Shown here piece after piece: positions 1-64,000 of a DNA stretch of 64,000 nucleotides. The stretch covers positions 4,989,375 through 5,053,374 of the forward strand of contig CAIIXF020000005.1 of assembly GCA_903813345.2 (NCBI GenBank). Direction: 5' to 3'. The notes under the pieces are model-generated. The model did no database searches and was not told the DNA's origin. It saw only the letters and a program-made list of their open reading frames with translations. The stretch's first letter is position 1. Every line of letters begins with the position of its first letter. Origin of the DNA: Owenia fusiformis. Taxonomy: Eukaryota > Annelida > Polychaeta > Sabellida > Oweniidae. The position numbers and the translations under genes are program-made.

Positions 1-3000
1 AAACATCGGTTAATATAAAAGAACATTGAAATACCACACATGAATTAATCAATAATGTAATAATGGCTTTTATGAAAGGGAACTTCTGTGAAAATTTATA
101 GCAAAAATCCTAGATATTAAAATAACTACAATATTATCAGAAAATACAAACGTGAATTTGACATCAAGTCTAAATCTTTGGGCACAATACTATTGGCATC
201 ATCATCTAACATTTCCTTTTCTGAAATCCTACTTTTAGACACAACCTCTACCCAATATGGCGTATCTAAATGGTGGAATCCCAGATGGAAATTGGTGTTT
301 TATATCGCGTTAGATGTGGCCACTGACTTACTGCAATGCTTAAGGTATTGCTGACATAATACATAACACTACCGACATGGCGCTGTTTGCAAACAGTCGC
401 ACCTCAACACTTTGTTACATGTGGTGCCCTCTATACCTAAGCAAGTAGAAATCAAACGCAACATATGTCTAAACCTGGTACAAAAACATGTGTCAATTCA
501 GCCTTCTTGCAGTTATAACTGATCCATTCTATACACATGATAGATGACATCCGTTATCTTTACTTATGATATTTCGTCAACCAACCAGGTGGTGCTTTAT
601 ATCGAGGTTAGAGGTATGTTGTCGTCTGAAACATTGATATACATTGCCTATATGTACATACATAAGATATAAATCACTCTTATAATTTACATCCAGTTAC
701 AAAAACCATGCCCTTTACATAGTAACACCATCATTATGCTACATTCTGTAGTAATAAAAAATACATAAAATAATGCTAAAATAATCCCATATAATATTTG
801 AATCATTCAAATAAAAAGATAAATTGCAATGAATACTCTTCATTCTATGAAACCGAGCCACCTCAAATTATTTTTCAATTTGTGGTGTGTCATGAGCATG
901 ACACTTGCCAAGGTCATTTTACGAATATCATATTCTTGTTTAGCTTTTCCATTGAATGATTCTTGTATAGATACACACAATATATATAGTACTTATACAT
1001 ATACTGGGCCTTTCCTCACACCTGACCCCACATCGAGCCTTTGAGTATACCGCAACCTGGCATCTCGTATCTTTCCAAATGCTGTTACCTTTCTTCCAAT
1101 CATTGAAATAGCCCTTTCCCAAAAATGATAAAAGATTAAATAAATTAATAATATAAATGAGTATATATAACACAAGATTAGAAATGCCAGTTTTTGGCAG
1201 CTAATGAATTAAGCATTTTATCTATTACAGTGATACTTTAATGTGTTTGTTAAACAGTCCCTTTCCTTAAAAGATAAACCCATGGTTGCCATAGTGCATT
1301 AATTGTTACCATAAATGAAAAAGATGAAATTTCCACAAACTTACAAAAAGCCATACCCGTTTTATGAGAGACAATTTTAGAAAATTCATTATTTTCTAAT
1401 ATTTTGATGTTTTGAACTCTTGAAGTTGATATATGATGTCAACCATGGGTTTATCTTACAGGGTTTAGGCATGCGATTCAAATACACACATCAACACGAT
1501 TCATGCTATTGTTAGATATGTGCATAAGTATCACATACAATATATAAGCCAAGATAGTCGGACATTATAAAATGATCATGTAAAAACATAGGGCTAGAAA
1601 TACCCATTGAGAACTAGAAAAAATAACTGGTGCACTGGAATATGTTATATATTTAAGTGGCACATCCTCTTTTATCATATTATATAGATATAGTACTAGC
1701 ACCTTCTTTCCGCTGTGAAATAAATACCCCTTCTGTACACATGTTCAATTTTACAAATTCTAAATACATCAAAGACTACCATAGCTAGTCGTCTCAGTTT
1801 TCATTTGAATACAAAATACGGAATAGTACAAAGTTCTTTAAAATAAGAAACACTGAATACAAATACATGTATTTCATATTAAATTGCAGTTGTACGTTGT
1901 GTTACATAATTCCAATGGGCCCACTTGTATCTATACACATCTAGCAATTTTATATAGCAGAGCCTTACATTATGAAAAAACATACACCAATTCTTTGGAA
2001 AACACTCTCACATTTAATCAAATTTCTTTTTTTTTCTTTTTTTATATATATTTTATGATATTAAATTAGTTCAAAAATAAGCTACAGTTTCTACCATTTG
2101 TTTTGGAAACAATCATATAAGCTTGTTGAACGATGAATTGTAACATTTTGCGCTAAAACCGCTCACTACTAAAATCACAGATAACATCAAATTTCAATAA
2201 TAATGAAACATTACTTCAATACTATGTACAAATTGGGAAATCTGGGTTACATCAAGTGCTAATTCAATCAATATGAATTCAATAGTTGTATGTATCTTAT
2301 ATTACATATATATTTTATTACTCAAATACCAGCATTTTGCTGTTTGCATTACTACTTTTTTAATTTCAGAATTTCATTTCATGTTTTTGAATCAGCTGTA
2401 TTTTATTGTGTGCCCAAGAGCTGATCTTTAATTAACATCCCAATTCAGGGTCGAGATAATTCAAGAACCCTGAGGTTCATATAAAAATTCATTCAATTTT
2501 TGTTAAATTTAACAAATACATTCCTCGAAATCTAACTAATTATTCATTCTCCCTTATTTTTATTTATTCACACATATCCGTTGCCATAACGACAAGTGAC
2601 TGTTTATAAATATTTACTGAATGCTTGCGCAATCAGTTCTAGAAACACTAGTAATTTAGTACAAATTCTGCTAATACATTGAGCAAAAAAATAAAATAAA
2701 AATGTCTTTACCTATTCGGCTACAAAAATGGTAGAAAAATTGCACAAGACTCTTCCGCCCAAGTAAGTACTCCGTCATTCTACGGGCGAATATTTAACAA
2801 TCTATATACTGTACTAAAATAAATGGCCAAATGAGCATCTCTGATTAACTCTACTAGAGATAATTTCAACCAGTGTCAATAACCAATCAACAAATGAACG
2901 AAATATTTAAAACAGAAAAATTTATGTGGCATTTTTCAATTTGAAATAAATCAAATTCATTACTCTACACATTCTATAATGATCTAGAGGTATTATTCTG

Positions 3001-5050
3001 TGTAGAAAACTGCTGGATTGAAAGGTTACTGACATAGCTCTGAATATAATAATTTGATACATTAACCCTCTGGTGAAGTGCTATATTTCATGCAAGATAC
3101 AATTAGAAAGCCGAGGTAGGTAGGGTTAAGAAATAATTCCAAAATACAACATCACTCTAAATAAATTCTCTATACAAAAAGTGTGAAATATGTAGCTGTA
3201 TACAGTCGTGCAAACTACAATACACAGATACTAACTGATCCTTAAATTGTTTGAATTTCAAGTCGTTCTTCATTGTCTCTACATTCTCTGAATGTGAATC
3301 GATTCCCAAAGAGATAGTTGGCTCGCAGAGAGACCCCTTATACACTGCGCATGCTAGGACTAGAAAAATAAAGCTAATCTTTTTACATTATTAATAAATT
3401 AGATCAAAAATAAATCTTTACTCATTGGATCTTCTGCAAGCCAAGATGCATTATGGGAAATAAAGCCAATTACTGTTTTTCTGTACTGCAAAGATGAGCC
3501 TCATTTCCCATAATGCATTCTCTCTGAGAAACAATTTCCTGTGCTTTTAATTGCTTCTTTTATTTTCAAGTGGTGTTGTTTGCTGGAATTTAGCAAGCAG
3601 TGAATACCTATATACATACATTTAACATGTACAAATTTAGCTCTTACCCAACCTAGAATTACCCCTATTTTACAACAAATAGACTAACCCTCCTCCATTC
3701 TCGACTAGTCCATTTACATAAATGGGGATGTGCTAGTTTATGGCACAAATGCACTGTGGCACAAGACAATACCTTATACAGACAAGACTAAAGGACAAAG
3801 AAAGCGAATCATATCATAGAAAAATAAGGTAGAGAATTCTGGGTATTAGTATGTTAAAAAAGAACCTGTCACATGCAAGGTTCCAACATCAAATTCAATT
3901 CAACTCCTGATATCAAAACTATGCATCAATGATTTTGATTCTTCACTACCCCGTAGTTATATAACCAGCCATCATTCAAACATTCATACTCCCCCACCCA
4001 CACCTCCTACTTGCATGCTTACAACAGGCGTTTTAGTACAAAGTGACTAGAGAGACTCATCGTGCAGGTAGTTTAAACCATTATTTGCAAGAAACTATAA
4101 AATATGATTGTCTATATATAGCTTGCTATGCCTTATGCAGTATTCTATGTACATATAAGGTGTAATTTAGGTCTCCCACCTGTATTTAAGATACAGGATA
4201 GACATGTCGTGTACATGTACTCTAGATTATAAGAACAGCTATATACTTTGTGTTAGATATAGGTATTAGTGGATTAATATAGAGTAAAGCATGATTCTTG
4301 TCTATGTAATAGTATGACAGTATTCCCTACATACACAGCTAGCTCTATATTCATGTATATACCACCACTAAGGGGTATATTCATGGCTATACGCTTCAGG
4401 TATATTATTGATGATATACATTTGCTTATATTCTTCAGTAGATCACCCGTTCAATGTAGGGATTTGGGAAACCAAGGGTCGCAAACAGAATGTCTTTGGT
4501 TGAGTGAGATCGTACAATAGATCACGTGACAATGACATCATCAAACAAGATGTCTGCTTCCAAGGAACATTTCCCGCCACACGTTATGAACAAGTGCACT
4601 GATTATACATACATGCATACAAAATGTGATAAAAACCTAGATATTTTATAAAACTTATTCTTATCAAACATGAATACGCGTATTGGAAGTCTCTAGCAAA
4701 AGATATATAATAAAATCTTTACATCCATATTTGTTTTAAAAAATGTAATGGCGAGAGATGTTGCAAGAAGCCTGGAGCACACACTAATGCTTTGGTATAG
4801 TTTTTAATTAACAGCCAGGATCATTCTGAGGTAACGTGCTGTTTTCTGACAAATTCCTTGGCCGCAACCAATCAGATCACTAGCTTCATAAAGTGCACTG
4901 AAGCATTCGCAATTAAGTTGAGACCACTAGAAACTACCAATTAAATAAATCTCAGATCCTTTCACAAATGCTTCAGAGTACTAATTATCCAGTTCTGAAT
5001 GTGGAGCTAGCTCTGCTTGACTGCAGACGACATTCCAAGATGGTGACTTT
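1..5050 (-). other. 3' flank and probable 3' UTR of the CPEB gene
   Basis: About 5 kb downstream of the CPEB stop without a recognisable gene. CPEB mRNAs usually have long 3' UTRs, so part of this is probably transcribed. Sense-strand AATAAA and TTTTAT words are so frequent in this AT-rich DNA that I cannot place the poly(A) site. The only structure I see is the inverted repeat at 3446-3518. Confidence 0.5.
3446..3518. repeat. Perfect 16-bp inverted repeat with 41-bp loop
   Basis: ATGCATTATGGGAAAT (3446-3461) faces ATTTCCCATAATGCAT (3503-3518). The word TTCCCATAATGCA resembles the ZNF143/Staf-type site TTCCCANNATGC found at many animal promoters. It could act as paired binding sites or as an RNA hairpin if the CPEB 3' UTR reaches this far. 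Confidence 0.85.
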
Positions 5051-5278
5051 TTAGCACCAGCGGAAAGGAACAGCCCTTGGGCGATCGGCACCTTCCTTGA
5101 CTAGAGGCTTGTGGAACTCACGACCAGGTCTGGCGTGGATTTGGGCCCAGCAGTGTTCGCAATAATATTGCAGACAGGTTACGTTAGCACAGAAAAATGG
5201 TGCAAATTTGCCACCACATCGTGCTCCTTGACATTCATCGCACATCTGATCATCCAGAACGTATGGCTTTACTTCAAC
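5051..5278 (-). CDS. CPEB2/3/4: CPEB terminal coding exon: end of RRM2 and ZZ zinc domain
   Basis: The exon starts after a CAG acceptor in a full codon (VEVKPYVLDDQ, the RRM2-ZZ junction) and ends with TAA; its length is 228 nt, a multiple of three. The ZZ domain reads CDEC, then RCGGKFAPFFCANVTC, LQYYCEHCW and the histidines of IHARPGREFHKPLV. These supply the Cys/His ligands of the cross-braced two-zinc fold. In known CPEBs this domain contacts the RRMs and partner proteins. The C-terminus is FRWC, where vertebrates have FRWS or FRWN. No downstream coding exon is needed. Identification rests on long near-identity to the vertebrate domain. Confidence 0.97.
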   Translation of the reverse strand, partial: VEVKPYVLDDQMCDECQGARCGGKFAPFFCANVTCLQYYCEHCWAQIHARPGREFHKPLVKEGADRPRAVPFRWC

Positions 5279-8200
5279 CTGGATAAGAAATCAATGTTCT
5301 CCATTAAATATTGCTAAATAATTAATATATTTTCCAATATATTTTGGCACGTTTTCAGAAATGGTAAAAACTTTTATTGTTATTGATATGCAGTGTACTA
5401 TAGTACTCTATGACATTTGAAACATAAATTCACTCCGATATAAAACTAAATAAAATCAACCCCTAGTTGGCCCTTATACCTCAGTCACATTTGATCTACG
5501 GCAATCTTATGTCTGCGGTTGCTACCAAAATTTGAGAGAAATATGCAGCACAAAATTTAAGACAAGCAATATTATGTAGATTTTCTATATCGATTTTGTG
5601 AAGCTATGGCCGCCATAATGCCGCCATAGAGCAAATGTGACAGAGGCTTTATACATGTAACAAACACATACCCTCTTATCAATGTCTCCATGTTGTAGTT
5701 GCACAAATCTAGCACTGATAGCTGCAATGTAGCTCTGCTGGTTGGAGAATGCAACCCTCCCGGCACCCTTGGGATATTTCAGCTCAGGGTCTGTGTCAAT
5801 ACCAGCATAGCAAACTCCACCATACAATCTGTCCATGATCATAGCAAGCTCAACTGAAATAAGATACAATCCACGGTGAATTATCATTATTGGGGATGGG
5901 GATGTAAGGATATCTATTCCTATAACCCAATGGCTATATAATACAGTCATATAGAAATAAAAGGTGATCAGTTTTCAGTATTTCTTATATTGTTGAAAGG
6001 GAAATCCTTATAGTCCTATCAATATGGCTGCTGACCTGACTAAGAGTGAAGCAGAAGTCATGAGTTCAGTAGAATGCACAAAAGATTACATAGAAAACAA
6101 GTCTTCTGTGAGGCGAAACCGTGCGAAACAACAAAACAACACGATGTCCTTCAGGCACATAATCTATCAATGCAAAACAAGGAAACTACTTACTAAACTG
6201 ACAATGCCTAGAGCTTTATAGACTGGGTATGATTCCAGTTAATTAATATATACTGATTTCTATTATTTGTTCTCTGCTCAGAAAATCATCCTTTGCAATA
6301 TACAGAAGTCGTAATATAGAAGTTCCAGTAACATAAGTTCACCTGTTGTGTCATATACCTTATCCTTACATACCATGTTTTTGAAATTTGAAACTCAAAT
6401 TAACAAATTATTTTTATTTTACTGGAAATGGCCTATTTCATGAATAATCTCAAAGCACAACTGACAGAACTTTCAGAAAACATGAACAGAAATGTGTAAC
6501 GTCCTTATAAGTGTCACATATACTGACCACTGTAACGCCCTACAGCAGTACTTTTAAACAGAGAGTAGATCATTAATACAGGACAATGCTACAGGGCCCA
6601 TATCTATAACAATTTGAACTAAATATGACCCTAATGTATCAATTTGACTGTCAGCATCTGAGAAGATTGCCATTAATTAAGTAAAGTCCATTGAAATATT
6701 GATCGAAGTGTCAATGAATTATGGACAGTTAAATGATAATTAGAGGAATAAGTACTGGATATCCGTCAAATATGAAATAATTTTTTCTCACTTTGCTTGA
6801 CTGGTTAGTATTGATTTATGAATTGGATAAGGTTCAATACACAATAAGAAGTTAAATCACAGTACACTTCTGTATTTGCACAATGTAATTAATCAAACAT
6901 ATTTACTAGGATATCCTATGATTTTTGAAGGAAATAATATTACTAGAACTCCCTATCTATTCTATGGTTCAAACAATACACACATCGTAAATATTCCGCC
7001 TAATATTTAGTTTCAAATAACAAGGCATTAACATACAAAATGTCATCACATGCCATTTGTTACAGATGCTGAATGCTAACACCAACCACCGACCATCAAC
7101 CACTGAACACTGTCCACAAAAAGTTGGAGCTATAACAATATGTCAATTTATCCTATGATGTTATGATATAAATAAACTCAGAACACGGTTTAGACTGGAC
7201 ATGATACTAATAATGTACTCTGAGAGGAAAGATAGTTCATTGATTTTGCAAAACTCCCGAATGAGTAATTAACAGAGGTCATTTGAAAAATGGTCAAATC
7301 TATGGATGAACAACGACTGGAGACTTGAAAATGACAAGGCAGGCCTAAATGAATTAAAAAACTGTCAAAAAGGCATCCTTTGATTGACATTGCAATTAAG
7401 AAAGACAGTCCAAATATTAGGAGCTCAATAGTGGCAATAATATGGTCAAAAACTATATCTGATCTCAACTTTTAATAAGTAATGCTGTAATTGTACACAT
7501 ATAACATTTTATTTGCTGACATATATATAACATTTTCATTTCATAATTTGACCACAATGATCATCCAGCATATTATATGAACAAACTGAATGACTGACTT
7601 TCATCTGATATTAACTTAAAGTTTTTTTTTCAACTAACATGTACATGTTGATGAAAAATATAAACTTAGATCGATAAGTTTGATGACTGACTGAATAATA
7701 GCCATCAATTAAAAAGTGATTATATCTTCATGACCATTTGGAATGGATAGTCGTAATTTGCATAAGTAATTAAAGAAGACAATGTACTTAACAAGTTCAA
7801 CTTGACCTGGGAAAACATCCACACTGTGCGGGATTGAGGTAACTGTATAAATATAATTAAATCTTTGGGTTGGAATACCCTGTAACGAATGCCTACACTT
7901 AAAGGAAGTATAAACAGTTTTTCATTAATATTTATGAATAAACCACTCTAATAGTAAAATGACTACACACACAATTAGCTATTAACTCTTCTCCCCAGGC
8001 TTAAAATTTGATTAAAGTCACATAGGGAAATGGGTGTACTTTATAAAGGCAAGGAGGGGTTACCTAAACATGGTCCCGCACATTGGCTCAAACGTGAAAG
8101 AAGAGGTCACTGTTCTAATTGATTAATCAAACACCGAATAAGTGATAAATCTAACTAAGAGTTAATTAATAAGACATGTTTCTCTGCACCCTCATGCATA

Positions 8201-11200
8201 AGGCTTTAGTAATATACTCGACGCAATGTTGACAGTCGACTTACCAGCTCTTAGCGGTCGAGGAACGCCACCAACGAAGATAGTTTTCCTCGGATCTAAT
8301 GGCTGAGAGCCATCCATGACAAAGTCAGAGTCATTCAGATTCCAGGGCCTGATCTGAACCTAAAAAATAAATGTTATATTACAAATACCCTGTATAACGG
8401 GGCAATTTCTTTTCATGGTCGGATTAGCACATCATTTGAGATCTAAAAAAATTATGGGATGGATTCGAGAATATGTGTTTCTTCTGTCTATTATTAAGTA
8501 ATTGTTCTTGAATATAATATAATATAAATTGCATTTTTAAGTTTAATTTTAAAATCAAATCAATAGAGTTCAACAACTCTCACATTTGTAAGATATATTA
8601 TATATTGCATGTACTTTACATACAAGTAATTTGATGAGAGTCCTAATCATGAATTCCCATCTCAAATGATTCATGAATTTATAACGAAGAAACATCCGTT
8701 TAATGGAAGCGTTTCATCATTCTAATCCCCACACAAAATTAACATTATGCGCAACTGATGTGTTTTACTATCAACCATAGAGAAAATCAATAATGGTGCA
8801 CCCTTGACACCAATCCCTGGTGTTAGACCATCCTGACACATAATAACATACAGCAAAACTTCTTGAAATTGAACACTGCTACGGTGAGATAAATGTTCTA
8901 TTCCTGTAACATTTTTAGGTTCTCAAATATAAAATTGAGGGAGTTAATTGGACTTCAAAAATCTGGTGCCACAAAAATTCACATTTCTAGGTTAAGAGTA
9001 TGCAATTTGAAACTGAAAATGTTCACATTCTACAATTTCAGGTCTATGTGGACATATATACTATGGAACAGAGACATTAAATTATTCACTTTTCAAGATG
9101 TAACCATAGAGAGGTGTTCACAAACTGAAGGTTCCCTGTAAATAAACTAGAATTGCCCCATTTCTAATATAGTCAGCAATGTCACCAAGCACTTTTGTGG
9201 GAGAGATGGGAGGATTTCATATTTCCCAGAAGAGAATGACATATTTGAACAAGAAAATGCAGATTCAATTTTCATCCGCTTTTCTGAATTGCTTTCATTG
9301 AGATAAATGATTAAGATAAATGATTTATATACTTAATACAAAGATCCCTTGTATGAAATGAGCTAATTTTCTTCAATTCATTTATTTATTTCCAATAAAG
9401 GTTTAAAATACATGTTGAGGTGAAAGGCACCCTATTGGGCATATTATCATTCATTCCAAATAGAAGGATTAAACCTAGTTCAAGGTATGAATATGTACAA
9501 ATAAACACAAAATAAAGAATTGTGGGTCTGGTCTCCTGTGGGGAACCATGGAAGATAATCCATGACATAATACAAAATGCCCCATTTACAGAATATATTC
9601 GCTATTTCAAGGAAATAATTTATCACCCTTTTCTAGGATTTTAAACAATTTCCTGAGAGCTAAACATACAACAGGAAAACACACAAATCCAAATAAACCA
9701 TATGAACTACAAAAAATCAAAGTATGAACATTTGTATCTCCACATTTCATTATTTATAATCTCTGATTACACCATTTTAATCGCAGTGTTGTAGGCAGGC
9801 ATGAGTTGATATTAAACAGAAGATTACATCAAGGCAAAAACTGGTAACAAGTGAGTGATTGCAAAAAGCTCACCATGTGAGCTAAAAATCTGGGTAAAAA
9901 TCAGTTCATATGAGCCAAAACAGACATTAAACCTATTTGCAGTTTTCAAGTCTTTAGATTATCAAACATATGATTCAAAGCACGACTCTCAAAATATTTA
10001 GCCTGTGTATACTTACTGGTTTATCCTTCATGGTAGGACTAGAGACACACCAGTATAGTTTACTGTCATCCATGACACAGGCCTCTATCAATGCCTGAAC
10101 AGACATCTCATCTTGAAACAGCAAGAAACAATAGCCTGCAAATATAGGTAAATAATACCAATTACAATTCTTATCTTCATTTAAGTGTATCTTAAATGAA
10201 TGCTCCAATTTTGTGTGCCGCTGTTATAAAAGCATAGTTTCCAAATAAACAAATAAAAATATATATATAAACACACATTTATAGACCTAGAGAAATCTGC
10301 TATGTACATGTACTTTGATGGACTTGTATAAGCACTTTCACAAGATGATATTCCATAAGTCATTTTGGGCTTCGTGGAATATCACTTCTGAAAGATATTC
10401 GTCTAAAGTAGAACAAAATATTTGGGCAATATCATTATAGGACTGCATCTTAAAATGTCAACCCAATGTTGTTGCACCCATTAATGACATGAATACCGCC
10501 TACTGCCTAATGATTAAGTCTACGTGACTTGGATGAAGGGCAACGATGTCCAACATCCAGTATTTTAAAAGATCTGACCTTAAAATGCTGAACTGGTCAA
10601 TCTAATCAAAGAACATTTCCTAAAAAGTTTCAAAAAATGACAGCAATTTTCTAACATTTTCACAATGAGCATGGACTACTTTGTTGATGACTTTCTTCAA
10701 ATTACAACTCCTTTTATATTCCACTTTATATTCTAAAAACACTTGATTATATTTCATACATTGGTAAGGGTATTAGAGAAGATAAGAAAAAATCCCAAGT
10801 CTTATCAAAAAGGTCAATTATCTGGTATCGCTAAACATGCCAAGGCAAAGGACTTGAAATCTTCAGACATATAACTGATATAGCCAAGGTGGAGGTAAAC
10901 TAGTTCAAGGATAATCCTCAAAGAGATTTCAAACAAAGTGATCAAAAAGAAACACAGGTTTCACCTCATTCAATTAAGCTATAATAGAGAGATGATTGGC
11001 CTTTGTGCAACAAATCTTTAATTCAACAGATTCCTATTGGAAGAGTTATTTTGTGAAGACTATCCTATATGCTCCAAAGCAAAAGATAATATTAGATAGA
11101 TAAAACCATCAGATCTTGAGCAAAGCTTAGGAGAAAAAACTAATTGGATCAAAGTGGGTAATATAATATTAAGAAGTTCACAGTTGATAAAACTAACTGC

Positions 11201-14200
11201 CTCCAACAGAAATTTCAAAAAAGAAAAAAATTAGATTCCTAACCACTTGCCCATTCTGAGTATCTCATGAATGACTGGCTTAATGTCATGCTTGATGTAC
11301 AAAATCATGAGTGGATAGACACACTTGTGATTGCATTAATAATTTAAAATCTACTTAAACACACGGCCACTAAAGTGAAGATGGTCAGTTATGCCCCTGA
11401 GACTCTTTCTAACAAGGCATGCGCATGTAAGAGTGCAATACAGAAAGATTAAAGTGCTATAATGATTTGTTGTTTTAGATATTCCATCATCCACCAATTC
11501 ACCATAGAAATATTAAAATATTAATATCAACATTTTTATACAAAATCAGCCAATTTCCTGTGTCTCTTAGTTGCCCTTAGACCTCTGACCAACCATCCCA
11601 AAATGCATCTGATGATGTCAATCCAGAGCACAACAGCCCCTAATTGGATATATTACAAGAAAACACTACTGTGATTTCAACGCAAGGTTAAAACAATCCA
11701 TCAGTAGATCAACCATGAGCAAGCCTTGGCGCTATTCTAATACAATTATCAAACAATTTCCTTTACGTCCAAAACAGATTAAACCAATTTGTGAGAGTGA
11801 GAACAATTGTTTTTTCAGATAATCAAGTAGTGGGAGGACTATTTCAAAGAGTACCTCAGCATCAACAAAGGCTAATAAATCAACAACTTGGCCTTTCTAA
11901 AATCAAAACAACGTCTCTTAAATCAGGGCCCTTCAGATTCGAAATGTTCCCCTGATCTTGTTTCATTTATACATTTATCCATTTACTGTCCCTTTTAACT
12001 ATTTGAGCATTACCCTATGGATTTTAATCCAGATAAAGTTTAACAAGTGGTGATGGCCTTTGTTGAACAAGAAGGAGTGGGGAATGTTCCATTTGCCCCT
12101 TGGTGGTTCCTCTTCAATCAGTTAAGCATTATCAACGGAACCTTAATTTGGATAAATCGAAACATCAACTGGTGGTATTTGAAGGACAGAATTCTTTTAG
12201 AAGTGAGGAATTTACATTCACCCCTCAACAGTCCCTTTTATCTCTAACAGAAAGCCTACCCAATAGAAACAAAGTTGAACATTTGGATGATTGGTTGGCC
12301 TTTAAAGTGACACTGTCTACAATTTTTTGATATTTTTGAAAAAATGATGATCTCACGTATCCTTTTACCTACATGCTGTTATCAAGCCAATTATTGAGAC
12401 TTCCAGCAAAAAGATGGTGAGGACTATTTCAACTACAGAACAAGGCACAGACGTGAACAATATCGTACCTAAAACACAGCATGTATGTAGAAACATCCCT
12501 GAAAATTTCAGATGAATCCCTCAAATGGTTTGGCTGAAAACCTGTAGACAAGTCTTGAAAGTGAAGATTTTAGCAAAATGGCCACCTTAAAATTTACCAA
12601 GAATGCCCAAAAACTAATCAGTTCTTAACGTTGATATGTAGAAACATCCCTGAAAATTTCAGATGAATCCCTCAAATGGTTTGGCTGAAAACCTGTAGAC
12701 AAGTCTTGAAAGTGAAGATTTTAGGACGGAAAATCCAAAATGGCCACCTTAAAATTTACCCAGAATGCCCAAAAACTAATCAATTCTTGACGTTGATATG
12801 TAGAAACATCCCTGAAAATTTCAGATGAATCCCTCAAATGGTTTGGCTGAAAACCTGTAGACAAGTCTTGAAAGTGAAGATTTTAGGACGGAAAATCCAA
12901 AATGGCCACCTTAAAATTTACCCAGAATGCCCAAAAACTAATCAGTTCTTGACGTTGATATGTAGAAACATCCCTGAAAATTTCAGATGAATCCCTCAAA
13001 TGGTTTGGCTGGAAACCTGTAGACAAGCTGAAAAGTGAGACGCCGCCCGCCTGCCGCCCGTCAAGCTGACTACAATATCGTACCTCTTGTTAGGTACGAT
13101 AAATAAAAACCAGAAAGTACCTTTATAAGGCAAATTGTACTTAGCATAATCTAAAGCCCACATATTGACTAGGGAGTACATTAAACTTTGAGATTGATCA
13201 TCCAGTTGACATAAGAAGCAAGTGTAAAGTGTCCCGAAGGATGTGATTTCCCCTCTTTGCCCAAAAGTGACGGATTGACTCTATATCTATTATGCCACAT
13301 GCCCCCATAGGATGAAATCAACAGCATTTCCAGTTCCTACATCCGCATAGTGCAGTCTCTGAGTGAGTAATTTAAGATCATCGCATGAATATTTAAGCGA
13401 ACTTGGAGTTATGTGCAGATTTGGTTAAAATGACACAGGCGGTTCAGCTGAATGACATTAACTCACTCTCCATTGCATTAGCTATTGACTTAACTATATT
13501 GGAGTTAAAATCAATTATTGTATGATGGCTATACTTGAGTATTGTGAGGAATGTATAAGTATATCCAAGCTGTTCACATATGTAAAGAATTTTTTTCATT
13601 TCCAGAAAACATTTTAAAGTCAATGTGTTCACATGCATACAATTATTGCAATATATGTACAGCGGTTTCATTTTTTGGTACAAGCTGCATATACAAGACT
13701 GCATATGTGGGCGTCAAATGAATTATCAGCCAGGTGAATGTGATATACGACCCACATTGTGACTATCACTTGATTAAATAGCCAGTAGTAAAACCTTTAT
13801 TTCAGTACAATACCTGCATATCTCTGATTTCAATTGGGAATTGTTTAAATGTATGAATCAATCAATCTTCTAAAATTGGATGAACACCATACCATAATAT
13901 GAAATACAGAGATGACCATGCCAACATCATCGCAATGACCTCCCTTGTAATTTCACTCAATAGAATTTGATTAATACACCTACTTTAATTCACCCAGACA
14001 AAATTGTTATCATTCTGGGAAAAGGACTGATGGTTTTTATGATTCCAATGCCCCTCGATGCCCTATAAAAGCAGTTTGGATCTAATTTCATCAATAATAC
14101 AATATTTCAATTCCAATCTGGCTTTGACCAGGGTCTCCATACGTTCTAAGTGTGCCCATAAAATGTAGCTCTGTTTTCAATCATATCTGCCTATAACAAA

Positions 14201-17200
14201 TGTCTCACTCGGTTCACCTCAAATGATCAATAAAGCTTCAACAATGTTTTAGGTTATTCAGAATTCGTATCTGATGCAACTTGATTTGATCACCAACGAA
14301 TGGATAATCAGTGACATTTCTGGCAATTGATATAAATACAAAATACGCAGCAAAAAGATACATTGGTGAACATGAATGTGTTACTTTGTGTAACAATGGT
14401 GCTATTCTTTTGCTAACTTCTAAATTCTATATGTAAAACATAACTACAATTTCACAATGAACATAGATACATACCTTTTGGGGGGAAGTATGACTTGCTT
14501 TCAGCCTTGTGTGGCCAATCTACCACTAGAGCTCCAAATCTCCTGAACGCAGCAGTTATTTCCTCTGTAAACATAGACACATCAAATCATATAGAGGAGG
14601 GAGGGAGGGCCTATAGCGATCAAGATACCCAAACTGGCTTATGCAATGTCTAAACCAGTCTTATAATCATTAAAGGTAAATTGATCATTATAGAGAACAT
14701 GAGTACATCTTTTTTATTTAAGCAAGGACATACAATTCAAATTGGTACTAACAGACAAAAAGCCACGCTTCCACCCAAATCTGGAGCACTTCTTATAAGG
14801 ATGAAGTACCAACTTAGGTTACCCAGACCCAAAAAGGGAGAAAGCATAACATATAATACTTTTATGAATGTGAAAATTGAGAATGAAAACAAATATAAAA
14901 TCAATGAGATTTTTCTACTATAAAACAATGTATGGTATAGATATTGCTATTGAACATTGTTCATTTGATGCAGTATATCTAATAGGAAAATTCTCACAAA
15001 AATAAATAAAATTCAAATACATGTAAATTATGTTTGTTCAAATCACAATCTAAGATTTAAAATAGAATCTGTAATATACCAAACAAAGTATAGTGTACAT
15101 ATTGCGTTTGTCAGTCTCTTTTCTTAACAATGCAAGATTTTTTAATGTGATACAACAACATCTGTAATCAATATGTCTTCTAGAATGCCAATCAAAGTGA
15201 CATTAAAAGAAAGCAATACCTTTATGTATCATAAATCTATTAATGGAATGTCAAGATTTTTTATGTGTTTTAAAAAATGAACGCAATCAGTAAAGAAATA
15301 ATCAGGCAATGTTCCAAGGCATCAGTTTGACTGGGATCTTTGTCAAAAGGGCTGTGGGTATTTTTGTTTGCTTGACAGCTTTTCAGAAACAATGATTCAT
15401 TCTGTTTTTTAAATGACAAGGGTTATAAAAACTGCAACACAAAGCATAAAAATGATCACTTGTAAGCTAAATAAATACTGACACAATGGAATCATAACAT
15501 GAAATTGTTAATATCAACATAAAGCATATCAGAAAAATCATATAAATTATGTTTCAAAACAATTCACAAAGATAACAAACGAAAACTGATCTCAACATTT
15601 TGGTATTTCTAACATCGTAATGAATGAACACAAACTGTGTTCAATGAATGAACACAAACTGTGTTCAATGAATGAACACAAACTGTGTTCAATTAACAAA
15701 CGGTCAACTATTCTAATTTTCTAGTTAGAGATAACCAAATATAATTGAACTCAAAAAACTAAAACAAAACCTACCCTCGTCACTGTCAGGGGGGAGGCCT
15801 CCCACAAAGACCTTCTTTGAGTACAGCTCATTTGGTGAAAGGCTTTGGGAGTTGGGTGAGCCTTGGGACATGGAACTTAACTGCTGGATCAAGTTATCTG
15901 TAGGGTATAATAAAACATAATGCTAGTTTCTAGTATACTAGACATGCAATAGGTGGCATGCCACACAGCAGCAGCCATATTGGGAGCATACAGTGTGGGT
16001 ACAACCACAGTGACACCAGGGAGCATACACAATGTGGTGGTATGGTATTTGAGGGGGTGAAAACAGGCATGAAGTCAGCAATACATCTCCTAAATGCAAA
16101 CTAAACAACAGTGCAAGCTATGGTATACAACAGATTCACCAGTAGTGTCTGTTATATACCACAGTAATAACTAGACAGCCTAAAAGAAAACACCAATGGG
16201 CCACCTACCCTCATCAATATCAGGCGGCAAACCACCGACAAACACTTTCCGAGAGAATCTCTCGATATGCTCAGCACCACCTATTAGTGAGTTAGGTGAT
16301 CCGCTATTGGACGAATTAATATTCGGAACGAGTTGATCCAGCGACCCGTCGTCCAATAGCGAGTGGCTGCTTGATTCATCTCCCAAACTCGGGAAAGGGG
16401 ATTTCCCTGCAACATTAAAAATTCACATTTTAATCTCACTATGACGAAGCAACATAACATTGGTGAAATGTCACATAGATGCACTGGATTCTTAAACAAG
16501 CTTCAACATAGCTGTACAAATAAATATATCAGATTGGTCCAAAATATCAATGCCCATCAAAAAACTGTTGTAACTGCGTTAACCCCAATTAATGTAACAA
16601 AATGCCAATAGTTGATTTACATTAAGAAACAGCCTCAACTCACAACCAATAAGAATCATTTATTAAATTGATGGCATTGATATCCTGATACAACCCCTAT
16701 AATCAATGCATAAAAGTTAAGTTGTGTAGAAATATGCTGCATGTATTGCTAGCATTGTCCACAATTACATAATTACTTGGAAAATTACATTCATACATAT
16801 TAATGGCACAAGCAGATGGTATTCCTATTATAGAAAATTGGTCTTATACTAATGAGAATAGAGTTTTTCATGACATGATCTTAGCAAATAAAGAACTCAT
16901 AGCTTATATTACGCCAGGTATAGTCGTAACATATCAACATTATACTGTCGAGGAATGGAGAAATTCATCCTGTAATACAAAACCCAGTCTTATTATACAT
17001 AATACAGTACCATACACAACAGAACCAATTATGGTAGTTTAACATCCCAACATTTGCCCCATACCATTGTATACTAACAACAACAAATAGATAATGTTTC
17101 ACATATAGCATGTCATACACATCGTGACAATGGCGTAAGTGTTAAATTGACTGACATCAACCAACATCTAGGGGCAACAATGCAACACCCTGGACATAGG

Positions 17201-20200
17201 CACATGTAACAGAACAAATGGTTACTTCAGCATTATATCTACCACTCGACTCGTATCATAATATATATAGCACAGATTATGACAGTGTCTTTGATAAAAT
17301 GGAATCTGAAGAGGAAATGTTTGTATTATAGCACATGATGTAATTGATAAATTAAAACCAAAATTAGAAATATTTCTAGATACGAGTATAACACACGCTG
17401 TATTTGATTAAATGGGAACCAAAATGGTAATCAATTTTAGAAATTTTACATAACGGTTCTACGAAATCCTTTTTACTATTGGTAAATGTGAGTAGAAAAT
17501 ATGTGGTATGGCTATAGAACTATAGGTAACTGGTCCCAAAGACAAGTCGTTCCAAAGTCAACTGGTCCACTCTTCTAGGTTTTGTTTTGAATCAAGTATT
17601 GGGACTATAAACCCTCAATACACATGGACCACCTCCTTGGATCTTTTAAAATTGATTCTCTTTGGAGAAAAGTTTTGTTCATCTTGATTGGCAAAGCCTT
17701 TGCAGTCCTCTTGTTTGTGTTCTAAAGAGTTGAATTACAAAGGGGTTTTAAAGTTAGTTATTAGGAAGCTCCTCTCCAATATAAAGGATCATTAACGGAG
17801 ATGTTTGGAACGTCAATTCTAATTCCAGTTTTAATCCTATTTGAACAGAGCATCCAAGAAACTAATAAGATTATTAGGCAATAGAATTAAGCCATATTTA
17901 TTTATTCTATTATGTTATAATAAATATGGTTATCATATTATGTGAATGTCTTGCATCTTGACCTCAATTGATCCCTTATATCATTGATGCTAAATACCTT
18001 TAGTCATAAGAATTCTCAGAAGAACAAGACTTTGTTACTGAAACACAATGAATAAGAGTTTTGAAACTTTTATACATTTAAGAATTATTCTGATGATTTT
18101 TCAAAAAATGATGATCTTACTGAATTTAAACATTTATACGATTAAAATTCTAAAGATTATTACATGTACACCCTGTATATATACACCATAATTTATAAGA
18201 AGTAAATGAGAAAAAGATGAGAGAGAGGCTTTCGAAAACATAGTACATGTATACTAAATATCAAATAAATTAGACAATGAATCTACAAAATAATATAGTC
18301 ATAGTATGTATGATGTAAAAGTTCAAACAAAACTTCAAATAAGATTTGCCCTCATATACAATGAATACTTAAAAAGTTCTAAAAGTTGTAAAACAACAGT
18401 ATAAATATTCTATTGTCAATTATTAAGATTTGCTGGATGTCTAATGAATTATATGCTATTCACTTCTAAATTGTGATAATAATAAAATAGAAAGATTCAC
18501 AAACAATGAATACAAACAAGAGCCAGATGAAAATATGTAGAACATATAACATGTAAGCGAATATTAAAACTTAACTACAATAGAATAAACGTCACCAACG
18601 TGAAAGATAAAACAAAATGGCGGAAATATCTACCTCGTCTTCGGCCAATATTCCTGGCTGCAAGGCAGTAAATGCACAATTAATTGAGATGAGCATGGGG
18701 GTAGGATGATTACATTCAGGATGAGCAAAAATAAAGTTTAGAAATCATCATTATTATGAACTTTGGCTTTAATTATTATGAATGTTGGTATGTGGAGGGA
18801 GTGGGTCAAGTTTATATGAAAAACACACATACTGGTGCAGTATGAATTCTATCTAATAAGCAGTATGGAAGGAATGTGGTAACAAAGGTATACAGATATT
18901 TAGAATGTGCTTTTTAGGTTTGATTCATCTTTTCTGGGTAGCATATTAAATGTTTAGACTATAAGACTGCTAAATTGAAGATTTTGCAAATGGGATTTAT
19001 GACATATGCTAGTAATCTGCTCATCATCGATTTCAGAAATTATATAAATGTAAGTATGAGTACATTCCACTTCTAAATGTATCAATCCTGTCAGGTTCGA
19101 TAGTGCATCTTTAGTTATTTTTAAAATTTCCAATAAGTGGTTGTGTCATACTTTGTTAGTTTACATGAATTCCTTAATAGAAAGTTCACATCAGTCAATT
19201 CCATTAAGAAAATCTGGTGTAAAATATCAATATTTCGTGTTTACCAGGAAATGCATTTGTGTAAAAATCTTGAGAAATTAAGTAATGTTGACAGAACACT
19301 TAATGGCACAATCAAGCTGACATTTTTAAATAAAGACATCGATTTCAACATTTGAGATATTAATTTTTCTTTTCGCTGAAATTGCAACAAACATACGGGA
19401 AATTGAAAAACCAATGATGTTGAAATAAAAACCATGGCAAGTATATACAGGAAATGTAAGACACATTCAATATTTGAAGAAATAGCAAAAGTTAAACAAA
19501 TGTTCATACTCTATACTGAGTTCTTTATATTGATTGGCTAATTGCAAATAGGAAAACTAGGTTCATATTTCAATATTCATAAAGGAAAAGCTAAAACTGA
19601 AGTGGGAGATTTGATAGTTTACAATTATGAATTTCCATAAGCAATTACAGAAACAAATGTAACAAATCAGAAAAAATTATGCCAACATTTTTTATAATTT
19701 TTTGTTTTGAAGATCAGAAATGTTAAACAAGTAACTGGAATTTTTTGTATGCCACTCCCCTTAAACTATTCTGACTGTTTTTTTTCTGGCAAACAAAACA
19801 GTTGAATTCAAATGGAGATCAAGGTGATCTTAACTTTACAATCTGCAGGATATTAAACAAGTTCCTGTTTTACTGTTTGAACTTACATATTTCTATTTTA
19901 CTTCCTTACTTAGCTAAACACAATCTCACATTTTTCACTAAATTTTGAATTGAATCTGTGGTCATTGGTAAAAGCCGGGTTCGTTACTAATATGACTGTA
20001 TAAAAATCATCAGTAAATGTATGTTTTATCGAAAAAGGACATTTCCAAAACAGTTTGTTTTCTTACAAAGGTTGTACTATAAGCAGTTTTCAAACTTGAT
20101 TATGTGCAAAATTAAAGGCAAAACTTTGAAATAACCCCTCATTCCTCGAATTCGTGAAACGAAGCAATTCATGCATATAAATTCTCATCAGATGAACTTG

Positions 20201-23200
20201 ACAAAAAATGTAAACGGCCATTCAGAGTTCAGTATAAGTATGAATTGCTGTACGTCATGAGTGAATGACCTTCTAATAACTGATACCAGTGAAATAGTTG
20301 TGGTTGGCTAAAGTATATTTTGGGTTAGGAATGAGATGATCTTGAGACTGTCTGTTAGTACTCCTACTATAAACCACAATCGAATCCACAGCATATTCGA
20401 ACAACCTACAGGGGAGAAATTCGAGAAAGTATGACTGAATGATCTCAATTATATTTATTATTGTGAATGAACTACTCATATAATATCTAAAGATGTAACT
20501 TGAAGGTAAATTCCTTTGAACTTTACTACCTTTATTCCCCATATGTACATAGTAATAGGCAAATTGTTCGATTCTTCAATTTCATTATAACAAAAACACT
20601 GAATTGTTTGTAAGGCAATACAGGATATATTTCGTCCAAGTTGTTCAGTTCAGCCCTTGTTTTTGGTTCTGTTGTATCATCCAAAGAATCATTTCCTTTA
20701 CACACAAGGAAATCCAAAATGTTTAAAAAAATTCAATATGCTTACAATTTAAGGAAAATTGCAATGCCAACATCGATTACCGAGTGGAATAATGGTGGAA
20801 TAATCATATTTTGATATTTTAAGTGCAGTAATAGTAACCGCTACTTAGTCCTCCAATCAGGAACATTTTGATGTTTTAGGTTTAAAGGAATATTCCTGGC
20901 CTGACCATTTCTCTCCTAATATGGTAGCTATAACCATATATATACTTTCCATATTTAGCAAAACAGGGGAAAATGTTTTGATATGGTCAATATTGATCAC
21001 TTGAAAATGTAGTGCCGAATTCCAGTAGGCTGCCATCTTTTAATATTTCACTCAGAAAGTGATGTCATCGACTCTCAACTTTGCTTTAAACACTATAAGG
21101 AGCTATTAAGAATTACAAAAACCAGCTAAATATTCTTTTTCAATTTTGTCTATGATTTAATCCTTCTAAAAGTCTCTTCTTTTATTCTAAGCTGACAAGC
21201 TCTGAACATATTTTTGCGCATAAAGTAAGGATCACTCGTCTAGAAGTGATATTGTGCTATTTTCCTATACTGTTATATGCAAGGTCATGAAAGTTGAGAG
21301 TCGATGACATCACTTCCTGAGTAAAATCTTAAAAGATGGCAGCTTACTGGAAATGAGCACTACATTTTTAAATTATAAATATTGACTATATTAAAACATT
21401 TCCCCATGTTTTGCTAAATATGGAAAGTATATATATGATTATAGCTATCACATCAGGATAGAAAAGGTTTGGCCAGGAATGTTCCTTTAAGAGGGTGGCG
21501 TTGAGGGATTCAATTGCTGGAAGGAGAAAGGGGTTCTGGGTTATGTGAGACAGTCCACGCGTCCGTATCTTTTAATTTGCACTCATTGTATGGCGAGACA
21601 TCAAATAAACACAATAGGCAACATAAGAAAGAACATAGGAAAGACAGAACAGAAAACCCAATGAATGATATTACTTTTTTGTACAAATGATAATAACAAA
21701 GAGAAAACCAATAACTTTGCGAAAATAACCACAGTGTCAGGATGACAACCATAAAGTCATTTATAGTGAGTTATATGAACCCCCAATTTCTCCTGTTACA
21801 AAATAATAGTTCTTGATGTCCATAAAGAATGTAAAGAATATGAACCTTAATGTACTGAAACATAACCTGTATTAACCAATGCTTTGTTACTCTATTTTGT
21901 AAAAATATTGGATGTACGAGCATTTAGAAGAGCTTATTGAAGGAGCAGCTGCATAATCAAATTCACCAATACAAGGGTCTAAATTATACAGGATATTTCT
22001 TTCAGTTTGAATTTCAAGAATAACTGATTATGTAACTCCTTTACTTCTACACATCATTCAACATGTCTCTCAATTTAGCAGAAAAATGAATATATTCTGG
22101 TCTACCAGACATTTTCACAGCTAAGCTTCGTGAAATACATTTTTATATGTCATCCAACCGACAATTCCCAAGACTTTCTTCCCGTCAATTTCCAAGACTT
22201 TCTTTCACTCAGGAAATTGAAAACGACTTTGCTGAGGCTTGTTAGAGTAATTTTAATCCATGACCTCAACCTGAACTTCTGTTCATAATAACCTGGAAAC
22301 CACTCATTCATCAAGGAAAATATGCAATTGTGTAATATTAGACCTTACAACAATAACACCAACATTAAAACATACACCTTTGTTATTTTGAGCTCTGTTA
22401 TACGTAAGAGCAGTCACTACTGACATGCCCAACTGCTGGGCCACATTGTACCATTTCACGTGTTCAAACAATATCATAGATATCATCTTTATTCATTTTT
22501 AAATCAAATAATTTACAGAATAACCAAGCAGAGGTGCTATCAACTAGAAATTTCCACATGCTAGTGTTATATATCATGTGATGAAATCAAATACTTGCAA
22601 AACCACTATTTTGGGAGGAGAATCGCTTGAGGATATTTTCATGTGGAGATGTAAGATCATTGCAAGATCTATGACGTACACTCTACCAAGAACACCCTTC
22701 TTGATTATAACAAGCTCAATTTCCCAATTGGGTTTGGTGGACTTGAAAGAATTCTCTGAGAGCAAGTTGATCTTGTTCATGAGGTCAACAACGTTAAAAA
22801 TAAAATAGATCCAAATTAGAAATCAATATCACCATGATGTACAAACTTCAAAACATCGGGAATGACTGTTAATCATTTCTGTCTCTTTTTGCATGCTTTC
22901 ACTGCTATAACGATGGAAGTTTGTTGTTGTTTGTTCTTTACCATCAATGGAAATTTCATCATAGCGTTAACACTTTCAATTGCAAAGGTTTCAGTCCTAC
23001 TAATTTGATCATTTTTCTGATTTTTGGGGGATAAGCAAATCTAAAGAAAAGAGAGGACTATAAAATAACCATTATTCTAGAATTATGAAATAACAACAGA
23101 CTGGTTAATTGTAAAATACTATCAAAATCTATCTACATGTACATTGAAACCCACAAGATGATCTCTGCAGATAAAACTTAAAAAATAATCCTGACACAGG

Positions 23201-26200
23201 AAACTCTCTGAAAAACATGCAGATTATTTCAGAAGATCTACTGGATATGCTGCCAGTAGGTGCCAGTTGCTTTGATGCTTATCAAAAAACACGAAGGCAT
23301 TTTGAGAAATATCCATATTGTTAGATATGGCTGAGATTGAATCAATTCTGAAAAAAAATAAAATCAATGTTGATTTATTTGCATGCCCCACAAAAAGAAT
23401 GTACCCAAATCTATGTGTATCTTTAGTTCATTCCTTTAATTGTAAGTTATAGATTGAAGTCTCACTGAGGAAATCAACTTAATGGAATTCTAGACATTTC
23501 TGACATTCTCCCTAATGCCATCAGAACCTTCCATAGAAATGAAAGATTTTACATAATAGTCAGAATAATGAAATCAATTATAAGATGGGACTTCTGCAAA
23601 CACTAAGCCTGTTCGCCAAAAGTTGAGTAATAAAGTTATCCTTTGCCAAAATTTGATTGGTTAAACAGCCTTGATCTTCTACCAGGAGGATGGAATACCG
23701 ATACGATTATTTCACTAGAAGAATTTTTTGCAGCCAAGAAAAATATTGGACTTCCATTATGCATACTAAAATGCAAAACAAAATTATTGAAATTTCATTT
23801 GTATTTGAAATTACATTTGTATTTGAAATTAATAAGTAGCTCCTAAGATGTGCCAATAATGTCATATAACATGAACACGTTCAGTGGTAATGGAAAAAAT
23901 ACCATGCATCACTGCTATATACATTTTCGGTACTTTATCAAGATCCAACTACATTGTCTCTTAATATATCCACTGAAAAACTCATTAAAGTACATGGAGT
24001 TGAGAAAACATGTCTATTTAATCAAGTGTTAGGGTAACACCATCAGTGGGAATAAAAATCAGGCCAAACACATAATATTAGAGGAGCTCATCATAGGTCC
24101 ATTAAAAGTCATTAAGGTGGTGAATCCCCGAGGCATGGATAATAGACTCCAAAGACATCTTAAAGAATGAATTAATCCTTAAAGCAATGATATTAGCACA
24201 AGATTACGCACACCGAAGAAACGTGCATTATCAATTTACTTGGTCTTGACGTATATAGTTCAATATAAGCCAATCAAACTGACGACTTAAAACAGGAAGG
24301 TGCTCCCAAAAGTGTCAAACAGTACCTCAATTTGAACATCTAAATGGATTGATCGGCGATTCCATGGCGCCAAGATAATCTCACTGATTTGGCTGTTCAT
24401 AAGGGAGTCTGTTAGCTATATAGGGAAGTGAAGTGTATTGATGTGCTATTGTAGAATTTGGCAAATTACTGAACAGTGATCTAACTTATACTGAGGTCTG
24501 GCTGGCACAGAACTCCATGCAATTTCCTATTACGTCAGAAGTCACTCGTGTAAAAGCTGATCGTCTATCAGTCACCCAAATAAAGCCATGGTGTTACAAT
24601 TAATTCACACCCTTTACTAATGTTAACAGAAATTATATCTTCCATAAACTGGATGCTACATGCATGAAAAATCTCATTTTAAGGACCATGTCACAGTGTC
24701 AAGAGAGCAATTTGGAAAATTTAACTGCATATTTTAGTCAGCATGGACAAACAGTTTCAAAATTTCATCATTTCACGCCCACATATTAACAAAGAAGATG
24801 ATTTCCTACCCTGGAGATCAAAGCACTGGGCCTGTAGCACCTTTAGATCAACTCAAAGAGTCAATAAATGCTGGTTGCAGAAAAACTGAATTTTCCCATT
24901 CTTATATAGAACAGGTAAATCATGAGAGTCCATTTAGAGCTATTACAAAACAATACATCACAGCTCATAAAGACTGAAGAGTAGTGATTTGTATAAATGC
25001 CGTAAAAAAACCATTCCGCGTGCCATATTTCATTTCCAACACATTTCCATTTATTAGGAAACTATAACCAGCATGTTCTACCAGATAGATATATTCTCAT
25101 CACCATAAAACTAGCACATTGATAACCAGGTGAGCTCCATGGAATGTAAACTCAACTATTTTTATACCTATCCCTTATGAGTGCTTTAAATATATCATCA
25201 TCCGGCCAGAACTTTTTGCAATCTGACTTCATGTGATTATGATATATCGAAAGAAGATCCACCTGTGCAGTATGTTCGATGTTTTAATTTGGTTTCATTT
25301 TCAGGATGGCTCGTTGCTTTTTCAGGTATAGCATACATACCGATAAGGCATCCCAAATTGTTTTTAACATCAGGCATAACAGGGGTAAGGTGAAAAATGT
25401 GACCGTGACGCAACCTGCAGAACAGATTGTAGGTAATGGGTATACAGGGATTGCTTTCACTCTGAAATAACTGAACAAGGTGTTGAAAGGAAGTTTGGCC
25501 TCTGGTTGCTCAGTGTAATTTACCTGCAGACAAGTTAGTTTAAGCAAGTATGTATTGGTATACACAGGTACACACTGTCTTATACAGGTGAACAGTCATG
25601 GAATTGTACCATGATATATATAAAATAGAGCGTACATGTAGCCCTTATGTAAAATAGAAAATTAACTGCCATATGCAAGTGAAGAGGCTCCCAAGGCTCC
25701 ATCTGTTAAGGGCGATGCTCTTAATACAACGAGTCAAATAAACTGCACTTAGTTGTTGCTCCAGTTGTATTGTTCCTAAATCTCAAAGCAAAAATGTACA
25801 TGTAATTCTGTGAAAGGAAGACAAGAAAATAACATGTGTGAAAATATATTAGGCCCATCCATCTGAGCAACAGCAATAGGGCATCAAGACACCTTGCACC
25901 CATTTGAGCAATAGGGTATTAATACACCTGGCCCACCCATCACAGGTACTGCCTTGTTTGAAACGATATCAGGTCAACCCGAGCCACGCGTCTTGCACTT
26001 ATCAAAACAGGTATATTATGTGTAAAGCTTTTTGGCACACATACAATTGTACAGGAGAAACAGATAATCAACTAAGTGTAAAGGTATCTGAAGGAATGTC
26101 TGATGAGAAAGAAAAGCAAGGAGGAGCAAAAGGTCTCTATCTCCAACATTAATAGATCTAACAGTGGAACAAATTAATTGGCTTTACAGAGAAATTAAAA

Positions 26201-27138
26201 CAGTCTCAACTGACCAATTATAAAGAGATCAAAGCAGAGATTTTCATATTTCTTTTATTGATCCACAGTAGAACATACCACGTGCTTATGCTTGCATCCA
26301 AAGGACATAAAAACGTATTTTACTGTGAATAAGTATGAGAGAATTTACTCTATGAAGACTCCACAACTGGCATAAATTAGAGATAAGGTCCCAAGAGATG
26401 AAAGCCTTCATATTTTAATAGTACCAAACCTACTCTTTTGATAAGCCAAGAATAAAAGGGTTTATCCATTACATGATGGTATAATAATTCACCTTGTAAA
26501 ACTGTACTAACCATTAAAATTATCCTCTCCGATTCCCAGGATATATATCCCTATTAACCCAACCTATAAAGTCTACTTAAGAATATTTATTATCTATTAT
26601 CAAGGTTATTGTATTTCACGTATATATTTTAACTGTATTAGGTAATGCTTCAGGGATTGGTTTTACACTGTATTTAAAGGTGCTTTTCTTTGTATTCTTA
26701 GTTTTTCAGTGTGTTAAACTTGTTTTTTCTTATATGTAGTAATAGCATAATTGCATGCATGTTATATGATATGGAAATTTCATGACAAGAGAATGTCATT
26801 TAATTTATGAATATTTTAACCCCATAGTAAAAGACTAGTTATGGTATAATTAAAATACCAGGAAGTGAAGCCATACAACATGATGCATTTCCAGCAATTA
26901 ACATTGCTTAATTACACACCTCTTGCACAACATTCAACTATTCAGCCTTCGATATTTTTTACGATAAAATATTTGAAATATCACACCAGGAAGATTTTCC
27001 CACACTCGAGAGGAACCGAGTGAAAAGATAATATTGATCTGGCTACCTTCTTTTGTTTACAAAACCTGGCTATGTATCGTTATGGTATAAATCATGTACC
27101 TGCTGACTCCTGAGCCATTCTGTTCTGGTACACGCTGA
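5051..27138 (-). CDS. CPEB2/3/4: CPEB2/3/4 (Orb2)-class RNA-binding protein gene, spliced, 5' end outside window
   Basis: This entry spans the coding exons I can join on the minus strand, from a candidate cassette at 27100-27138 to the stop at 5051-5053. The family binds U-rich CPE elements in 3' UTRs and controls poly(A) length, translation and, in neurons, memory-related local synthesis. The joined protein shows RRM1 (RNP2 VFVGGLPPD, RNP1-like KGYCFLLF), RRM2 (RKTIFVGGVPRPLRA through FVQLQHGDIDKR) and a C-terminal ZZ-type zinc domain ending FRWC. These match CPEB2/3/4 rather than CPEB1. All junctions have GT/AG borders and consistent phase. The N-terminal region, normally long, disordered and often Q-rich, is not found, so the 5' part probably lies beyond 64000. 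Class assignment is very secure. Which paralogue is not resolvable, and most invertebrates carry a single Orb2-class gene. Confidence 0.96.
5279..5671 (-). other. CPEB intron between RRM2 exon and terminal exon
   Basis: Short 393-nt phase-0 intron with donor GTATGT and acceptor CAG. It is AT-rich and I see no repeat or RNA gene in it. Confidence 0.9.
5672..5853 (-). CDS. CPEB2/3/4: CPEB exon: main body of RRM2
   Basis: This 182-nt exon begins with two bases that complete a valine codon split by the previous intron, and ends in a full AGG codon before GTATGT. It encodes ELAMIMDRLYGGVCYAGIDT followed by a PELKYPKGAGRVAF block and ends QLQHGDIDKR. That covers most of RRM2, including the RNP1-like KGAGRVAF strand and the long basic helix region typical of the family. 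It is essentially identical to vertebrate CPEB2-4. The reading frame is open further upstream, but the CAG acceptor and the homology end agree on this start. Confidence 0.97.
5854..8244 (-). other. CPEB intron within RRM2
   Basis: Phase-1 intron of about 2.4 kb (donor GTAAGT, acceptor TTTCAG). It contains one copy of a dispersed repeat near 7021-7110, annotated separately. The open frames in it have no recognisable product. Confidence 0.85.
7021..7110 (+). repeat. Dispersed repeat, copy 1 (pairs with 36769-36850)
   Basis: The stretch starting AAGGCATTAACATACAAAAT and including CATTTGTTACAGA recurs in the same orientation near 36771, with scattered substitutions. After about 80 bases the two copies drift apart, though both end near AAAGTTG...CAATATGTCA. 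No terminal structure is clear. It is probably a fragment of an unclassified SINE or MITE family. Confidence 0.6.
8245..8359 (-). CDS. CPEB2/3/4: CPEB exon: RRM1-RRM2 linker and RRM2 RNP2
   Basis: This 115-nt exon lies between a TTTTTTAG acceptor and a GTAAGTCG donor. It encodes VQIRPWNLNDSDFVMDG, SQPLDP and RKTIFVGGVPRPLRA, and leaves one base (G) that joins TT of the next exon to give valine. The linker closes RRM1 and the IFVGGVPRPL strand starts RRM2; both are near-invariant in CPEB2-4. It fits its neighbours in phase on both sides. Confidence 0.97.
8360..10016 (-). other. CPEB intron between RRM1 and linker exons
   Basis: Phase-0 intron of about 1.66 kb with donor GTAAGT. AT-rich sequence; I see no repeat, RNA gene or further exon. 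Confidence 0.85.
10017..10135 (-). CDS. CPEB2/3/4: CPEB exon: C-terminal half of RRM1
   Basis: This 119-nt exon starts after TTTGCAG with GC, completing a glycine codon, and ends in a full proline codon before GTAAGTAT. It encodes YCFLLFQDEMSVQALIEAC, then VMDDSKLYWCVSSPTMKDKP. KGYCFLLF is the RNP1 strand of RRM1; vertebrates have KGYAFLLF. LYWCVSS replaces vertebrate LYLCVSS. Both changes are conservative within the family. Confidence 0.96.
12461..13101 (+). mobile_element. Non-autonomous Helentron-like (HINE-type) element with ~162-bp tandem core
   Basis: The left end is TATCGTACCTAA. The right end is TTAGGTACGATA, an exact 12-base inverted match, and there it also forms a perfect 10-bp hairpin (13076-13085 with 13092-13101, 6-base loop). 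Between them lie a tandem array (12488-13028) and a GC-rich strip (13040-13062). Subterminal inverted repeats, a tandem core of ~160-bp units and a 3' hairpin are the known plan of Helentron-associated elements, including bivalve pearl-type elements. No coding region remains, so movement would need a Rep/helicase elsewhere. A plain TIR-bearing MITE is the alternative. Outer ends may lie a few bases beyond these coordinates. Confidence 0.7.
12488..13028 (+). repeat. Tandem repeat, 151/162-bp units, about 3.4 copies
   Basis: Units start with TAGAAACATCCCTG at 12488, 12639, 12801 and 12963. The first spacing is 151 because that unit lacks 11 bases in the GGACGGAAAATCC stretch; the next two are 162. 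The last unit is cut off at AACCTGTAGACAAG. Copies are nearly identical, which implies recent amplification or homogenisation. This is the core of the surrounding Helentron-like element. Confidence 0.95.
14475..14564 (-). CDS. CPEB2/3/4: CPEB exon: helix 1 to strand 3 of RRM1
   Basis: This 90-nt exon between TTTACAG and GTATGTAT encodes EITAAFRRFGALVVDWPHKA, then ESKSYFPPK, with split codons at both ends (phase 1 in and out). The donor base G from either RRM1 start exon (15775 or 16209) completes GAG, giving DEEEITAAF. FRRFG, VVDWPHKAESKSYFPPKG is a hallmark of CPEB2-4 RRM1. This exon is common to both alternative forms. Confidence 0.97.
14565..15774 (-). other. CPEB intron downstream of RRM1 exon B
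   Basis: Phase-1 intron of about 1.2 kb. It contains a short tandem repeat at 15619-15690. The open frames near 14681-14928 look like chance. Confidence 0.8.
15619..15690 (+). repeat. 24-bp tandem repeat, three exact copies, each with a 7-bp palindrome
   Basis: The unit is AATGAATGAACACAAACTGTGTTC, i.e. AATGAAT followed by GAACACA, three bases and TGTGTTC. Three copies run without a mismatch and then break into AATTAAC. Each unit can form a small hairpin, and it lies about 90 bases into the intron below exon B, where it could influence splicing. No function is established. Confidence 0.95.
15775..15897 (-). CDS. CPEB2/3/4: CPEB alternative exon B: linker and RNP2 of RRM1 (duplicate of exon A)
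   Basis: This 123-nt exon has acceptor CCCTACAG and donor G|GTAGGT, phase 1 at both ends, exactly like exon A. It encodes DNLIQQLSSMSQGSPNS, QSLSPNE and LYSKKVFVGGLPPDSDE. The last part is the first strand of RRM1. It aligns with exon A along its length (DxL[IV], GSPNS, [FY]S[RK]KVFVGGLPPDxDE). Across the twelve identical residues of the KVFVGGLPPD.DE block only three codons are identical, so the copy is old and the protein has been conserved. Joined to exon 14475-14564 it gives an uninterrupted RRM1. If both A and B were included the frame would survive, but half an RRM would be duplicated, so mutually exclusive use is most likely. Transcript evidence is not available here. Confidence 0.9.
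15898..16208 (-). other. Intron between the two alternative RRM1 exons
   Basis: This 311-nt intron separates exons A and B. At 311 nt, steric clash of splice sites alone would not enforce exclusivity. On the sense strand it contains a GCTGCTGCTGTGTGGC stretch (MBNL-like YGCY clusters) beside the perfect 12-bp palindrome GTGGCATGCCAC at 15953-15964, which includes GCATG, the RBFOX core. Regulatory use is inference. Confidence 0.7.
16209..16406 (-). CDS. CPEB2/3/4: CPEB exon A: canonical linker and RNP2 of RRM1
   Basis: This 198-nt exon lies after TGTTGCAG and before G|GTAGGT, phase 1-1. It encodes GKSPFPSLGDESSSHSLLDD, then a Ser/Asn-rich linker with SNSGSPNSL, then HIERFSRKVFVGGLPPDIDE. It is the direct counterpart of the vertebrate exon beginning GRSSLFPMEDG and ending ERYSRKVFVGGLPPDIDE, so it is the ancestral form. 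With the preceding microexon it yields RRRGKSPF, a basic-serine context like the RRRGRSS of vertebrate CPEB4. The linker is probably disordered. Confidence 0.96.
16407..18633 (-). other. CPEB intron between microexon and exon A
   Basis: Phase-1 intron of about 2.2 kb. It holds an AT-rich hairpin at 17889-17927 (CCATATTTATT facing AATAAATATGG). The 79-codon open frame at 16803-17042 has no recognisable product and is probably chance. Confidence 0.8.
18634..18657 (-). CDS. CPEB2/3/4: CPEB 24-nt microexon (ARNIGRRR)
   Basis: These 24 bases between TGCCTTGCAG and GTAGATAT encode, with the flanking split codons, ARNIGRRR. Vertebrate CPEB4 has the 24-nt neuronal microexon ARTYGRRR at the same place, directly before the GRSSLFP exon. 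Size, phase (1-1), position and six of eight residues match. The sense strand carries TGC triplets close upstream of the acceptor (GTGCAT, CTGCCT, TTGCAG), the context used by SRRM-type microexon activators. It is too short to be found by ordinary ORF search. It is very probably a regulated cassette that adds an RRR motif before exon A or B. Confidence 0.9.
20882..21490. mobile_element. Foldback MITE with ~200-bp inverted arms, TTAA-flanked
   Basis: The left arm (20882-21081) begins TTAAAGGAATATTCCTGGCC and the right arm (21291-21490) ends GGCCAGGAATGTTCCTTTAA. They match as inverted repeats over their whole length with scattered differences; the inner ends read CGACTCTCAACTT and AAGTTGAGAGTCG. 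A 209-bp loop separates them and there is no transposase. TTAA at both outer edges fits a piggyBac-type target duplication, though TTAA could also be part of the repeat. In RNA the arms would form a long, imperfect hairpin. Confidence 0.88.
22161..22206 (+). repeat. Short direct repeat, 2 copies
   Basis: The words CAATTCCCAAGACTTTCTT and CAATTTCCAAGACTTTCTT lie about 25 bases apart: a simple local duplication in the long intron. Confidence 0.7.
25856..25939 (+). repeat. Imperfect ~40-bp tandem duplication
   Basis: Two successive copies share TGAGCAA, CAATAGGG[CT]AT, A[CA]ACACCT and CACCCAT with small gaps. It is a local duplication without further structure. Confidence 0.5.
27100..27138 (-). 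CDS. CPEB2/3/4: Candidate 39-nt CPEB cassette exon
   Basis: On the minus strand the acceptor AAATCTACCAG and donor CAG|GTACATG bound 39 bases that are phase 1-1, exactly the phase needed to join the microexon or exons A/B. It would add SVYQNRMAQESA between split codons, giving QESA-ARNIGRRR with the microexon. Vertebrate CPEB2-4 have a small alternative exon (B region) in this location, but its sequence differs, so homology is not shown. The base composition is richer in GC than its surroundings. A chance match of splice sites and phase remains possible. Confidence 0.5.
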
Positions 27139-28314
27139 CTGGTAGATTTGGAGATAAATGTTAATGTATACCAACTAATAATTGATTTTCAATACATTTC
27201 TGCTTTAGGTTCATGTCTTCTGGTTAGATTTTTACCATTTTTCTTAAAGGTTTGTTATTTTGCTTCAGTATTGCATGCTAGTTCAATGAAATATTTGCAC
27301 TCGGAAGACCTCGATAATTACACAGAAATCTGACTGAAATGGAGACTAAATAATTGATAAATATATTGATAGAACAATTATGACACTGGTTTTATTAATG
27401 TTAGTCCTTTTGAGATAGATATTTATCAAACTACAAACCAAAAGGTACAGCTATATTAAAGTGTGATATCAGCCAATAGATAGTTTTGGAGTAAGTAGAC
27501 AAAGTTATAAGCAAAGAGATAATGATGTGATAATGGTAACAAACTGAGAAACACGCCGAAATAACAATTTAATACATTAATAAAAAAAATCATTATTCTT
27601 TTGTTTGACGTAAGATCACATTTTTAATTTTTTCTAAAATTGAGAGTAAAGAATGATAAAAAATAATTTACTTGATAAAATAATTATTCTTTTGAAGCTT
27701 TTAGTCATACGAGAAAAAATCAAAGAGATTGGTCTTCAACAAGCATCTATGTAAAGAAGCTTCTTTTACTTATTGATCACCCCTTGTATGAGGAAATCTA
27801 ACTTGTGTAAAAATGCAATGAAATTTCTTAGTTTTATTCACTATGGACCATACTGTTGCAAACACATAGCTTCATATAAGAAAATCCAGATTCCTTATTG
27901 ATATTTATGGTTATAATTCCATGAATTATTTAAACATCATGAAATATTTAATCCCAATGACTTATGCTATGTAATGTTCCAAATGAGAAATTACAGCATA
28001 TAGCCGCGCTAATTCGTCGGAAATTACCTTACTTATTACAACTCTTCTTTTAGGTGAAAAAGTCAATTTGTCAAAATAACATGAATATTTTAAACAGGAT
28101 TCTTTCATAATTGTTCTTGGGGATATCTTTATCCCAATCCTATGAATATTTTATTACTGTATTGCTTATAAGATGTTTGGATTGTATTAGGATTATACTT
28201 GAATTGTGAAAAAGTTAATTATCGCTTTGTACACATAAGAGAATCCAAAAAATGCATGATTTGCATATTCAATAAATAAGTTCTATGTTATTGTTACACC
28301 TTCAGTTGACTCAC
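27139..28314 (-). other. Putative CPEB intron
   Basis: About 1.2 kb of very AT-rich sequence between the candidate cassette and the candidate first exon. No repeats or genes are visible. Confidence 0.5.
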
Positions 28315-28357
28315 CTGTTTGGAAAATGGTTTCCATAGCAGCGATGAATGTTTCCAT
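28315..28357 (-). CDS. Possible alternative first coding exon of CPEB (METFIAAMETIFQT)
   Basis: A strong donor, CAAACAG|GTGAGT, follows an open frame starting ATGG that encodes METFIAAMETIFQT and leaves one base. This is phase 1 and therefore compatible with every downstream CPEB exon. No AG acceptor lies between the ATG and the in-frame TGA upstream, so it could only be a first exon. An earlier ATG (MFCYYGN...) reads the same donor in phase 2, which does not fit. Orb2-type genes are known to use alternative short N-termini. No conserved residues are recognised, and the same bases form twin X-box-like sites, so a regulatory explanation competes. Confidence 0.3.
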
Positions 28358-28363
28358 AGTAAC
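28329..28363 (+). promoter_or_regulatory. Two RFX X-box-like sites spaced 21 bp
   Basis: GTTTCCATAGCAGC starts at 28329 and GTTTCCATAGTAAC at 28350. The second fits the GTTNCCATRGNAAC palindromic consensus of RFX factors fully and the first nearly so. Start-to-start spacing is 21 bp, two helical turns, placing them on one DNA face. They overlap the candidate first exon and could mark a promoter or enhancer of the CPEB gene. Confidence 0.5.
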
Positions 28364-29610
28364 AGAACATTGATATCAGATAGATAACCAATCAGCAGGG
28401 GAGGACACACATGAAAATAAAAATAAATAAAAAGCAAGTTAGTATAAGTATTTGTTATTTTCTTGTTATATTACACAAACTGATGCTTAAAGATTCATCA
28501 TAGGTTAACATATAATGAATCTAACTCTTGCGTATCATCAATCTTAATAAAACATTTTGGAAATGATTATGGAGAAATCTTTTGATTGACAATACAGATC
28601 AACCAATAACTAACATATGTCTAAAGTGATTCAGTATAAACTAAATATGGTACAATTTATGTATTTAAAAGTCAAAAGTCTGTTACTATGACGTTAAAGC
28701 CTGCAAAACAGGCAAACACTGATATAGTCTGCTTTAACATACACACACTTTTTTCAACTCATTCAACTCTCGAAAGGCATCAATCAAACATATCTGGCAA
28801 CCAGTTAGTATCTTTCATTCCTGACACATATATAAATGTCTGCATTCACCCTTAGGGGACAGGACCTTTCAATGGCCGCCCATCAGTTAACCTGCGTCAT
28901 GAACTGATAATTAGAACTAATGAGTTATTACCTGAAACATTATTACACCTGTAAACAATATGAATGAAAATCAAACCCCATTTCATTTTTTAAATGATTT
29001 GTGTGTTTTGTATTGATTTTTTCAATTTATCGGATTGACGTCATCAACTGTGAAATGGTAAAATCATTGTTCAAATTAAATTATATGAAAACAATGAGAG
29101 TATGTTCTGATTTAAAAAACAAAAACAAAAGAAAATGAAATGAGATGTTACATTTTAAAATAAAATTGATGATTTAAATCAGGAAGATAGAACAACTGGG
29201 TGATTCAAAATATGCCAGGCAATATGTTCTTGCATAAAAAATGGCAGCAATAAATTCAAGAAACTTCCTTTATCGCCCAAATATACCATTAAGAAATATT
29301 TATTATGATTGTGCACTTTTTATTGTCAGATAACACCAAACAATTAATTTACTATTCATATTTCAGAATATAACATATTTCTAGCAAGTAAAGAATAAAT
29401 TTGAATTCTCAGAAGTTAAAAATCCCAACAAACAGTCTCTTTAATTAAGGAATAAATAAATAAATATCTCTTTGGAGATTTTATGATTTATGGCGTGATA
29501 TATGACTGAAAATTTTAATCTGTTCATTGATACGTATCATATTTAAAATAAGTAACTGTCAGTCACACTCCAACTTCCATCAGCATTCACAAGCCATTGT
29601 TTCTGGACTT

Positions 29611-29692
29611 GTTTTGGAAGGGACTTCTGTTAGGATAGGTCTTCTTTAGAAAGGGACTCCTTTTGGAAGGGATTCCTTTTGGAAGGGACTTC
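29611..29692 (+). repeat. Degenerate 16-18-bp tandem repeat (TTTTGGAAGGGACTTCC type)
   Basis: Four to five units of TTT[TA]GGAAGGGA[CT]T[TC]C follow each other with one diverged unit in the middle. Each carries GGAAGGGACTTCC-like dyads, resembling NF-kB/Rel sites (GGGACTTCC), which may be coincidental. Confidence 0.8.
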
Positions 29693-30147
29693 CCTTGATG
29701 TGAACTATGTAACCACAGACAAGGTTATCAATATTTAGAATTCAGGTGTATATACTTCCACATATGAAACGCAATGTTTCCTGAAGTCTGTGAGTGGAGA
29801 GATAACATAGGAATTAGTTTAGAAATTCAGTTTTAGACAATATGAAAATAACCTTGGGAGATCAATCATTTTTCTTCCATCACTTCAATGAAGAACTTGG
29901 CAAGAAGGGAAAGATTATGCATAGTGATATTTTTGGGCTGTCTCTTGGAGTCTTCTTGATGACTGTCTATGCAGAATTCACAATGGCTCCATAAGAGTCT
30001 TAATAAATGAACTAGTATTTATCTATTACTTTAATACCTTCATCTCCATATACTTATCTTGGAGACAGAAGATGCGACTTCATTTCCGTTGCAATATAGT
30101 CAAATAAAATAGAAGGATATGGCGCTGATAGTCAGTATTTCATTTTA

Positions 30148-30358
30148 CAGTAAAACCCTGTCTCGGTGAAACACATTTGGTACCTCTGAAATGTGCTCCC
30201 CTTGGGAGGTGTTCCACTTATAGAATATTTATTCATGCAGTTATTTTATAAAGATCTAAAATTTAAAAGTCAGTTGGTGTTGGGATTGTTGAGATTCTCA
30301 AGTGTTCCACTAATAGAGGTGTTCTACTTCCAGGTGTTCAACTTTACAAGTTTTACTA
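30148..30358. mobile_element. pogo/Tigger-like MITE relic
   Basis: It starts CAGTAAAACCCTGTCTCGGTG right after TA. On the other strand the right end reads AGTAAAACTTGTAAAGTTG, so the ends are imperfect inverted repeats. The body repeats GTGTTCCAC/GGTGTTC half-sites. CAGTANAACCT-type ends next to TA are typical of the pogo branch of Tc1/mariner. Non-coding; three related copies occur in this window. Confidence 0.6.
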
Positions 30359-30918
30359 ATCAGTAATTTATCTTATTGAGAAGTGAAAATACGAAGCACC
30401 CTTTTGAAAACCAATTTGCACCAATTAAAGTTCATTGGAGACCGGAAATGGGAACAGTAGACTGAGTAAAATAATCTTGTTTGTCTATGATATGAGTAAG
30501 AGAAAATTTGTTAAATCTAGAAAAATTTGAATCTCATCTATGTTGACTCTCAAACCTTTAATTTGATGGTTATTATATGGAAATAGGAAAATCTAATAAA
30601 AACATTTTGCAATCTCAGTATATATGATGGTATACACATTATCAAAAACCACCTGCCTCGATCACCACAAAATTAATACCACCACGCACATTCAAATCAT
30701 TTTCCGTGAAATCAATTTAAAAAATTATGGTGGCTAGTTGAATATTGATAAACAACACATTGCAATGCACAAATAGATCCATGAATTAATTTTTTAAACA
30801 TTCACATTTATGTCAATAATGACTATAATACAGTGCACTGAATATGTTCAAACATGTATCACGCCATACATGTAATTTCCCGAGAATTAATGAGGTCAGT
30901 GTAGCTCTTGCGTCTTAC

Positions 30919-31090
30919 CCTTTAGCCACACCAGTTAGACGTTCTATGCTCTTATTGCAACTTTGAGGCTTATAAGATCTAACAATCTCAATGTTGTTCT
31001 TCATGCCATTTTGTATTGAGTTTGAATATGAAATTATGGAGCTGTCAAACTTTGGCTGTGTGGGTTCACCATTCGCCACCGTGTGACTAC
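30919..31090 (-). other. Exon-like open stretch, gene unknown
   Basis: On the minus strand a frame open for 74 codons ends at AAAGG|GTAAGACG, a good donor. It includes HTVANGEPTQPKFDSSIISY and is noticeably GC-richer than the surroundings. An acceptor could be TTCCAAAG just before the CAC-ACG-GTG segment. The frame ends in phase 2, which cannot splice to the phase-1 CPEB exons. It may be an exon of another transcript or chance. Confidence 0.25.
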
Positions 31091-31600
31091 TTTGGAACAG
31101 ACGATGTGGTACAGCATGGACACACAGTAGGCAAAACAAACAATTTTACAATAAGATGTCCCCCACCCCCATCACACTAAATACAAAAATTATAAATTAA
31201 TTCATTTAAAAAATGAATGCTCAAAATTAGCCGCATGGTGGCGAACAGTGCGCCTACACAGCTTATGTGACAGCTACTTTAGCTACTTAAAGGCTGAAAA
31301 TATAGTATCATGATATCCGACAACATATTTTGAGTGAATAAGCTAGGGCTTCATTGGGTTATCTCTCAAACTTAAAGAAGTTGAGATTTATTTAACTCTT
31401 GCAAAGAGTACTCCTTTCTTGCCCTATTCACTAAACCTGCACCACTAAACATCAAATCAGTTGATATATTCACTTAACCTAAAATGTAAAGTCTGAGTTC
31501 GAGTTAAGGCTAATGAAAAGAACATATTTAAAAATCTATTACATCATAAAGAATAACCTTTCCCTGCCCTCCCCCTACTAGAGATAAAATAACAACAACC

Positions 31601-32005
31601 AGGTAAAGAGTGACCCAGTATATATACATCAGGTATAGAGTGACCCAGTATGTATACATCAGGTATAGAGTGACCCAGTATGTATACATCAGGTATAGAG
31701 TGACCCAGTATATATACATCAGGTATAGAGTGACCCAGTATGTATACATCAGGTATAGAGTGACCCAGTATGTATACATCAGGTATAGAGTGACCCAGTA
31801 TGTATACATCAGGTATAGAGTGACCCAGTATGTATACATCAGGTATAGAGTGACCCAGTATGTATACATCAGGTATAGAGTGACCCAGTATATATACATC
31901 AGGTATAGAGTGACCCAGTATGTATACATCAGGTATAGAGTGACCCAGTATATATACATCAGGTATAGAGTGACCCAGTATGTATACATCAGGTATAGAG
32001 TGACC
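31601..32005. repeat. 30-bp minisatellite, about 13 copies
   Basis: The unit is GTATAGAGTGACCCAGTA followed by T[GA]TATACATCAG. Apart from the edge units, the copies differ only at one G/A position. Because 30 is divisible by three and the unit lacks stops in some frames, long repetitive open frames appear on both strands; they have no start context, no homology and should not be read as genes. Near-identity implies a young or actively homogenised VNTR. Confidence 0.97.
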
Positions 32006-34068
32006 TACTATAATCCTATCATAGATGCTATATCTTTATATGTCAGCCCATAATAACAAACAGAACATCATCTTTCTGCTTGGCATAATGACATGAAACA
32101 TTCCTGAACATAAAAGCCACCAAAATGAAAGTGGTTGCAGAAGCTGATTTGAAAGATTTCATAACAAGTTACCGAGTCAAGTTGGTCCCAGACAAGAGCA
32201 GGTTTTAAGTATGAAGATGTGCTTTGAGTACAAATCAACAACTACTGAACCTACAGTAAACCCTGTAAGAATAAACACCCCTGTAAGTCAATATTGAACA
32301 CCTTTTTTGAGCCTTTGCTGGGGCTGTCATCGGTTACGCAAAATATCCAGTCTAAAAGGACCAAGAGGGGAGCATGATACTTTTTACAATTACTACATCT
32401 CAATCAAACACTCATGAGTAGAACACTTTCAACCAGTCTTACATAACTTTTAATAGAACCAAAGATGTATATTGTACATTTACATGATATCACTGCATTT
32501 TGTTATTGAAAAAGCTATTTGATCTGGGTATATCAGATTCTATCTATATATATATTTATCTGTTTTGATGGCTGATGATATATACAGTAATAAAAAATAA
32601 TAATAAATTATGAAAAGAACAAATGGAATTGATTCCAGCATGTTTCTTACGCGGTGACAAGCCATGTCTAAGGCCTAGTTAATCTTACACTGACCATTTT
32701 GAGTCCTTCCTGAACATTACACGATCCCCTTTTCTGGTATATCATGAATAAGGAAATATGAGAAATCCATAAATCATGATAATAAATAAATGAGAGGGCA
32801 ACCCTATATTCCATCTGTTAAAAAATCAAAATAGAAACTAGAATCTCATTTTCCAATCAAAATATTCTAATATCAGTTCTATTCTTAGTTTTAAATAGGA
32901 ACTTAAGGAATCGGGTACATGTACAGTATTACCCCCTAGATCCCACGCCTTCCGGGACACGAGAAAATCGACATTTTCTGACAAGCACTTGATTGGTTAC
33001 AATGAACCGCTATCACCCCGGAATTCTTAGAAAACAACGAGAGAAAGAATTGACTAGGATTACGTGCTAGGACTTCTTTCTGTCAAACTGTCATGCCTGG
33101 TTTCAACTTATTGAAACAGAGATCTTTTTTCAGAGAGAAGCTTAAAGGAGCTAGAGGGGCTAAAGAGGTGTCAATACATCCTGATACTCATAGCATCTTT
33201 CTGTTTCACCTGAAACATCTCAAGGCAGAGAAGAAATGAGATGTCATGGTTTATCATGATGGTGTCAATATAACACACAATTTCTTCTCTTCAATTCTTT
33301 GCCTATTTAATTTACTTTTTCAAGTCATTGATATCTTCTTCTGGGTTGACCACAATTGTTTCCAGAAGAGTGAACTCCTCCAAGGAGACAAGGGGCTTCA
33401 GGTCAAACCAGGACTGGTGGGTTAGTTTTGCAAAACTAATCATATCGCACTTCATTATCGATATCCAATATCTATTCAACAAAAACATGACTTTTCCATC
33501 CAGTAATCATCTATTTTGTCCACTCCATTCAATTTAGCTTTAGTGCTAATGAAATATATGTTTCTCCTGAAATGACCATTTCTATGTAATACCCTGTCTA
33601 TATTGCTTAGTGTTACACATTAAGGGTCCCCCCTGATGCAATATATTATCTACTATTGCCTAAGAATTAATTAACAATTATTATATATTTTCCGGGAGTA
33701 TGTATGGCACATGTACTGTTTGACATAATGTAATTACATACAGGAAGCTAGCAATATGTCGCAGTAATTTGTTCGCAATAAAACAGGTGAAACTACAAGT
33801 ATATGATGTGATGATATTTTCCCCTTAAGTACATTCAGTCTGGAAATAATATTTCCAGTTTCGCAATTACAAAATAAAATTAGTCTGGCTACAAGCCTTT
33901 GTCACCCCCCCCCCCCACTAAACAAGTTGTGTTGGTGAAGTAGATAAAGGTCTATAGTCTTGAAGCAAGACTATAAACAATCCCATTCTCTACATTTTCT
34001 GTTTATATATTACTCATATGCAAAAGTGAACCTCAATGATAACATCCACAGAAAGTGTCCCAAAGTGT
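32006..34068. other. Non-coding stretch with one MITE fragment
   Basis: It contains the MITE fragment at 32254-32310 and a C homopolymer near 33905-33916. I see no gene. Confidence 0.6.
32254..32310. mobile_element. Fragment of the pogo-like MITE family
   Basis: TA followed by CAGTAAACCCTGTAAGAATA and AACACC, then a second TGAACACC, matches the end of the 30148 and 54105 copies. No right end is found. Confidence 0.45.
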
Positions 34069-34186
34069 AACTTATAATGGTAAATTTGGGTGCAACTTGC
34101 AATGAAATATTTAGGTACAACTCAAAATTTTTGGTGAATTTAGTTTCAACTTAGAATGGTGAATTCGGGTTCAAATTGCAGTATGG
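34069..34186 (+). repeat. Degenerate ~25-bp tandem repeat, 4-5 copies
   Basis: Units follow AACTTANAATGGTGAATT[TC]GGGT[TG]C: aacttataatgg, aacttgcaatga, aactcaaaattt, aacttagaatgg. They are strongly diverged, so this is an old minisatellite. Confidence 0.7.
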
Positions 34187-34584
34187 AGAGAACATCCAGA
34201 TCTATGGACTTATATCTAATAAAGGATCTATTTAGATGATGCCTCAAACCATCAAGCCATAAAGCTCTAACATGTGTTTAAATTATCCCAAATGATTGCA
34301 AATCGATTGCTTCAATTTGTACAACATTTTCATTAGGTTCTGATAAATCAGGGATCTGCAGAGACATAATGAGACACGACAGGTATAGAAATGAAGACAA
34401 ACATTCTGAAGAGATCATACCATATTGGTCAATGGTGTTATTTTAAATTGTAAACATGATAGACAATGTGAAGTAATCAGGAAATAAGGTTAACAGGCAT
34501 AAAGTTAATACTCCCAACGGTTAGAAAACAAAAGGGTATCAGTTCATTCAAATGCTATGGAGAGATTCCGTGTTATATAACTAT

Positions 34585-34650
34585 GGTGACGTGAACATGG
34601 TGACATGAACATGGTGAGATGAACATGGTGACATGAACATGGTGACGTGA
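34585..34650 (+). repeat. 14-bp tandem repeat (GGTGACATGAACAT), 4.7 copies
   Basis: Successive units GGTGAC[GA]TGAACAT, one of them GGTGAGATGAACAT, end in GGTGACGTGA. TGACGT-type CRE half-sites occur in the first and last units. Function unknown. Confidence 0.95.
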
Positions 34651-36768
34651 CAATGTAAGCAATGAAAACTCATTTGAAAACATTGTGAATGACGAGGATC
34701 TGTTTCTGTGTTAAAATGATGGAAATGGTTACTTCTTATTATGAATTCTAGCATTCAGATTCAAATATTCTTTCACTTGAAATTACTTCAGATTGTATGG
34801 TTAGATAATATCTGTTATTTCAACTTATGAAAAGACTGTTGTTTTGATAATTGTTATATATTACTCATCACCAAATTGTAAATGCTTGGATATTGTAATA
34901 TTTTCAGTTAATTTGAATAATTGTCTCGTGTCATAATCTAATCTAAAACACAAACTGACAGGTTGTTTATGGTACAAAAGATTAATATATGGTAAATCTT
35001 GAATAAACCAAATATACAGAGAAAATAACAATCTTATTTCTTAATCTTATCTTGATTGAAGAAGATACAATATTATGCCCCTGCAATAATGACCTAAAAT
35101 GGGTAGTTTCAAGGTGAAACCAAATCATATTTCCTTCAATACGTAAATATACAAAAGAGTTCCATACTGCATTTGATCCTAAGATCTTTTTGATCCAGGA
35201 AACCCTCACCATAAACAGAATTACAAGGATGATCTATGTAAATACAAGTACAAACTATATACTTTCATTTCAATGTAAGATCAGAAGCACGTAGCCTTGA
35301 CGTGGAGAGATCAGAAAGTTACAGCAATGAACTAAGTTCATCAATGAAATCTAAAAGAGTCACGCTATAATTCTATAGATTACGTCCCAGTTCTAGCATG
35401 CAATACCATTAGAGATTTCACTGATTGGAATAGTAACTGATGAGTATGTATTATTGATAGGATGTGTTCAATTCATCTTAACGCAACATCAGAATTCGGG
35501 TTCCCAATACGAGTTCCAATTCCCTTATATATTGACGATAGTAACCTATTTCTGTTTAAGTGTCCCATTTTCATAACTCTCCAAGGGAAAGTGAATTTTA
35601 TCTACCACGATTTATGTTGATTTCCACATGATTTCTACCAACTGATGCGTATTATGAATATATATTAACATATGGGAGTTGAATGAGGCACAAGAAATAA
35701 AGTACTATAACTTGAAACAAAGCACTTAATTTATCCTAGTAAACCATGGCAATTTCAATCAGCGATTGTTCCTTGTAAGAAAGGAGATGTAAAGGAGTAT
35801 CAGAATACGCTAAAATACTTTTCAATATTCATTATACAGAGTCATTATAAAAGCGATGGAAATCCTTCCCGAAATAAAGTCGTAATTGAAGTTGTACATT
35901 TAGTGGCACAGTGGGAAAGCTACTAGTTCAGAAGATTTGCTAACATGAGGGTTAATAGCACGATGAGCCCTAAGGGATAGCTGTAGACTTTATGACTATT
36001 GGTCAGCTTTATAGGAATGATGTGGACCATAATCAGAAAAGACTCCTGATGGAGATATTATCATCATTACCAAGACATCACATCTAAAAGTAGCACATAT
36101 ATTTACTAACAATGAATAAGTACAAAAGCACAGCAAACATGTGTCATGTACATGAAAATGCATTTATGATTCCATAATGAAATGTCGCTAATTACTAAAT
36201 GAATAGAGAATTGTCTTCAATAAAGAGCTCATTTTCACTTTCTAAATTCCTATAGAAAACCATCAAGTTTATAAGCCAAGCCTTCTCCATCGCTGCGTGC
36301 TGAATGCGGCAAAATGCTATGAGTTCAGGGATACAGCAGAATGTCAAAGAATCAGAAATGAATTTGCGTAATTCAAGTAATTTCTTAGGGATATGAATTT
36401 ACAACTGAATAAGAAGATTGTAGAAAGTGTGCTTAATGCACGACTGCATTGTACCATTATATAGTAAGAAACAATGATGCTTATTACATCTCCTCAACAT
36501 GAAATCATGATAATTCCACATCATCAACTATCCTCTCATCATCAACTCTTCTTAATGAGTTCTAATCGTACAGAGAGACAACCCTTTGCAACAGTCACAA
36601 AATCCATCCCATACTCTATATAAGATTGATAAACTCTGAACTTACCAAGCCAATCACAGTCAGCTGTTGTTCAACCATGCTACTTTGTATTTATATTCTA
36701 AATATAAAAACATTTTATCCAGGGTCTGTTAAGTACTCTCTGAATAGTTGAATTAACCAAAGTATAAA

Positions 36769-36850
36769 ATAAGGCATTAACATACAAAATATAACCACCT
36801 GCCATTTGTTACAGACACCAAACACCATAAAGTTGTCAATATGTCAGAAT
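36769..36850 (+). repeat. Dispersed repeat, copy 2 (pairs with 7021-7110)
   Basis: It contains AAGGCATTAACATACAAAAT, then TGCCATTTGTTACAGACACC, and later AAAGTTG...CAATATGTCA, collinear with the copy near 7021. Confidence 0.6.
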
Positions 36851-39800
36851 TAGTCAGAGGGTCATATACTAACATTAATGAGACTAGCCCAGGGTTACTA
36901 GATCTATTAAATGAGCAGATCTAAGAGAAAAAACAAACGGGGAGAAGTAAATTCAAATGTGAGTTCGATGTAATGGCATCATTACGAAATGTTCAAGGCT
37001 ATAAACACAATTGGTTCACTGGAATTAAAAGAAATAGATCTACTTGACCGAGTTAGCAAACATATCGACCGTGATGTTAGAATTAAAGCTTGTACTGAAA
37101 ATATAGATTCACTCTTACTTATTCTATTATACATGTAAATCAAGCATGAATTGTTTATTCCATTAAGGTTAACTTCTTTACGTGACGTGATGTTTTATAA
37201 ATATCAATTACAATAATTGCTAGAGACATCACATTTTATTTCAAATGTATATTTATTTGTTTTTGCATGATGTTCAGGTAGAGATCTAGTGGCATCCATA
37301 GTAACTTTCCTTAAGAACTAATAACATCTGATATTTGTAAGAGATGCTACTTATTCAGCATGCAAATTGTCTCCCTCTGTGGTCTAGTGGCGCCTAAAAT
37401 GTGACACTTCTACCCTTGGAAGATGTAGTGCCAGATAATGGCATCTTTTTTCCTATTAATAGCTTGTTTTTCAATAGCTGTTGATGCAAATGATGGCTTA
37501 TTTCATGATTGAAGACAAAATGGAAGGATATTAGAAACAGAAAGTCTTGAGTGACAACAATTTCAGACAGTGTCTGTAAAGAAACAATTGGGAAATTAAT
37601 GTTTTGGGGAAATAATGTTCCGGGAAAGAGCAAGTCATTTATTTAAGTCTAATTTTTGTGTCTATTACACGAGGAATGGTTTTCATCTTGGCAGACACAC
37701 ACATCGCCGTTTCAATATTTGGTCCCATTTGCTATTTGTCTTTAATATTTCATATTCTATGTACGTCAAGTGTTCACTAATTGCCCATGTGGATGAATGA
37801 TTCGCAACTCATTTTCTTTCATTTAACCAAACTAAAATAACAACAAGAAAAAATCATAATTATATATTATAAAATAAATAGAACTGAAACTACGGATGAA
37901 TTATAAATCATGTAGCTATGATGAAACGTATAAATGGTAATTCAGGAATTGCATGGCAATCAATGTGTATATGTTCAATGATCATTTCATCTAGATGATT
38001 ACTTGATCCTTTAACATTGCTGACTCACAATAGACCTACATACCAACAAAGGGATTTGTGATAATCACCTGAAGCTTGAACATGCAACCACAAACTACCC
38101 TGAATTCCATCACTAGCTATACCACCCTCTGATTTTCAGGTGATTTTAAGTTTTAATCTTATCGGTCTCAAATGTATCTTTCCTATCCTTCTTATATGGA
38201 ATGTAAACTGAATGAACTTATAGGTTTAAAAAATACAGCATCCCAATTACATATTCTAATAGGGTATAGGCCAGAGATCAAAAAATCTCATGCTGATCAT
38301 CTCGAGCACTCTTTGGTAAAATGGACCTTAAGTAGAAGAGAACCTATATTCTACACACATCCCTACATCAATATATCAGTTAGTAATTACCAAGATTCTG
38401 GCATTGCTGTTATACTTGATCGTAAGTCTTAGAAATTATTAGTTGGCGTAAATATTATTGATATTTCGCAAGCTGATTTCACTTGACATATAAAATGTCC
38501 GCCTCCACCTTTTTCATTATTGTAATTATGCTGATATCAAAAGGAAAAATCATTGCATATGCTGCATCATTTTTTATTGAAGTCAACAGATAACATTGAG
38601 ATAATATTGCTTTACAAAATGAAATCTTTATTCAGTTCCTACGCTTGATGTTGTTAGCGATGTTATTTTTTCCTTGGTAGGCTAAGTATATACAGGGCAA
38701 TTTATCAGTAAAAATCATACTGACTCAAAAATATATCGAAATGCACGATTTTCATCAGAGTATATCGCTCCTTGTAAAATAAAGATGGTAAAAAAGAGCA
38801 TAAGGGGCCGAGTGCCTCTTGAAGCAGCATGAACAATACACAAGCAAACAACATGGTTCAGATACTTTGGAATATTCAGGTGTTCTTGCCAGCCAAAAGT
38901 TGCCTTTATATGCTTTCTCCTTCCCCGAATTTGAAGCTAAAGATATCCCTACAGGAATAGAACTTCATAAGATTTTGATGAGGCCATTGGAGTGTATGAT
39001 ATAGGTCTATATATGAAGGAATTCAACATCTGGCTCAATCTGCCATAATCCCATACACGTAGATATTCTGATACTGGGACAGCGATGTGCTAAGAAACAT
39101 GTTACAATTCCTCGCAAAGAGCACTTCATATTGATTTGAACAATTTCATACATTTTCTAGACCATCAAAACTAGACCATCTGTTTTTGTACATTTACTTG
39201 TAAAATGCCCCAAATATAACCACCGTTTGAACATAATATTCCTGGGCATTTTTTGTTGAAATTCCTGATGAAAAGTGATCTACTTCATTTTATTAATGGG
39301 AGGCTAGCAAAGAATCAATAATTTCACACCAATTCACGACAACAGTGTCCAAGTTGATAGCTTGACTCGATCAGTATCTCTCATCGCTCATTCCTGCTGA
39401 AATATTGTAGCTATGCACCATTGAGTTGACTATTTACTAGGCATATGGAAAACATTATATAAGAACAGGAGATAAACCAAGCACTCAAAAAATCAATATA
39501 TAAATTGCTGAATTGACAGTGAAGTAATCGCATATGTCACTGAGTCGAATGTTCTGCATAATATTCCAACTACTCAAAAATACTATGATGATATGCAGTA
39601 AAGAAAATCTGAAACTTATACTAAAGTTGTAATAAGCTTGTATGTTGTTAATAATTCAAATTGATGATACCAAGGGGAATAAACGCATTGTTTTAGAGAT
39701 AATTACTTGGTATCAACACAGTACATCAAAGTGCCCCAAATGTATAAGACTAGGATCACTGAAAGGAGCAATTAAGTAAGAAACATAAAAGTTGGATTAC

Positions 39801-42800
39801 CTCCCCAACGCTTTCTCAATATTACACATTTTCAAAAAAAGTTCAATAAAATAAAATATATTATTCTTTTCAAAAAACCTATTGAGCTAATTAAAGTTTG
39901 TTGAAATATTCAGATTGAGTAATTTTATTAATATCAAAATTGCTGGAAAAGACTAAAATAAGGATGATATCTAATTTCTAGGGAACTCCCCATGACTGAC
40001 ATGTAATATTTATGGTGTCCATTGATCAAACTACATACTATATTATTGATTCCTATTGTCCCATTGCCATTACATTATACATTAATATTGATTTGTTTTG
40101 TTTAAACATAATGAGGCTGTAAAATAGAGGTTTATATGCTCATAAACCAGGGCTTGTTTTACTACTCAAGTTCCTGGGATGGATTCGTAGTAAAATCAAT
40201 CAAGTAGTTAGAGAATATGAGGTCAATATAGCGATAAATCCATAGACGCGGACAATCGCCCAGAGTGAGCTATTGGAAATATTATTGGCAGCTTTGACAG
40301 CTGGGTGAAATGAAAAATAAATAATAGTGTTCATTATTTGTATCAACAAACGTAGTAATCACCTATCATTACTTCTCTCTTGCCTAATGAAGTTTTATAG
40401 CTCACGCCTTTTAGTGAAAAATAATTTCCACATGCCATATTTTATAAAAAGAGGCACTTCCCTGAGTTACACAAAAAGCAATAGCCAATTTTCAATAGGA
40501 TTTAATATGCCATTTTATAAAAGAGCTCAATTTAGAGGCAAGGATGTGTCACAACCATCAAGATCTAACACCATGGTTGACAGGCAAGAGTTAGTCATAA
40601 GGCTGAGAGCGAGGCATAGTATACCTACGGTAGTGTCCCTTGTTGTGGAACTTGTGTAATATTATACACTGTACACATATTTGTTTTGGAAGAACTCTAC
40701 CAATCAATCAGACAAGGGATAATGGCAACAAGGAAAATATCTTAAAAATCATTAACCTTGCATGTGAATGCTGATTTTTAGCATGATAGAATTTTGCTTG
40801 AAATCGTATTTGGATTATTTGAGTGTGAGAGCCCTATGAAGCCTTGTGGCAACATTTCTTCGAGCAACGTCATGGAACGAATGATCTACCATTGCACGAA
40901 ATGTTAGCCCAATTTGCTTTGCATGAATTTATTCTATTATCGTTTCATTTGTCATTTCACTATCTACTCCTGGAATCCTTTTGTGTTTTCTTGCGTCATA
41001 CCCATTAATCTTAACACCAGAGTAGTCATTATACATATTTACTGGCCACTTGTAAAACAAACAGGCCATGAACATGAATATCATAAGACCATTTCAAGTT
41101 TATCTTTAAATTTTTAGGGAAATACATGTTCTGGGTCCTAATCATCATCAATGAGTCCAGGAACATGGATAGCAAGCAAGATGTACATTTATCTCCAATG
41201 AGTTATATATCACAGAAAGTAACAATAGAAATGTTGATAAGTAGTAAGATAATTGTGAACATTTTTTTTGCCCTGCTTTTTATACTAGATTCCCACTAAT
41301 ATGCTCTCTGCTCAGTAACAATCCAAAAAGATTTTTCAACAAAACATTCCTTTCCAAAGATTTAAATTAAATTTTGAAACAAATTGAGCATGGTGTAAGT
41401 AATATAAGAAAATAACATAGTTTCTCCAACCAATCACATGATGACAGAAAAAAATGTTTTCATATTTCCGCATCAAAAACCAATGTAGTGGTTTACTAAT
41501 CCCTCATCAAGCCCTAAAATCGGATGGAATAACAATCAATACCAAACAAGTCAATGTCCTTTCTTAGTATATACTTTTCCTATATATCTTAAGAAATGCT
41601 CGAACTTTCTTTAACTAAATCGATATCATGGCATTTAAGTTGTCATTTTTATTTCAACGATGTTTTATCATAAAAAGGGCAAATGAAACATCATCCGTTC
41701 AATTAGCAACTTATTTGCGTGTTTCTCTCGATTGATAAATTACACAAACATTTTTCTTAGAAAACCTATTATGGATGCATATCATATAATATATCTTACT
41801 ATACTATCCTGAACGTGGGTTACAACTCGCAATTTTGACATGAAATTATCTGTCGTTTTTATAAATAGGTTCCATCACCTCAATTCGCAGTTAAGGCATA
41901 TATCATCCCCTAGCTTGGCAAGCCTATTAATTATACAACTAGAGATTGCTTAATAAAACAAAACTTAATTTAACTTGGCTTTAATTAGTTTAATTCTTTG
42001 ACATTTACTCATTAATTTGGCTTTTGGTTGTGTGCAATGTTGATCAGTGTTTCTAAAGACTGCATTGTGTGTAAGATTAGAGAGGTTTACTGTGAGTCAG
42101 TCACACCATTGATTGAAGTCATTATAGCAACTCCATCAATCAAGCAGACAGCATTGGTATCTTCAGATGAGATGCCTAGAAGGAGTGAGTTTTTCAAATG
42201 CAATGGAAACTCAAAAAAAAAAAATCGTTCAATTTTCATGACTCTCTTCTTTTTAATAAAAAGTGCTAGATTCACGTAGAGCCATTTTGATTCATACAAT
42301 AAAAAAATTGTGCCCCAATCTATCAGCCTACCACTGAATAAAGAATAGAAAATCGTACAAAGTTAAAATCTGAAAATGGTGTTACGTGCACAATTTATGA
42401 TAGCACAAACCATACCACATATGGCATATATGGCTATTAAACAAAAATGATACCATTACATATTATTGAAAATTGATCAGTTGAACTGCAAATGTTTTGA
42501 CAACAAAATATATGCCAACTAAAATCGTCCTGAAACTGGGAGAAAATTTCGGGGAAAAGTGGTAGGCCCTTATCATCTGTCAATCTATTTATAGCAGAAT
42601 GAACACTCTGTAAACCCATTTCTTGCGAGATAAAGAAAATCAATCACAATCTTTTTTAAATTGGCATAAAATGCAATGATTTGATAAGCCTGTTCGTTAG
42701 ATCAGTTACTCTTTATAACTTTTCCGAGGATTATACCATTCATCATCCAAATCAATTAACAATTAACTCTCATGTGTTCAAAAAATTCTTTACTCCATTG

Positions 42801-43804
42801 GAATTCAATGAAATATAATGACACATGTTCAGATGAGAGGCTATTGGTATTTCATAGGGATGTAAGCATTATGCATGATGCAGAAAAATCCTCTCACGGA
42901 ATTTGACTAATTAATAATAATCCAGATTAATTTTATACTCAGAAATAGATAAGCAGAGAAACAGGTCAAGATTTTATATTTTCTTCAATCTAGATTTTGA
43001 GTATTGACTTTCTTTCATACTAGATTCATAAGGCAGAGATGGTCTGAGTATCAGAATGGATCTCGTAGTATTCATATGCAAAATCTATAAACCTGAACAA
43101 AAATGAAAAAATATTAACATCCAACAATAGAATCAATCCTGTACCTACAAGGCATTCAGAAAAAATCCTATATTTATAATGGTGTAATATTAAACACGAG
43201 TCAAATGTGATTCCAGAAATCTATAGCTACTATATGCAATCCATCTCCAGGACATCCAAGAATGTTCATTGAACCATCAATGGACGACAAACCTTCATAT
43301 AATCAATGAAGAAAATAAAAGCTTCAATTATGACTGGTCACTGGCTAGATGAAGGAAAATCCTCTAATCAAGTTAATTTCTTTTAAGAACGCAAGTTACT
43401 TCAGGCATGTTAATGCAAATCATCTAGACCTTTTTGTCAATAACAGAAAATGGAAAATATCACGAATCTTTCAGTTCTAATCTAGAATATAAGCAATTGT
43501 GATTTGACATATTTATTCTGATCATCTCAACATTGCGATCTTGATAAAACAGATCTTTGCCTTCTCAATGAGTTTCTGATTTCATACACAAGTAAAGGGT
43601 GGGGGATGAAAAATATAAGATAATGTCTGGGATATCCCAGGCAGTTTAGAGACAAGCAAACCACAATGCCTGGTTTCTAATTACCCGATGAGTAGATCTA
43701 ACAAAACAAAAAAATTATTTCAAAGTAGGTGATAATTGAAAATATATATAAATGTAGATATGTAGTGATTCACATAATAGGCAAGAAAAACAGAATAACA
43801 ACTA

Positions 43805-44192
43805 TACTTTGTGTCTACATGTATCACACATGTCTATGTGTAACAACGCTGTGTCTATATGTAACACTCATGTCTATGTGTAACAACTCTTGTGTTTATG
43901 TATAACAATGCTGTGTCTATGTATAACCCACATGCATATCTGTAACACACATGTCTATGTGTAACAACTCTTGTGTTTATGTATAACAATGCTGTGTCTA
44001 TGTATAACCCACATGCATATCTGTAACACACATGTCTATGTGTAACCACTCTGTGTCTTTGTGTAACACAGATGTCAATGTGTAACAACTCTGTGTTTAT
44101 GTGTAACCCACATGTCTATCTGCAACATACATGTCTATGTGTAAAAGCTCTATGTCTATGTGTAACACACATGTCTATGTGTAACATAAATA
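43805..44192 (+). repeat. ~20-bp satellite with an ~81-bp higher-order unit
   Basis: Monomers of 18-21 bases vary around TGTCTATGTGTAACAC[AT]CA. One block of four monomers (from 43871) repeats almost exactly from 43952, giving a spacing of 81. The 77-codon frame on the minus strand is a by-product. Bounds are approximate because edge units are diverged. Confidence 0.9.
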
Positions 44193-47100
44193 TTGAGAAT
44201 TACCAAAGAAATCACCTTATCCTTAAAGGTTTCATCTATGCATGAAGATAAGTCCAGTTATGAATTCTGGGGTACTACCCCTCATTGTGACACATATCCG
44301 GTGAAATATCATTATATGTTGGGCAATGAGTGAGTATTGGTTAATGAAAACACAGAATAATATCCTGCTCTACTATGGCTGATGTGAAAAAGTCAACCCA
44401 TCTTAGTAGTATGTTGAGATCATACACATCAAAATAATTTCATTTTTGCTGTCATAAATCTCATTTGTGAAAGAAATAACATATTTTGAAGATTTGATCT
44501 TGTGTTCATTATAAATATAGTAGGAAGATTTCAAGTCTCGAATTTAAAGTTCAGGAGAGTTCCATTAACTTCTGAAGGTTTGTATTTTGCATTAAAAAGA
44601 AGCAATAATCATTTATTAAATTCATGTATCGATGGCTCATTGAAGAGCATTCTGATTTAAAAACCCAGCTGTTGCGATACAAAATGGGGAGTTTGTGGCG
44701 CAACCATGACCATGCGGTTAAAACGCTCTGTTAAACATTCTGTAGATGCACATAAGCATAGATTTATCAAGATACGATTTGATTATACGTCAAAAAAGGA
44801 GTTCAACTCTAGGCGAATCATTTCCTCTATAAGAATCCAAAATGATAATACTACACTTGAATAAGACTTCCTCTTACTTTGGATAATCTCTCTAATAGCT
44901 TTGAAGAGCAACAATTTGCTCCTCAAATCTCATTAATGGACTTTCAACGCCTTGAAATAAGTCAATTAAAGGCAGGAAAATTACAATATCACACTACTAA
45001 TTATTTCTATAAATATATCCTAAATAAAAAAGAAGTGGAAGTCGTATCCTATGGGATCATTTACGATTGCTTTATAAATGTTTTCCCTTTGTGCTTCTCT
45101 ACAACAAGGACTTTCTGTAAGTTCATTCTCAATTGAACATAGCTCATTTCACTCAAATGTAATCACATACAGGGGTGGAATATTACTGAATGAAAAAACA
45201 TCAGGGGATACTTACTGCTTTATATTAAAAACAAAAATTAAAGGAGTGGATCACTTAAAAAGATAATGCAACAATTTCCTCCAGTTTTCCTTATTGTATT
45301 GATGAAGTAATTTGACATGACTGGTCTAAGGTCTGGATTTATGACTGCTTTATGTTTGAGAATCTGGTTAGATATGATATTGACCACACATTTAAAGGTT
45401 CTGGTCCAGTGCGATTGATTATAATACTCCGATTTAACCAGATCAATGTCCTTATTTGGTAATATCACTTCGATAAATCAAAAACAAAAATGTTTGAGAT
45501 AAAAATTGTATTCTTATATTGTGCTTCATATGATCATAGATTTCTTAATCATCTTGTTTTGTATTTTTCATAATAAGTGGCATTTGTTTGCATTTTGTAT
45601 AAGGTTGTTACGGCAACATGACATAAATTGATGTTATTCTGAGCTGATAATAGAATGAGATGCAACATATGCAATTATATACATGTATGTTCATAGTTTT
45701 TCAACCCAAAGACAAACCACATAAAATTCACAGATAAAGATGGTCTATAATAATTTGGCATCTTGTCTTTATTTAGCATTAAGGGGGTTGATATGTTTTT
45801 CAATTTCCTCCCATCAAGTTTGGTGAATATGCATTAACTGTCTATTAAGAATCGTCTTTTTTATTTCACATTGGTTGAAAAAGCAAAACAATAAATATTT
45901 AGAAGCATTGTATCATAATACTGATTGATCCAACTAAAACAAAAAACATTTGTGTGGTCTCGTATTTCCCATCACCACTTGCATTTTAAATAAATTATTA
46001 TATGATAATGACATTGAGGATAATATACATCTATATATATATGCTTTGATTAACCACATTGCTTTTCACATATATTTGAGATTACAAGCCTTAAATCTAG
46101 ACAAGAGTATCTAACCCCCCCCCCCCCCCTATTTTTACCCAGGAATAAGAAGTAAGATCAAGATGTCTAATTCTGGCCTATTCTTCACTTGATTTATGCA
46201 TATTTTGAGCGATTTCTTTCTCCACATACAATATGTTTTAAGATTCTTTTGATCAACTATTCTCTTTCAATCATACCAAAAAAGAATAATTTAATAGAAT
46301 ACAACAACAAAATGAGCTAAAAAGAACATAATAAAACTAGAAAGCACTATGTTCATCGTAACAACGTAAATCTAAGGCGGATAGAATCTATCAAAGATGA
46401 TTTATACGAACGGAAGGGAGTGAAGATAATCACCACATCTACCTGGGCCAATCATTATTGTCTTTGAAGTATCGGCTGCACAAGAAGTCTAGCAAAGCTA
46501 GAAGATTGAAACTCTACAGCTTGGGAATTAATAAAAAGAAATTATTAAAAATTACATTTCACTTTTTTCATAATATTACTAGTTTGATCTGGAAAATTAA
46601 ATTTTACTTATTAATTTTGGGTGGTATTAATGAAGATATGTCAAACACTTAACTCATACAATTCATGTTTGTTCTTGTAAAAAAAATGTTTGTTCTTATA
46701 TTGTGTTACATAGAAACCTTGGAACTATTTTTGAACAACAAATTCAAATCCAGGAATGCAAATATCTGTAACAACAAAACCATTTGCTAGCCACATGTAT
46801 TACTTATCACCAAGGTCTTTATCATAAGAAAATATCTTTCAAAAAGCACATAAATACAACCCCTCCAACATAAATTCAAACAACATTACATCGATCTTAC
46901 ATGTTGCTATTGGAATATTGAAGAAACTATCAGAAAACTCTTGAATGTTGTTTGCATAGCCCTGATGTGATCTTATAATGTATCTTTTTACCTGTATTGA
47001 TTACATATATATCTCCAGGTGTGTGAGACATTAGAATAACCCCCAGGATCATTTGAGGCGGGTGGGGTTACCAACCCCTATATCTTCGAGAGAAATCCTA

Positions 47101-50100
47101 TGTGAAATACCACCAGGCGGTAATAATAAAGAAAACAATGGACAATTCAGAGTCTGGAGTCCTGAGCTAAACAAAAAATGAGAGAATATAGAATACAAAG
47201 AAATCTAAATGAAACGCCTATGCCAGAAGATTTAACATAAAGGTATATTGTCTCAATAATGAAGAAAAAACATTGCACATTGTTTTAATATTGAGCTACA
47301 TGTAGCTGTATGGACAGCCAGTCTAGTGCAAGTACTTCACTTTATCACGGACACATGGAACAAAGACTCACCACATTCTATAACTCTGTGGACTGGACTG
47401 TATATGATAGATTCATGTTTTCTCACCAGAGAGCTCAATATAATAGACTATAAATAGATATGTTACTTATAAATATTACATAGTATAAGTGTGAATAGTA
47501 ATAACAGATGATAATTGTGTCATAAAAACAATTAGTGTGATACTCATTAATTATGTATCATAGATTTTGTTCTAAAAATATTTATAATGGAGAATCATGT
47601 CATTTCTGGAATAGATGACACGATATACATGAAATACTGATTTCATTTCTGTCTGTTACCCAAGACACGTTCAAATTCCATTCATTGCAACTGCGTAATC
47701 AAAAGCCATGTAACTCTGTATTGCTCTCCCGAACACATAATCTCACATAAGGTTTTGCTATTTCACATAGTTTTCATCCTAGATACAATTAAAATACCTG
47801 ATAGTGTTTCATTTGCATTAATCTAAACCAGATTTTGTATATTTCTATTTCTTGAATGCCAAATTCTCCCAATTTAACTGAAATTTGCAATTAAAAGCAT
47901 AATCAATGTTACATTTTATTCCTTTTTCCTTTTCCCAGTTCCACAATCTTAACAGGTTATTTACACCTCCTGTAGATTTCAACAACAACAAAAAAGACCA
48001 AACACATTTTTAACCAGTTGAGTACTTTAACCAAATTTGATCCATTATTATCTTAATATATCTCATTTTCAATGCATTCCATAGTATCAAAATCTACATG
48101 AACAAAGATCTATAGAGGCAAATGTATCTGGATATACAAGAATTACGATGCACAATAATGCATTTTTCTCTTCGAATAATGAATTAGAAATCCATAATAG
48201 CATTAGACTCTAAATACATGATCTGAAGCTCGTAAATTATAAGAAGACCCAAATTACATCTGATTGATTTCCGCTATGATATACTGTATTTACTACAGTA
48301 TTGCAGAATCTTAAGCCCTGGATTCTAGGTTCTCATATTATCAAACCCCTCAATTGTGGAAGTGTATATCTATAATAAAAAGCCCCAAATGGACAATTAA
48401 TGAATCAGTTTCACTAAATCACTATTCAGGATAGAGAATATATATATCCCCTCCGTAAATTTTGTATAAAAACAATGTATGGTACAACATCACAACATGA
48501 TGGGTTTTTGATGTCCTTGGCCACGTAGGAAATTAATCTAAAGCATGCCTGATACCCTTAGGTAGGATACAGCTACAGATTCAATTATTATCAAGAATCC
48601 ATTTAAAATTTCAAGATTGCATCTGGTTCTCTGGGAAAAGTCTACAGCGAGCATTTTAACCTAAATTTGCATATGAGGACAGATTTTGCCACTGGCATTC
48701 TACAATCGAATGAGATTTTTGTTAAAAATCAAATTGACAAGTTACCACAGGGATTTTAGAGTGAAGTTCAATGTCTTTCGATCAGGAATATCTTGGTAAA
48801 ACAAACATCATCTCTCGCTTTATGCACTAAATACTTACAATAAGCCAAGCTCTTTGTACCATTCTAATCACATCACCCATACTGACATTTCCAGACTTTT
48901 TTCTTTTTCAAGATCTCTTTTTTGGGAGCCTGACAACCTATACATACCTGGAAATACAAATAGAAACCAAATTATTAGACATGATTAATGATAAAGGAAC
49001 ATGCACTAATAATAAGCAATTTCTATAAAGAGAAGAAATCTAAGTGAGATGGTTTATTTTTAAATCATTAATAAAAGTAATCGTGAAAATTAGATTTACT
49101 TTTCGCCTGATAAAATGAAATCTAGAGGCTAACATGTAAGAGTCATCCACGTAACATTCCCAATATAAAAATGAATTATAACCCCATAAATCTATTATTA
49201 TATCGAAAAAGAAATTTGCAAATTGGAGTCTTCATATTACACAGAAAATGTTAATCTAATCTTCCACGTTGGTAGACTAAAAATAACAACGTCAGTCAAA
49301 GCACACCTAAGCATAAAACGTGAATAATGTGCAATCCAATAACGAAAATCTTCAAATCCAACTTAATAAATATCGACAATTTCTTCAATAACATTACAGC
49401 TACATGACAGATAATGCCAATTGATCATATTTATTTCACACTTAAACACTGAGAATTCTAGAAACTTCTATGATTTGTCTAAGATTCCAAATCTAATTCT
49501 CAATATATATCAAGCTTAACAAGCACCATTATGATAAAACTTGGCATCTTCTTCTTTCTTTAGTCAATATATTGCAAAGTAGTAAGATACAAGGATTTTA
49601 GAATGTTCAAATTCTGTAAATTCCAGAAACTTCAATGAGAAAGTAAAACTCAGAATCCATGAAGTCTAGATATACAATTAATAAACAAAGTCTGTGTAGA
49701 GTGTACAGAGACTTTATGGATACTATTGTAAAGTGTAGATAGACCTTATGGACACCCTGTATATAAAAATCTGCATAATAAGATGAAAGAAGACATTCCG
49801 ACTTCATAACAACTATAATTGGAGGAACTGAATTTATCAAAATTATTCAAAAAGCATCACGCACGAGGATCACTCTGAAAGGTTACATAATTCGAGTCAC
49901 TGATTAATAGAACTGCTGATAATGCTGCTTTATTCTCAAATGAGAAAATAATCATCCATATTAGCTATTTGAAACATGAACATAATCTAGAAGTTTTATT
50001 AAAATCTGTGATATCTTCGATTATTCGGAAATAGTACCAGCCATAAATACCATGCTTATTCTAATCTAAATAAAGAATCAAATGCTTACATGGTTTCTAA

Positions 50101-52068
50101 ATAAGGACATAGAAGTAGTAGGGCATAATAAAATAATAAATTCAATAAACCTTTGGACACAAATATAGGTGACCATCAGTACTTATTAATATCAAATTCT
50201 TACACAATTCATACTGATATAAGCATTCACTTAAATTATCATTTAGTGCAAAATCAAATACAACACTGCATATTTAATCAAATGAATAAATATGTATCAG
50301 AAATAACAATTATAGTGAGACTTTTAAAACAATATATTGCTAGTATATGTTCCTCATCTTGGAAACAATGGTCCACAGCACAATAGAAATTGACATTTTA
50401 TCAATATCAAACAAATTTTGTCTACTACCTTGGATGAGACCAATTCACATCAGTTTCATATTTCACAGTGGTGAAGTGGTTTATATTTTTCTAATTTTAA
50501 AAATTGAAGGAAAATCATTATAACGCATCATCTAAAATTGAATGTTTTCAGTTAAATTTAATCTAATAAAGTAAATTTCATAGTATTTAATCAAATGCCT
50601 TAAAGTAGATCCATAATTACATTATTTTAGTCTCACGATACGTCCTTGTTATTCGTCTATATTTGCAGAAGGCTGACCTCATTAGGTTATATTTCATTGA
50701 CAATTGTATACGACCCAAACATGCCCCTACAAGGACATTTGAACCTATAGTTATTTCCACAATCCGATTATACAGAGCCAAAGACAAATTTTGCTAGTGG
50801 GCACTTTTAAGACATTATTGGATTACACAGATAGCCACCGTTGGGTATGCAATTGACGCAAATAATGTCAAACTGGGTTAGTCTTATGCATATCCCCCAG
50901 AGATGGCTTATAATAATATGGTTGCATATTCATTTTTAGACTTGTTTTCTTTAAATTATGCACTGGACTGGAGTAAAAACTGACTCTCTGGTTGCACCAA
51001 AACATGCTTGATCGATCGCTGCACTCTACCAAATAATTTATGACTATGATGATGAAGTTTGTCTATGCATATTCCCTTTCACAAAACGAGAGATAATCGC
51101 AATGATATATAAATACCTATTTGAGTTAATGACAAAAATGAAACAATCCATTATCATAAACTTGGTCTTTGGTAATGTTCAAGAATGAGTGCCAAGAAAG
51201 AGATGATATTACACCAAAGAACAACACAACGAAAATAGTTGCAAGATATATGTCTGCTGGGTCTGTTAGTTCATGTTTGGAAACAATTTTGGATCAATCA
51301 ACCTCATTGTTCTCGTTAAACGCATTATTCAATAGGTTAATAGTGAAAGATGGACTTGTAAATGGGTCTCCATTAGTGAAAATGCACATTAAAAAGGTTC
51401 ACACAGAAAATCTCTACTAATGGTGTATTTTGCCCTCAGATTATTTATTTGAACAAATAATGGTGCTAAAAAAACTGATCTATAAAAGTAGAGAGCATTA
51501 GGAACTATTCAACTCAACAGAAGTAACAAAGCTCTCTGATTATAAACAGATTTGCAGTTCTTGTGCTGAAAAAATCTTTATGATCTCAAATGTACATTTT
51601 ATGACTTTTCAACTGAGTTTCAATACCAAAAATACAGTGTTATGATTTTAGAAAAATGCTAGACCAATAAATTATCCTTTATTTAGTCAGAGTATAGAGG
51701 TCCAGATCATACAAAGGGTATGAGGTGTCTATTTTTGAAACTGGAACTCATTTGTCACAGAAACACTTCCTATTATTTAGAGTTGTACCTAATTACATGA
51801 TAAAACTCTAATAAATAAGACGGTTTTAACCTGGTTCAATTCCTAAAAACTAGGTATAAACCAGGTCGATATTACATTTTAAAGAGAAAGGTATACATAA
51901 GTTAATTAATAAAGATGATAAATAAGAATTTAGAGGAGTAAATTATTATAATTTCCAGTTGATTTAACACAATAGGCAAATGACATGCTAGTAATAAATA
52001 CCCATTTGTTCATTGATCTCCATGACCAATTACTGGACATTTACTTTATTTATTCATTACCATTAATA
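44193..52068. other. Long AT-rich stretch, nothing coding recognised
   Basis: About 7.9 kb without recognisable genes. A run of C at about 46117-46130 stands out. A GTGGCGCAACC...GCGGTTAAAACG patch near 44695 is faintly tRNA-SINE-like but lacks a B box. A minus-strand frame MGDVIRMVQRAWLI ends at a GTAAGT near 48842 but in phase 0. Confidence 0.55.
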
Positions 52069-52255
52069 CAGTATAACCTGTCTAATGTGAACATCACTGG
52101 GGCCAGCCAAAAGTGTTTGGATGAGCAGGTGTTCATATTTCAAGGTTTTCTTATATGTGAGTCAATGGGAGATCACAGAATTGGGACCAAAAAAAGGTGA
52201 ACACATCAAGAGGTGTTTGGATTAGAGATGTGTTCGCATATTTAGGTCTTTAATA
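52069..52255. mobile_element. pogo-like MITE relic
   Basis: It begins CAGTATAACCTGTCTAATGT just after TA and contains several GTGTTCA/GTGTTTGGAT half-sites. Its right end, read on the other strand, is a weak match (ACCTAAATATGCGAACA). It belongs to the same family as 30148 and 54105. Confidence 0.5.
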
Positions 52256-53480
52256 TATTTAGTTGCACTTTTAAGAAATTTCTTTAGTTCAAGGTTGGGC
52301 AGAATACCAGAGGTTATAAAACATGACCTGATACAGCAGGGGGCTTAAAAGAAAAAGAAACAAGATTTAATAGTAAAAAAGAAACCACTTTATAAAGTGT
52401 GTGAACTATGTTATAATTAGCATCCTACATACAAACCCCCTTCAGAGTTAAATGGTACTTCACCTTTATTAAACATGACACATGTACACATACATATGCG
52501 ATCATATCATTCATTGTTTTACTGTTTTAAATCAACAACAACACTCCTATAAAATACAGTAAGTCCTATAGATATATGTTAACAAATTGAGTGAACATTC
52601 ATACAGCCAATCAAAAGTTCATAAACCTTCGATACTTATCTCCTTGCTCCCATTGACCCCATGTTAAAATATATTCATAATATCACAGTGCCAACATTTT
52701 GAAATACTATGAACACTTTTTGCTATTTTTCCATCTATTCCTAATAGTTTTAACAGCAGCAAAATTATATTGTACTTGTAATACATAAAACACAGACAAG
52801 AGGCATATATAATGGGATAGGGGTAATAGTTCAAACTCACCTAAAATTCAACCTGGATCTAAGACGCTTGTCAAGAATAGGATCAGTGTTCAACTAAAGT
52901 CAAGTGTAAAACTGTATTTTAATGATTAGACTTTAACTATTCTGACAGATGTACACAACATAATCTAACGATAAAATAAAGATCTGTGTCAATCAGAATT
53001 TATCGATCTTTAAAGATCTCAGTAGCGACTAACTTGTTGTGCTTTGTTTCAAGAGATATTTCTGATTCATGAAAGTACCAGCACTGAATCAAATCAATCA
53101 ATTAGCTATTATTGACGTCAAAGCATTTTTAATATTGGTGAAATTGAGTCTGATTTTCATTCATTACATCTCCTTTCTTACATAGGACAAGCTCTGATCT
53201 AGGGACCCATTTAGCTGATAAAGGGAATGGGGCCCTCTCTCTGACTGACTTTTCTCTCAATTAATGCACCTGATAGGAACTGCCATGCAAGATACTCAAA
53301 TGATCGTGAATCATGAAACCAGGCCAAAGACATCTACAGTCCTGCCTTTTCAAAAGGGTTATATCTGTCTCTTTACTATATATCTAAATTCATAATTTAC
53401 GAGATGTTAATAATACGCCAACTTTACGCCAAATACAATCATGTATATAGCAATGAATAGAATTTATATAATAAAATAAT
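52256..53480. other. Non-coding stretch
   Basis: AT-rich, no gene, repeat or RNA recognised. Confidence 0.6.
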
Positions 53481-53724
53481 CAAATTTAATTTAGTAATTA
53501 AAACAGAACAAGGTACTGGGTTTATATGGTAACAACAACCAGCTACTAAAGAAAAGGGGTGTGGATGTAATTTTGATAAATCTATTTTTTAAAATTGTTA
53601 TACAAATTTAATTTAGTAATTAAAATGAAACAAGGTACTGGGTTCATATGGTAACAACAACCAGCTACTAAAGAAAAGGGGTGTGGATGTAATTTTGATA
53701 AATCTATTTTGTAACATTGTTATA
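53481..53724 (+). repeat. Tandem duplication, 122-bp unit, two copies
   Basis: The block starting CAAATTTAATTTAGTAATTA and including GGTACTGGGTT and AAAGAAAAGGGGTGTGGATG occurs at 53481 and again at 53603 with only a handful of substitutions. It is a recent head-to-tail duplication. Confidence 0.96.
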
Positions 53725-54104
53725 CACTCTTGTTCTTGAGTGATATTCTGCTCTTGTAAGTAAACCATTCACTTATCAGTTAATTACTACTGCAAAATCA
53801 GCCAAGTTTTCTCACAAGTAAACCATTGTTTACACACGTGTCACTTACTCAGTTGAAACAATGATCAATTTAAATATAATACAACAACCTATGACCCTTT
53901 AAGATAGTACAATCAGTAATTGCATACTACTGGTCTAAGCATTATTGTCCATTTATAAACTAAGGTAATAAAATTCATATTCAAGAATCATAGTTCTTAA
54001 AAAACTTTTTATACTGTTAAATCACTCAATCAGTTAACATATTCATTCATGTATGAATTGATGCTGTAGATATTTATTTTTGCTGTATGTGAAGTTTTAA
54101 TATC

Positions 54105-54256
54105 CAGTAAAACCTGTCTTAATGTACACATCTCTCTATGTGAACACCCGTCTCTGGTAGACACACTTCCTCTGAAATTACCCTCTGTAGTGAACACCTA
54201 CTAACACTGAATTTTTTTCCCAGCAAAAAAATGTTCAACATATACAGGTTTTAATG
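54105..54256. mobile_element. pogo-like MITE relic
   Basis: The left end is CAGTAAAACCTGTCTTAATG. The right end, on the other strand, reads CATTAAAACCTGTATATGTT. Inside are ATGTGAACACC and AGTGAACACC half-sites. This is the most complete short member of the family here (about 152 bp). Confidence 0.6.
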
Positions 54257-56611
54257 TATCAGTAAATTACTTTTGTATACATAACACTTTGAGGGGTACT
54301 ATGTCAGCATACATTACTAATAAACAGTTGTCATTGTAGAGTCTACTTTAAAAACTAGATCATTCTGTAAAATAATATCCAGACTTATTACATATTCACT
54401 CTTCAAAAGGGGGGGGGGGGAACTCAAGCCAAAATGCATCCATTAAAAGAACACATTATGTACAGAACATCTAATTATTTTTACATTGGTAACAGTATGT
54501 ATGCAATTATAGTAAATAACTGAATTTTAATTAATTACATTTCGGTTACAGGTTGCAACCTTTCACAGTGGAATAACAGTGACTGCGATATTGTTATCAA
54601 TGAAAAGGGAAACAAAAGAACTATGAATGCTGTTAAAAGAAAATCTGACACTTGCTCAATTTTTTCATAGTCTATAAACTGCTGCGCTATTGAATCCAAG
54701 AGGTGGGTCGCACCTAGGTGAACTTTGGGTATTGCAGGCTGCCTCATGAAAACATGAATAATATCTTTTTCATACTAAATCAGTTGATAATCGCCAAGAT
54801 GATTAGAAAGTCTAATGGGTGAAATAAAAAATAGATATAGCGAGTTAATGACAGTTTGCTTGACAGATATACGTTTTGATTCTAGTAATGCATCATCTTA
54901 AACAGCAGATATAAAAAATGAATGCCATAGTATTACCTTCATCCGATAAGATAGATAATTTTGTATAACGATGCTTTTATAAGTTGAATCTCTCATAAAT
55001 GTTGAATACATTACTACAAGTAAGAACTAAAAATATTAATCCCATTTCACAAATGATAATAAAGGCACCAGTAATAAACAACATCTATGTTTTGCGTCAA
55101 AGTGAGTAGTTTGCTATTAATTGTTATGTAACAAAAAACAGCTTCTGCCGAAATCAAGATTAATATTCTGAAAAACATGTTCATTTACTTTTACATTGCC
55201 CCTCCCCCACCAGCCCAGACCCACCAAATAATGTAACTGAACAATTTTCAATGTGCTAATTCTTTAAAATTAAAAGTCTGATTAAATGTATGGACGTTTA
55301 CATTTAAATTCCCAAAATAAACTGTTGATAACATTAGCTCAAAAGACAAACAAACAAGACATATATTTAAGACTACTTTTAAAGTTGAAATAAATGAAAC
55401 CTTTTGAGTGCCAAAACACTTATCGATAAATGATTAGAGGAATTGGTTTTTAATAATATATTAACAGACCCTTATCTTTTAGTCTCAAACATACTCATGA
55501 AAATCTTGATCAAATCATAAACGAAAATATTCAAAAGGTGAAATGTATTTTCTAATTCTTCAATCACTTCTAAGGTTTTCTTTTTTACGAAATGTAGTTC
55601 CTCGAGATTTCACAGACATTCTGCTTAATTTTTTGCTTTTTCAAATTCTTAAATATCATAATTGCATTATTTTTTTAAAATGAATAACTTACACGTATAA
55701 CTAGTTTGGCATCTAACCAGGCCATACACTCACTTTTTGTGTTAATAAACTTGTGTTATGATATATTTGGAAGGTAAAGGCAGACAGTTGAGATTTATAT
55801 ACGGTACAGGCAGGTATAAGGGCAAGTTACTTCCTGGATATACAATTAACCTTTACGATACCTTACCTTACCTATGGCAGAACAATATACCAAACTCAAT
55901 CACTAAACCATTCATGGACATTGGCATTTTGGTTCACAAATGAAGACATAAATCAAAAATGTAGATAATATTACTATTCGTGTGTTTTTTCTGTATATAC
56001 TGATTGTTTATCATATAAAATAAAAATTCTGTTCATTTGATTTTAAACTGTAAAATATCGATGATCTATGAATCAGACATGAATTATCTAGGATTCTCTA
56101 GAAAACCTGAGAGAGGCCAAATAATAATAATAGCTTCCATTAACACCAGCAACATAACATTAAGTGTAAGTCTTCATACAAATCAGCAGAGAGGGAATAT
56201 GCTATATATAAACCCATACTCTGAATCTTGACCAAATCTACGAGAAAAAAAATCTTGCTTCCAGACCCTGTCCACCATCAAGCCCCCCCCCCCTTCTAAC
56301 TCTCCAACTGAAAGGGGGGATATGCAAGGTCTTGAAGTAAACAAAAATAGGAGTACAAAATGTTTCATTTGTATTGTGTACATATCTTGTAAGGGGTGTC
56401 CGGGAAGTGAATACACCTCTCACCTACATGACTATGGCAATCATTTTACTCTACTTTTACAATCTGTAGCAATTTCATCTCAAGTGCAGAATTTCATCCC
56501 GTGATTTCATTAACCAGTGAATCTATAAAGATTAAAATATTTGTAACTTTATTTCCTGGACTCCCTGTACAACATCCTTCTTATAACATTCCCTGTAAAT
56601 TTCCTGTATAG
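54257..56611. other. Non-coding stretch
   Basis: It contains a G run near 54409-54420 and a C run near 56284-56292. The 70-codon minus frame at 54535-54747 (MRQPAIPKVHLGATHLLDS...) is GC-richer than the background but I do not recognise it. Confidence 0.5.
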
Positions 56612-56757
56612 ACACAGAGAGTCGGAGACACACAACTTCTGGCAGTCACAATAGGAGACACCAAAGCTGCACCAAGGTCTGCTTCAAGGGAGGTTGTGGA
56701 GGCTAACCACAAGCTTCAAATTCACCATGTTTGGGCTACAACCACAAATGCTACAAG
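56612..56757 (+). other. Exon-like GC-rich segment, gene unknown
   Basis: On the plus strand, CCTGTATAG|ACACAG and CTACAAG|GTAAATA bound 146 bases that are open in the frame starting at the first base (GDTQLLAVTIGDTKAAPRSA..., ending phase 2). GC content is clearly above the surrounding sequence. I recognise no domain and no partner exon. It may be an exon of a plus-strand transcript, a repeat fragment, or chance. Confidence 0.25.
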
Positions 56758-58083
56758 GTAAATACTTCACCTTGATAGACATATATAGACATACCTCACC
56801 TTGGTAACTTTGTATTTTGATATCTAATGCTTAGTCCGTTATGACAGTTATGATCCCACATTCCTCATGATATAAATGTGAGTGAGAAAGACAATCACGA
56901 AATAGCAACTGAAATATTTTCTAAGAATGATTGTTTTAGGATTCCCTTTTTTTCCTTTTTTATCTGGCCAGTTTCGGTTTCTTGTTATATCCCCAGGATG
57001 ACTACATCAAAATGTTATCAGGTTTCAATCAATTCTTCCCAATGTATATGCAAGCATGGAGCAGTTGTACAATATGGGCAAACAATACCAGATATTGGTT
57101 TGAAGAACGATGAATGCCTAGAAGTTTGGACGTGGTCTGTGGAATAAATCATGTTTCATCAAAAGCAGACACTCTTCCCCCTCCCACACCAAGCACGGTA
57201 TTTCCTCAACTTGAATTTGAAGATTATAATCATTTGCCTCTAGTGCATATCCTTTAGATATAAAATAAATCATCAACATGATATGTAATAAAGTTAGGAA
57301 TATAGAAGACATTTCAGTAATAGCATTCTAGGAAAAGTGCAGGCGGGAAACTAAGTGATCTGGTAAGTCTTTGATGTAAATGTCAATGAACGCATCAATG
57401 AGGAGAATATTCCTGGAAATACTTTTAAAGAAAGGATAGGTTGTAAAACATCCCCCCAAACAAAGTGCAGTGATCATATAATTTGTCTACTAGTCATCCA
57501 AGATGAATCAATTTTCACCCCATCATTAAAAATAGAAGTCGCAATTTTTGCTTTATTATCTTTCGTCAAGTATTTCCCTAACCAGTTTTGAAGACAAAAA
57601 AGGATAAAAAATATTCTGATCAATGCCAGAGTATCTCTTTATCTAACATCAGAGATACTAGAGGTTATGGATACCACAATGGAAAAACACCAACTGATAG
57701 AGTGCATTCTTGGTATTCTTAATTTCAGTCTTTCATTGAACTCTCACCCCCCCCCCTCAAAATAACATGTGTACATAAGTCTCAGTAAGGAAATATATAT
57801 GGGGATGGGACAAAGACCTAATGAAAGACATCAAAACTGTAAATGGACTTTTATATAATTTACATCATTATGTATTATCCATTTCACAGACCCAAACTCT
57901 GTATAAGGTAAGATACTGTATTATGGTTAGATGCTACTTCATTCAGGATCATCCCCAAAGAATGAAGAGATAGTCTCCTACAGGAATTGTTATCCAGCTG
58001 CTATCAACCACAAACCCATAAAACAATCAGTTTACCTTATAAGAGCAGAATTTCTTTATTTTGATTAGCACTCTTTATCTTCT
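56758..58083. other. Non-coding stretch
   Basis: It contains a C run near 57748-57757. Frames at 56878-57147 and others resemble nothing known. Confidence 0.5.
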
Positions 58084-59004
58084 GTCTTTTTTAAAGTCAA
58101 CATTAGGTGTTAAATCACAAACTGCAAGCCGACCTAGGGAGATACCCATTATCAATCAAAATTGAATCTTACATTATAAAATACTGGCTTAGATTTCAAA
58201 ATTTTCCAGAGAGTAATGTATTAAATCAAGCATACTTATATGATAGGGGTAATCAAGAGTTAGGGTTTAAAAGTTGGTCAAGCAAGGTTTATGATATACT
58301 CAGAAAATGTGATTTACTAGATTATTGGAATAATCAAAATCTGGATACTGAAAATCTGGTGAATATGGTTGAAAAGAAATTAAAAATATTGTTTGTAGAA
58401 AAATGGAAAAATGATTTGAACACTTATCCTATATTGAGAACGTACAAATTATTTAAAAATGATTTTGGTAAAGAATTGTACTTGAAACTAGATAATAAAA
58501 AGTATAGATTGGCTACAAGTAGATTTAGAATGAGTTCTCATCAGTTAGCAATTGAGACTGGAAGACATACAAAGCCAAAACCAAAACCTTTAGAGGAAAG
58601 AGTATGTAATATTTGTAAAGATGTAGAGGATGAATGTCATTTCTTTTTAGCTTGTACAAAAAATGATGAGAATAGGCAAATATTATATACAAAAGCCTGT
58701 GAAATTTTACCTAACTTGGATTTACAAAGTGAAAATTTATTTGTCAATCTTATTTCTAGTAAAAATGTAACCTTGCAAAGACATATTGGCAAATTCATTT
58801 ACCATTCATTTAAGAATTTAGCGTGGTCATAATGCATTGTGTGTGCACCACACTATTATTGTTACCTTATATATTTTTATATATTTTTTGTAGTTTTAGT
58901 TTAGTTGGTGTTTTGTAGTTTAGATATGTAGTCTACCATAGTTCTGACTAATGTAATCATGTTATGATACTATATGTCAATAAAAGTTATATAAAAGTTA
59001 TATA
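58084..59004 (+). mobile_element. 5'-truncated LINE (non-LTR retrotransposon), 3' end only
   Basis: The insert holds the C-terminal part of a LINE ORF2 and its 3' UTR. It ends in an ATAAAAGTTAT-type simple tail and is flanked by TATCTTCT at 58076-58083 and 59005-59012, a candidate 8-bp target duplication. Endonuclease and the catalytic part of the reverse transcriptase are missing, as is usual after incomplete reverse transcription. The open frame is intact over 241 codons, so the copy is fairly young. About 23 bases at the left edge do not fit the protein frame. Confidence 0.85.
58107..58832 (+). pseudogene. LINE ORF2 C-terminal fragment with zinc knuckle
   Basis: A 241-codon frame opens at a GTG directly after an in-frame TAG, so this is not a genuine start. 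LGRYPLSIKIESYIIKYWLR near the beginning and RLATSRFRMSSHQLAIETGR at residues 134-153 are typical of the region after the reverse transcriptase in many invertebrate LINE proteins. They are followed by a zf-RVT-like CNIC...ECHFFLAC knuckle (Cys167, Cys170, His178, Cys183). That it is LINE-derived is secure; the exact clade (CR1/L2/Jockey-like) is not. It has no host function that I can see. Confidence 0.88.
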
Positions 59005-60341
59005 TATCTTCTAAGATTCAGTTTACAAAACTTTATAAAGTAAACCATAAGACTTGCCAAAAGTATAGCGTTCCCTGATAGTGTAAAACAAACCAAGAAC
59101 CATTGTCTAGATAGAAACCTTGTTTTGCGTCAATACCCTGTACCCCCACCCTCTCTCTTACTGGGGCTTGTAAAGGAGAGGGAGGGGGTGAGAGGGCCTT
59201 CCTACCAAGAATCTGAAAATAATGACCCCCTCCAACCATTCTTTCTCCACGATTAATTCGAGAAAAATAAAAGACAGCAGTAGAAATCATACACCAATCC
59301 CTAGAATACCCCCACCCCACATGGACACATAAATAAGAGGCTTGATTAGAGAGTAGAGTGCAATACAAAGCAGCAGTTGCTACAGAAGCAACAATACATA
59401 TTGCCTTTGAAGGAGCAAAATACTCGCAGATGTATAGTAGTATAAAAGATAAGGCTACCTAGTTACCTGAAGGTCAAAAAAGGAGTTTGACCAGATGTGG
59501 GCTGAGACTAGGCTAATTAATACAAAAAGGATGTTGGGTTTAAAGAGCATAGCAGACAATTTCCATGGCTTGCTTATCTCTTTGTTTGGGCCTCAGCCTA
59601 AAGAGAACTGACCATGTTTTTAAGAGATGAGTAGCAAGAACACTACACATAGGAGAGTATTTCCATTTTTATCTTTACCTCAGGAATGTCTATGAACTGT
59701 TGCTTTATGAATATTATCGCATGGAACTGATAAAGGGGATGCCATAAAAAACCATGCATATAGAAGAAGCAACTGTAGTGAGAATGATGTGGCTTTCCAA
59801 TGATAATGAAGATGTCTTGAATATTTCAACTCCCATGGTAGATGAGATCAAGGGGATGTAACATGAATATCAAAAATTTATATTAGAGACCCTCAGAGTG
59901 GTAGGTGACAGGGATAGCAGAAACCTATCCTTCTGGAGACAATAAAATAAGACAAGGCATGTCACACTGGACAAATATCACAACAGCAGCTGACACCAAA
60001 TGCTGGTCGCAAAAAACGTAACAATATGTCACCACTTCTTGACGGTGACATAAACAATGGCACATAATGGCAACACATAGTCTAGCTACATGCCCCTATG
60101 ATCCCCTCCCACTACTTGAGTCTACACAGGAATGAAAACTTCTCATGAGGAGGTGTGTAATGAGGGAGGGGGGCACAAAGGCACAATAGCTAGAGCAGGC
60201 CTCATCAAATCAGATCCATACCTTTATATTGCTGATCCTGGCCATCTCCCATTCCAGATCTCATTATGTCAAGCAGATGTGTTTCTAAGTTGGGGAACCT
60301 CATTGAGTCAAGGCTGTTTCTGTCATGAGGGTGCTGAAATG
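59005..60341. other. Non-coding stretch
   Basis: A locally GC-richer patch (59140-59310) has strong purine/pyrimidine strand bias and produces a 111-codon minus-strand frame. It resembles no protein and is probably chance. Confidence 0.5.
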
Positions 60342-60450
60342 CACAATAAAATACAATGAAGAAATGTAAATACACAATAAAATACAATGAAGAAATGTAA
60401 ATACACAATAAAATACAATGAATAAATGTAAATACACAATAAAATATAAT
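60342..60450 (+). repeat. 31-bp tandem repeat, about 3.5 copies
   Basis: CACAATAAAATACAATGAAG plus AAATGTAAATA repeats at 60342, 60373, 60404 and 60435, with the last copies slightly diverged (GAATAAATG, ATATAAT). Every unit contains AATAAAATACAATG. Confidence 0.95.
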
Positions 60451-60844
60451 TTAGATATCATGAAAAATGTAGATGGTAATGACCAGTTTTGGATAAGTTT
60501 GGATGAGAATAATAAAACGATTTCTTTTCATCACATTTCCCTTTGCAGCTAGGTTATTCCCCATGCTATTTTTAAAAGCTATACATTCAAGTTAATATCA
60601 ATTGGTTTCCTAAATATTACTTGATCTTTATCTTTTATCTTTTTATGCTTTTTAGCATTCAGCTAAATTTCATTTCCTTTCCAGAAAATGTGTGGGAAGT
60701 TGATTGTGCACAAAGTTAACTTGATCATAACGTAACTTCTAATAACACAGATCTAGATATTCATGATTTATGTTAGTTAAAATTAAACTTTGTTATTCAA
60801 ATATTATATTACTTGATAACTTGTGTTTTGCATAATAAACTCAA

Positions 60845-61249
60845 ATGAAGCAAATAACCAGAAATATTACTTTATGTTGTAAATCAAAGCATAATGAGAC
60901 AGAAGAGTATTTGTATGGCAATCAAATATATCACGAAACATTGATTTTTGAACGGATAAGTTTGTACAATATGATTACCGACATAAATTCAACTTGGATG
61001 GAAGTAAGAGATGCTGAATCTTATTCAATACTTATTGGAAACATTGCATGTTATATATTAGTCTGTAAGCCGAGTCAAACACAGGTCAGTCAAGAATTGC
61101 GGATTTCCAATGATTCTTCTTACTGTTTACCCTGCCTGATTCCTCATCTACTACCAATATTATCCTCTGACAATTTTGATATTGGTCAGATCTCAATGAT
61201 CCTAAATGAATCTTTAATGGAATTTCATGGTAATTTGAATGTGAAATAA
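60845..61249 (+). CDS. Unrecognised 134-codon open frame
   Basis: This is the longest non-repeat, non-LINE frame in the window. It starts with ATG (MKQITRNITLCCKSKHNETE) and ends NLNVK before TAA. I see no signal peptide, clear domain or repeat. In DNA this AT-rich, one frame of this size in 64 kb is about what chance allows. It is listed for completeness with low confidence. Confidence 0.12.
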   Translation: MKQITRNITLCCKSKHNETEEYLYGNQIYHETLIFERISLYNMITDINSTWMEVRDAESYSILIGNIACYILVCKPSQTQVSQELRISNDSSYCLPCLIPHLLPILSSDNFDIGQISMILNESLMEFHGNLNVK

Positions 61250-61580
61250 ATGTTACCTGGCTACATTTAACAGAAAATGCAGAGTCAACATTTTCTGATT
61301 AGATACAGGAAAAATTTAAGAAATATCTTACATTTTAACAGTTTAGATGCAGTCACGTTATTGCAAGGGGTCAATTAATGTTGTCTCTAGACGATCTTAT
61401 AATGACTATACTCAGGTGTTTTTCTCAAGAATGCACTTTCTCTTCCTAATTGTTTATATCTGAGGAAATTTCACATTCATTATTTTCTCACTGGTAATTT
61501 TTTTGTTTCCAAAGTTTGTATGGCTACTTAACCGTGTTATCATATGGCCTAACCAAAACCAACCTACACAGTCAATATAA

Positions 61581-61692
61581 TTCGGCGCCGTTTCGGCATC
61601 GAAAAAATACGGTGCTGTTCCCACACCATTTTGGCACCGAAACCTTTCGACACCAAAATTTGGTACTGGACTAGTCAGTCACCGAAACGGCG
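61581..61692. repeat. GC-rich patch of CGGCACCGAAA motifs with terminal inverted repeat
   Basis: CGCCGTTTCGG at 61586-61596 is the exact reverse complement of CCGAAACGGCG at 61682-61692. Between them are GGCATCGAAA, GGCACCGAAA, CGACACCAAAA and TCACCGAAA variants. In an AT-rich context this looks like the remains of a small palindromic transposon. Confidence 0.6.
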
Positions 61693-64000
61693 TAGAAAAT
61701 CAGATTGCATTCTGGGGGTGTACCAATGGTCAATCAAGAAACAAGGAAACACAAAGTTTTGAAAAAACAAGTAGAATAGGATTTTGTCATATTTTGTCTA
61801 ATTTTTGTCAAAACTGTGAAAATTAGAATTTTGCACCCGCTTGATAAAATATTCTTGAAAGAGCACTAGAGATTAATGCAAGTGATTAATGCAAGTCTGA
61901 GCTGTAATGTCAGATTGGAATTCTCCTTGGCTAAAATAAAGACGGAATGAATATTTAATAGAATTCAAGAATCTATTCGGACACTTGTAATTCTTTACAT
62001 ACATCTTCTTGAAATTCAGAATTACATACTTCCAAAGAGAGTGACCCTGAACCAAACAGGGTAGGGTATTAATTAGCCATTTTTTCTCAGAGAAACAATT
62101 GGAATGTGTTATTGGTTACGGCTATCCAATTCAATTTTTTACAATATAAAAAGTTATCATTGAAATAATGCCTTTTATGATCATGCCATACTTGCATAAA
62201 ATAGAAAGAGATAAAAGAGCCTGGATTTTTTTTTACTAAATTCAAATTACTGCATTTTAGAACAACTGGGTGACATTTCCTGAATTGGTAAAATGAGGTC
62301 ATGTCAATGTCAGTCTGGGGCACCAGATGATACCCCTAGCAACACAATACATAATCAGGGCCAGGTTTAGACTATCATGGCCCAGAACTATGGCCATGCA
62401 ATCATTAATTAGTCTATTAATTCACAGTAGTTAGGAAAATAATTAAATTAGACACCAGGGCAGCTACTTCATACAAAACTTGTATTCTATTGTTTGTGAT
62501 AGTTTTTTATAACAATAAAAAAGAATTTGACTATTTGACGTTCTGGTCAAAAGGTTGGCCTAGTCAGACAAAAGACAGTGCCAAAGCTTAAACCTAATAT
62601 ATTATACTTTGATCACTCATTTTTTACCAGGATTAAACTAATGTCACATATCAGTCCATCACTGGGAAAATTACACCCTGACAGAATTTCCTTTGTTTTA
62701 ATTATATTATGAGGGAGGGCAGATGTACCCAAGAGACCTTGTGGGTGACTTGTGGCGTCTTAATCCCATCTACTCATTCAAACCTTAACCTTGTGGTCGC
62801 ATCATAAAAAATGAATACAATTTTACAATTAATAAGACAAAGGGAAAACCAAACATGAGGTAAAACAACCAAATGTGGTGTGGGTTTTGAAATTCAAAGT
62901 GCGCCTAAATAAAAGTAACTGACTCACTTTGTGGTCAAATTTTAAAAAAACACAGACAAAAAAACGGAATGCTTTTTGTTTATATCCCATCAGATTATAC
63001 CAAAAATAGTCTATGCTGCAATATGAGGCTGGCATTATGCACATCTGTGACCTGAAATCAGTTTTATGGGGTCATTGAAAGTACACCTAGATCCTTTAAG
63101 GTTAAAGGTCGACTACTGGCAACTAGGAGGCTCAATTACCAAGGAAATGATGAACTGACATTGACCACCCCTGACCCGACTTAACCCTACCTTCTTCAAG
63201 GTAGGATTTCAGTGGAAGAGATGCATTCAGCATGTTACATGCCGAGAAAATATCATATAATCTTAAGGAAATACTTTATACAATTCCAAGACATCAAAAG
63301 GAATTTTTATAGATTTTTTCTAATGAGTGAATGATGGATGGGATAAGGCATTGTAATTATTTCCATTGAAGAAATAATATCAGTTTTTATACTTTTGATG
63401 TTTTTAACATCTACTGGCATTTGTTTTTCTCAGTTAGTCTTTGGGAATGGGGGGGGGGGGTGAGGGGCAATAAAGGGCACCATTTAAGACTAGAATTAAG
63501 CAGGATTAGAATGCAATGGCATACTGATGCAAATTTCTAGCTCTATACTTGCTCCAGTTTTATCTTTTATCAATAACCCCCTCCCCTAGAGGGATAGATA
63601 AGGTCGTAGTCAAACCTATGTTAGTCAAAAATAAACCAAGATGACTAAAACAACAAGAAATATATTCTATGCATCCTAAACAGTTCATATATCTCAATGA
63701 ACTTTTCAAATCATATCAGTAAAGATAGCACACCATGATAAAGATCCATACCAGAGTTAAATTTCATGAAATTAAATGTTAAAACAGCGTAGGTTGGTAA
63801 GGCATTGTTAACCTACACAGCTGCTATAACATGAACTATTCACATTGTTTTATCCTATACCAACATGTGTTGGAAATATCAATAACTTGAAAAAGGCATT
63901 TACAGTTCAGGTAAAAATGTAAATTGATTTGAACTTTGTTATGTACCCAGAAACCCTCCAAATAGATCCAATTTGAACTTTTTGTTATATACCTAGAAAA

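Follow-up and report, generated by a model that had tools for sequence, protein, structure and literature searches.

Two adjacent exons of a CPEB2-4 gene in the annelid Owenia fusiformis raise the question of whether they serve as alternative beginnings of the first RRM and, if so, what the choice between them would change in the protein. We analysed a window of 64,000 nucleotides (contig CAIIXF020000005.1), which carries the gene's 3' portion on its minus strand. The RRM1 peptide encoded by exons A and C matched CPEB4 (2mki, E 4.2e-28) and CPEB3 (2dnl, 5.4e-24) far better than CPEB1, which was matched only at 4.3e-7, and the gene is therefore of CPEB2-4 type. The assembled protein matched RRM_7, RRM_1 and CEBP_ZZ in Pfam, with one RRM_7 stretch per form, on RRM1, and RRM2 was recognised by eye from exons E and F; the architecture is that of CPEB2-4 (Orb2) proteins, with two tandem RRMs and a C-terminal ZZ zinc finger. 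Exons A to G have AG/GT borders throughout and G closes with a stop. The features of the gene are:

Exon U, 60333-60222, minus strand: 112 nt, HPHDRNSLDSMRFPNLETHLLDIMRSGMGDGQDQQYK plus 1 nt; upstream CPEB exon.
Microexon M, 18657-18634, minus strand: 24 nt, ARNIGRRR; phase 1 in and out.
Exon A, 16406-16209, minus strand: 198 nt, canonical linker GKSPFPSLGDESSSHSLLDDGSLDQ...ERFSRK and RRM1 strand 1 KVFVGGLPPDIDE.
Exon B, 15897-15775, minus strand: 123 nt, short linker DNLIQQLSSMSQGSPNSQSLSPNELYSK and KVFVGGLPPDSDE.
Exon C, 14475..14564, minus strand: 90 nt, EITAAFRRFGALVVDWPHKAESKSYFPPK of RRM1, common to the A and B forms.
Exon D, 10017..10135, minus strand: 119 nt, GYCFLLFQDEMSVQ..., second half of RRM1.
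Exon E, 8245..8359, minus strand: 115 nt, end of RRM1 and start of RRM2.
Exon F, 5672..5853, minus strand: 182 nt, RRM2.
Exon G, 5051..5278, minus strand: 228 nt, CEBP_ZZ domain and stop.

For exons A and B, what an earlier note on this DNA had stated of position, length (198 and 123 nt), phase, encoded peptide and splice borders (AG at the acceptors, GT at the donors) was confirmed throughout. The two exons are homologous, lie in tandem, have lengths divisible by three and are equal in phase, each finishing a codon begun by one base and leaving one base. As the same note had proposed, either of them completes RRM1 with exon C, A-C-D-E-F-G and B-C-D-E-F-G both being open to the same stop; A-B-C-D-E-F-G is also open to this stop, and skipping both A and B is likewise in frame. 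When the splice sites were scored with weight matrices taken from general knowledge, the donors of A (AGG/gtaggtgg) and B (AGG/gtaggttt) were both placed at the 99.3 percentile of the 3663 GT sites of the minus strand, and the acceptors at the 98.5 (A) and 90.3 (B) percentiles of its 3291 AG sites. The acceptor of exon B is thus weaker than that of A, yet it is within the range of the gene's other exons (exon F, 88.5 percentile).

A search of the window with the exon A peptide found exon B at E 1.9e-9, the next match being at 0.88. In window searches the alignment between the A and B peptides spans 41-43 residues, with E values of 1.9e-9 and 4.1e-9; no third copy of the exon was seen in the window by peptide search, and exons C to G are single-copy there. 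With the strand left out, the alignment of the two linkers was better than in 4981 of 5000 shuffles, the other 19 being as good. Because the linkers match outside the strand, the pair is a duplication and more than a shared RRM motif, and a tandem duplication is what it most naturally suggests. Taken alone, the strand motif would be weaker proof, since KVFVGGLPPDVDE, nearly the motif of the CPEB exons, is present in a frame of a Pedobacter MAG contig (L002:3110-3340) that by eye encodes an RRM protein. No animal relatives were found in bacterial and archaeal contigs, where 2 of 337 stretches were confirmed (L001 and L002), and no relatives in viral contigs (0 of 51 stretches, and 0 of 8 in a second scan). 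L001 was rejected as a relative, its alignment containing stops and being taken for chance.

In the 16 codons that align, F/Y-S-R/K-K through DE, the two exons differ at 15 bases and 3 residues. The base differences fall 2, 3 and 10 on codon positions 1, 2 and 3, and 10 of the 13 conserved residues use another codon. Synonymous divergence beside an unchanged RRM1 strand, which the earlier note had described, was thus borne out, as third positions hold most of the changes and KVFVGGLPPD is identical. The note had also concluded from the codons that B is not a dead copy, and this can be kept only in part. Random placement of the 15 changes gave so few replacements in none of 20,000 trials, a figure that presumes all 15 changes on one unconstrained branch; if B took 7 of the 15, the chance of so few replacements is P 0.13, if 8 of the 15 it is 0.06, and if at least 10 it is at most 0.008. 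The mostly third-position divergence favours a living copy, but clearly so only if most of the changes lie on B, and with a chance of 13% or 6% for 7 or 8 changes the codon pattern alone is no proof that B is alive. Exon B further retains the linker motif GSPNS, its frame is open over 40 codons, and the donor context GAGGGTAGGT is the same in A and B at 10 of 10 bases. Taken together, the view of A and B as tandem, duplicated, phase-matched and coding-like exons of a CPEB2-4 gene, with A as the canonical version, is supported.

The claim that the exons are mutually exclusive fits their tandem order, matched phase and lengths divisible by three, but the frame does not enforce it, as both the A+B form and the skipping form stay open. 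Pairing of the 311-nt A-B intron and of the 300-nt flanks of the exon pair was not beyond that of shuffled sequences (16, 14 and 32 of 60 as good). Past the B donor, at intron positions +82 to +156, a palindromic 24-nt unit that forms hairpins is present in 3.1 perfect copies (15619..15693, minus strand), whose perfection suggests a young array, and the 165 nt that follow the donor (15610-15774) fold strongly (z -6.44). A hairpin at the B donor itself was discarded (z -0.38 alone, 63 of 200 shuffles as good). An imperfect inverted repeat flanks exons A and B (15704-15720 with 16599-16615, 17 nt, 82%).

Other repeats are present in the window: a 162-nt tandem repeat of 2.9 copies with 97% matches in the C-D intron (12574-13038), and tandem arrays at 31600-32005 (30-nt units) and 43810-44186 (19/40/81-nt units), which give long open frames by repetition. 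A 241-residue open frame on the plus strand (58107-58832) resembles by eye the end of a LINE element; DUF384 was the one Pfam match listed for it, at 16.6 bits, below the 24.6 cut-off. Rfam at gathering thresholds gave no matches in the window, and the tRNA scan found none.

With regard to what the pair exchanges, the RRM1 strand KVFVGGLPPD is the same in both exons, while the linker of B is 25 residues shorter than that of A. Outside the linker, A and B differ by F/Y and R/K just before the strand and by I/S in the loop after it; A+C matches CPEB4 without a gap, and the Tyr of exon B is the residue that CPEB4 has. The A form scores 132 bits against RRM_7 and the B form 126.8 bits. In human CPEB3, the RRM1 strand is K428-G432 and the helix E440-R449, which places the A/B-C junction at the start of the helix, and five Ser of linker residues 400-412 are reported as phosphorylated (sections of PMC9166367). 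The pair thus mainly swaps the regulated linker before RRM1 and keeps the strand. That the first RRM is switched, as had been claimed, is an overstatement given the identical strand and the close RRM_7 scores, the larger change being in the linker, which is vertebrate-like in A.

Exon U lies about 44 kb before exon A and contains LETHLLDIMRSG; its acceptor and donor are at the 90.4 and 99.1 percentiles, and it leaves 1 nt, compatible with M, A and B. By eye it resembles the nuclear-export-signal region of vertebrate CPEB3. In human CPEB3 this signal is L349-L353 (PMC9166367, in part).

Between U and A we identified microexon M, with acceptor and donor at the 98.6 and 95.5 percentiles. It was searched for with ARTYGRRR, which we take to be the letters of the vertebrate microexon. 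Throughout the 43,815 nt of the U-A interval, no segment of 12-60 nt but M combines AG..GGT borders, the right phase and a terminal RRR. In 500 shuffles, 0.002 such segments were expected per shuffle for a length of 24 nt and 0.016 for the range of 12-60 nt, the GRRR pattern having been set after M was noticed and length, phase and GRRR being given by the vertebrate exon. M has 24 nt, encodes GRRR and stands in frame just before the RSS/KSP linker, as read from the sequence, and is likely the counterpart of the kinase-site microexon of vertebrate CPEB2-4. A strict-score scan for short phase-1 exons found none and missed M itself (donor 1.8 against a threshold of 3.0), so further weak exons may escape such a scan.

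Joined to M, exon A reads ARNIGRRR-GKSPFPSLGDESSSHSLLDDGSLDQ...ERFSRKVFVGGLPPDIDE and exon B reads ARNIGRRR-DNLIQQLSSMSQGSPNSQSLSPNELYSKKVFVGGLPPDSDE. Exon A carries on the mouse order GRRRG-(R/K)S...LDD...DQ as GRRR-GKSPF...LDD...DQ; exon B is without the GKS...LDD part and has GRRR-DNLIQQ instead.

Our favoured reading, to which we give an even chance, is that the tandem duplicates A and B are alternative exons, of which a transcript normally takes one, and that the choice of linker sets the kinase response. Whichever is taken would be spliced to exon C on one side and, on the other, to U directly or by way of M; each provides strand 1 and the beta1-alpha1 loop together with the linker that precedes RRM1. 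It weighs against this reading that double inclusion and skipping both stay in frame, that the acceptor of B is weaker than that of A (90.3 and 98.5 percentiles) and that the donor of M is modest.

Several other explanations have to be set beside it. Exon B may be a non-functional or barely used copy whose frame was kept by chance; the exon is known from one genome, its acceptor is weaker than A's, and with 7 or 8 changes on B the probability of so few replacements is 13% or 6%. We consider this unlikely in view of the frame open over 40 codons, the intact GAGGGTAGGT donor context and the retained GSPNS, and of replacements that are few against the heavily changed third positions (P at most 0.008 with at least 10 changes on B). 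The in-frame A+B form, together with an A-B intron that at 311 nt is long enough to splice, would also suit a cassette B added after A, non-exclusively, so that the protein would have strand 1 twice, with the upstream copy redundant. Constitutive inclusion of both exons should, however, have relaxed A, which retains the canonical KVFVGGLPPDIDE and with C is gapless against CPEB4, and this makes the cassette an improbable explanation.

The view of the earlier note was that the switch alters RNA recognition by RRM1 and hence the target mRNAs. The exon does encode the RNP2 strand, and F/Y and R/K before it and I/S in the loop differ, but with the strand identical, RRM_7 scores of 132 and 126.8 bits and a Tyr in B that occurs in CPEB4, we regard this as quite improbable. 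As the strand is identical and the linker differs, a phosphorylation or linker switch seems likelier than a change of RNA targets. Finally, the ATG in SSMSQGSPNS, in frame in B and absent from A, could start a short protein made of the RNA-binding part, were B a first exon behind an internal promoter. An acceptor of matching phase precedes B, however, and the T at -3 is a poor start context, so that this is the least credible of the explanations and very improbable indeed.

The favoured reading, a linker choice, can be compared with known systems. The linker splicing of vertebrate CPEB2-4 (CPEB3 isoforms a-d, with the exon 7 microexon) concerns the same family and the same place before RRM1. 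An alternative segment of 24 nt is known in mouse CPEB3 (PMC2807433, in part) and is taken here as exon 7 with GRRR, although the parts of PMC4767366 at hand name the B and C regions inconsistently. The mouse site peptides are GRRRGRsSLFPFE and DAFLDDsHGDQAL, and phosphorylation of the site beside GRRR, GRRRGRSSLFPFED, by PKA/CaMKII depends on the spliced exon; isoforms with this exon reach 201% after kainate (same parts of PMC4767366). A 24-nt segment and GRRR beside a PKA/CaMKII-type site are thus common to the mouse gene (PMC4767366, PMC2807433, in part) and this one. Mouse CPEB3 varies by inclusion or skipping of segments (exons 4, 5, 7 and 11 being alternative for the protein), with no duplicated RRM1 exon mentioned in the sections available, whereas in the Owenia gene it is the exon of linker and strand 1 that exists in duplicate. 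Nor do the titles and abstract openings among the matches listed in the open-licence literature mention any CPEB gene in which an RRM1 exon is duplicated. In the mollusc Aplysia, long-term facilitation needs PKA phosphorylation of Thr294 of the CPEB2-4 ortholog ApCPEB4, a residue outside the RRMs and at most a possible counterpart of the exon A site; no variant exon is described there, and the words 'splice' and 'exon' are absent from the main text, as available, of that report (PMC5075418). An RRM altered by tandem exons, in which the earlier note saw a "new layer" of control, is not new as such, because tandem duplicated, alternatively used exons are known to alter the atypical RRM of another RNA-binding protein in exon 3 of U2AF1a/U2AF1b (PMC6821156, in part). 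There the exons differ by seven residues and double inclusion leads to nonsense-mediated decay, whereas double inclusion of A and B is in frame and the linker differs in length. The A/B pair is likely, though unproven, to be a new variant of CPEB2-4 linker splicing.

From the phosphorylation facts of mouse CPEB3 and ApCPEB4, as far as those partial sources give them, we infer that the A form responds to kinases and that the B form is blind to them. In forms with M and A, GRRR-GKS would constitute a basophilic kinase site with R at -3, and A forms, keeping the vertebrate-like LDD..DQ/Ser linker, could be regulated by PKA/CaMKII-type kinases. B forms, with D-N-L after GRRR and a linker 25 residues shorter, would place the same strand 1 on RNA and escape kinase control, and the share of the CPEB pool that answers kinase signalling would be set by which of A and B is spliced in and by the presence or absence of M. 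The candidate acceptor Ser of exon A is followed by Pro (GRRRGKSP); PKA sites directly before Pro are usually poor, and PKA at this site is thus disfavoured. The mouse switch may itself be graded, since the peptide without the spliced exon is suspected to be phosphorylated by PKA at a lower rate (PMC4767366, in part). More tentatively, it is possible, if somewhat doubtful, that the lineage duplicated the exon of linker and strand 1 and, with an ancient M shared with vertebrates, gained a four-state splice code for kinase-responsive or kinase-blind protein of unchanged RNA specificity.

CPEB2-4 proteins have been connected with germ cells and with memory (PMC10284499, PMC5075418, both in part), and alternative splicing of the CPEB linker is known in mammals, its biological significance having been unaddressed before PMC4767366, according to the part of that paper at hand. 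A natural exon pair that swaps the linker and keeps strand 1 would separate kinase control from RNA binding and, provided that M has been read correctly, the CPEB linker was under splice control before vertebrates arose.
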